Shown: positions 1-37,760 of the stretch, one piece after another
Layout of the letters: each line of letters begins with the position of its first letter
How positions within the stretch are numbered: the stretch's first letter is position 1
Assembly (NCBI GenBank): GCA_036569045.1
Contig: DATCRI010000054.1
Location: forward strand, 1-37,760
Reading direction: 5' to 3'
Length of the DNA: 37,760 bases
Source: Chthoniobacterales bacterium
GTDB taxonomy: Bacteria; Verrucomicrobiota; Verrucomicrobiia; Chthoniobacterales; JAATET01
Position numbers and translations under genes: made by a program
The notes under the pieces: generated by a model
Databases searched by the model: none
Told to the model about the DNA's origin: nothing
The model's input: the letters and a program-made list of their open reading frames with translations, nothing else

Positions 1-1915
1 CGAGGGTCAATGTCGAAGTGCCGCCATTGCCGTTCTGAACCGCGTTGCCGGCAAGATTCGCAACAGTCACCGCGCCGAGCGTGCCCGTGCCATCCACCGT
101 GCCCTGGGTCAGCGTGATCGCAGGCGTGCTCGCCACCGAACTCGTCTGCAGGAGTTTCGCGCCGCTGCCGTTGATCGTGATACCGCTGCTGTTGTTGATC
201 GAGCCCGATCCGCTGAGAGCCAGCGTCCCCCCATTGATGGTGGTCGCTCCGGTGTAAGTGTTGGTCCCGGAGAGTGTCGCCGTGCCTCCACCGGACTTGG
301 TGACGGCAATCGTCCCCGTGCCGTCGCCAATCACGCCCGTGGATTGAGCAATGGAGCCGGCATTGTTGAAGGTAAGCGTCTGCGTGCCGCTGGAGCCGGA
401 AGTGATGTTGCCCGTCAAGTTCAGCGTGCCTCCAGTGACCTGGGTCACCGTCAGACCCTGGTTCAGGGTCGTCACGCCACTGAAGGTGGAGATATTGGCC
501 GTATTGCCGCCGATGGTAAATGTCGTGCCCGCATTGCCGAGAGCGCTGTTGTCGACACCCACCGTGATCGCACGACCAATGGTGAACGCACCGCCGGTCA
601 ACAGCTTCGGATTCATCGCCGTCCCGCTGCTGATGGTGGTGGCATCGCCCAGCACAATGGCCGACGAGGAATTGCCGAACGCGCCGTTGGCGCTCGCCAA
701 GGCATTCCTGCCCGCGATCAAAGAGCCGTCCCGAACCGTGACGGTGCTGGTAGCGCCAGCGAAAGAGTTGGCCCCGGAGAAGGTTTGGGAATTAGTTCCG
801 ACCTTGAGAATGGAAAGAACCTGGCCCGTGCCGTTCGCGCTCAGGACACCGGAGTAGGTAGCGTCATTCGCGCCGCCAATCGAATACAACGTAGTAGTGC
901 TGGAATTACCGTTAAACGCGTTGAAGTTTCCGGTTCCGCCGAAAGAACCAAAATTGTAGGTGCCCCCAACCTCCGTGCTGCCGTTTTGGAAGACCCAATT
1001 CACCGCTGAGCTTGTCGACGCCGTGTTTTTGATTCGCGGAGTTCCAAGGCCGCTTCCCAAAGTGATCGTGCCGCCGGTCATGTTATTGGCGGCGAATTGA
1101 ATCTGGACTGAGTTGTTATTGGTTCCAGAGCCGCCAAGCGTCAAATTGCCCGAGCCACTCAGGGTGCCGGTCAAGGTGATGTTAGCCCCTGTGCCCACCG
1201 TGATCGTCCCACCAGAGCTGGTGGCGACGATATTGTTGGCGATCGTGTCTGCTGTTGCAACTCTCAGAGTCCCCCCCTGCATGGTCACCGAGCCGGTTCC
1301 CAACGCGGCGCCATTCGCAGCAGTCAAAATGCCCCCATTGATTGTTGTGCCGCCGGAGTAAGTGTTCACACCGCTCAACGTCAGCGTGCCAGCCCCGGCC
1401 TTCGCGAGCGGACCGGAACCGCCGACGATGCTGGAAACGGCAAGCGTCGATCCCGTGCCCACCGTCCATGATTGGGCGCCTCCCAGAGTCAGTCCACCCC
1501 CTCCGCTGATGGTCGTCGTGCCGGTCGTCAGGGTGCTGGCATCAATACCACTCGTGCCTAGTGACAATGTGTTGGCCCCAAGAGCAAGCGTGTAGCCCGT
1601 CGTATTGAAAACCAAACCCAACGCCCCCAGATTCGCCCCAAGCGTCACCGTGCCCGCCGTGCCGGCGAAGGTGGCGATATCCGTCGCGCCCGTCGTGTCG
1701 CTCCATGCCACATTGCTGGCGCCATTCCACCAGTTTGTCGTGGTCGTATCCCAAGTGCCGGTGCCGCCAAGCCCGCCGCCACCGGTTTGATCCCAGGAAA
1801 GATTGGCCGCACGTGCACTTGAAAGCACACCTAGAGCGAGACCAACCGAGAAAACGCCACCTGCGACCAACTTGGAACGCAGGAAGGCCCGATGAAACGA
1901 AAGGGCTTCAGACAT
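1..1915 (-). CDS. Autotransporter-associated beta-strand repeat surface protein, partial (C-terminus beyond the left edge)
   Basis: An open frame runs without a stop from an ATG at 1915 down to the left edge, about 638 codons. The N-terminus (MSEALSFHRAF...) has a basic stretch, a hydrophobic core (about residues 18-32) and an SARA-A type cleavage site near residue 36, so export is likely. The mature part opens with the Trp/Gly-rich signature of this family (GTGTWD, then NWWNG and AWSD). It is followed by Gly/Thr/Ser-rich parallel-beta repeats such as GVNTYSGGTTINGG and GTNTYTGATTINGG. It shares a WVFQN...FGS block and overall plan with the next gene upstream (2010-3695), so the two are probably paralogues. 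No catalytic motif is visible; a structural or adhesive role at the cell surface is inferred. The C-terminus, which would show a PEP-CTERM or autotransporter barrel, is not in the window. No Shine-Dalgarno precedes the ATG. Confidence 0.88.
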   Translation of the reverse strand, partial: MSEALSFHRAFLRSKLVAGGVFSVGLALGVLSSARAANLSWDQTGGGGLGGTGTWDTTTTNWWNGASNVAWSDTTGATDIATFAGTAGTVTLGANLGALGLVFNTTGYTLALGANTLSLGTSGIDASTLTTGTTTISGGGGLTLGGAQSWTVGTGSTLAVSSIVGGSGPLAKAGAGTLTLSGVNTYSGGTTINGGILTAANGAALGTGSVTMQGGTLRVATADTIANNIVATSSGGTITVGTGANITLTGTLSGSGNLTLGGSGTNNNSVQIQFAANNMTGGTITLGSGLGTPRIKNTASTSSAVNWVFQNGSTEVGGTYNFGSFGGTGNFNAFNGNSSTTTLYSIGGANDATYSGVLSANGTGQVLSILKVGTNSQTFSGANSFAGATSTVTVRDGSLIAGRNALASANGAFGNSSSAIVLGDATTISSGTAMNPKLLTGGAFTIGRAITVGVDNSALGNAGTTFTIGGNTANISTFSGVTTLNQGLTVTQVTGGTLNLTGNITSGSSGTQTLTFNNAGSIAQSTGVIGDGTGTIAVTKSGGGTATLSGTNTYTGATTINGGTLALSGSGSINNSSGITINGSGAKLLQTSSVASTPAITLTQGTVDGTGTLGAVTVANLAGNAVQNGNGGTSTLTL

Positions 1916-1951
1916 AATGGGGGGATGTGGGGGACTTCTGGGGGAAAAGAA

Positions 1952-1980
1952 GCGGCCCTCATATATTAAATGAGGGCCGC
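1952..1980 (-). terminator. Hairpin terminator of the PEP-CTERM gene
   Basis: Two perfectly complementary 10-base arms, GCGGCCCTCA (1952-1961) and TGAGGGCCGC (1971-1980), flank a 9-base AT-rich loop. Read on the - strand the stem lies 29 bases after the stop codon of the gene ending at 2010 and is followed by TTCTTTT, a modest U-tract. It should end transcription of that gene before the next - strand gene, which begins at 1915. If so, the two paralogues are separately transcribed, or linked only by readthrough. Confidence 0.75.
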
Positions 1981-2009
1981 AGAAAATACAAATTGTTTTT
2001 TTTACGAAA

Positions 2010-3695
2010 CTAGGCTTGCTGGTTGCGGCGGCGCATGAAGACCATCACACCGAGCAGCCCCACGATCGCGAGCGCGAACTGATGCGGCTCAGGAACCACC
2101 GTAAGTGTTCCACCCAGAGCGCCTGCATCCACGAAGTTGGAGCCACCAAAGAAGGTATTGAGCTGAGCGGCCGTGTAAGATCCCGGGGTGAGAGTCAGCG
2201 ATCCGTTGGTAACACTACCCAGCACATCGCTTCCGGTGAAATTCATGTTGATGGTCGAATTCCCCGCGAAGGTAAGTGTCGCGGAATCTCCAAAGGACAC
2301 AGCGCTTCCAAGAGTCAAAACCACCGGACTTGTTCCATCCAAGGTCACATTACCCGTGCCGAGCGTGCCCGTGCCCGAAGTGGCGAGCGTGCCACCACTA
2401 ACCAGCGTGCCGGCGGTGTAGGTATTGGCGCCGGAGAGCGTCAAAGTGCCACTGCCGACCTTGGTCAGGGCCAACAATGCGGTGGGAGTAAAGGTGTTCG
2501 CGGCAAGGATGCCCGAGAAGGTGTCATTCGAGCCCAACGCACCCGCCGAGATCGTCTTGGTTCCGGCGATGTTTGCTTGGATGTGCCCATTTCCGGTCAT
2601 CGAGCCGAACGAAATCGTGGCGGAGCCGGCATAATCCAGCGTGGTTCTGCCTGCAGTCGTGTTTTGAAAGACCCAACTGGCGGCAGCGCTGCCTCCGTTC
2701 GCATTGCCGAAACGAACGACGGCATTCCCATTATTCGCCTGCGTGAACGTGCCAGTATAGCCGCTGTTATTTCCACTAAGAAATACGGTAGTGGCGGTTG
2801 GTGGCGCGCTTCGATTGATGTTGCCACTCCCGGTGATATTGCCAGCGATCGTAAGATCTCGACCATTGGTAGTTAGAGTTGAAGTGGTGCCGGTTTGCGC
2901 CACGATATTATTCGCGATCGAGACATTCGCCCCACCAGCGCCTTGCAAGGTGCCGCCATTCAGCGTGACCGCGCCCGTTCCGAGAGCGTTGTTGTTTCGA
3001 ACTTCCAGAATGCCCGCAGTGACCGTCGTGCCGCCGCTGTAGGTGTTGGCACCGCTCAAGGCCCATTTCCCAGCGCCCGACTTGGAAATCGCGACAGTGC
3101 TCGTGCCATTGCTGATAATACCGGTGATCACATTTGTGACGGTATTTGTGCCGGCAACGCCGGTATTCGCACCATTGAGCGTCAGGGTTGTAGTGCCCCC
3201 CACCACAGCGCTGGTCACCGTCGTGCCAATGCTCAAAGTGTGATTCGTGTTCGTGGAACCCGCCGTAAAGGCGTAGTCACCCTGCAAGGTGATCGCCGAG
3301 TTGACGTTATCGACGAAAGTGTTGCTGCCCGCGCCGCTGGTCTGGATCGTTCCGCCCGCGCTCAAAAGCAGGTTGCCGCCACTCAGCGTGTAGGCAAAAC
3401 TATTGCCGGAGAAATTGATTCCGGAAACATTGCGATTCGCATCGACCGTCACAGTGCGCGCGGCGGTAATGACCGATCCAAATGTCGCCGTATCGGTGCT
3501 GGTCGTCGAACTGGTTGAGCCAGGTGCCGCTGCCGGATTCCAAGCCGCGTCTGTCGCCCAAGAGTCGGCTGCGTCGACATTCCACGTCGCATCCGCAGCG
3601 CGTGCGATTGGTGTAAGGAGCGCCAGCCCCGCGAAGGAGGCAGCGAGGCCACCCGTCAAGTGGCGAGCTGAACGACGGAAGTGTTTTGAAGACAT
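2010..3695 (-). CDS. PEP-CTERM-anchored autotransporter-associated beta-strand repeat protein
   Basis: This 561-residue protein has an N-terminal signal peptide (basic RRSAR, then a hydrophobic core, cleavage near ARA-A at about residue 33). A long Gly/Ser/Thr/Asn-rich body contains repeats of the form LSGANTYSGGTTVTAG and LSGANTYTAGTLVSGG. The C-terminus is a textbook PEP-CTERM signal: VPEP, a hydrophobic helix of about 18 residues, then the basic cluster RRRNQQA. In known systems such tails are cut by an exosortase and the protein is handed to the cell surface or exopolysaccharide. No exosortase gene is in the window. The body is predicted to form a parallel beta-helix; adhesion or matrix structure is inferred, with no enzymatic motif. 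The start at 3695 is chosen because it gives the signal peptide directly; there is no Shine-Dalgarno before it. Confidence 0.92.
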   Translation of the reverse strand: MSSKHFRRSARHLTGGLAASFAGLALLTPIARAADATWNVDAADSWATDAAWNPAAAPGSTSSTTSTDTATFGSVITAARTVTVDANRNVSGINFSGNSFAYTLSGGNLLLSAGGTIQTSGAGSNTFVDNVNSAITLQGDYAFTAGSTNTNHTLSIGTTVTSAVVGGTTTLTLNGANTGVAGTNTVTNVITGIISNGTSTVAISKSGAGKWALSGANTYSGGTTVTAGILEVRNNNALGTGAVTLNGGTLQGAGGANVSIANNIVAQTGTTSTLTTNGRDLTIAGNITGSGNINRSAPPTATTVFLSGNNSGYTGTFTQANNGNAVVRFGNANGGSAAASWVFQNTTAGRTTLDYAGSATISFGSMTGNGHIQANIAGTKTISAGALGSNDTFSGILAANTFTPTALLALTKVGSGTLTLSGANTYTAGTLVSGGTLATSGTGTLGTGNVTLDGTSPVVLTLGSAVSFGDSATLTFAGNSTINMNFTGSDVLGSVTNGSLTLTPGSYTAAQLNTFFGGSNFVDAGALGGTLTVVPEPHQFALAIVGLLGVMVFMRRRNQQA

Positions 3696-4298
3696 ATTTG
3701 GATTGATGATGAGGGGTTAATGAATCTTGTCGGAGGAAAGGGGCCGATGAAAGCGCGTCATTAATTAGGAGCTTTCCCGCGTCTTTGCTAGACGCATAAA
3801 AGTCGCATGATTGTCACTAGAACATTCCGCTCTGCGCATTGATCTTTTGATCCACAAGGGATGATGCCAACGATCACCTCCCTTATCTGCCCCCCGGCGT
3901 GTCGTCAATGAGGTTGATCCAAACCCCCGGCGCAACACCTGCCGGAGAAAGTCGATGCTCCCTCGCATTTCCCTCCTGCTTTGATCCATCGCGATCTGAG
4001 ATTCCGTTCACGACAGCCGCGTTGCCACGCTGCGATGCGGAAAAACAGGGGACAGAGGAAGCATCCCGCGGGATTTGGTGAAATTCCGCTTTCTCCCAAG
4101 GGGCGCATGCGACAAACGTGTGGCGTGACAACTTCCGAAATCTGGCCCTTACTGCAGCCTCCCGAAAGCCGGTGCGTTGCGTCTGACACCAGTCGTCAAA
4201 GTCAGGTCTTTCTCCCCCCATCCCCGAAGACAGAAATCCCCTTTGCGGCCCTCTTGTGCCGCGAGCCGGGTGCATTGTTCTTCGCCACCCCCAAACAC
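3696..4298. promoter_or_regulatory. Gene-free divergent control region with three TTGATCCA octamers
   Basis: About 600 bases separate the start of the - strand PEP-CTERM gene (3695) from the chosen start of the + strand lyase (4299). I see no credible gene. The octamer TTGATCCA occurs three times in the same orientation at 3847-3854, 3914-3921 and 3981-3988, exactly 67 bases apart each time, while the flanks are not similar. A 6-bp hairpin (GCGTCT/AGACGC, 3779-3795) lies in the likely leader of the - strand gene. A 12-base palindrome (ATCCCGCGGGAT) lies at 4063-4074. No confident -35/-10 pair could be picked. A shared regulatory role for the octamers is inference. Confidence 0.4.
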
Positions 4299-7145
4299 AT
4301 GAAAAAACTTGTTGTATTCACGGCCGTTGCGCTTTTCGGCGCAATGGCTTCCCCCGCGCGTGCCTATACGCACCCTTGTATTCCGCAAACCGCCGAGGAC
4401 CTGGCTTTCATCAAGGCCAGCCTCAATCAGGAGCCGTGGAAGTCCGGCTACGCCGCGCTCGCGGCCACGAGCACTGCCCAGCTCAACTGGCAAATGGACG
4501 GCCCCTACGCGCAGGTCAGTCGGAAGGGATCCTACGACGCCAACCTCACCGCATGGGGGAATTCCATGAACGCCGTGTATAACCTCGCGCGGATGTGGTA
4601 TTTCACCGGCAACGAGGACTATGCCAAAAAGGCCCGCGACATCCTCATCGCGTGGGCGACCACCAACACCACCTTCAATGGCAACGAAGCCGGCCTCGCC
4701 CTTGGTGACGCCGCTTACGCCTGGGGCGGCGGCGCGAGCATCCTGCGCGGCACCTGGCCCGGATGGACGGCCGCGGACACGGCCGCGGTCCAAAACTACT
4801 TCGCGAACGTCTTCTGGCCGAATTGCCAGTCGAACTTGAACGTCACCGGTCCCTGCAACAAAGGCGACATCGCCAAGGAGGCCGGCATCGCCATCGCCGT
4901 TTTCTGCGACGACACCGCGAAGTTCGACCATGTCGTCAATCTTTACCGCACCTACTACGGCTCCGGCCTGATGGATACCCTGCCCACCGGCCAGTTGGGC
5001 GAGACGGGCCGCGACGGGGGCCACGCCTTCGGTTCCCTCAACGCCCTGGCCTTCGTGGCCGAGGTCGCCTATAAACAAGGCGTCGACCTCTTCTCGGAAT
5101 TGGACAACCGGCTGCTGGCCTGCGGCGAATACTACTCCCGCAACACCTACACCACCGACAATCCCTACGTTCCTTTCGGCACCATCGATTGGCAGTGGAT
5201 GAACAATGCGGCCGGACCCTACGTCGCCGATCGCGGCGCCTTTTACATCCTCCAAAACGCCTACAGACACCGCAAGAACCTGCCCACTCCCTGGATCGAC
5301 CGCAAACTCCAGGATCAGCCCGTTAATAATAGCAACTGGATGAGTGCCAGGACGGCCGACCACACCACCGCCCCCGCGTTGTCACCGGTCACCTTCCCGG
5401 CGGTTTCGCCGGCCTCGAGCGGCCTGACCCTGACCACCCTCGGCAGCCAGACCTCGGGCCGCAGCCTCTCGTATTCGAATGGCACCTGGACGATGACCGG
5501 ACTCGGGAACGGAGTCTGGCAGAATACGGCTGATGACTGCCAGTTCGCCTACGCCACGATGACCGGCGACTGCGCCATGGTGGCCAGGGTGAACTCGTTC
5601 ACCTATTCCGGCTCCAATAACGGCAAGGCGGGCCTGATGATCCGCGACAACCTTATCAACACCATTTCGCAGCGCGCCTGGGTCGGCGTCGTGCCCGCGG
5701 CCACCAATCTGATGGAATCCCACGTGCGGGGCTTTACCGAAAACGGGAGCTACGACACCCATTCGCACCAGTGGTCCCCTGCCCAGGCACTGCCCTACTG
5801 GTTCAAGATCGAACGCCGGGGCAAGCAGATTACCACCTTCGTTTCGGGGGACGGCGCCAGCTGGTCGCCGCAGACCTGCTCCTATTACGGCAATCTCCCG
5901 TCCACCCTCTATATCGGCCTGCACATCAGCAGCGGGAATGCCACGCCCGTTACGGCCACCTTTGACAACGTGGCCTTCACCGGTGGAAGCGGCGGCCCGG
6001 TGACAATTCCGCCCACCCCGAAGGGCGTGATCGCCAACGGCTCCATCAAAGCCATTACCGTGCGCTGGCTGGCCTCCTTTGGCGCCACGTCCTACGACCT
6101 GCTCCGCTCGACCACCTCGGGCTCCGGCTACACCGCCCTTGCCAGCAACCTCTCCGGCACGAGCTACGTGGACACGACGGCGGCCGCCGGCACGACCTAC
6201 TACTATGTCGTCCGCGCGAAAAACTCCGCCGGCACCAGTGGCAATTCGCCCCAGCACTACAGCGCTCGAATGACCTCGCCGATGGTGAACATCGCCTTCA
6301 GTGGCACCTCGACGGCCAGTTTCAACCAGGGCTCCTCCACGGAAGGCTCCGCCAAGGCCTTCGACGGCAACCCAGGCTCCAAGTGGTATGGCTACAATTC
6401 GCCGACGGGCTGGCTCCAGTATGATTTCGGCGCCAGCAACGCACAGGTCGTCAAACGTTACACCATCAACAGCGCTGACGTGGCCACGCGCGACCCGAAA
6501 GACTGGCAGTTCCAAGGCTCCCAGGACGGCTCCACCTGGACGACGCTGGACACGCAGAGCGGCCAGTCCTTCCTGGTCGTCATGTCGCAGAACACGTATA
6601 ACATCGGCAACACCACCGCCTACCGCTACTACCGGATCAACGTCACCGCCAACAATGGGGCCACTGGCACGGCAATCGCCGAACTCGGCCTGTGGAGCGA
6701 CAGCGGACAAACCATCCCCGATGGCATCTACCGCATCGTCAGCCGCAAGAGCACCAAGGTCCTCGACCTCGTCAATGGCGGCACCGCCGACGGCACCGAT
6801 GCCACCCAGTGGGGCTGGAACGGCGGCGATGACCAGAAATGGACCCTCACCTACCTGGGCAATGGCCAATACAAAGCCGTGGGTGTCGCCAGTAGCAAGT
6901 TGCTCGAAGTCACGGGCGCATCCACCAGCAATGGCGCCGTCGTGCAGGTCATGACCTCGAACAATAACAACTGCCAAAAATGGACGGTTGCTCCTTCGGG
7001 CGACGGAGCCTTCCAGCTTCTGAACGTGAACAGCGCCAAAGCCATGGACGTCGCCAGCGGAAGCACCGCCGACGGAGCGGGCATCATCCAGTGGCCTTAC
7101 AGCGGAGCCGACAATCAGCAGTGGAGGTTCGGCCTCACCCAGTAA
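4299..7145 (+). CDS. Secreted multidomain polysaccharide lyase (alginate-lyase superfamily) with FN3, F5/8-type C and ricin-type modules
   Basis: From the ATG at 4299 the protein has 948 residues. Residues 1-22 are a clear signal peptide (MKKLVVFTAVALFG..., cleavage after ARA). This is why I prefer it to the in-frame upstream ATG at 3981, which adds an unlikely Arg/Pro-rich leader. Residues 23 to about 345 resemble the alpha-toroid alginate-lyase superfamily. Visible marks are WGNSMNAVYNLARMWYF, a TGP..KGDI segment and GETGRDGGHA, reminiscent of the RDxxH motif of PL38-like lyases. Then follow a concanavalin-like beta-sandwich (about 360-564), fibronectin type III (567-650), an F5/8-type C/CBM32-like module (660-802) and a ricin-type beta-trefoil (807-947) with QKW and NQQW repeats. 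It probably cleaves uronate polysaccharide outside the cytoplasm while the C-terminal modules hold on to substrate. The exact substrate (alginate, glucuronan or other) cannot be fixed from sequence. Confidence 0.85.
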   Translation: MKKLVVFTAVALFGAMASPARAYTHPCIPQTAEDLAFIKASLNQEPWKSGYAALAATSTAQLNWQMDGPYAQVSRKGSYDANLTAWGNSMNAVYNLARMWYFTGNEDYAKKARDILIAWATTNTTFNGNEAGLALGDAAYAWGGGASILRGTWPGWTAADTAAVQNYFANVFWPNCQSNLNVTGPCNKGDIAKEAGIAIAVFCDDTAKFDHVVNLYRTYYGSGLMDTLPTGQLGETGRDGGHAFGSLNALAFVAEVAYKQGVDLFSELDNRLLACGEYYSRNTYTTDNPYVPFGTIDWQWMNNAAGPYVADRGAFYILQNAYRHRKNLPTPWIDRKLQDQPVNNSNWMSARTADHTTAPALSPVTFPAVSPASSGLTLTTLGSQTSGRSLSYSNGTWTMTGLGNGVWQNTADDCQFAYATMTGDCAMVARVNSFTYSGSNNGKAGLMIRDNLINTISQRAWVGVVPAATNLMESHVRGFTENGSYDTHSHQWSPAQALPYWFKIERRGKQITTFVSGDGASWSPQTCSYYGNLPSTLYIGLHISSGNATPVTATFDNVAFTGGSGGPVTIPPTPKGVIANGSIKAITVRWLASFGATSYDLLRSTTSGSGYTALASNLSGTSYVDTTAAAGTTYYYVVRAKNSAGTSGNSPQHYSARMTSPMVNIAFSGTSTASFNQGSSTEGSAKAFDGNPGSKWYGYNSPTGWLQYDFGASNAQVVKRYTINSADVATRDPKDWQFQGSQDGSTWTTLDTQSGQSFLVVMSQNTYNIGNTTAYRYYRINVTANNGATGTAIAELGLWSDSGQTIPDGIYRIVSRKSTKVLDLVNGGTADGTDATQWGWNGGDDQKWTLTYLGNGQYKAVGVASSKLLEVTGASTSNGAVVQVMTSNNNNCQKWTVAPSGDGAFQLLNVNSAKAMDVASGSTADGAGIIQWPYSGADNQQWRFGLTQ

Positions 7146-7198
7146 CCGCAGCCGACTCCGCCGCGCCTCGCCAAGGCGCGGTGGCAGGGTCACTCACC

Positions 7199-7237
7199 AG
7201 GAGCGCCGCGTCCAACCCGCGGCGCTCCTTCGTTTTT
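7199..7237 (+). terminator. Rho-independent terminator of the lyase gene
   Basis: A perfect 12-bp stem, AGGAGCGCCGCG (7199-7210) with CGCGGCGCTCCT (7218-7229), closes a 7-base loop and is followed by TCGTTTTT. It lies 54 bases after the stop codon of the lyase. A smaller hairpin, CCGCGCC/GGCGCGG around 7161-7181, stands just before it. Confidence 0.85.
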
Positions 7238-7239
7238 CC

Positions 7240-7391
7240 GGGGACGCCGGCACGAGAAATCCCCATCCCGGGGAGGGAGATCTCGCTGCTGGCGTCCCAC
7301 GTTTTTGTCTCGCGACCTTCGTTCCCGGGAGGGCGAGGCTCCCGCCGAGCCGGGAATCAAGTGGACTCAGCGGGAGCTTCGCCCTCCCTGC
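7240..7391. repeat. Two-hairpin intergenic repeat element (EGEAPAEP type)
   Basis: The spacer between two convergent genes is almost entirely made of two imperfect inverted repeats. In the first, GGGACGCC near 7241 pairs with GGCGTCCC near 7290, with further pairing inside (CGAGA with TCTCG, TCCCC with GGGGA). In the second, GGGAGGGCGAGGCTCCCG (7327-7344) pairs with CGGGAGCTTCGCCCTCCC (7371-7388) with one small bulge. The + strand of the second arm reads REGEAPAEP, a peptide I recall from many spurious translations in Verrucomicrobia and related genomes, which suggests a dispersed REP-like family. It may also act as a two-way transcription stop for the GH51 operon, whose last stop codon is at 7395. 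Confidence 0.6.
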
Positions 7392-7394
7392 GTT

Positions 7395-9845
7395 CTATCT
7401 CAGGGTCGCAATGCGCAGCACCGTCACGGAATTGCCGGGGAAACTGCGCGTGAATTTCGGGCCGGCGAGGGTCAGCTCCTCGGTGCGCGGGTGGACTTTG
7501 CGTGGCTCGGCCAGCGAATTTTCGTCCGTCGGATTCGCGGAGGTCAGCACGATGGCGCGCGCGTTGCCGGGGATCTTCGAAATTCCCTCGAGGCTGATCT
7601 CGGTCTCAACTGGCTTGGCGGCGGCGTTGACGACCTTGAGGATGATCTCGCCGGCAGCGGTGTCGCGCGTGGCGCTCGCGTAAATCGTCCGCGCGGTGAG
7701 GTGCGGCGGCTGGAAGTCGTGGACGAGCTTTCCGTCGAGCCAGCAGCGGACGCGGCCGTCCCGCGTCTCCACCTTCACATCATACCAGCGGCCGGCATCG
7801 ATCGAACCGTCCTTGCGCGTGTCTGCGTCGTCGAGTCTCAGGGCGAAGTATTTGTTGTCCCAGCCCCCGAGATTCCAGCCGATGCGGTCCGTCTCGTGAT
7901 TGATGTGAAACAGCAGCATGAAACCCTCGAGGCCGGAGATTTTCCGCGCCTTCATCGCGACGGTGTAATCCTTCCACGACGGATCGCCGATGAACGCGCG
8001 CGCGTTTTGCTTCTCGGCCGTCTGGCGGAGCACGCCGTCCTTCACGCTCCACTCGCCCGGGCCGGCGAACTTCCATCCTGCGAGCCCGTGTTTGGCGAAG
8101 TCCGAGGCAAACAGCACCTTTCCATCCGGCGCGGTGACCGTGATGTCCCTGAACTCCGCGCTCGTGTTCCAGGTGCCAACGCCGATTCCGCCCGTGGACA
8201 CTCCCGACGGCAGCTCGGCGCTCTTCACCTCGATCGGCAGCGTCACGTCGCCGGTGTTCCGGCTGAACATCTGCTGCACGAAGTAGCTCGGCAAGCCATA
8301 CCAGCCGGCGTTGTCGAAATTGATGAGGTCGGGGCTCCAGGAGCGGTGATGGACGTTCGTGAACAGCGGCGCGTAGGCGGCCATCACCACGACGTCGGAA
8401 TTGCGCTCGAGGCCGGTCATGAAAGCCGCCTCGCCCACCGCCCCGCGGAGATTGCCGTAGCCGGCGCGCTTGGTGACGGCGTATTCGCCCACAAAAATCT
8501 TCGGCCCCTTGCGGTCGTAGTTGTCGTATTGCGTCGCTCGGCGCATGAGCCCCTCGGGCGTGTCGTAGTAATGCTCGTCCACGATCTCCGGCGCGGGGTC
8601 CTTCGGATAGGCATCCATCCAGAAGTTCGCGATGAGGATGATGTCGGGGTATTTCGCCTTGATCGCCTTCGCGAAGAGCGGCCAGCGCGCGGCGTAGTCG
8701 GGGCCGCCATTCTCGTTGCCGACCTCGATGTAGCGGAGGTTGAAAGGCGCCGGATGGCCATTCTTCGCGCGCAGCGATCCCCACACGGAATCCACGGAGC
8801 CGTTGGCGTATTCGATGGCGTCGAGCGCATCCTGCACCCACGCGCCCATGCGGTCGAGCGGCACGGACTCGCGATGCGACATGCCGACGTTCACGCAAAA
8901 CACGGGCTCCGCACCGAGGTCCTCCGCGAGCTGGAGATACTCGTGATAGCCGAGGCCGTTCGTGGAGAGATAATCCCAGAGGTTGTGCTGCGGCCTGCGC
9001 GAGGCGACGTCGCCGATCGTGTGTTTCCAGTTGTAGGAATTCGCAAGGACATCGCCTTCGACAAAGCAACCGCCGGGGAAGCGCAGGAACGCCGGCTTCA
9101 GTGCGTCGATCGCTTCCGCGAGATCGCCGCGCAGTCCGTGCCCCTTCCAGGTCCGCTCCGGCATCAGCGAGATCATGTCGAGAAACGCGACGCCTTCGCC
9201 GGAGAGCGCGAGCTTCAATTTTCCCCGGGGATCGGACTTCGCCGGCACGAGCTCGAGGGAATACGACCTCCAGCCGTCGTCGTGGTTCGAGAGCTTCGGC
9301 GGGTTCGCCGGGACTTTGGCCGCGAGCTCGAGCACGCCGGACGCGAGCACGTCGCCATTCGCGGCGCACAACTCGACGCGCAATTTCCCGTGGAAGCCCT
9401 TCTCGCCGCGCACGGCAATTTGGAAGCGATATTTATCGCCGGCAACGAAGTTCATGCCCCAGTAGCCGGGATTTTCCAGCGTGAGTCCGGCGCCCGGGCA
9501 GACGCGGAGGCTCTGTCGGTTGAACGCGTTCAGCGGCTTGGAATCATCGAGCGCGGGCGCTGCCGCATCCTTCTTCGCACTGGTGAACGTCCAGTTGCGC
9601 AGCGCGTCCTCACCCTCGAACGAGCGATTGCGAACCAACTCGGGATAAAGGCCGCCGTCCGCCGCGAGATTGATGTCCTCGAAGAAGACGCCCCACAGCA
9701 TCGGCGACACCGGGTGCGCCGGCTTGTCCGCCTGCACGGTGACGCTCGCGGGAGCCGCACAGGCGCAGGCCGTCATGGCGAGGGCGGCGAATGCCGGCGA
9801 GATCGAGGATCTGACTCTACGGCACGGTTCAAGAAAACGTTTCAT
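7395..9845 (-). CDS. Secreted GH51 alpha-L-arabinofuranosidase
   Basis: This 816-residue exported protein has an N-terminal hydrophobic segment ending ACACAAPAS. It starts its fold with the GH51 hallmark MLWGVFFEDINLAADGGLY and NRSFEG. Residues about 60-190 look like a carbohydrate-binding beta-sandwich. The (beta/alpha)8 barrel carries the acid/base Glu378 in EVGNENGG and the likely nucleophile Glu454 in VGEYAV. Between about 540 and 713 there is a laminin-G-like (3-keto-disaccharide hydrolase type) sandwich inside the C-terminal region, followed by the usual beta-domain end. It should release terminal alpha-L-arabinofuranose from arabinoxylan, arabinan or arabinosylated xyloglucan. It is the last gene of a glycosidase operon; its ATG overlaps the stop of the GH31 gene as ATGA, which implies translational coupling. 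Confidence 0.92.
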   Translation of the reverse strand: MKRFLEPCRRVRSSISPAFAALAMTACACAAPASVTVQADKPAHPVSPMLWGVFFEDINLAADGGLYPELVRNRSFEGEDALRNWTFTSAKKDAAAPALDDSKPLNAFNRQSLRVCPGAGLTLENPGYWGMNFVAGDKYRFQIAVRGEKGFHGKLRVELCAANGDVLASGVLELAAKVPANPPKLSNHDDGWRSYSLELVPAKSDPRGKLKLALSGEGVAFLDMISLMPERTWKGHGLRGDLAEAIDALKPAFLRFPGGCFVEGDVLANSYNWKHTIGDVASRRPQHNLWDYLSTNGLGYHEYLQLAEDLGAEPVFCVNVGMSHRESVPLDRMGAWVQDALDAIEYANGSVDSVWGSLRAKNGHPAPFNLRYIEVGNENGGPDYAARWPLFAKAIKAKYPDIILIANFWMDAYPKDPAPEIVDEHYYDTPEGLMRRATQYDNYDRKGPKIFVGEYAVTKRAGYGNLRGAVGEAAFMTGLERNSDVVVMAAYAPLFTNVHHRSWSPDLINFDNAGWYGLPSYFVQQMFSRNTGDVTLPIEVKSAELPSGVSTGGIGVGTWNTSAEFRDITVTAPDGKVLFASDFAKHGLAGWKFAGPGEWSVKDGVLRQTAEKQNARAFIGDPSWKDYTVAMKARKISGLEGFMLLFHINHETDRIGWNLGGWDNKYFALRLDDADTRKDGSIDAGRWYDVKVETRDGRVRCWLDGKLVHDFQPPHLTARTIYASATRDTAAGEIILKVVNAAAKPVETEISLEGISKIPGNARAIVLTSANPTDENSLAEPRKVHPRTEELTLAGPKFTRSFPGNSVTVLRIATLR

Positions 9846-12175
9846 CGTTGAGGTGCGTGTAGGGTGATTTCGGAGCCGTCGAAGCGGACCTCGGTGGACT
9901 GGAGGCCTTCGGCGGGTCCAGGCTTCATCCAGACGACGCGGAAGAGACGCCTGGCGGGCATGCCCGGGTAGGAGCCGCGGCGCGGACCGAGGGTGAGGCT
10001 GCGCGCCTTTTCATCCCAACGGAGAGGAATCGTTGCGGAGGCGCCCTCGAGGTAATCGTTGGTGTCGCCCTGATCTTCGTAGAGGAAGAACTCCCCGTCG
10101 GCGCCCGGGTAGAGGCGGAGCGTGGTGGGCTCGGACACCGGCTCCATCGCGTATTGGCGGAGGGGATCGAGCGGGATGATCGCGCCGGCGCGGACGTAGA
10201 GCGGGAGCGTAGCGAGATCGACGGGACGAACGATCTCGCGACCGCCCTCGATGCGTTCGCCGGTCCACCAGTCATACCAAATGCCGGCCGGCAGATACAC
10301 ACGGCGCTCGGTCGCTCCGCGCTCCACGACGGGAGAGACGAGCAGGTCGCGGCCCCAGAGGTATTCGTCGCCGCGGGCGGCGGCCGTCGCGTCATCGGGA
10401 TAGTGCAGCCAGAGCGCGCGCATGAGCGGCAGGCCGGTGTCGCGGACCTGGCGCGCGAGGGCGTAGGTGTAGGGCAGCAGGCGGTAGCGCAGCTCGAGGT
10501 ATTGGCGGCAGATCGGCTCGACCTGCGCGTTCGGCAGTTCGCCGGGAGGCGGCGGTCGGGCGCCTTCGAGCGGGCCGGGGTTTTCCGTGCTCCAACCCCA
10601 CGGCAGGCGCAGTTGCCAGGCGCGGCCATGCGAGCGGAACGAGGGGCAGAAGGCGGAGAACTGGAACCAGCGCACGAAGAGTTCGCCGGTGAATTCGGGC
10701 GTGGGGTGGAAGCCTCCGGTATCGGTTCCCCAATACGGCGAGACGCTCAGCGAGTGGTTGATGCCGACCGGCACCTGGGCGGCAAGGGCGCGCCAGCGCG
10801 ACTCGACGTCGCCCGACCAGATCCAGCCGCCGTAGCGGGCGACGCCGAGGTATCCGTTGCGCTGGAGATTCCACGGGCGGCGATCGGGACGATCCGCGAG
10901 CGGGCCTTCGTAATACATGCGGGCGCGAGCGAAACGGGACTCGATGTCGAACCAGTCGCCTTCGTCCGGCCACCAGCCGTCGATGCCCGCGGCGAAGGCC
11001 GGACGGTGACGCTGCCAATAGGCCACGATGTGGGTCGGGTCGGCCGTGGCCGAGGTGTCCGACGCATCTTGAAAGGTGCCGTGCAGACGGTCGCCGTCCC
11101 AGGGCAGTCGGATGGTTTTGCCCTTGGCGTCTTTCAGGGGCGCGACCAGCGGAGGGGTGACGTGCACGACGAAATGGAAATTCCGGCGATGCAGGTCGGC
11201 GAGCACGTCCTCGGGTGGACGTTCAAAAACCTTCGGGTTGAACTCCAGGGAGTCGTGACCGGTGTTCCAGCCGACCGGGCAGAAGCCGGTGCCGAGAAAG
11301 ATCAGCGCGTCGCAGGGCAGCTTTTTTTGGCGAAAGGTGTCGGCCTCCGCCAGGATCTGCGCGGCGGATTCCAGCGTGCGGTGCGACTGCATGTAGCCGA
11401 GCGCCCACTTGGGAGGCAGGACCGGCCGGCCGATGAGTTCGGCGAGTTCGGCGAACCAGGCCTGCGGATCGCGGGCATCGGCGACAATGAGATCGAGGTC
11501 GGCGGAGGAGTCGGGGACGGGGCGGAATCTGCCTTGTCCGTTCGCGAGATCGAAATCGCCCGGGGACGAAACGACGAGCAGCGCCCAGCCCTCGGTGCCG
11601 AGGAGGTAGGGCACGGCGATGCGGGCGCCCATGGTGGGGCGATCCGGCGTGTGCTGGCCGTTGAAGTAGGGAAATTTTTTTCCGTTGCGGTCGAACTGCG
11701 CGCCGCCTTCGCCGAGTCCGAGAATCGGCCGCTTTCCGGTGTGAAAGCCGAAGCCCGTGGTGTCGTCGAAGCGCAGCGTTTGCACGGGCCGGCCCTTCGC
11801 GTCGGAAATTGTAAGGGTGAGCGGGTGGGCCTGGATGCGGACGGTAAAATCGCCCACGCGTTTTTCTTGGTCGGAAGATCCTGGCCCGCCGCTCCAACGA
11901 AGGGCCGCCGGAGGCCAGGCACGAGGGACGAAAACGGGAGAGACCGGCAGGGCGGCGGGAAGGTCGCCCGCATTCGGGGCGATGACGATGCGCAGGCTAT
12001 GGGGCGTGCAGGGATACACGGCCAGTTCGGCCGCTGCTCCGGCATAGTGCAGGCCCGCGGGCCGGCTCCCCTCGCCCGACGACTCGTCCGCCTGGGCGCA
12101 AGCCGGCCGCCCCAGGCCGACGGCGAGGCCGAACAGGATGACGGCGGTGCGGCAGGCGCGGAAAAGGAGGTTCAT
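9842..12175 (-). CDS. Secreted GH31 alpha-glycosidase (alpha-glucosidase or alpha-xylosidase)
   Basis: The protein has 777 residues with a signal peptide of about 27 residues (hydrophobic VILFGLAVGLG, then ACAQA). An N-terminal beta-sandwich is followed by a GH31 barrel. The motif IDGWWPDEGDWF provides the likely nucleophile Asp404, and WIWSGDVESRW the likely acid/base Asp456. Downstream TDTGGF, FVRWFQFSAFCPSFRSHG and a C-terminal beta-domain (LWGRDLLVSPV, GIWYDWWTGE) are standard for the family. The pattern around the nucleophile (WPDEGD) differs from the WxDxxE of characterised alpha-xylosidases, so the sugar removed is uncertain. With fucosidase and arabinofuranosidase as partners, an alpha-xylosidase acting on xyloglucan fragments is plausible. 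Its ATG overlaps the fucosidase stop by ATGA, and its own stop overlaps the GH51 start in the same way. Confidence 0.9.
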   Translation of the reverse strand: MNLLFRACRTAVILFGLAVGLGRPACAQADESSGEGSRPAGLHYAGAAAELAVYPCTPHSLRIVIAPNAGDLPAALPVSPVFVPRAWPPAALRWSGGPGSSDQEKRVGDFTVRIQAHPLTLTISDAKGRPVQTLRFDDTTGFGFHTGKRPILGLGEGGAQFDRNGKKFPYFNGQHTPDRPTMGARIAVPYLLGTEGWALLVVSSPGDFDLANGQGRFRPVPDSSADLDLIVADARDPQAWFAELAELIGRPVLPPKWALGYMQSHRTLESAAQILAEADTFRQKKLPCDALIFLGTGFCPVGWNTGHDSLEFNPKVFERPPEDVLADLHRRNFHFVVHVTPPLVAPLKDAKGKTIRLPWDGDRLHGTFQDASDTSATADPTHIVAYWQRHRPAFAAGIDGWWPDEGDWFDIESRFARARMYYEGPLADRPDRRPWNLQRNGYLGVARYGGWIWSGDVESRWRALAAQVPVGINHSLSVSPYWGTDTGGFHPTPEFTGELFVRWFQFSAFCPSFRSHGRAWQLRLPWGWSTENPGPLEGARPPPPGELPNAQVEPICRQYLELRYRLLPYTYALARQVRDTGLPLMRALWLHYPDDATAAARGDEYLWGRDLLVSPVVERGATERRVYLPAGIWYDWWTGERIEGGREIVRPVDLATLPLYVRAGAIIPLDPLRQYAMEPVSEPTTLRLYPGADGEFFLYEDQGDTNDYLEGASATIPLRWDEKARSLTLGPRRGSYPGMPARRLFRVVWMKPGPAEGLQSTEVRFDGSEITLHAPQR

Positions 12176-13857
12176 CCTTCGGCGCCGGCGATCTGGCGCA
12201 AGCCAGAGGAGGGAGCGCCATTCTGGGCGACCGGGCCGGGGCGGATTGCGAGCGCGAACGCGGTTCTGCCATCGAACTTTTCGGGCAGCGAGACGTGCAG
12301 GCCGGCTTCGTCGCGCGTGAATTCCAAATCACCGCCGCCCACGAGCCGGACGGCGTCGATCCTGCCCGGCGCGTGCGGCGAGCCCGCGGCCAGAGATTTG
12401 ACAAGCACTTTCCCGTCCTTCGGAATTTCGAGCACGATGGCGTAGAGCGTCGCGCCGTCCTTCGATTGCGTGAAGCGGATGTCGGCTGGGGTGAACGGCT
12501 TCTTCGAGACATCGGCCTGGCCTTCGGCATGCCCTTTCTCGGAAGATTCCGTCGAAGGGCCTTCGCCATAAATTTTCCACGGGCGGGTCGCATAGATCGC
12601 CTCGCCGTTCACCTTCAGCCACGCGCCGATCTCCTCGACGATGGCGATCTCCTGCTCGTCGGGCTGGCCGTCGCCCTGGAGCGGCACGCTCAACATGAGG
12701 TTGCCGTTCTTGCTGACGATATCGGCGAGCATCCGCACGATCGACGCGGCGGATTTGTAGCCCTTGTTTTCGTAGAGGCTGCGGCTGTAGTGCCACCCGC
12801 CGATGCAGGTGTCGGTCTGCCAGGGTTGCGGCAGAATGCCGTCCGCCTTGCCGCGCTCGATGTCGTAAACCATGGTCCGGCGCTGCATCTCGTCGAGATG
12901 CTTGCCGTTCATCACCGCCTCGGTGCGACCGTCCTTGTCGAGCCGCGTGTTGTAGAAATGGGCGGCGAGCTTCAGCGGCACCTCTGGAGCGATGTCGTAG
13001 AACGGAAGGACGCGGTCGTCGTAGTAGAGTTGATCGGGGTGATAGTCGTCCCAGAGCTGCTTGGTTCGCTTGAAGAATTTCTCGAGATACGCGCTGTCGG
13101 GCATGCTCGTTCCGCGCGCGGCGTCGAAGTTGTGGTGCAGCGCCCGGCCGGGGCGGTGGTTCTGCTCGTAGAGGTCCTGCGGATCGAGGCCCTCCCACCA
13201 TTTGCCCTTGCCGTCGGCCTTCGTGAGTTTGCCGTCGTAGGGCACGCCCGCGAGCGGCCCGTCCTTGTCCGCGCCCTGCGCCACTTCATACCATGTCCAG
13301 GCACGGGCGGCGTGGACGCTCACGGCAAACCGCAGGCCGTTGGCACGGGTCGCCTTCGCCCATTCGCCGATCAGATCCCTTTTCGGTCCGACGTTGACCG
13401 AGTTCCACGGCTGATACTTCGAGTCGTAGAGGTCGAGGTTGTCGTGGTGGTTGGCCAGCGCCATGAAATATTTCGCGCCGTTTTCCTTGTAGAATTTCAG
13501 GAGCTTGTCGGGGTCGAAATGCTCCGCCTTCCATTCGTGAATGACGTCCTTGAAGCCGTGGGTCGAGGGATGTCCGTATTTCGCGAGGTGGGATTTGTAT
13601 TGCCGGGAACCCTGCATATACATGTTCCGCGCATACCAGTCGCCGTCCTCCGGCTCGCACTGCGGCCCCCAATGCGCCCAGATGCCGAACTTCGCGTCGC
13701 GAAACCACTCCGGCGTCTCGTAGCGCGTGAGCGATTTCCAATCGGGCTTGAATGGGCCGTCGGCGATGGGCGGGAGGTTCAGCGGCCCGGGCTGCGCCGA
13801 GGCGATGGCGAGGCAGCAGCCCAGTGCGAGCAGGCTCGTGGGGGGGAGTTTCCGCAT
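12172..13857 (-). CDS. Secreted GH29 alpha-L-fucosidase
   Basis: This 561-residue protein has a signal peptide (MRKLPPTSLLALGCCLAIASA). It matches GH29 from WFRDAKFGIWAHWGPQCEPEDGDWYARNMY near residue 50 onward, then YFMALANHHDNLDLYDSKYQPWNSV and RFAVSVHAARAW. The pair Asp280-Asp281 in QLYYDDRVLPFYD sits where the family's catalytic nucleophile is expected, after the barrel strand. A C-terminal beta-domain ends the protein (residues about 450-561). The enzyme should remove alpha-linked L-fucose from exported or extracellular glycans. It precedes the GH31 and GH51 genes with a 4-base ATGA overlap and follows the GH43 gene by 155 bases, so a single glycosidase transcript is likely. There is no Shine-Dalgarno. 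Confidence 0.93.
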   Translation of the reverse strand: MRKLPPTSLLALGCCLAIASAQPGPLNLPPIADGPFKPDWKSLTRYETPEWFRDAKFGIWAHWGPQCEPEDGDWYARNMYMQGSRQYKSHLAKYGHPSTHGFKDVIHEWKAEHFDPDKLLKFYKENGAKYFMALANHHDNLDLYDSKYQPWNSVNVGPKRDLIGEWAKATRANGLRFAVSVHAARAWTWYEVAQGADKDGPLAGVPYDGKLTKADGKGKWWEGLDPQDLYEQNHRPGRALHHNFDAARGTSMPDSAYLEKFFKRTKQLWDDYHPDQLYYDDRVLPFYDIAPEVPLKLAAHFYNTRLDKDGRTEAVMNGKHLDEMQRRTMVYDIERGKADGILPQPWQTDTCIGGWHYSRSLYENKGYKSAASIVRMLADIVSKNGNLMLSVPLQGDGQPDEQEIAIVEEIGAWLKVNGEAIYATRPWKIYGEGPSTESSEKGHAEGQADVSKKPFTPADIRFTQSKDGATLYAIVLEIPKDGKVLVKSLAAGSPHAPGRIDAVRLVGGGDLEFTRDEAGLHVSLPEKFDGRTAFALAIRPGPVAQNGAPSSGLRQIAGAEG

Positions 13858-14012
13858 GATGATGTTTAGCTTACGGGGGATGAATCTGGGGTTACCGCTT
13901 CACGGGCGCTGCTGCCGTTCGGAATGAGGGGACTCGGGTCGACGGAAGCCCGGGTTCGGAAAGAGGCGTGGCGTCGGCATCGTGATGGGGGGGCGGGGGA
14001 TCGGCGAGTTCG

Positions 14013-15410
14013 TTAATATACGCGGAATTCCCAGAGGCCGGGGGTGCCCTGGAGGATCGTCAGGCGCAGATAGCGAGTGCGAAGGGGCTTCTTGTCCTGA
14101 TGCGGCGACTGGATGCGGATGTCGGCGTGCTCGACGTAGGGCTGCCAGGTCTTGCCGTCGAGCGAGGACTCGATCTTGAAGGCGTGGCCGTGCGTGGGCT
14201 GCACGAAATACGCCTCGGTGCCGAGGATGTCGCGAGGTGCGCCGAGATCGACCTGGAGCCACGGGGTCTTGTCGTTCGGCCCGGCCATCCAGCGGCTGCC
14301 ATTGCTGCCGTCGGTCGCGAATCCCGGAACGAAGGACTCCGTGCGCTCGTGCGATTTGTCCTCGCAGCGGACCTTGAGCTCGGGGCGGACGGACGAGGCG
14401 GTGACGGTCGCCGTGAGCGCGCGATTGGGCAGCGGATGGGACGTCGACCGAATCGCGCCGACGCCCTCTTTCGTGAGCGTGATGGGCTGGATGGTGCCAT
14501 CGGCATTGAAGTTCATCTTATCGGCGTAGATCGCGCGGTTCGTGCTGCCGCGCCCGTATTCCAGATAGACGAAATACCACTGGTCCGTGCCCTTGGGGTT
14601 GAAGAAGCAGCCGTGCCCCGGGCCGTAGATTTTTTTCTCTTCGTCGGAGACTGCAATGAGGTCGTGCTCGGGAGCGATCCAGGGGCCTTTGATCCCCGTG
14701 CGGCTCATCATGTAAGCATATCGGTAGTTTTCGCCGCCGCCCTGGGTGTAGAGGAAGTAATAAATGCCCTTGCGCTTGAAGAGATACTGCCCCTCGGCGT
14801 AGGCAGGCTGCTTGGCGGGGAGAACGATCTGGCCCTCCGGCTCGAGGTCGAGCAGGTCAGGGCGCATCTTCCCGAAGCCGCGACGCTGCCAGACCATGTA
14901 GCCCTGGCCGTCGTCGTCGATGAGGACCTCCGCGTCGATGCTGCCGGCGACCTTGGGCGTGATCGGCTTCCAGCCGGGCTCGTGCGTCTCGGGGTGCAGG
15001 AAGGGGCCTTCGGGAGATTTGGAGGTCGCCACGGTGAGCTTCCCGTCGAGCGTGGGGTAGAGGTAGTAGGTGCCGGCGCGGCGGATCACGCTGGCCGGCG
15101 CCCAATACTTCGCCGTGAAGCCGGGCGGAAAGATCGAGCCCTCGAAACTCCAATTCAGGAAATCGGTGGATCTCCACACGACCGGCAGACCCGAGGTCGA
15201 CAGGTGCTTCCCCTCCCCGTCGGTGGTCGCGTAGCAGTAGAACACCCCGTCGAACTCGACCACGCTGGGATCGGCCAGCAGGTCAGGGATCAGCGCGTTG
15301 CCAAAGTCATTGGCCGGCAGTTTCCCGCTCCCGGTCGGCGCCGCCGCTCCGGCGGTCGTGAGGGTCAACACGGAGAGGAGAACGGGCGCAAGGAGGAGTC
15401 TTGGGGTCAT
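14013..15410 (-). CDS. Secreted GH43-family glycosidase with C-terminal F5/8-type C module
   Basis: The protein has 465 residues with a signal peptide of about 23 residues (LLLAPVLLSVLTL, then AGAAA). The five-bladed propeller of GH43 is indicated by Asp47 in LLADPSVVEFDG (general base), Asp159 in SIDAEVLIDDDG (pKa modulator) and Glu206 in YAEGQYLFKR (general acid). From about 330 to the C-terminus lies an F5/8-type C/CBM32-like module with WLQVDLG and RYLRLTI strands. GH43 enzymes are mostly alpha-L-arabinofuranosidases, beta-xylosidases or related exo-enzymes; I cannot assign the substrate. It is the promoter-proximal gene of the - strand glycosidase cluster and diverges from the kdp operon. 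A 155-base gap with no clear terminator separates it from the fucosidase, so cotranscription is likely but not proven. Confidence 0.88.
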   Translation of the reverse strand: MTPRLLLAPVLLSVLTLTTAGAAAPTGSGKLPANDFGNALIPDLLADPSVVEFDGVFYCYATTDGEGKHLSTSGLPVVWRSTDFLNWSFEGSIFPPGFTAKYWAPASVIRRAGTYYLYPTLDGKLTVATSKSPEGPFLHPETHEPGWKPITPKVAGSIDAEVLIDDDGQGYMVWQRRGFGKMRPDLLDLEPEGQIVLPAKQPAYAEGQYLFKRKGIYYFLYTQGGGENYRYAYMMSRTGIKGPWIAPEHDLIAVSDEEKKIYGPGHGCFFNPKGTDQWYFVYLEYGRGSTNRAIYADKMNFNADGTIQPITLTKEGVGAIRSTSHPLPNRALTATVTASSVRPELKVRCEDKSHERTESFVPGFATDGSNGSRWMAGPNDKTPWLQVDLGAPRDILGTEAYFVQPTHGHAFKIESSLDGKTWQPYVEHADIRIQSPHQDKKPLRTRYLRLTILQGTPGLWEFRVY

Positions 15411-15610
15411 GGGGACGGGCGGATTCGAAGATCTGTAGCCGCGGCGGAAGTCCGGGTCAATTTGCGAAGACTCTCGAGCCTCCGCCGAACATATCGGAAG
15501 CCCTCCCGGTCGACCAATTCGAGTCCCTTCCCCATTTTAATGAAAATTTAACGTTTTCGGAGCCCCTCTTAATTAGGCGGAGAGACGCACCGGCCGCACG
15601 ATGCGTGGTG
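15411..15610. promoter_or_regulatory. Divergent promoter region between the glycosidase operon and kdp
   Basis: These 200 bases must contain the promoters of both the GH43 gene (-) and kdpA (+). An AT-rich island at 15534-15575 stands out in GC-rich surroundings. It includes the small inverted repeat ATTTT-AATG-AAAAT (15534-15547), directly followed by TTAACG, and further on CTTAATTAGG. Upstream of kdp, A/T-rich sites are typical binding places of the response regulator KdpE, so this is the best candidate operator. No confident -35/-10 pair could be assigned. No kdpF-like reading frame is present. Confidence 0.4.
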
Positions 15611-17302
15611 ATGAATCCTACCGATTGGCTCCAGGTCGCCGCCTATGTCGCGGCGCTCGTTCTTCTCACTCCGCCCCTGGGCGCCTTCATGGCGCGGGTG
15701 CTCAAAGGCGAACGCACGTTTCTTCATCCCGTGCTGAGTCCGGTCGAGCGGCTCACGTATCGACTCATTGGCGTCGATCCCGCGCGCGAAATGACGTGGC
15801 GCGGCTATGCGAGCGCCCTCATGGCCTTCAACATTCTCGGGTTCCTTGTGCTGCTGGCGATCCTGCTCGGCCAGGGCACGCTTCCGCTCAATCCGCAAGG
15901 CGTGCCGGGCATGAAGTTCCCCCTCGCGTTCAACACGGCCGTCAGCTTCATGACGAATACGAACTGGCAGGCTTACTCGGGCGAGGCCGCGCTGAGTGAC
16001 TTCAGCCAGTTGATCGGGCTGAACTTCCAGAACTTCGTCAGCGCGGCCACGGGCTTCGCCGCATTTGTCGCCGTGGCGCGGGGCTTCTCCCGGCAATCCA
16101 CGACCACGCTCGGCAACTTCTGGGCCGACCTCGTGCGCTCGACGCTCTACATTCTGCTGCCGCTCTGCATGCTCCTCGCAGTCGTGCTTGTGAGCCAGGG
16201 CGTGGTGCAGAACTTTTCCGGCTACGTGACGGCAAAAACCGTCGAGGGAGCGGGGCAGGTCATCCCTCAGGGCCCCGTCGCCTCGCAAATCGCCATCAAG
16301 CAGCTCGGCACGAACGGCGGCGGATTCTTCGGCGTAAACAGCGCCCATCCCTTCGAGAATCCCACGCCGCTCAGCAACTTTCTGCAAATGCTGGCGATCC
16401 TCCTGCTCCCGGCGGCGCTGACCTACACGTTCGGCGTGCTGGTCGGAGATCGGCGGCAGGGCTGGGTGTTGTTCATTGCCATGCTTGTCCTCTTCTTTGG
16501 CGGCTTTGCGCTGAGCTGGTGGGCCGAGGCGCAGACCAATCCCGTCACGCAACTTGCCCAGAACATGGAGGGCAAGGAGCAGCGTTTCGGCGTGATGAAC
16601 AGCGTGCTCTGGGCCACGGCGACGACCTGCGCCTCGAACGGCTCCGTCAACGCGATGATCGACAGCCTCTCCCCGCTCGCGGGGGGAGTGGCGATGTTCA
16701 ACATCATGCTCGGCGAGATCGTTTTCGGCGGCGTCGGCTGTGGCCTCTACGGAATGCTGATGTATGTCCTGCTCACCGTCTTCATCGCGGGGCTGATGGT
16801 GGGTCGCACCCCCGAATACCTCGGCAAAAAGATCGAAGCCCGCGAGATGCGGCTGGCGATTCTCGTTCTCATCGTCCCCAGCGCGCTCATTCTGATCGGC
16901 GCGGCCATCGCCTGCCTTTACCCGGCCGCTCTGGCGAGTCTGGCCAACAACGGACCGCACGGCCTCAGCGAAATCCTCTACGCCTTCAGTTCCGCATCGG
17001 GAAACAACGGCAGCGCCTTTGCCGGCCTCACCGTGGACACGCCGTTCTACAACTACGCGCTCGGCCTCTGCATGTTCATCGGGCGCTTCATTTGCCTGAT
17101 TCCGGTGCTGGCCATCGCCGGCTCCGTGGCCGCGAAGAAAACCATGCCGTTTTCCGGCGGCACCTTCCCCACCACGGGCGCGGCCTTCGTCCTCCTGCTG
17201 CTCGGCTCGATTCTGATCGTCGGCGCGCTCACGCATCTGCCCGCGCTCGCGCTCGGGCCGGGCATCGAGCACGTCCTCATGCTCCAGGGCCGCACGTTCT
17301 GA
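15611..17302 (+). CDS. kdpA: Potassium-transporting ATPase potassium-binding subunit KdpA
   Basis: From the ATG at 15611 ([13 protein letters not shown]) the protein has 563 residues, close to the roughly 557 of the enterobacterial subunit. The frame continues upstream to an ATG at 15401, but that extension is Arg/Gly/Pro-rich and unlike KdpA. The chain is almost all membrane helices. The filter-type motifs are recognisable: [39 protein letters not shown] (Thr234-Asn235-Gly236), [13 protein letters not shown] and [13 protein letters not shown]. KdpA forms the potassium pathway of the high-affinity P-type KdpFABC pump in the inner membrane. It opens the kdpABCDE operon and is followed by kdpB after 22 bases. 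Confidence 0.97.
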
Positions 17303-17324
17303 CACTTCATCGATTCCTCACACC

Positions 17325-19373
17325 ATGACCTTCAACCGTAATCTCCTCGTCGGCGCATTGCGCGACGCGTTCCTGAAATTCAACCCCCGCGAGCAGATCA
17401 AAAATCCGGTGATGTTCGTCGTCTTCCTTGGCGCGCTCTGGACGACCATCGGACTCTTCCGCGATCTCGACTCGTTCAACATCCAGATCGTCGTCTGGCT
17501 CTGGTTCACCGTCTTCTTTTCCAACTTCGCCGAAGCCGTGGCGGAAGGACGCGGCAAGGCCCAGGCAGAATCCCTGAAAAAAACCCGCACCAGGACGAAC
17601 GCCCGCCGGCTCGACGGCGACCGGGAAACCCTCGTCAACGCCACCGAGCTTCGCAAAGGCGACCGCGTCGTCTGTGAAGCGGGCGACATCATTCCCGCAG
17701 ACGGCGATGTGATCGAAGGCGTCGCCAGCGTGGACGAATCCGCCATCACCGGTGAGTCTGCGCCCGTCATCCGCGAAAGCGGCGGCGACCACTGCGCCGT
17801 CACCGGCGGCACGCGCGTCCTGAGCGACCGCATCGTGATAAAGATCAGCGCCGAGCCGGGCGGCGGATTCATCGATCGCATGATCTCCATGGTCGAGGGA
17901 GCCCGCCGCCAGCGCACGCCGAACGAGATCGCCCTCGGCATCCTGCTCGTCGCGGTTACCGCGCTCTTCCTGCTCGTGGTCTTCACGCTGCCGGCCTTCG
18001 TGAGATACAGCGAGTCCGCCGCCGGCCAGCCCGCCGGCACCGTGAACCTCTCGCCCGCCGTGCTCGTCTCCCTCGTCGTCTGCCTCATCCCGACCACCAT
18101 CGGCGCGCTGCTCAGCGCCATCGGCATCAGCGGCATCGACCGCATGATCCGCCGCAACGTGATCGCCACCAGCGGCCGCGCCGTCGAGGCCGCCGGCGAC
18201 ATCGACGTGCTCCTTCTCGACAAGACCGGCACCATCACGCTCGGCAACCGACAGGCCGTCGCCTTCCTGCCCGCCCCCGGCGTGGAGGAAATCCATCTCG
18301 CCGAGGCCGCGCAACTCGCCTCGCTGACCGACGAGACCCCCGAAGGCCGCTCCATCGTCGTGCTCGCGAAAGAGCAGCATCGACTCCGCGCCGTCGAGGC
18401 GACCTCGCACCACGCCACGTTTGTCCCCTTCACCGCGCAGACCCGCATGAGCGGCGTGGATTTCGCGTCGCCCGCCCGTTCCATTCGCAAGGGCGCTGCC
18501 GACGCAATCCTCAAATGGGTGCGGGCCCAGGGCGTCGCCGTGCCCGAGCCAGTCGAGCGAATCGCCGAGAACGTCGCCAGGAATGGCGGCACCCCTTTGC
18601 TTGTCGCGGAGAACAACCGCGTGCTCGGCGTCGTGCAGCTCAAGGACATCGTCAAAGGCGGCATCAAGGAACGCTTCGCCCAGCTCCGCAAAATGGGCAT
18701 CCGCACCGTCATGATTACCGGGGATAACCCCGTCACGGCCGCCGCCATCGCCGCCGAGGCAGGCGTGGACGATTTCATGGCCGAGGCCACGCCCGAGCAA
18801 AAGCTGGCCCGCATCCGCGAGGAGCAAAAGGGCGGCCACCTTGTCGCCATGACCGGCGATGGCACCAACGACGCGCCCGCCCTGGCCCAGGCCGACGTCG
18901 GCGTCGCCATGAACACCGGCACGCAGGCCGCCCGCGAAGCCGGCAACATGGTCGATCTCGACAGCAACCCCACCAAGCTCATCGAGGTCGTCGAGATCGG
19001 GAAACAGCTTCTCATGACCCGCGGCGCCCTCACCACGTTCAGCATCGCGAACGACGTGGCGAAATACTTCGCCATCCTCCCCGCGATGTTCGCCACGCTC
19101 TACGCCACCGGCGCTGCCGCCGGTCCGCTTGCCCAATTCAACGTCATGGGCCTGCACTCCCCGCAGAGCGCGATCCTGAGCGCCGTCATCTTCAACGCGC
19201 TCATCATCGTCGCCCTCATCCCCCTGGCGCTGAGAGGCGTGAAGTATCGCGCCGTCGGCGCCGTGCAGGTGCTCGCGCGCAATGCGCTCGTCTACGGCCT
19301 CGGGGGCGTCATCGCCCCCTTCCTCGGCATCAAGCTCATCGACCTTTTCCTCGTCGCCCTCCACCTCGCCTGA
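17325..19373 (+). CDS. kdpB: Potassium-transporting ATPase ATP-binding subunit KdpB
   Basis: The 682-residue P-type ATPase is of normal length. It starts with [19 protein letters not shown] as KdpB does. It has the actuator motif TGESAPV, the phosphorylation motif [11 protein letters not shown] with Asp299 as the phosphate acceptor, the nucleotide-binding region around [10 protein letters not shown], and the hinge [18 protein letters not shown]. Membrane helices flank these cytoplasmic domains. It hydrolyses ATP to drive potassium uptake through KdpA. It sits 8 bases before kdpC, which implies one transcript. The start codon is preceded by ATTCCTCACACC, with no Shine-Dalgarno. Confidence 0.97.
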
Positions 19374-19381
19374 TCCATCCC

Positions 19382-19948
19382 ATGTTCAAAGAAATCCTCG
19401 CCTCGCTCCGAGCCATCATCGTCCTCACGCTCATCACGAGCGTCGCCTATCCCCTCGCGATTACCGCCATCGGCCAGCTCGCATTTCCCGCCCAGGCGAA
19501 TGGCAGCCTCGTAAAATCCGGGGACACCATTGTCGGCTCCACGCTGCTCGCGCAAAAGTTCACGGCCCCGGGATACTTCGCGCCGCGCCCGTCAGCGGCC
19601 GACTACGCCACCGTCGCCTCAGGCGCGAGCAACCAGGGCTACACGAGCAAAAGGAATCTCGACGCGATCACCGAACGCCGCGCGACGCTCGGCGCGAACG
19701 CCCCCTCCGACCTGCTCACCGCCTCCGGCAGCGGCCTCGACCCGGACATTTCTCCGGAAGCCGCCCGTTTTCAGGCCGCCCGCGTCGCGGGAGCCCGCGG
19801 TCTGCCGATGGAAATCGTTCAGAAACTTGTCGCCGACCACACCCAGCCGCCGCAGTTGGGCTTCCTCGGACAGGCGCGGGTCAACGTCCTGGCGCTGAAC
19901 CTCGCTCTGGACTCCGCATCTGCTGGCAATCCGGACCGGGTTCGCTGA
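19382..19948 (+). CDS. kdpC: Potassium-transporting ATPase subunit KdpC
   Basis: The protein has 188 residues, the usual size for KdpC. An N-terminal membrane helix (IIVLTLITSVAYPLAITAIGQ) anchors a periplasmic domain with the family signatures GSTLLAQKFTAPGYFAPRPSA, GASNQGYTSK and SGSGLDPDISPEAA. The end VNVLALNLAL is also characteristic. KdpC stabilises the KdpA-KdpB complex and affects its affinity for ATP. It lies between kdpB (8 bases) and kdpD (18 bases) on the same strand. Confidence 0.96.
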   Translation: MFKEILASLRAIIVLTLITSVAYPLAITAIGQLAFPAQANGSLVKSGDTIVGSTLLAQKFTAPGYFAPRPSAADYATVASGASNQGYTSKRNLDAITERRATLGANAPSDLLTASGSGLDPDISPEAARFQAARVAGARGLPMEIVQKLVADHTQPPQLGFLGQARVNVLALNLALDSASAGNPDRVR

Positions 19949-19966
19949 GATTTCATCAGCAAACTG

Positions 19967-22606
19967 ATGGCAACCGAAAACCGTCCCGACCCCGATGCCT
20001 TGCTTGCGGAAATCGCGCCGCCAGCCATCGGAGAAGGGCGGTTGAAAATTTTCCTCGGGATGTGCCCCGGCGTCGGCAAAACCTTCGCCATGCTTCTCGC
20101 CGGCCAGTCCCGGCTGGAGGAGGGCGGGGATGTCGTGATCGGCATCATCGAAACCCACGGACGCGTGGAAACGACCGCCGTCGCGGCAGGCATGTTCCGG
20201 ATACCGCGCAAGAAATTCGTCCACCGCGATGTCTCGCTGGAAGAAATGGATCTCGACGCCATTCTGGCCCGCAAGCCCCAACTCGCCCTTGTGGACGAAC
20301 TGGCGCACAGCAACGCCGCCGGCAGCCGCCATCCCAAGCGCTGGCAGGACGTGGTGGAGCTGCTGCAAGCCGGCATCGACGTTTACACCACGCTCAACAT
20401 CCAGCACATCGAAAGCCAGCGGGATGTCGTGCGGCAGATCACCGGCGCGCCCGTTCACGAGACGGTGCCGGATTCCCTCATCGATCGCGCCGACGAGATC
20501 GAACTCGTCGACCTGACTCCCGATCAGCTCCGCAAGCGGCTCGACGAGGGCAAGGTCTATTTCGGAGACCGCGCCGCCGCCGCTTCCTCGAATTTTTTTC
20601 GAGAGGGCAACCTCAAGGCCCTGCGCGAGATCGCCCTCCGCATCACCGCCGAGAAGGCCGACCGCGAACTCCGGGATTTCATGCGCTCGCGGCGGATCAG
20701 CGGTCCGTGGCGCTCGCGGGAACGCTTCCTCGTGGCGATCGGCGGCAGCCCGTTTTCCGGACGCCTCATCCGCCTGGCGCGCCGCGCCGCCGCTGCCGTC
20801 CACGGCACCTGGATCGCCGTCTCGGTGGACACGGGCAGGACTGCGGACCCCGTCGCCCAGCCCCGCCTCGAAAACAACCTCGCGCTGGCTCGCAGTCTCG
20901 GCGCCGAGGTGGTCCTCACCACCGGAGCGAGCATCGCCGAAGCTCTCCTGCGCGTTGCCCGCGAGAACAATGTCACGCAGATCATCGTCGGAAAGCCGCT
21001 GGTTCATCCCGTGCTCGAATGGCTCTCGGGCGGCTCGCTCGTGAGCAAACTCATTCGCGACAGCGGCGACATCGACATCACCGTGGTGCGGGCGGATAAA
21101 ACGGCCCACCCTTGGAAGCCGGATTTCTCGGCCATCGGCCGTCCTCACTTCCTTCGGGAACTCGGTCTCGGCGCTCTCGTGGTCACAGGGACGACGGTGC
21201 TGGGCATGCTTCTCCAGCCTGCCATTGGCTATTCGACCGTCGGCCTCCTCTACCTGCTCACGGTGCTCGTCAGTGCGACCGTGCTTTCACGGGCCGCCAT
21301 CCTGTGCGTCGCGGCGATGACGGCTTTCACCTGGAACTTTCTTTTCATCCCGCCGACCATGACCTTCCGGATCAGCGGCGCGCACGACACGGTGCTCTTC
21401 GGGCTGTATTTCGTGGTCGCCCTCGTCATCGGCCAGCTTCATGCCCGGTTGCGCCAGCGGGAACGCGCCGAGCGTCGCCGCGAACAGCAGACTCTCGCGC
21501 TCTATCAATTCACCCGGTCACTCACGGAGAAGGCAGGATTCACGGAGACCCTCGAATCCGCCGCCGCCCGATTGCGGGAAATTTTTCCCGCGGAGTTCGC
21601 CGTCCTTCTCAAGGAAGGCGATACTCCGCTCGTGACTTATCCGACGGCGGGCATCGCGATCAACGAACGGGAACGCGCCGTCGCCGAGTGGGCGTTTTCC
21701 CACGGAGAAGCCGCCGGCCGCACCACGAATACCCTGCCCCAGTCGGCGGGATTCTATCTGCCGATCCGCACTCCGCGCGGCGTGCTGGGCGTGCTTGCGG
21801 CATTTCTTCCGTCGAATCGCTCGCTGGGCCTCGAAGAACGCCAGATGCTGGAAACGTTCTGCTCGCAACTCGCCATGGTCGTCGAACGGTTGCAGCTTCA
21901 GCAGGAAGCGGCCCGCTCCGAGGTCGAGGAACGCTCGCGCCAGCTGCAAAAGACTCTCCTCGACAGCGTCTCTCACGAACTTCGCACGCCGCTCGCGGTC
22001 ATCGCCGCCTCGGCGGAGCGCCTCGCCGGCTCCGTGCGCGACGAGGACAATCTCCTCGGCGAGATCGCGAGCGCCACCCGCCGCCTCGAGCGGGTCGTGT
22101 CGAACCTGCTGAGCCTGACGCGGCTCGAATCCGGCTCCGTGCAACCCCGGTGGGAATGGTGCGATCTCGAAGACATCATCGACGAAGCCATTGTCTCGGT
22201 GCGGCCCGACGCCCCGGAGCGGGTGTTTGCCGTCGAGGTCGCCCCCGACGCGGCCACCCTGCACGTGGATCCCGGCCTGCTGGAAGACGCCATCCGCAAT
22301 CTCATCCGCAACGCCGCCCAGCACACGCCGGACGGAACGCCCGTCGAGGTCGACGCGAGGCAGCTCGACACCAATATCCACATTCGCATCTCCGACCACG
22401 GCCCGGGAATTCCCGAGGAACGACGCGAGGCGGTGTTTGAAAAGTTCGTCCGCGGCCCGGAAGCGCGTCCAGGCGGTCTGGGGATGGGCCTCGCCCTGGC
22501 GCGGGGATTCGTCAGTGCCCTCGGTGGCTCCCTCCACGCCGGCTCGCGCTCCGATGGCGCGTCCGGCAGCACCTTCACGATCATCCTTCCCCCATCTCAA
22601 CCATGA
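19967..22606 (+). CDS. kdpD: Osmosensitive potassium-channel sensor histidine kinase KdpD
   Basis: The 879-residue protein has the full KdpD layout. The KdpD domain contains the Walker-A-like GMCPGVGKT (residues 31-39) and DELAHSNAAGSRHPKRWQDV. A universal-stress-protein-like domain (about 250-370) follows, then four close membrane helices of the DUF4118 type (about 390-490) and a GAF-like domain (about 520-640). The kinase core has the phosphoacceptor His670 in SVSHELRTPLAVI, with DHGPGIPEERRE and GLGMGLALARGF marking the ATP-binding domain. It senses low potassium or osmotic stress and phosphorylates KdpE. The stop codon overlaps the kdpE start (ATGA), so the two proteins are translationally coupled. 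Confidence 0.96.
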   Translation: MATENRPDPDALLAEIAPPAIGEGRLKIFLGMCPGVGKTFAMLLAGQSRLEEGGDVVIGIIETHGRVETTAVAAGMFRIPRKKFVHRDVSLEEMDLDAILARKPQLALVDELAHSNAAGSRHPKRWQDVVELLQAGIDVYTTLNIQHIESQRDVVRQITGAPVHETVPDSLIDRADEIELVDLTPDQLRKRLDEGKVYFGDRAAAASSNFFREGNLKALREIALRITAEKADRELRDFMRSRRISGPWRSRERFLVAIGGSPFSGRLIRLARRAAAAVHGTWIAVSVDTGRTADPVAQPRLENNLALARSLGAEVVLTTGASIAEALLRVARENNVTQIIVGKPLVHPVLEWLSGGSLVSKLIRDSGDIDITVVRADKTAHPWKPDFSAIGRPHFLRELGLGALVVTGTTVLGMLLQPAIGYSTVGLLYLLTVLVSATVLSRAAILCVAAMTAFTWNFLFIPPTMTFRISGAHDTVLFGLYFVVALVIGQLHARLRQRERAERRREQQTLALYQFTRSLTEKAGFTETLESAAARLREIFPAEFAVLLKEGDTPLVTYPTAGIAINERERAVAEWAFSHGEAAGRTTNTLPQSAGFYLPIRTPRGVLGVLAAFLPSNRSLGLEERQMLETFCSQLAMVVERLQLQQEAARSEVEERSRQLQKTLLDSVSHELRTPLAVIAASAERLAGSVRDEDNLLGEIASATRRLERVVSNLLSLTRLESGSVQPRWEWCDLEDIIDEAIVSVRPDAPERVFAVEVAPDAATLHVDPGLLEDAIRNLIRNAAQHTPDGTPVEVDARQLDTNIHIRISDHGPGIPEERREAVFEKFVRGPEARPGGLGMGLALARGFVSALGGSLHAGSRSDGASGSTFTIILPPSQP

Positions 22607-23292
22607 AACCCTGTCGCGTGCTTGTCGTGGACGACGAACCGCAAATCCGCCGCCTGCTCCGCATCGCCTGTGAGTCCGCCGACTACCGCGTGGACGAGGC
22701 CACGGATGGCAGGGAAGGACTGGCCCTCGCCGCAAGCAACCGGCCCGACGCCGTCATCCTCGACCTCGGGCTTCCCGAGCTTCCCGGTATCGACGTGCTC
22801 CGCCGGCTGCGGGAATGGAGCGAGGTTCCCGTGCTCATTCTTTCGGCCAGGCAGGATCCGGAGGACAAAGTGGCAGCCCTCGACGAAGGGGCTGACGACT
22901 ACGTGACGAAACCCTTCGACACAAACGAGCTCCTTGCCCGTCTGCGGGTGCTCCTGCGCCGCAAACATGGAGAGGAGGAGCCCATTTTCGAAAACGGGCC
23001 GCTTCGCATCGATTTCGTGCGCCGTCTCGTCCATGTGCGGGACAGGGAGGTGGAGCTGACCGCCACGGAATACGCGCTCCTGCGAATCCTTGCGCGCCAT
23101 GCCGGAAAAGTCATCACTCACCGGCAACTGCTCGAAGAAGTCTGGGGACCAGGACAAACCGAGCAATCCCAATATCTCCGCGTCTATCTCAGCCACATCC
23201 GCCGGAAACTCAAGGAAGCCGGGCTTTCCCTGTCCATTCGGACGGAGCCCGGCATTGGCTACCGACTTCTCGACAATCTCTGCCCCTCTTAA
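22603..23292 (+). CDS. kdpE: Response regulator KdpE (OmpR family)
   Basis: The 229-residue protein has a receiver domain with acidic pair Asp10-Asp11, phosphoacceptor Asp54 in VILDLGLPELPG and the conserved Lys in DDYVTKPF. A winged-helix DNA-binding domain (about 130-225) follows, with ELTATEYALLRILARHAGKV and a recognition region ending SHIRRKLKEAG. Phosphorylated by KdpD, it should activate the operon promoter upstream of kdpA. Its length and position, directly downstream of kdpD with a 4-base overlap, make the assignment secure. No strong intrinsic terminator follows. Confidence 0.96.
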   Translation: MKPCRVLVVDDEPQIRRLLRIACESADYRVDEATDGREGLALAASNRPDAVILDLGLPELPGIDVLRRLREWSEVPVLILSARQDPEDKVAALDEGADDYVTKPFDTNELLARLRVLLRRKHGEEEPIFENGPLRIDFVRRLVHVRDREVELTATEYALLRILARHAGKVITHRQLLEEVWGPGQTEQSQYLRVYLSHIRRKLKEAGLSLSIRTEPGIGYRLLDNLCPS

Positions 23293-23571
23293 GACTCAGA
23301 AGACCACGGCTCGGCAATTTTCAGGCATCAGGCCACCGCCTGCCGACAGCGATTGAGACCCTCCGAAAGGAAGGGACCGAATTCCGGGATTGGCGGACGG
23401 GAAAAACCCGTGCACAGTGATCGATCCGGCTTCCCTGTCATAAGACAGGAGAAGAGCTGACGATTTCCCGGGCCGGCACTACCTTTCGAAGGATGCCCGG
23501 CCGCAGCACCCACCCGGTGCGCCGATTGATCGCCCGCCGGGGACCGCTATATTCCATTATCCATTCGTTTC
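23293..23571 (+). promoter_or_regulatory. Hairpin-rich leader and promoter region upstream of cysI
   Basis: These 279 bases contain no gene but a run of local hairpins on the + strand: ACGGG/CCCGT with an A5 loop (23397-23411), CCTGTC/GACAGG with an ATAA loop (23434-23449), GGCCGGCA with TGCCCGGCC and one bulge (about 23471-23502), and GCACC/GGTGC (about 23506-23520). An overlapping, mutually exclusive pair, TCGGCA/TGCCGA and CAGGC/GCCTG (23311-23346), lies just after kdpE. I could not match the whole to a known riboswitch class. An AT-rich stretch (TATATTCCATTATCCATTCG) immediately precedes the start codon without a Shine-Dalgarno. Confidence 0.35.
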
Positions 23572-25311
23572 ATGAGCTCCGACACTCCGACCGCCGCCCC
23601 CGCGACCGATAAGCCCCTCGTCGCCAACGAGGGCATCAAGGCCGCCTCGCATCTCCTGCGCGGCGCCATCCAGCAGGACATCGCCGACCCCTCGACCGGT
23701 GGCATTTCGGAGGACAGCAACCAGCTCCTGAAGTTTCATGGCCTCTACATTCAGGACGACCGCGACGTGCGAAACATCCGCAAGAAGGAGGGCAAGGAGA
23801 AGGCCTTCGGCTTCATGCTCCGCGTGCGCCTGCCCGGTGGCGTCGCCACGCCGGCCCAGTGGATCGTCCTCGACGACATCGCGACGCAGCTCGCCTCGCC
23901 GTCCCTGCGCATTACCACCCGGCAGACTTTCCAGTTCCACGGCATCCTCAAGGGCAATGTGAAACCCGTCGTCCAGCGCATGCACGAGGTGCTGCTCGAC
24001 TCGATCGCGGCCTGCGGCGACGTGAACCGCAACGTGATGGCCCCGCCCAATCCCGAGCGCAGCGCCGTGCTGCAGCAGGTCTACGAAGACGCGAAAGGCT
24101 GGAGCGAATTCGCCCTGCCGAAGACCCGCGCCTATCACGAAATCTGGCTCGACGAGGAACTCGTCGCCGGCGGTGAAGCCGAGAGCGAGCCGATGTATGG
24201 CGCGACCTACCTGCCGCGCAAGTTCAAGACCGGCTTCGCGATTCCGCCGTCGAACGACGTGGACATCTTCTCGCAGGACCTCGGCTACATCGCGATCGTC
24301 GAGGGCGAAAAGCTCCTCGGCTACAACGTGACCGTCGGCGGCGGCCTCGGCATGAACCACGGCAACGTCGAGACCTTCCCGCGCCTGGCCGACGTGCTGG
24401 GCTTCATCACTCCCGACCACGTCAACACCATCGGCGAGGCCGTGCTCACCACGCAGCGCGACTACGGTGATCGCACGAACCGCCGCCACGCCCGCCTGAA
24501 ATACACGATCGAGGATCGCGGCGTGGAGTGGTTCAAAGCCGAGGTCGAGAAGCGCTCGGGCATCACCTTCGAGCCCGCCCGCGCCTTCAACTTCACCACG
24601 ATCGAGGATCCCCACGGCTGGCACGAGAACGCCGACGGCACGTGGTTCTACGGCCTGCACATCCTCAGCGGCCGCATCAAGGACGTCGAGGGCTGGCCGA
24701 TGCGCACCGCCCTGCGCGAGATCGCCGAGGTCCACAAGGGCGACTTCCGCCTCACCCCGTCGCAGAACCTTTCCATCGCCGGCGTCACCGCCGCGGAGAA
24801 GCCCGTCATCGAGGCCATCCTTGCGAAGCACGGCCTCGACCGGGAAAACGAGCGCTCCGGCATTCGCCTGAATGCCCTCTCCTGCGTGGCCCTGCCCACC
24901 TGCGGCCTCGCCCTCACCGAGAGCGAACGCGCCCTGCCCGGTCTGCTGGAGAAATTCGAGAACATCCTCGACGAGGCCGGCCTGCACGACGACGCTATCA
25001 GCCTCCGCGTCACCGGCTGCCCAAACGGCTGCGCCCGCCCGTATCTCGCGGAGATCGGCTTCGTGGGCCGCGCGCCCGGCAAATACGCCCTTTACCTCGG
25101 CGCCAGCTACAACGGCACGCGGTTGAATCGCCTTGTCTCGCCTAGCATCACGCTCGACGACGGCGTCGCCCTCATCGCGCCGTTCATCAAGCGCTATGCG
25201 GTGGAGCGCGAAGAAGGCGAAGGTTTCGGCGATTTCTGCAATCGCGTGATCCTGCCGAAGGACGCCACGACGCACAGCGTCGGCACGCCGGCGGAAGCGG
25301 TGTCGGCCTGA
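23572..25311 (+). CDS. cysI: Assimilatory sulfite reductase hemoprotein subunit (CysI-type)
   Basis: The 579-residue protein matches the beta subunit of NADPH-sulfite reductase in length and sequence. Four cysteines bind the coupled 4Fe-4S/siroheme centre: Cys438 and Cys444 in SCVALPTCGLALTESER, Cys483 and Cys487 in VTGCPNGCARP. Their spacing (6, 39, 4) equals that of the Escherichia coli enzyme. Other marks are LRITTRQTFQFHGI, NRNVMAPPNP and GGGLGMNHGN. It reduces sulfite to sulfide in the cytoplasm with six electrons. The flavoprotein partner (cysJ) and other cysteine genes are not in the window, so the electron donor is open. It stands alone between kdpE and a convergent small gene. A nitrite reductase function is less likely given the CysI-like cysteine region. 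Confidence 0.94.
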   Translation: MSSDTPTAAPATDKPLVANEGIKAASHLLRGAIQQDIADPSTGGISEDSNQLLKFHGLYIQDDRDVRNIRKKEGKEKAFGFMLRVRLPGGVATPAQWIVLDDIATQLASPSLRITTRQTFQFHGILKGNVKPVVQRMHEVLLDSIAACGDVNRNVMAPPNPERSAVLQQVYEDAKGWSEFALPKTRAYHEIWLDEELVAGGEAESEPMYGATYLPRKFKTGFAIPPSNDVDIFSQDLGYIAIVEGEKLLGYNVTVGGGLGMNHGNVETFPRLADVLGFITPDHVNTIGEAVLTTQRDYGDRTNRRHARLKYTIEDRGVEWFKAEVEKRSGITFEPARAFNFTTIEDPHGWHENADGTWFYGLHILSGRIKDVEGWPMRTALREIAEVHKGDFRLTPSQNLSIAGVTAAEKPVIEAILAKHGLDRENERSGIRLNALSCVALPTCGLALTESERALPGLLEKFENILDEAGLHDDAISLRVTGCPNGCARPYLAEIGFVGRAPGKYALYLGASYNGTRLNRLVSPSITLDDGVALIAPFIKRYAVEREEGEGFGDFCNRVILPKDATTHSVGTPAEAVSA

Positions 25312-25336
25312 CCGACACCCCGCGGTCTCGGGTCGC

Positions 25337-25858
25337 CTAAAACGCCCCGAGTTTCGACAGATTCACCGAGGACATGTATTCGGCGATCATCTTGCCGTCG
25401 GCAAACACACGCACCCATACGCCGACCAGCTCGTCCTTCGTCGAGGATTGCTTGCCGTTGGCGTAGTAGTAGCTGGTGTTGAGACTTGTGCGGTGGAGTT
25501 TGACGGGCTTCGTCTCGAAGCCCGCCGTTCCGCCCGGCCTGATCGCCTCGACCGAGGCCTCGCCCTCGAGCCGCTGCGGCTTCACCTCGCGCGCCTGCTT
25601 CATGCCATCGTCGCGGCGGAAATAGACCCGGTATTCCGCGGTGAGCGCCGGAGTCGCGTCCATGAACGAGACGTTTTTGACAATGACCTTGTAAATCCCG
25701 CTAAACTCCTGCATCGCAACCGCGCTGGCCGTTTTCTGTCGGGTGGCATCGGTCTTGGGGATCGCGGTGACTTTTACCGCCGGCGTCCCCGCCCACGCCG
25801 AAGAACCGATCGCCAAAACAGCCCCCAGAGCCCAGCCATTCCCCTTCCGAATTTGCAT
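25337..25858 (-). CDS. Small exported protein of unknown function
   Basis: I take the ATG at 25858, giving 173 residues. A longer in-frame opening to 26527 exists, but it is only the antisense of a low-complexity gene. Residues 1-23 form a signal peptide (basic QIRKGNG, hydrophobic ALGAVLAIGSS, cleavage after AWA). The mature part alternates short polar and hydrophobic strands (YKVIVKNVSF, LTAEYRVYFRR, VWVRVFADGKMIAEY), which suggests an immunoglobulin-like beta-sandwich. I recognise no family and no catalytic residues. It ends 25 bases from the convergent cysI stop with no clear terminator between. It diverges from the Ser/Thr-rich secreted protein at 25992, with 133 bases shared as promoter region. 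Confidence 0.7.
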   Translation of the reverse strand: MQIRKGNGWALGAVLAIGSSAWAGTPAVKVTAIPKTDATRQKTASAVAMQEFSGIYKVIVKNVSFMDATPALTAEYRVYFRRDDGMKQAREVKPQRLEGEASVEAIRPGGTAGFETKPVKLHRTSLNTSYYYANGKQSSTKDELVGVWVRVFADGKMIAEYMSSVNLSKLGAF

Positions 25859-25991
25859 CGGAGCACTTAGCCCAATTGGCCCAAAAATCGTCAAACCAAA
25901 TCGCCCCGACGACGGTCCCCTGATCGCCCGATAGCCGCCACCGCCACATCCCCGACCCGTGCCTGCCGCCGGCCGGGCGATCTTTGGATGT

Positions 25992-26588
25992 ATGAAAACC
26001 ACATCCTCTCCGCGAATCTTCGCGTCCCTTCTCGCGGCCGGGGCGATTCCGATTTCCGCTTTCGCCCAGTCCCAGAACTCCACAAACAGCTCCAACTCCA
26101 CCACCGATACCTCGTCGCAACCGGGCGTTTTCACTCCCACGATCGGTGTGAATCCCAGCGCCGGCGACACCACGGTCGCGCCGCCTCCCGCGCAGACCCA
26201 GGCCGGCAGCTCCACGAGTGGCGCCCCGAATACAACCGCTCCGAACACCGGTGCGCCTTCGATGAACGGCGCTCCCAATACCGGAACGGCGGAAGCACCG
26301 TCAGCAAATGGCGAGCCGTCCAACCCGGACTCTGCGACCGGCACGGCGACCTCTCCAAGCACGAGCGGCGCCGTAAACGGAGCTGACAATTCCACAACCG
26401 GGAGCAACTCGACCACTGGCACGGGGACGAGCACGAATACGTCGGGCTCCACCACGGGCGGGACCGGCACATCGTCGGACACTGGCGGGACCTCCACCGG
26501 CAGCTCTGGAGGCGGCGCGGCGAACACTTCGACTTCCGCGGGCGGCTCCAGTTCGAGCGGCGGCGGCGGTGCTGGCGGCGGTCGATAA
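25992..26588 (+). CDS. Secreted Ser/Thr/Gly-rich low-complexity protein
   Basis: From the ATG at 25992 the protein has 198 residues. Residues 1-23 are a convincing signal peptide (MKTTSSPRIFASLLAAGAIP..., cleavage after AFA). I prefer it to the in-frame ATG at 25959, which puts 11 residues in front of the signal. The rest is nearly all Ser, Thr, Gly, Asn, Ala and Pro without aromatic clusters, ending in GGGGAGGGR. It is probably a disordered, possibly glycosylated, envelope or matrix protein. No domain is recognisable. Codon usage stays GC-rich like the neighbours and the frame is clean to a TAA, so I treat it as real, with some caution because low-complexity frames can be open by chance. The - strand GTPase obgE converges on it. 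Confidence 0.65.
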   Translation: MKTTSSPRIFASLLAAGAIPISAFAQSQNSTNSSNSTTDTSSQPGVFTPTIGVNPSAGDTTVAPPPAQTQAGSSTSGAPNTTAPNTGAPSMNGAPNTGTAEAPSANGEPSNPDSATGTATSPSTSGAVNGADNSTTGSNSTTGTGTSTNTSGSTTGGTGTSSDTGGTSTGSSGGGAANTSTSAGGSSSSGGGGAGGGR

Positions 26589-26613
26589 ACCTCCAGCCGG
26601 CTTCACTCGAAAA

Positions 26614-26649
26614 ACCCGTGGGTCGCCCCCTCGACCGGTGCCCGCGGGT
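26614..26649. terminator. Bidirectional hairpin terminator between two convergent genes
   Basis: Outer arms ACCCG (26614-26618) and CGGGT (26645-26649) enclose an inner stem GGTCG (26621-26625) with CGACC (26632-26636). On the + strand it is followed by CTTTTCGCGCTATTTTT; on the - strand by TTTTTCG. It sits 26 bases after the Ser/Thr-rich gene and 10 bases after the obgE stop, so it can serve both. Confidence 0.6.
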
Positions 26650-26658
26650 CTTTTCGCG

Positions 26659-27780
26659 CTATTTTTCCTCGGCCGGCGGCTCGGAGCCGACGCTTACCGG
26701 GATAGTCTCGAGCTTGCCCAGTTCCGCCCGGAGGAACGTCTTCACCTCGTCGATTCCCTCCGAGCGATCCGCCGAAATCGTGATGATCGGCGCTTTCCGA
26801 ACCGAGCGTTTGAAACGCTTGAGGTTCTCCTTCGCCGATTCGAGGTCCATCTTGTTCGCAATCACCGCCCACGGCCGCTGACTCAGCGTCGGGTCGTAGA
26901 GATCGAGTTCTTTGCGAAGGGTGCGGAAATCCTCGAGCGGATCGCGCCCCTCGCTGCCCGCCATGTCGATGACGAAGAGCAGCAACCGACAGCGCACGAT
27001 ATGACGCAGGAACTCGTGGCCGAGGCCCTTGTTGTCGTGGGCGCCCTCGATGAGGCCGGGAATGTCCGCGACCGTTAGCCGCGCATAGTCGGGATACTCG
27101 ACCACGCCGACGACGGGATTGAGCGTCGTGAACGGATACGAAGCGACCTTGGGATGCGCGGCGGAAAGCTGGCCGAGCAGCGTGGACTTGCCGGCATTGG
27201 GAAATCCCACGAGGCCGGCGAAGGCGATCGTGCGCAGCTCGAAGAGGAACCAGCCTTCCTCGCCGTCTTCGGGCGGCTTCGACTGGCGCGGGGCGCGATT
27301 GAGCGAGCTCTTGAAGTGGGTGTTGCCCTTGCCGCCGCGCCCGCCCTTGCAAAGGACGAATTCCTGGCCGGACTCGACGAGATCGGCGAGAAGTTCGCAC
27401 TGCTCGGCCTCGAGTTTGAGCTTCGGCGCGGGCTCTTCGTCGAAATCGAGCGGATCGTGCACGCGTGGCCTGAAGGCGTCGGGCAGCCGATAGATTAGGG
27501 TGCCGATCGGGACATTCACGTAGGTCGGCGGGGCCGAACGGCCGTGCTTGTCCTTGCCCTGGCCGTGGCCGCCCTTCTTCGAGCGGATGATCGGCTCGTA
27601 GTAGAGCGCGACGAGATTGTCCGTGTGCGGATCGGCGCGCAGGATGATGTCGCCACCGTCCCCGCCATCGCCGCCATCCGGGCCGCCGCGCGGAATAAAT
27701 TTTTCGCGCCGCATGCTCACGCATCCCGTGCCGCCGGCGCCCGCAATGCCATGCACGCGGATCTGATCAACAAACTTCAT
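26659..27780 (-). CDS. obgE: Obg-family GTPase ObgE/CgtA
   Basis: The 373-residue protein opens with the glycine-rich Obg fold: MKFVDQIRVHGIAGAGGTGC, then FIPRGGPDGGDGGDGGDI and later CKGGRGGKGN. The GTPase domain has G1 GFPNAGKST (residues 192-200), G2 around YPFTTLNP, G3 DIPGLIEGA and G4 NKMD. There is no long C-terminal OCT domain. Obg proteins bind the large ribosomal subunit and couple its assembly, the stringent response and DNA replication to GTP/ppGpp; they are essential in most bacteria. It is the last gene of a - strand run, 41 bases behind the glycogen synthase gene. Confidence 0.96.
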   Translation of the reverse strand: MKFVDQIRVHGIAGAGGTGCVSMRREKFIPRGGPDGGDGGDGGDIILRADPHTDNLVALYYEPIIRSKKGGHGQGKDKHGRSAPPTYVNVPIGTLIYRLPDAFRPRVHDPLDFDEEPAPKLKLEAEQCELLADLVESGQEFVLCKGGRGGKGNTHFKSSLNRAPRQSKPPEDGEEGWFLFELRTIAFAGLVGFPNAGKSTLLGQLSAAHPKVASYPFTTLNPVVGVVEYPDYARLTVADIPGLIEGAHDNKGLGHEFLRHIVRCRLLLFVIDMAGSEGRDPLEDFRTLRKELDLYDPTLSQRPWAVIANKMDLESAKENLKRFKRSVRKAPIITISADRSEGIDEVKTFLRAELGKLETIPVSVGSEPPAEEK

Positions 27781-27821
27781 CGCGGGAGATTCTCACGCCG
27801 AATCCCCGCGGGCGAAGAAAA

Positions 27822-29033
27822 TCAACCACCCGGTTTCAGAAGGGACGCATAGAGATCCACGGTCTTTTTCGCGATTGCGTCCCAGCCGAACATTTCCTCC
27901 GCACGCCGGCGCCCCGCCTTGCCGAAGGCCGCGCATTTTGCCGGATCGGCCATCAGGTCGTTGATCGCCGCCGCGAGATCGCGCGAGAACCTGTCGGGAT
28001 CGACCGGCTCGAACGGGCTCTCGGTCATCTGGTCGATCGGCACGAGCGTTCCGGTCTCGCCCGGCACGACGACCTCCTTGATGCCGCCGACGGCACTGGC
28101 GACCACCGGCGTCTCGCAGGCCATCGCCTCGAGATTGATGATGCCAAAGGGCTCGTAGATCGACGGACAGACGAACACCGCCGCGTGGCTGTAGAGCTCG
28201 ATCTTGGCCCGGGTATCGACCATTTCCTGGATCCACATCACGCCCTCGCGGTGCTCCTGCGCCCCGGCCACGGCGGCCCTCATTTCCTCCGCGATCTCGG
28301 GAGTGTCCGGCGCGCCGGCGCAGAGGACGATCTGGAAGCCGGGATCGAGATACTTGATCGCGTTCACGAGGTGGACGATGCCCTTCTGCCGCGCGATGCG
28401 GCCGACGAAGAGAATGTAGGGCCGGGCGGGATCGATGCCGAAGTGCTCGAGCGAGGCCCGGGAATCCGTCGCCTGGTATTCCTCGAGATCGATGCCGTTG
28501 TAGATGATCGGCACCCGCTCCTCGGGAATGTCGAACAGCCGAAGGATGTCCGCCTTCGTTCCCGCGGACACGGCGATCACCGCGTCGGCCATTTCCATCG
28601 CGGTCTTCTCGAGCCAGCAGCTGAAATCGTAGCCGCCGCCGAGCTGCTCGCGCTTCCACGGCCGCAGCGGCTCGAGCGAATGCACCGTGATCACAAGCGG
28701 GATGCCGTAGTTGAGCTTCGCGAGAATGCCGCCGAAATGGGCATACCACGTGTGGCAATGCACGACATCGGCATCGATGTTCGTCGTATTGAAATCCGTG
28801 CAACGGCGCACCGCGCCGAACACGGATTGCAGCGGCTTCGGGCACGTGAATCCGCTGGCATCGAGGCCGAAGCCTTTCACGACGGGGTTTCCGGTCGGCA
28901 CGTCCTGATCGCCGAACGCCCTCACCTCCACATCGATATGCCGCGCGAGGCCGCGGCTGAGATAATCGACGTGCACGCCCGCGCCTCCATAAATCGTGGG
29001 CGGATATTCGTTCGTGAGGAGAAGTGTTTTCAC
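27822..29033 (-). CDS. glgA: GT4-type glycogen synthase / ADP-glucose glycosyltransferase
   Basis: The 403-residue protein begins with a GTG codon (29033-29031). It is a GT-B fold enzyme: MKTLLLTNEYPPTIYGGAGVHV at the N-terminus, HCHTWYAHFGG, VSAGTKADI, YNGIDLEEY, FVGRIARQKGI and the nucleotide-sugar motif EPFGIINLEAMACETPVVAS. This combination and length match the actinobacterial-type glycogen synthase of family GT4, not the longer GT5 enzyme of enterobacteria. It would transfer glucose from ADP-glucose to a glucan. In actinobacteria the related GlgM makes maltose-1-phosphate, so that acceptor is an alternative. It lies in a - strand run with pgl and obgE, 189 bases downstream of pgl. The symbol reflects family naming and is less certain than the function. 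Confidence 0.85.
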   Translation of the reverse strand: MKTLLLTNEYPPTIYGGAGVHVDYLSRGLARHIDVEVRAFGDQDVPTGNPVVKGFGLDASGFTCPKPLQSVFGAVRRCTDFNTTNIDADVVHCHTWYAHFGGILAKLNYGIPLVITVHSLEPLRPWKREQLGGGYDFSCWLEKTAMEMADAVIAVSAGTKADILRLFDIPEERVPIIYNGIDLEEYQATDSRASLEHFGIDPARPYILFVGRIARQKGIVHLVNAIKYLDPGFQIVLCAGAPDTPEIAEEMRAAVAGAQEHREGVMWIQEMVDTRAKIELYSHAAVFVCPSIYEPFGIINLEAMACETPVVASAVGGIKEVVVPGETGTLVPIDQMTESPFEPVDPDRFSRDLAAAINDLMADPAKCAAFGKAGRRRAEEMFGWDAIAKKTVDLYASLLKPGG

Positions 29034-29222
29034 GTCGCCACGCTAACAAAGCCTCCCTCTCAAACAAGCCGGCGCGAAGATTGATTGCGCGGCGGATTTC
29101 GATCGCGATCCATTCGCGATTCCGAGCCATTCCAGGTCACCCGGGATATTCTCAACCGCCATGAAAAGATGCTCTCGATCCTGTTGGGAGGGCTGCCCGG
29201 GCTGGACACGTGACGGCCGCGG

Positions 29223-29900
29223 CTACGCGCCGAGCAACCAGGTGAGCTGGCCGTCGAGCGGCGCCACCTTCGCGCAGGGATAATCCGACGTGCCGCTGAA
29301 GACTTCGTTCAGCACGTCGTCCTTGCCGGCGCTGTTCACGAGGAAACACACGTGGCGGGCGGCATCGATGAGCGGATACGTGAACGTGATGCGCCACATG
29401 TCCATCTGCGGCACGAAGTTTTCGACGACGAGCTTCTCCCGCTCGACGAGCGCGGGAGTGCCGGGAAAGAGCGAGGCCGTGTGACCGTCGGGCCCCATTC
29501 CGAGGAGAACAAGATCATGGCGAAACACGCCGCCGCCGGCACGGGCGCGCAGGGCGACTTCGTATTCGTGGGCCGCCGTCGCAGGATCGATCTCCCCCTT
29601 CATGCGCAGGATGTTTTCCGTTGGAATCGGCACCAGATCGAGCAGGGTGCGGCGTGCCATCAAATAGTTGCTCCTCTCGTCATCCGGCGGCACACAACGC
29701 TCGTCGCCGAACGTGATGACGACCTTGCGCCAGTCGATGGCGCGTTTTGCGAACGCCTGAAAAACCGGCTTCGGGGTATTGCCGCCGCTCAGCGCGAGGG
29801 TGAAGACGCCGCGCTCGCGGATCGCCTCGTTGGCGCTGGTCTCGAGCAACTGCACCGCGTCGTTCACGAAGTCGTTGGAATGAATGATGTCGGGTTTCAT
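29223..29900 (-). CDS. pgl: 6-phosphogluconolactonase
   Basis: The 225-residue protein is of the DevB/SOL type. It shows the sugar-phosphate isomerase-like motifs LALSGGNTPKPVFQAFA, ITFGDERCVPPDDERSNY and LLGMGPDGHTASLFPGTPAL. It hydrolyses 6-phosphogluconolactone to 6-phosphogluconate, the second step of the oxidative pentose phosphate pathway, in the cytoplasm. It follows sixA after only 7 bases (AAAATTT) on the same strand, so the two are almost surely cotranscribed. Glucose-6-phosphate and 6-phosphogluconate dehydrogenases are not in the window. Confidence 0.95.
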   Translation of the reverse strand: MKPDIIHSNDFVNDAVQLLETSANEAIRERGVFTLALSGGNTPKPVFQAFAKRAIDWRKVVITFGDERCVPPDDERSNYLMARRTLLDLVPIPTENILRMKGEIDPATAAHEYEVALRARAGGGVFRHDLVLLGMGPDGHTASLFPGTPALVEREKLVVENFVPQMDMWRITFTYPLIDAARHVCFLVNSAGKDDVLNEVFSGTSDYPCAKVAPLDGQLTWLLGA

Positions 29901-29907
29901 AAAATTT

Positions 29908-30369
29908 TTACATGAGGCGCACGGGCACGCTGAACTCGATGATGCCCGCGCCGGCGCGCAGGCGCGGCAGGTTCACGGTGGTGAGCGAAGCCTTGCGAAT
30001 GTTGAAGCACGAGCCGCCGGAGAATGCGGAGATCGCCTCGCTGAAATCCGGCTCGTGGCCGACGAGCATCACGTGGTCGAACTTCGTGCAGGCGGCAAGG
30101 CCTTCCATGCAATCGTCCGGCGACATGCCGCAGGCGATCCATCGCTCGATCAAGACCTCCCGGTCGTCGAGGCGCCTGGAAACGGCGCGCGCGGTCTGCT
30201 CGGCGCGCACCACCGGACTGGAAAGAATGATGTCCGGAATCAGCCCGAAGCGGACGCAGAATTTGCCGACCTTGTCCGCCTGCTCGAGGCCTTTCGGGGT
30301 GAGCCGACGGTCGAAGTCGGTGGTGACTTCGTCCTCGGCGTCGCCATGACGGAGAAAGGTGAGCAGCAT
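29908..30369 (-). CDS. sixA: Phosphohistidine phosphatase SixA
   Basis: The 153-residue protein belongs to the small histidine-phosphatase (RHG) family. The catalytic LRHGDAED with Arg7-His8-Gly9 is at the N-terminus, followed by LTPKGLEQADKVG, LSSPVVRAEQTA and the second histidine in LVGHEPDFSE. SixA enzymes remove phosphate from phosphohistidine in phosphorelay domains and, in Escherichia coli, from the nitrogen phosphotransferase system. Length and motifs fit well; the actual target here is unknown. It is the first gene of a pair with pgl. Confidence 0.9.
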   Translation of the reverse strand: MLLTFLRHGDAEDEVTTDFDRRLTPKGLEQADKVGKFCVRFGLIPDIILSSPVVRAEQTARAVSRRLDDREVLIERWIACGMSPDDCMEGLAACTKFDHVMLVGHEPDFSEAISAFSGGSCFNIRKASLTTVNLPRLRAGAGIIEFSVPVRLM

Positions 30370-30442
30370 CGGACGGCCAGCCTAGAACGGCGAAAGCGGT
30401 TCCAGCAACCTCCGAACGGGCAACAATTCCGTGGCGGCGCGC

Positions 30443-31459
30443 TCAGGCGAGATCGTTCTCGAGCACGATGCGGTAGCGGGCCTTGCCGGCACGCAGGTGC
30501 TCGAATGCGTCGTTCACCTTCGACATCGGGAAGAGCTCCGTGACCGGCGCCACGCCGTGCCGCGCGCTGAACTGCAGCATCCGGTCCAGCGCAGTCGGAC
30601 TCCCCGTGGGTGATCCCGAAATCGACTTCTGCCCCATGATGAGGCCAAACGCCGGCACCGGCAGCGGCTCGAGCACGGCGCCGACGACGTGCAAGCGGCC
30701 TTGCGGCGCGAGCGCCCCGAGCAGGCCAGGAATGTCGAGCGGCACATTGATTGTCGAGACGATGAGGTCGAGGCTGCCGGCGATTTTCTTGAGCGCGTCG
30801 GCGTTCTTCGTGTTGTGCACGAAATGCGCGCCGAGCTTTCTGGCCTCCGCTTCCTTGCTGTCGCTCGTCGTGAAGGCGTGGACCTCGCAGCCCCACTTGT
30901 TCGCGAATTGCAGCGCCATGTGGCCCAGGCCGCCGATCCCGATGACGCCGACGCGGGCCGTCGGGGGAATGTTGTGGACGAAGAACGGCGCAAAGACGGT
31001 AACGCCGCCGCAAAGCAGCGGGCCGACCTTCGCGAGATCGAGCCCCTCGGGTAGCGGACGCACCCACGGCCACTGCGCGCGCACGCGATCCGCAAAACCG
31101 CCGTGACGTCCGACGATCGTGCCCTGCGCGGTCGCGCAGAGGTGATGATTTCCCGACAGACACTCCGGGCAGGAGAGGCAGCTGAACGCCGTCCAGCCCA
31201 GGCCCACCTGCTGGCCGACCGCAAGGCCCTTGGCCTGATCGCCGAGCGCGACGACCGTTCCGGTGACCTCGTGTCCCGGCACGAAGGGATAGCCGGTCAT
31301 CCCCCAGTCGTTATCGAGCATCGAGAGATCGGAGTGGCAGATGCCGCAGTGCGACACCTTGATCTCGACCTCCTCGGGGCCGAGATCGCCGGGATCGTAG
31401 GCGTATGGCTCGAGGGTTCCCTTGGCGTTCGTTGCGGCGTAGGCGTGGATCTGGCTCAT
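30443..31459 (-). CDS. Zinc-dependent NAD(P) alcohol/aldehyde dehydrogenase (YahK/cinnamyl-alcohol type)
   Basis: I take the ATG at 31459 (MSQIHAYAATNAKG), 338 residues; the frame opens further to 31510, but the extra 17 residues are not typical of the family. Catalytic zinc ligands Cys38, His63 and Glu64 lie in HCGICHSDL and PGHEVTG. The structural zinc loop is SCLSCPECLSGNHHLC. The Rossmann nucleotide site is GIGGLGHMALQFA. The overall pattern is that of the medium-chain CAD/YahK group, which usually reduces aldehydes with NADPH. The substrate is unknown. It sits between the fabG terminator and sixA (73 bases), and probably has its own promoter in 31460-31547. Confidence 0.9.
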   Translation of the reverse strand: MSQIHAYAATNAKGTLEPYAYDPGDLGPEEVEIKVSHCGICHSDLSMLDNDWGMTGYPFVPGHEVTGTVVALGDQAKGLAVGQQVGLGWTAFSCLSCPECLSGNHHLCATAQGTIVGRHGGFADRVRAQWPWVRPLPEGLDLAKVGPLLCGGVTVFAPFFVHNIPPTARVGVIGIGGLGHMALQFANKWGCEVHAFTTSDSKEAEARKLGAHFVHNTKNADALKKIAGSLDLIVSTINVPLDIPGLLGALAPQGRLHVVGAVLEPLPVPAFGLIMGQKSISGSPTGSPTALDRMLQFSARHGVAPVTELFPMSKVNDAFEHLRAGKARYRIVLENDLA

Positions 31460-31547
31460 GGGATGAAAACAGGTTTGTCGTTTCCCGAACTGTTGCCCCA
31501 CAAACGCCATTTCGCAAAAAATCTTTGTTCGATCGCGGTCGAAAAAG

Positions 31548-31585
31548 CGAAAGCCGCCGTCCGGTTGATCGGACGGCGGCTTTCG
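31548..31585 (-). terminator. Strong rho-independent terminator of fabG
   Basis: A perfect 16-bp stem, CGAAAGCCGCCGTCCG (31548-31563) with its exact complement (31570-31585), encloses a 6-base loop. On the - strand it is followed by CTTTTTCG. It begins 22 bases after the fabG stop and separates fabG from the dehydrogenase gene. Confidence 0.92.
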
Positions 31586-31607
31586 AAAGGAAGGACGGAC
31601 GATCCGG

Positions 31608-32354
31608 TTACATGCTCATGCCGCCGTCGACGGCAAGCACCTGGCCGGTGATGTAGGCGGCCTCGGCGCTGGCAAGGAATGCGACGGTCGCGGCGATGTC
31701 GTCGCCCGAGCCCATGCGCGCCTGCGGAATCTGCGCGAGTGCGCCTTTCTTGACCTCGTCGCTGAGCACGGCCGTCATGTCCGTCTCGATGAAACCCGGC
31801 GCAACGACGTTCACGGTGATGCCACGGCTCGCGAGTTCGCGCGCGATGCTCTTCGTCATGCCGATGAGGCCGGCCTTGCTCGCCGCGTAGTTCGCCTGCC
31901 CGGCGAGACCCATCAGGCCGCTCACGGAGCTGATGTTGATGATGCGACCGCCGCGCTGCTTCACCATCGCGCGGAGCACCGAACGGGTGAAATTAAAGGC
32001 GCCCTTGAGGTTCGTCGAGAGCACCGCGTCCCAGTCGTCGCTCGACATGCGCATGGCGAGGGTGTCGCGCGTGATGCCGGCGTTGTTCACCAACACATCG
32101 GCCCGGCCGAAGTCAGCGAGGATCTGTTCGCCGACCTTCTGCACGGCGTCGAAATCGGCCACGTCCACGGCGTAGGGCTTCGCCGCATCGGGATACTCGG
32201 CATTGATCGCGTCGGCGACCTTCTGGGAATTCGACTCGGTGCGGCTGACGACCGCGACCTTCGCGCCCTCGGCGGCGAACCGGCGGGCAATGGCTTCGCC
32301 GATCCCGCGGCCGGCTCCCGTGACAATGGCGACTTGGTTTGCAAAACGACTCAT
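31608..32354 (-). CDS. fabG: 3-oxoacyl-[acyl-carrier-protein] reductase FabG
   Basis: From the ATG at 32354 (MSRFANQVAIVTGAGRGIGEA) the protein has 248 residues, the usual length. The frame is open upstream to 32708, but that part is antisense to chrA and is ignored. The cofactor site TGAGRGIG, NNAG, and the catalytic residues Ser143, Tyr156 and Lys160 (ISSVSG, NYAASK) are all present, as is the C-terminal ITGQVLAVDGGMSM. It reduces 3-oxoacyl-ACP with NADPH in fatty-acid elongation. No other fab gene is adjacent, so related short-chain reductase roles cannot be excluded. It diverges from chrA across 67 bases and has its own terminator, so it is likely monocistronic. Confidence 0.9.
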   Translation of the reverse strand: MSRFANQVAIVTGAGRGIGEAIARRFAAEGAKVAVVSRTESNSQKVADAINAEYPDAAKPYAVDVADFDAVQKVGEQILADFGRADVLVNNAGITRDTLAMRMSSDDWDAVLSTNLKGAFNFTRSVLRAMVKQRGGRIINISSVSGLMGLAGQANYAASKAGLIGMTKSIARELASRGITVNVVAPGFIETDMTAVLSDEVKKGALAQIPQARMGSGDDIAATVAFLASAEAAYITGQVLAVDGGMSM

Positions 32355-32421
32355 GGCGACAAGTCTTCCCGAGTGATTTCGCGGTGGCAAGCCTCGCCGC
32401 ACACCGCGTAGAACCAAGCTC

Positions 32422-33606
32422 ATGCCGTCGCGCCGTTCCCGCCCCGTGGAGGTTTTCACGGCATTCCTGCGGCTCGGGCTCACGTCCTTCGGCGGCCCCG
32501 TCGCGCACCTCGGGTTCTTCCGCACGGAATTCGTCGAGCGACGACGCTGGCTCGACGACGAAGCCTTTGCCGACCTCGTCGCCCTCGGCCAGCTCCTCCC
32601 CGGCCCGGCCAGCAGCCAGGTTGGAATCGCCCTCGGCCACCTGCGCGCCGGGCTGGCGGGTGCGCTCGCGGCGTGGGCCGGCTTCACGCTGCCCTCGGCG
32701 GCACTCATGATGGCCTGCGCCTACGGCCTGGGAACCACCGACCTTGCGCCCGGCTGGCTGCACGGATTGAAACTCGCCGCGGTCGCGGTGGTCGCACAGG
32801 CGGTGTGGCAGATGGGCCGCCAGCTTTGCCCGGACGTCCCCCGCGCCACGCTCGCCCTCGCGGCCGCCGCGCTGGCGCTGGTCGCGCCAACCCCGTGGAT
32901 GCAACTCGGCCTGATCATCCTCGGCCTGCTCCTCGGCGCGCAAAAATTTCGCCCGGCGCCGCCCCCCGTCGCAGCCAGCCAGCCAGACCATCTTCACGTC
33001 CGCCCTTCGCCATGGTCCGCAACCTGCCTCGGCCTCTTCTTCGCGCTTCTCGGCGGCCTGCCCCTGCTCGCCCTTGCATGGCCAAATCATTGGCTCGATC
33101 TGGCCAACGGATTTTACCGCTCCGGCGCCCTCGTTTTCGGCGGAGGCCACGTCATCCTCCCGCTGTTGCAGGCCGAGACCGTCGGCCACGGCTGGATCCA
33201 CCGCGAAGACTTCCTCGCTGGTTACGGCGCCGCGCAGGCCCTGCCCGGGCCGCTCTTCAGCTTCGCCGCGTATCTGGGCGTGTTCGCCGGTCCCGGCTGG
33301 CTCGGCGGCCTGTGGTGTCTGGCGGCGATTTATCTGCCGTCCTTCCTGCTCGTGTTTGCAGCGCTGCCGCACTGGCAAACGCTCCGCTCCCGGCCCGGCG
33401 CCCGCGGGGCCCTGGCTGGCGCGAATGCCGCCGTCGTCGGCCTTCTGCTTGCCACGCTGCTCCATCCCGTCGCCACCAGCGCGCTCGACTCGTGGCCCGC
33501 CGCCGGCCTCGCGCTCGCGGCATGGGCCGCCCTGCAATTCGGAAAAATCCCGCCCTGGCTCCTCGTGATCGCCTGCGCTCTGGCGGGCCGAATCATCCTG
33601 TCGTAA
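32422..33606 (+). CDS. chrA: Chromate transporter ChrA (two CHR domains)
   Basis: The 394-residue membrane protein has the two homologous halves of long-chain ChrA. The first begins VFTAFLRLGLTSFGGPVAHLGFF with LGQLLPGPASSQVGIALG. The second has GALVFGGGHVILPLLQ and GYGAAQALPGPLFSFAAYLG. About ten hydrophobic segments are visible. Family members export chromate or act as sulfate-related anion carriers in the inner membrane. It shares its transcript with hemL, whose start lies 8 bases after its stop. A direct link to the sulfite reductase some 7 kb away is only speculation. Confidence 0.92.
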   Translation: MPSRRSRPVEVFTAFLRLGLTSFGGPVAHLGFFRTEFVERRRWLDDEAFADLVALGQLLPGPASSQVGIALGHLRAGLAGALAAWAGFTLPSAALMMACAYGLGTTDLAPGWLHGLKLAAVAVVAQAVWQMGRQLCPDVPRATLALAAAALALVAPTPWMQLGLIILGLLLGAQKFRPAPPPVAASQPDHLHVRPSPWSATCLGLFFALLGGLPLLALAWPNHWLDLANGFYRSGALVFGGGHVILPLLQAETVGHGWIHREDFLAGYGAAQALPGPLFSFAAYLGVFAGPGWLGGLWCLAAIYLPSFLLVFAALPHWQTLRSRPGARGALAGANAAVVGLLLATLLHPVATSALDSWPAAGLALAAWAALQFGKIPPWLLVIACALAGRIILS

Positions 33607-33614
33607 AAAAAATC

Positions 33615-34884
<1,270 letters not shown>

Positions 34885-34895
<11 letters not shown>

Positions 34896-35505
34896 GCTCC
34901 CGACGTTCATCCTGAATTACCCCAGTCACTCCTTGGACTCGAGCAACGACAGCGCATCGGAGATCGAGCTGATTCGACGGATCGGCGACGGCGATCGCGC
35001 GAGTTTCGAGGAATTCTACGACCGCTACTCCGGCCTGATTTACTCGACCGCCCTGCGCGTCCTCAACGACGTGGCCGATGCCGAGGAGGTCACCCAGGAA
35101 GTCCTGTTCATGATCTGGGAAAAAGCGCCGATGTATGACGCCTCCCGCGGGAAGCCCCTCACCTGGGCCGTAACGATGACGCGGAACAAAGCCATCGACC
35201 GCATTCGCTCCGTGCAACGCCGCATCCGCCTGCGCGACGGGGCTGGCGCCGAGATGGCGGCGGATACCTTCGTCCACGAACGCCGCCCCTTCGACGAGGT
35301 GGATTCCCACGAGCAGAGCGACCGCGTTCGCTCCGCCGTGCTCCAGCTGAAGGCCGGTCAGCGCGAGGTCATCGAGCTGGCCTATTTCGGCGGCCTCACC
35401 CAGCAGGAGATTGCCGATCGACTCCATGAGCCACTCGGCACCGTCAAGGCCCGCATCCGCCGCGGCATGATGCGCCTGCGAAAGTTGATCGCTCCCGGGG
35501 AGTGA
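34885..35505 (+). CDS. ECF-like sigma-70 family RNA polymerase sigma factor
   Basis: The frame gives up to 206 residues from a TTG at 34885, overlapping hemL by 11 bases. A second TTG at 34933 would give about 190 residues, and no in-frame ATG lies before the conserved region, so the start is unsettled. Region 2 is seen in ASFEEFYDRYSGLIYSTALRVL, DAEEVTQEVLFMIW and LTWAVTMTRNKAIDRIRSVQRR. Region 4 is LKAGQREVIELAYFGGLTQQEIADRLHEPLGTVKARIRRGMMRLRK. The layout is that of the SigK/SigL-like ECF group, which usually has a neighbouring anti-sigma factor; here the next gene is unrelated. It directs RNA polymerase to a set of promoters that cannot be named from the window. Confidence 0.88.
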
Positions 35506-35571
35506 CGCCCGCCCGGCCTCGCCCACGGTTTGACATTGAATCCTGCCCGGAACGCGTTAGCCGTTAACGCC

Positions 35572-37760
35572 GTGCAACCTCTGCCAAGGGTCCGCGTAAG
35601 GGCCAAGTTTTTCTTCGAAGGCGACCGGAAGTTTTTCATCAAAGGCGCCACCTATGGCCCCTTCGCGCCCGACGCCGACGGCGAGCATTTCGGCAACCCG
35701 CAAAAGCTGGCCGGCGACCTCGCCATCATGCGCGACACCGGCATCAATCTGCTGCGCGTCTACTACGTGCCGCCGCGCTGGTTCCTCGACACATGTCTGG
35801 AATCCGGCATTCGCGTGCTCGTCACGATCCCCTGGGCCGAGCACATCGAGTTTCTCAACGACCGCAAGATCCGCCGCGAGGTCGTCCGCGCCGTGCGTGA
35901 CGGCGTGAAAAAGAACGCCGGCCACTCCGCCATCTTCGGATACCTCGTCGGCAACGAGATCCCCACCAGCATGGTGCGCTGGCTCGGCGCCCGCGCCGTC
36001 ACGGAATTCGTCGAGGAGCTCATCAACATCGCCCGTCAGGCCGATCCCGACGCGTTGTATTCCTACGCAAGCTTCCCACCCACGGAATACCTCCTCCCGC
36101 AGAACGTCGATTTTCTCACCTTCAACGTCTACCTTCACTATCAGGAGGACTTCGACCGCTACCTCGCCCGCCTCCAGAATCTCGCCGACGATCGTCCTCT
36201 CGTGATGGGCGAGTTCGGCATGGACACCATCCGCCATCCCGAAGAGGAGCAGGCGGAGATGCTCACCTGGCACATCGAGAGCGTCGTGCGCGGCGGGCTC
36301 GCCGGCACCGTGCTCTACGCATGGACCGATGAATGGTTCCGCGGCGGCAACGAGATCATGGACTGGAACTTCGGCCTCGTGCGGCGCGACCGCACGCCGA
36401 AGAAAGCCCTTGCCGCCGTGAAGGCGCTCTTCGCCGGCGACGAACCGATGACCCGCAAGATCGGTCTCGCCAGCTACCCGAAGGTCAGCGTGATCGTCTG
36501 CTCCTACAACGGCGCAAAGACGCTCGAGCGCTGCCTCGAGTCGCTCAAGGAAGTCGATTATCCGAACTACGAGGTCATCCTCGTGGACGACGGCTCCAAG
36601 GACAACACGCAGGAAATCGCCGCGCGCCATCCCTGGATCGTCAACATCAAGCAGGTCAACAAGGGCCTCTCCGTCGCCCGGAACGTCGGCGGCTACGCGG
36701 CCACCGGCGAGATTCTTGCCTACACGGACTCGGACTGCATGGCCGATCCCGACTGGCTCTACTACCTCGTTCACACGCTCACCAGCGGCGACTACTGCGG
36801 CGTCGGCGGCCCGAACATTTCCCCCCCCGCCGAGGACTGGATCCAGGCCTGCGTGAGCGCGGCGCCCGGCGGCCCCAGCCACGTGCTCCTCACCGATGTC
36901 GTCGCCGAGCACATCCCCGGCTGCAACATGGCCTTCCACAAATGGGCCTTCGAAAAGGTCGGCGGCTTCGACTCGGAATACCGCAAAGCCGGCGACGACG
37001 TCGATTTCTGCTGGCGTCTTCAGCAGGAGGGCCAGGTCATCGCCTTCAGCCCTGCGGCCATCGTCTGGCACTACCGCCGGTTCACGCTGCAGGCTTTCCG
37101 CAAGCAGCAGGAAGGCTACGGCGAGGCCGAGTCGCTCCTGCGTTTCAAGCACCTCGTCTTCTTCGGCCCCACCGGCACCGCGAAATGGCGCGGACAGATC
37201 TACGGCGCCCCGCGGTTCACGTGGCTCATCAACAAGCCCGTCATCTACCACGGCGTCTTTGGCGAGGGCCTGTTCCAGTGCATCTACCCGACGCCGCAGA
37301 GCGAAATCGCTGCCTACGTCAGCAGCATCGAATGGGTCGTCCTTACCGCCGCGATCTTCGTCACGTCCATTCCGCTGCCGTGGCTGCGCATCGTGCCCTA
37401 CCTCATGTTCGGCGCCACGCTGCTCGTCGCGCTCAGCTACATGATCCACGCGAAGCTCGAGCCGCGCTTCGACACGATCCGCGCTCGACTGCTCGTCATT
37501 TTCCTCGCCCTCGCTCAGCCGCTCGTTCGCGGATGGACCCGCTACTACGTCTGGCTGAAATTCAAGCGCACCCCGCCGTCGGTCATCGCGACCCACGAGG
37601 AGGATTTCCGCCCCGTCCGCGGCAGCAGCATCACGAATCTCGAGTTCTGGGACGAAACGACCGGCAAGGGCCGCGAAGCCCTGCTCCCGGCCGCCATCGA
37701 CGCCCTCGAGAAGGAAAACTGGAGCTACTCGATCGATACCGGCTGGAAGGACTGGGACGT
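35572..37760 (+). CDS. Glycosidase-like barrel fused to a family 2 glycosyltransferase, partial (open at the right edge)
   Basis: A frame is open from a GTG at 35572 (MQPLPRVRVRAKFFFEGD) to the window end, 729 codons. An in-frame TTG at 35530 is an alternative start. Residues about 8-290 form a clan-A (GH2/GH5-like) barrel: KFFIKGATYGPFAPD, GINLLRVYYVPPRWFLD, Glu129 in YLVGNEIPTSM (acid/base position) and Glu214 in VMGEFGMDT (nucleophile position), then AWTDEWF. From about 302 a GT-A domain follows: VSVIVCSYNGAKTLERCLESL, LVDDGSKDNT, NKGLSVARNVGG, the DxD motif in YTDSDCMAD (386-388) and GCNMAFHKWAFEKVGGFD. Two hydrophobic stretches (about 587-627 and 640-665) suggest membrane attachment. There is no signal peptide at the N-terminus. 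It probably takes part in making or trimming an exported polysaccharide; both functions in one chain are inferred from retained catalytic residues. Confidence 0.85.
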   Translation, partial: MQPLPRVRVRAKFFFEGDRKFFIKGATYGPFAPDADGEHFGNPQKLAGDLAIMRDTGINLLRVYYVPPRWFLDTCLESGIRVLVTIPWAEHIEFLNDRKIRREVVRAVRDGVKKNAGHSAIFGYLVGNEIPTSMVRWLGARAVTEFVEELINIARQADPDALYSYASFPPTEYLLPQNVDFLTFNVYLHYQEDFDRYLARLQNLADDRPLVMGEFGMDTIRHPEEEQAEMLTWHIESVVRGGLAGTVLYAWTDEWFRGGNEIMDWNFGLVRRDRTPKKALAAVKALFAGDEPMTRKIGLASYPKVSVIVCSYNGAKTLERCLESLKEVDYPNYEVILVDDGSKDNTQEIAARHPWIVNIKQVNKGLSVARNVGGYAATGEILAYTDSDCMADPDWLYYLVHTLTSGDYCGVGGPNISPPAEDWIQACVSAAPGGPSHVLLTDVVAEHIPGCNMAFHKWAFEKVGGFDSEYRKAGDDVDFCWRLQQEGQVIAFSPAAIVWHYRRFTLQAFRKQQEGYGEAESLLRFKHLVFFGPTGTAKWRGQIYGAPRFTWLINKPVIYHGVFGEGLFQCIYPTPQSEIAAYVSSIEWVVLTAAIFVTSIPLPWLRIVPYLMFGATLLVALSYMIHAKLEPRFDTIRARLLVIFLALAQPLVRGWTRYYVWLKFKRTPPSVIATHEEDFRPVRGSSITNLEFWDETTGKGREALLPAAIDALEKENWSYSIDTGWKDWD

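Follow-up and report, generated by a model that had tools for sequence, protein, structure and literature searches.

A glycosidase barrel and a glycosyltransferase in one reading frame

The window, by which we mean the whole stretch of 37,760 nucleotides that was analysed, is a complete contig (C54) from an assembly of 3.4 Mb, and its forward strand ends in one uninterrupted reading frame (35572–37760, the contig end) that encodes, in order, a clan-A glycosidase barrel, a family 2 glycosyltransferase (GT2) domain and membrane helices. No in-frame stop occurs up to the contig end, which gives 743 codons from a TTG at 35530 or 729 from a GTG at 35572; the GTG is the preferred start because several relatives carry a start codon at the equivalent place, and residues are numbered here with it as residue 1. 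Because the window is an entire contig, the gene is truncated. Full-length orthologues have ~830–880 aa and the stop is expected ~110 residues past the contig end; the window lacks these C-terminal residues, and they are taken from relatives, where they complete a small alpha/beta domain and add a second membrane hairpin. Pfam matches above curated cut-offs were to GT2 (PF00535, E = 1.2e-29) and, within the N-terminal 300 residues, to the clan-A barrel families GH72 (8.7e-8) and GH2_C (5.6e-6), i.e. to a GT2 domain and a TIM barrel only, and the structural model likewise shows one barrel and one GT2 domain. The earlier note had read a barrel, a GT2 domain, Glu129, Glu214 and a DxD motif from a single chain, and a check of the codons found both glutamates and the DxD exactly in their places.

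In the model of the barrel (35581–36447, forward strand; mean pLDDT 95.5), strand positions match the clan-A pattern, and the predicted structure has the features of a retaining clan-A glycosidase: a (beta/alpha)8 fold, an Asn-Glu pair after beta-4 and a Glu after beta-7. Both Foldseek (E 7.4e-18) and VIA-align (Z 32.3, rmsd 2.5 over 286 residues) ranked first the GH157 endo-beta-1,3-glucanase of Labilibaculum antarcticum (LaGH157; PDB 9fz9, 9g4n, 9g5g), the nearest solved fold. The predicted acid/base, Glu129 (GNE, end of beta-4; 35956–35958), aligns with LaGH157 Glu132, and the predicted nucleophile, Glu214 (GEFG, end of beta-7; 36211–36213), with LaGH157 Glu224, which is Ala in the substrate complex 9g4n. 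GH2 glucuronidases trail GH157 by 1–1.5 Z units (Z about 31, VIA), so that the fold alone does not settle the family of the barrel. It is the sequence profile that separates the families (GH157 E 3.6e-36, runner-up GH2 1.4e-17), with weaker profile matches including GH72 glucanosyltransferases and GH158. Thus LaGH157 has the barrel fold, the profile and both catalytic Glu positions in common with the fusion, though identity is about 20%. A GH157 enzyme of Bacteroides cellulosilyticus (BcellWH2_01931) acts on linear beta-1,3-glucan (PMC10229575); a different beta-glycoside could be the specific substrate of the modelled barrel, given that the GH2 glucuronidases score nearly as high structurally. 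No paper citing the three LaGH157 entries was found in the literature searched. Distant matches in the same phylum include three lipoprotein-like proteins of GH157 type that lack a GT2 domain (L078, L079, L080); L080, the only one of these secreted barrels tested, matches LaGH157 at 4.7e-53 and forms a bridge to GH157.

The GT2 domain (36478–37155, forward strand) has, by Pfam match and conserved motifs, the predicted features of a GT-A fold enzyme: the Asp339-Asp340 pair (VDDGS; 36586–36591; Asp340 invariant, Asp339 in 65 of 68 aligned sequences), the DxD motif of Asp386 and Asp388 (36727–36735; invariant in the 68) and a candidate catalytic-base region at Asp475-Asp476 (GDDVD; 36994–36999; 67 of 68, with one gap). 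Its nearest NCBIfam model is the mycofactocin glycosyltransferase MftF, which covers the GT2 half only and is matched below cut-off (E 8.8e-44; 150 bits vs 280). Processive synthases carry a Q(Q/R)xRW motif (PMC10237404), which is absent here: the alignment places QQEGYG at this position (37105–37122), and QQxGYG is near-invariant in the 68 sequences. Since QQxGYG replaces the processive motif, a long polymer is not the default expectation, and the sequences suggest that the product is no less likely to be a short or lipid-linked glycan than an exopolysaccharide. The proposal that the two domains edit an exopolysaccharide or control its length is weakened to that extent, while its premise of two domains with conserved active residues is upheld.

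The first membrane hairpin (37306–37446) consists of hydrophobic segments at 37306–37362 and 37390–37446 that are helices in the model, and is followed by the start of the small alpha/beta domain (37636–37760), which was placed from the full-length model of the same-genus orthologue L039 (barrel, GT2, hairpin, small alpha/beta domain, second hairpin; pLDDT 87.8). No signal peptide or membrane segment was found ahead of the barrel, so that hydropathy and model agree with the earlier note on both ends of the chain. In the barrel and linker of 102 members there was no convincing hydrophobic span (median peak 1.07, with one member at 1.63, against a threshold of 1.6 that we chose), and all eight members from family f15 (L070–L077; 688–734 aa) lack a hydrophobic span anywhere. 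GT2 enzymes require a cytosolic nucleotide-sugar donor. Taken together, the uninterrupted connection of the two halves, the span-free f15 proteins and this donor requirement make a cytosolic barrel most likely, a placement that the earlier note had considered possible. This would set the fusion apart from the characterised Bacteroides GH157 enzyme, which is degradative and predicted to be at the cell surface, whereas the barrel here is probably cytosolic and is joined to a GT2 domain.

Conservation and partner genes

Full-length versions of the fusion occur in 30 of 38 genomes of the same genus and order, at 64–92% identity, and hence the frame is not a chance one. Class-wide, it was found in 119 of 188 sampled genomes (E<=1e-100), and in the phylum to which a Phycisphaerae member belongs in three of 246 (E<=1e-70); judged by these matches, the fusion is spread widely through Verrucomicrobiota and occurs sporadically in Planctomycetota. 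Among the best 80 of 510 matches in a named collection, the closest relatives were Terrimicrobiaceae/Chthoniobacterales metagenome-assembled genomes (MAGs) of Verrucomicrobiota, and the proteobacterial names among those 80 may be mis-binned MAGs. The named strain Chthoniobacter flavus Ellin428 has both the fusion and the exporter described below, while a search of plasmids and phages found no copy of the fusion. Across 68 aligned sequences (35–93% identity), Asn128-Glu129, Glu214, Asn185, Asp253, Trp255, Asp340, Asp386 and Asp388 are invariant, and the active-site Asn, Tyr and Trp beside both glutamates of the barrel are invariant or nearly so. The claim that both active sites are intact thus extends, at the level of sequence, down to 35% identity. 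The earlier note would have abandoned its reading had most orthologues lost the glutamates, but all 68 sequences retain them. Pairwise identities of barrel and GT2 correlate at 0.92 in this alignment, a value consistent with descent of the two halves as one unit but one that shared ancestry alone also raises.

Neighbours of the fusion in the window's order are mostly housekeeping genes (hemL, queA, miaB, carB, rluD). A hemL-like class-III aminotransferase gene, probably for glutamate-1-semialdehyde aminotransferase (33615–34895, forward strand), is a conserved upstream neighbour in this order; in 29 loci a member of its family lies <=600 bases ahead of the fusion, probably as a housekeeping linkage. 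Directly upstream in the window is an ECF sigma factor gene (34885–35505, forward strand), which we ruled out as a linked partner because it is near the fusion in only 10 loci and adjacent in five. A GT87-like gene is found downstream of the fusion in 14 loci of the order. Elsewhere in the window, translations judged by eye resemble a glycogen synthase-like glycosyltransferase (27822–29033) and a 6-phosphogluconolactonase (29223–29900). By itself this neighbourhood pointed to no partner, and one emerged only outside the order.

There, the first gene after the fusion, in the same orientation and sometimes overlapping the fusion gene, encodes a ~600-aa ABC exporter of the MsbA/NdvA type. It lies directly downstream of the fusion in 32 genomes from 12 families, with adjacency limited to 900 bases (our choice); this count and the presence tables that follow were computed from hand-transcribed coordinates and genome lists. 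A genome-wide search within the order found the exporter in 29/30 fusion-bearing and 0/8 fusion-lacking genomes (Fisher p 1.8e-7, for genomes that are related and not independent), and the single fusion-bearing genome without it is 86% complete. For the class the numbers were 88/119 and 0/69, with a cut-off of about 1e-118 that we set once the distribution of scores had been viewed; one partial match (G644) was counted in, and a p-value for these class counts is therefore to be read with caution. Exporter and fusion are jointly absent in separate places, namely genus g8 (two genomes with, two without) and families f2, f7 (G656), f5 and f11. As a control, lpxB was found in 28/30 fusion-bearing and 8/8 fusion-lacking genomes of the order; the co-absence of fusion and exporter is therefore due neither to poor assembly nor to loss of lipid A. 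General lipid A export was ruled out as the role of the ABC partner, every fusion-lacking relative having kept lpxB. The exporter is not obligatory, since 31 of the 119 fusion-bearing genomes in the class, those of families f15 and f18 among them, lack an ABC match at the orthologue level. In the window's own genome it sits on another contig (C55).

The ABC partner passes no NCBIfam cut-off. It scores higher with the MsbA-type model (TIGR02203, 448 bits, cut-off 602) than with models of the ChvA/NdvA glucan exporters (NF010178, 380 of 733 bits; TIGR01192, 311 of 585), and also scores well against MsbA chains.

A second partner, which we call GTx, is a family of ~390 aa (e.g. L205:10000-11172; one member begins MKRKKIIVLGFMGGMPIAGVIWQ). 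At E<=1e-20, a cut-off that mixes close and distant homologues, GTx occurs in 29/30 fusion-bearing and 0/8 fusion-lacking genomes of the order. Its gene follows that of the exporter in several genomes, in locus L151 and in the Phycisphaerae operon, and a hexapeptide acyltransferase gene often lies between the two. The order's version of GTx had no Pfam or NCBIfam match, and a Planctomycetota copy has a weak match to Glyco_trans_1_2 below cut-off. GTx-like genes are close to lpxB in the window's own genome. Fusion, exporter and GTx thus occur together at one Phycisphaerae locus; the exporter gene of this operon is apparently split into two frames (L178:10546-12389, the same place as L157). No exosortase or polysaccharide-export gene, of the kind that the earlier note had named as partners to look for, was a recurrent neighbour in the examined loci, and it is the ABC exporter and GTx that recur instead. 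That the fusion has partner genes is new here.

A candidate route for making, trimming and exporting a glycan

We propose that the fusion is a bifunctional glycan synthase which works at the cytoplasmic face of the inner membrane and whose product leaves the cell through a dedicated ABC protein, and we put the probability of this reading at roughly one half. The invariant catalytic residues, the GH157-like barrel, the lack of a span between the halves and the linkage to the exporter all argue for it. The GT2 half would take sugars from a nucleotide donor and with them extend a beta-linked glycan that is probably short and probably a beta-glucan. The barrel, facing the same side, would cut, transfer or cyclise this glycan and thereby set its length or release it; the reaction would pass through a covalent Glu214-sugar intermediate, Glu129 serving as acid/base. 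The MsbA/NdvA-type exporter, whose gene adjoins that of the fusion in many relatives, would then carry the product out. We infer from the features above that both halves are active, that the substrate is a beta-glucan, that the steps follow this order, and that it is this product which the ABC protein carries.

Two known systems bear on this proposal. In Cgs, synthesis, length adjustment and cyclisation are combined in one protein (PMC10834661) and the product is exported by an ABC transporter (PMC10514313). The fusion resembles Cgs in having an ABC exporter as its partner, which would presumably carry its product, but the Cgs domains are GT84, a cyclisation domain (GH189) and GH94, the folds of which differ from those seen here, and the ABC partner, unlike a ChvA/NdvA glucan exporter, falls below the cut-offs of the glucan-exporter models. 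The NdvB cyclic beta-glucan synthase of Pseudomonas and Bradyrhizobium, like the fusion, joins a GT2 domain and a barrel of beta-1,3-glucan type in one polypeptide. Its barrel, however, is GH17 rather than GH157-like, and NdvB has a hydrolase predicted to be periplasmic, a BcsA-like GT2 and transmembrane (TM) helices that separate the two (PMC10237404), whereas GH17 is absent from the Pfam matches of the fusion and no hydrophobic span separates its halves. The fusion is thus Cgs-like in logic and NdvB-like in parts, and a member of neither; as it lacks defining features of both, it would be a variant of GT-GH glycan synthase outside the two. More tentatively, it might represent a third architecture for exported beta-glucans, in which a cytosol-facing GT2-GH157 protein polymerises and cleaves or cyclises, a dedicated ABC protein exports, and GTx serves as an undescribed helper family.

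The earlier note named no established function for such fusions. Nor did we find a description of this one in the literature searched, outside which most subscription papers lay, but for GT-GH fusions such as NdvB a role has been proposed. Fusion and exporter together suggest an undescribed route for making, trimming and exporting a glycan. In NdvB-type fusions the cutting half is on the opposite side of the membrane, and a coupling on the cytosolic side that is tied to an exporter would differ from this; if true, it would account for how some bacteria fix the length of a glycan before export, and 119 of the 188 sampled genomes of the class would gain a glycan pathway, the product of which is not described in the literature searched.

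The chief alternative is a pathway that makes a glycolipid or a lipid-linked oligosaccharide. In it, the membrane-anchored GT2 domain would add one or a few sugars to a lipid carrier, the barrel would trim or transfer sugars on this lipid, and the MsbA-like ABC protein would act as a flippase for the finished lipid. The MsbA-leaning scores of the ABC partner, a GT2 domain without the processive motif, the membrane hairpins at the C-terminus and the GTx-like genes close to lpxB in the window's genome would all fit. The fusion-lacking genomes, which have neither the ABC protein nor GTx, all retain lpxB, and general lipid A assembly is therefore not what the three genes serve; moreover, f15 keeps the fusion without membrane segments, and glucan polymers are the substrate of the nearest barrel family. 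We consider such a pathway possible but somewhat doubtful.

It is improbable that the barrel instead serves in salvage or proofreading, hydrolysing stray or imported oligosaccharides in the cytosol, with the GT2 domain attached for co-localisation only. For one GH17 protein that lacks a signal peptide, a cytoplasmic role on beta-1,3-glucan made by a GT2 enzyme has been proposed (PMC13188888), but the fusion stays one chain across the class, its barrel and GT2 domain diverge in step, and the linkage to an exporter points to export. Very unlikely, too, is a topology like that of NdvB, with a periplasmic barrel cyclising beta-glucan that is extruded through the membrane region of the GT2 half: the combination of GT2 and a beta-1,3-glucan-type glycosidase in one chain recalls the Pseudomonas protein, but the latter has eight predicted TM helices (PMC10237404) against few hydrophobic segments here, all of them C-terminal, and the fusion has neither a signal peptide nor a span between barrel and GT2, its exporter being a separate ABC protein. 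Equally hard to credit is a catalytically inactive barrel that acts as a sugar-binding scaffold for the GT2 domain, since, although the activity of the barrel is here a prediction from sequence and fold, both glutamates and the adjacent Asn, Tyr and Trp have been kept in all or nearly all sequences.
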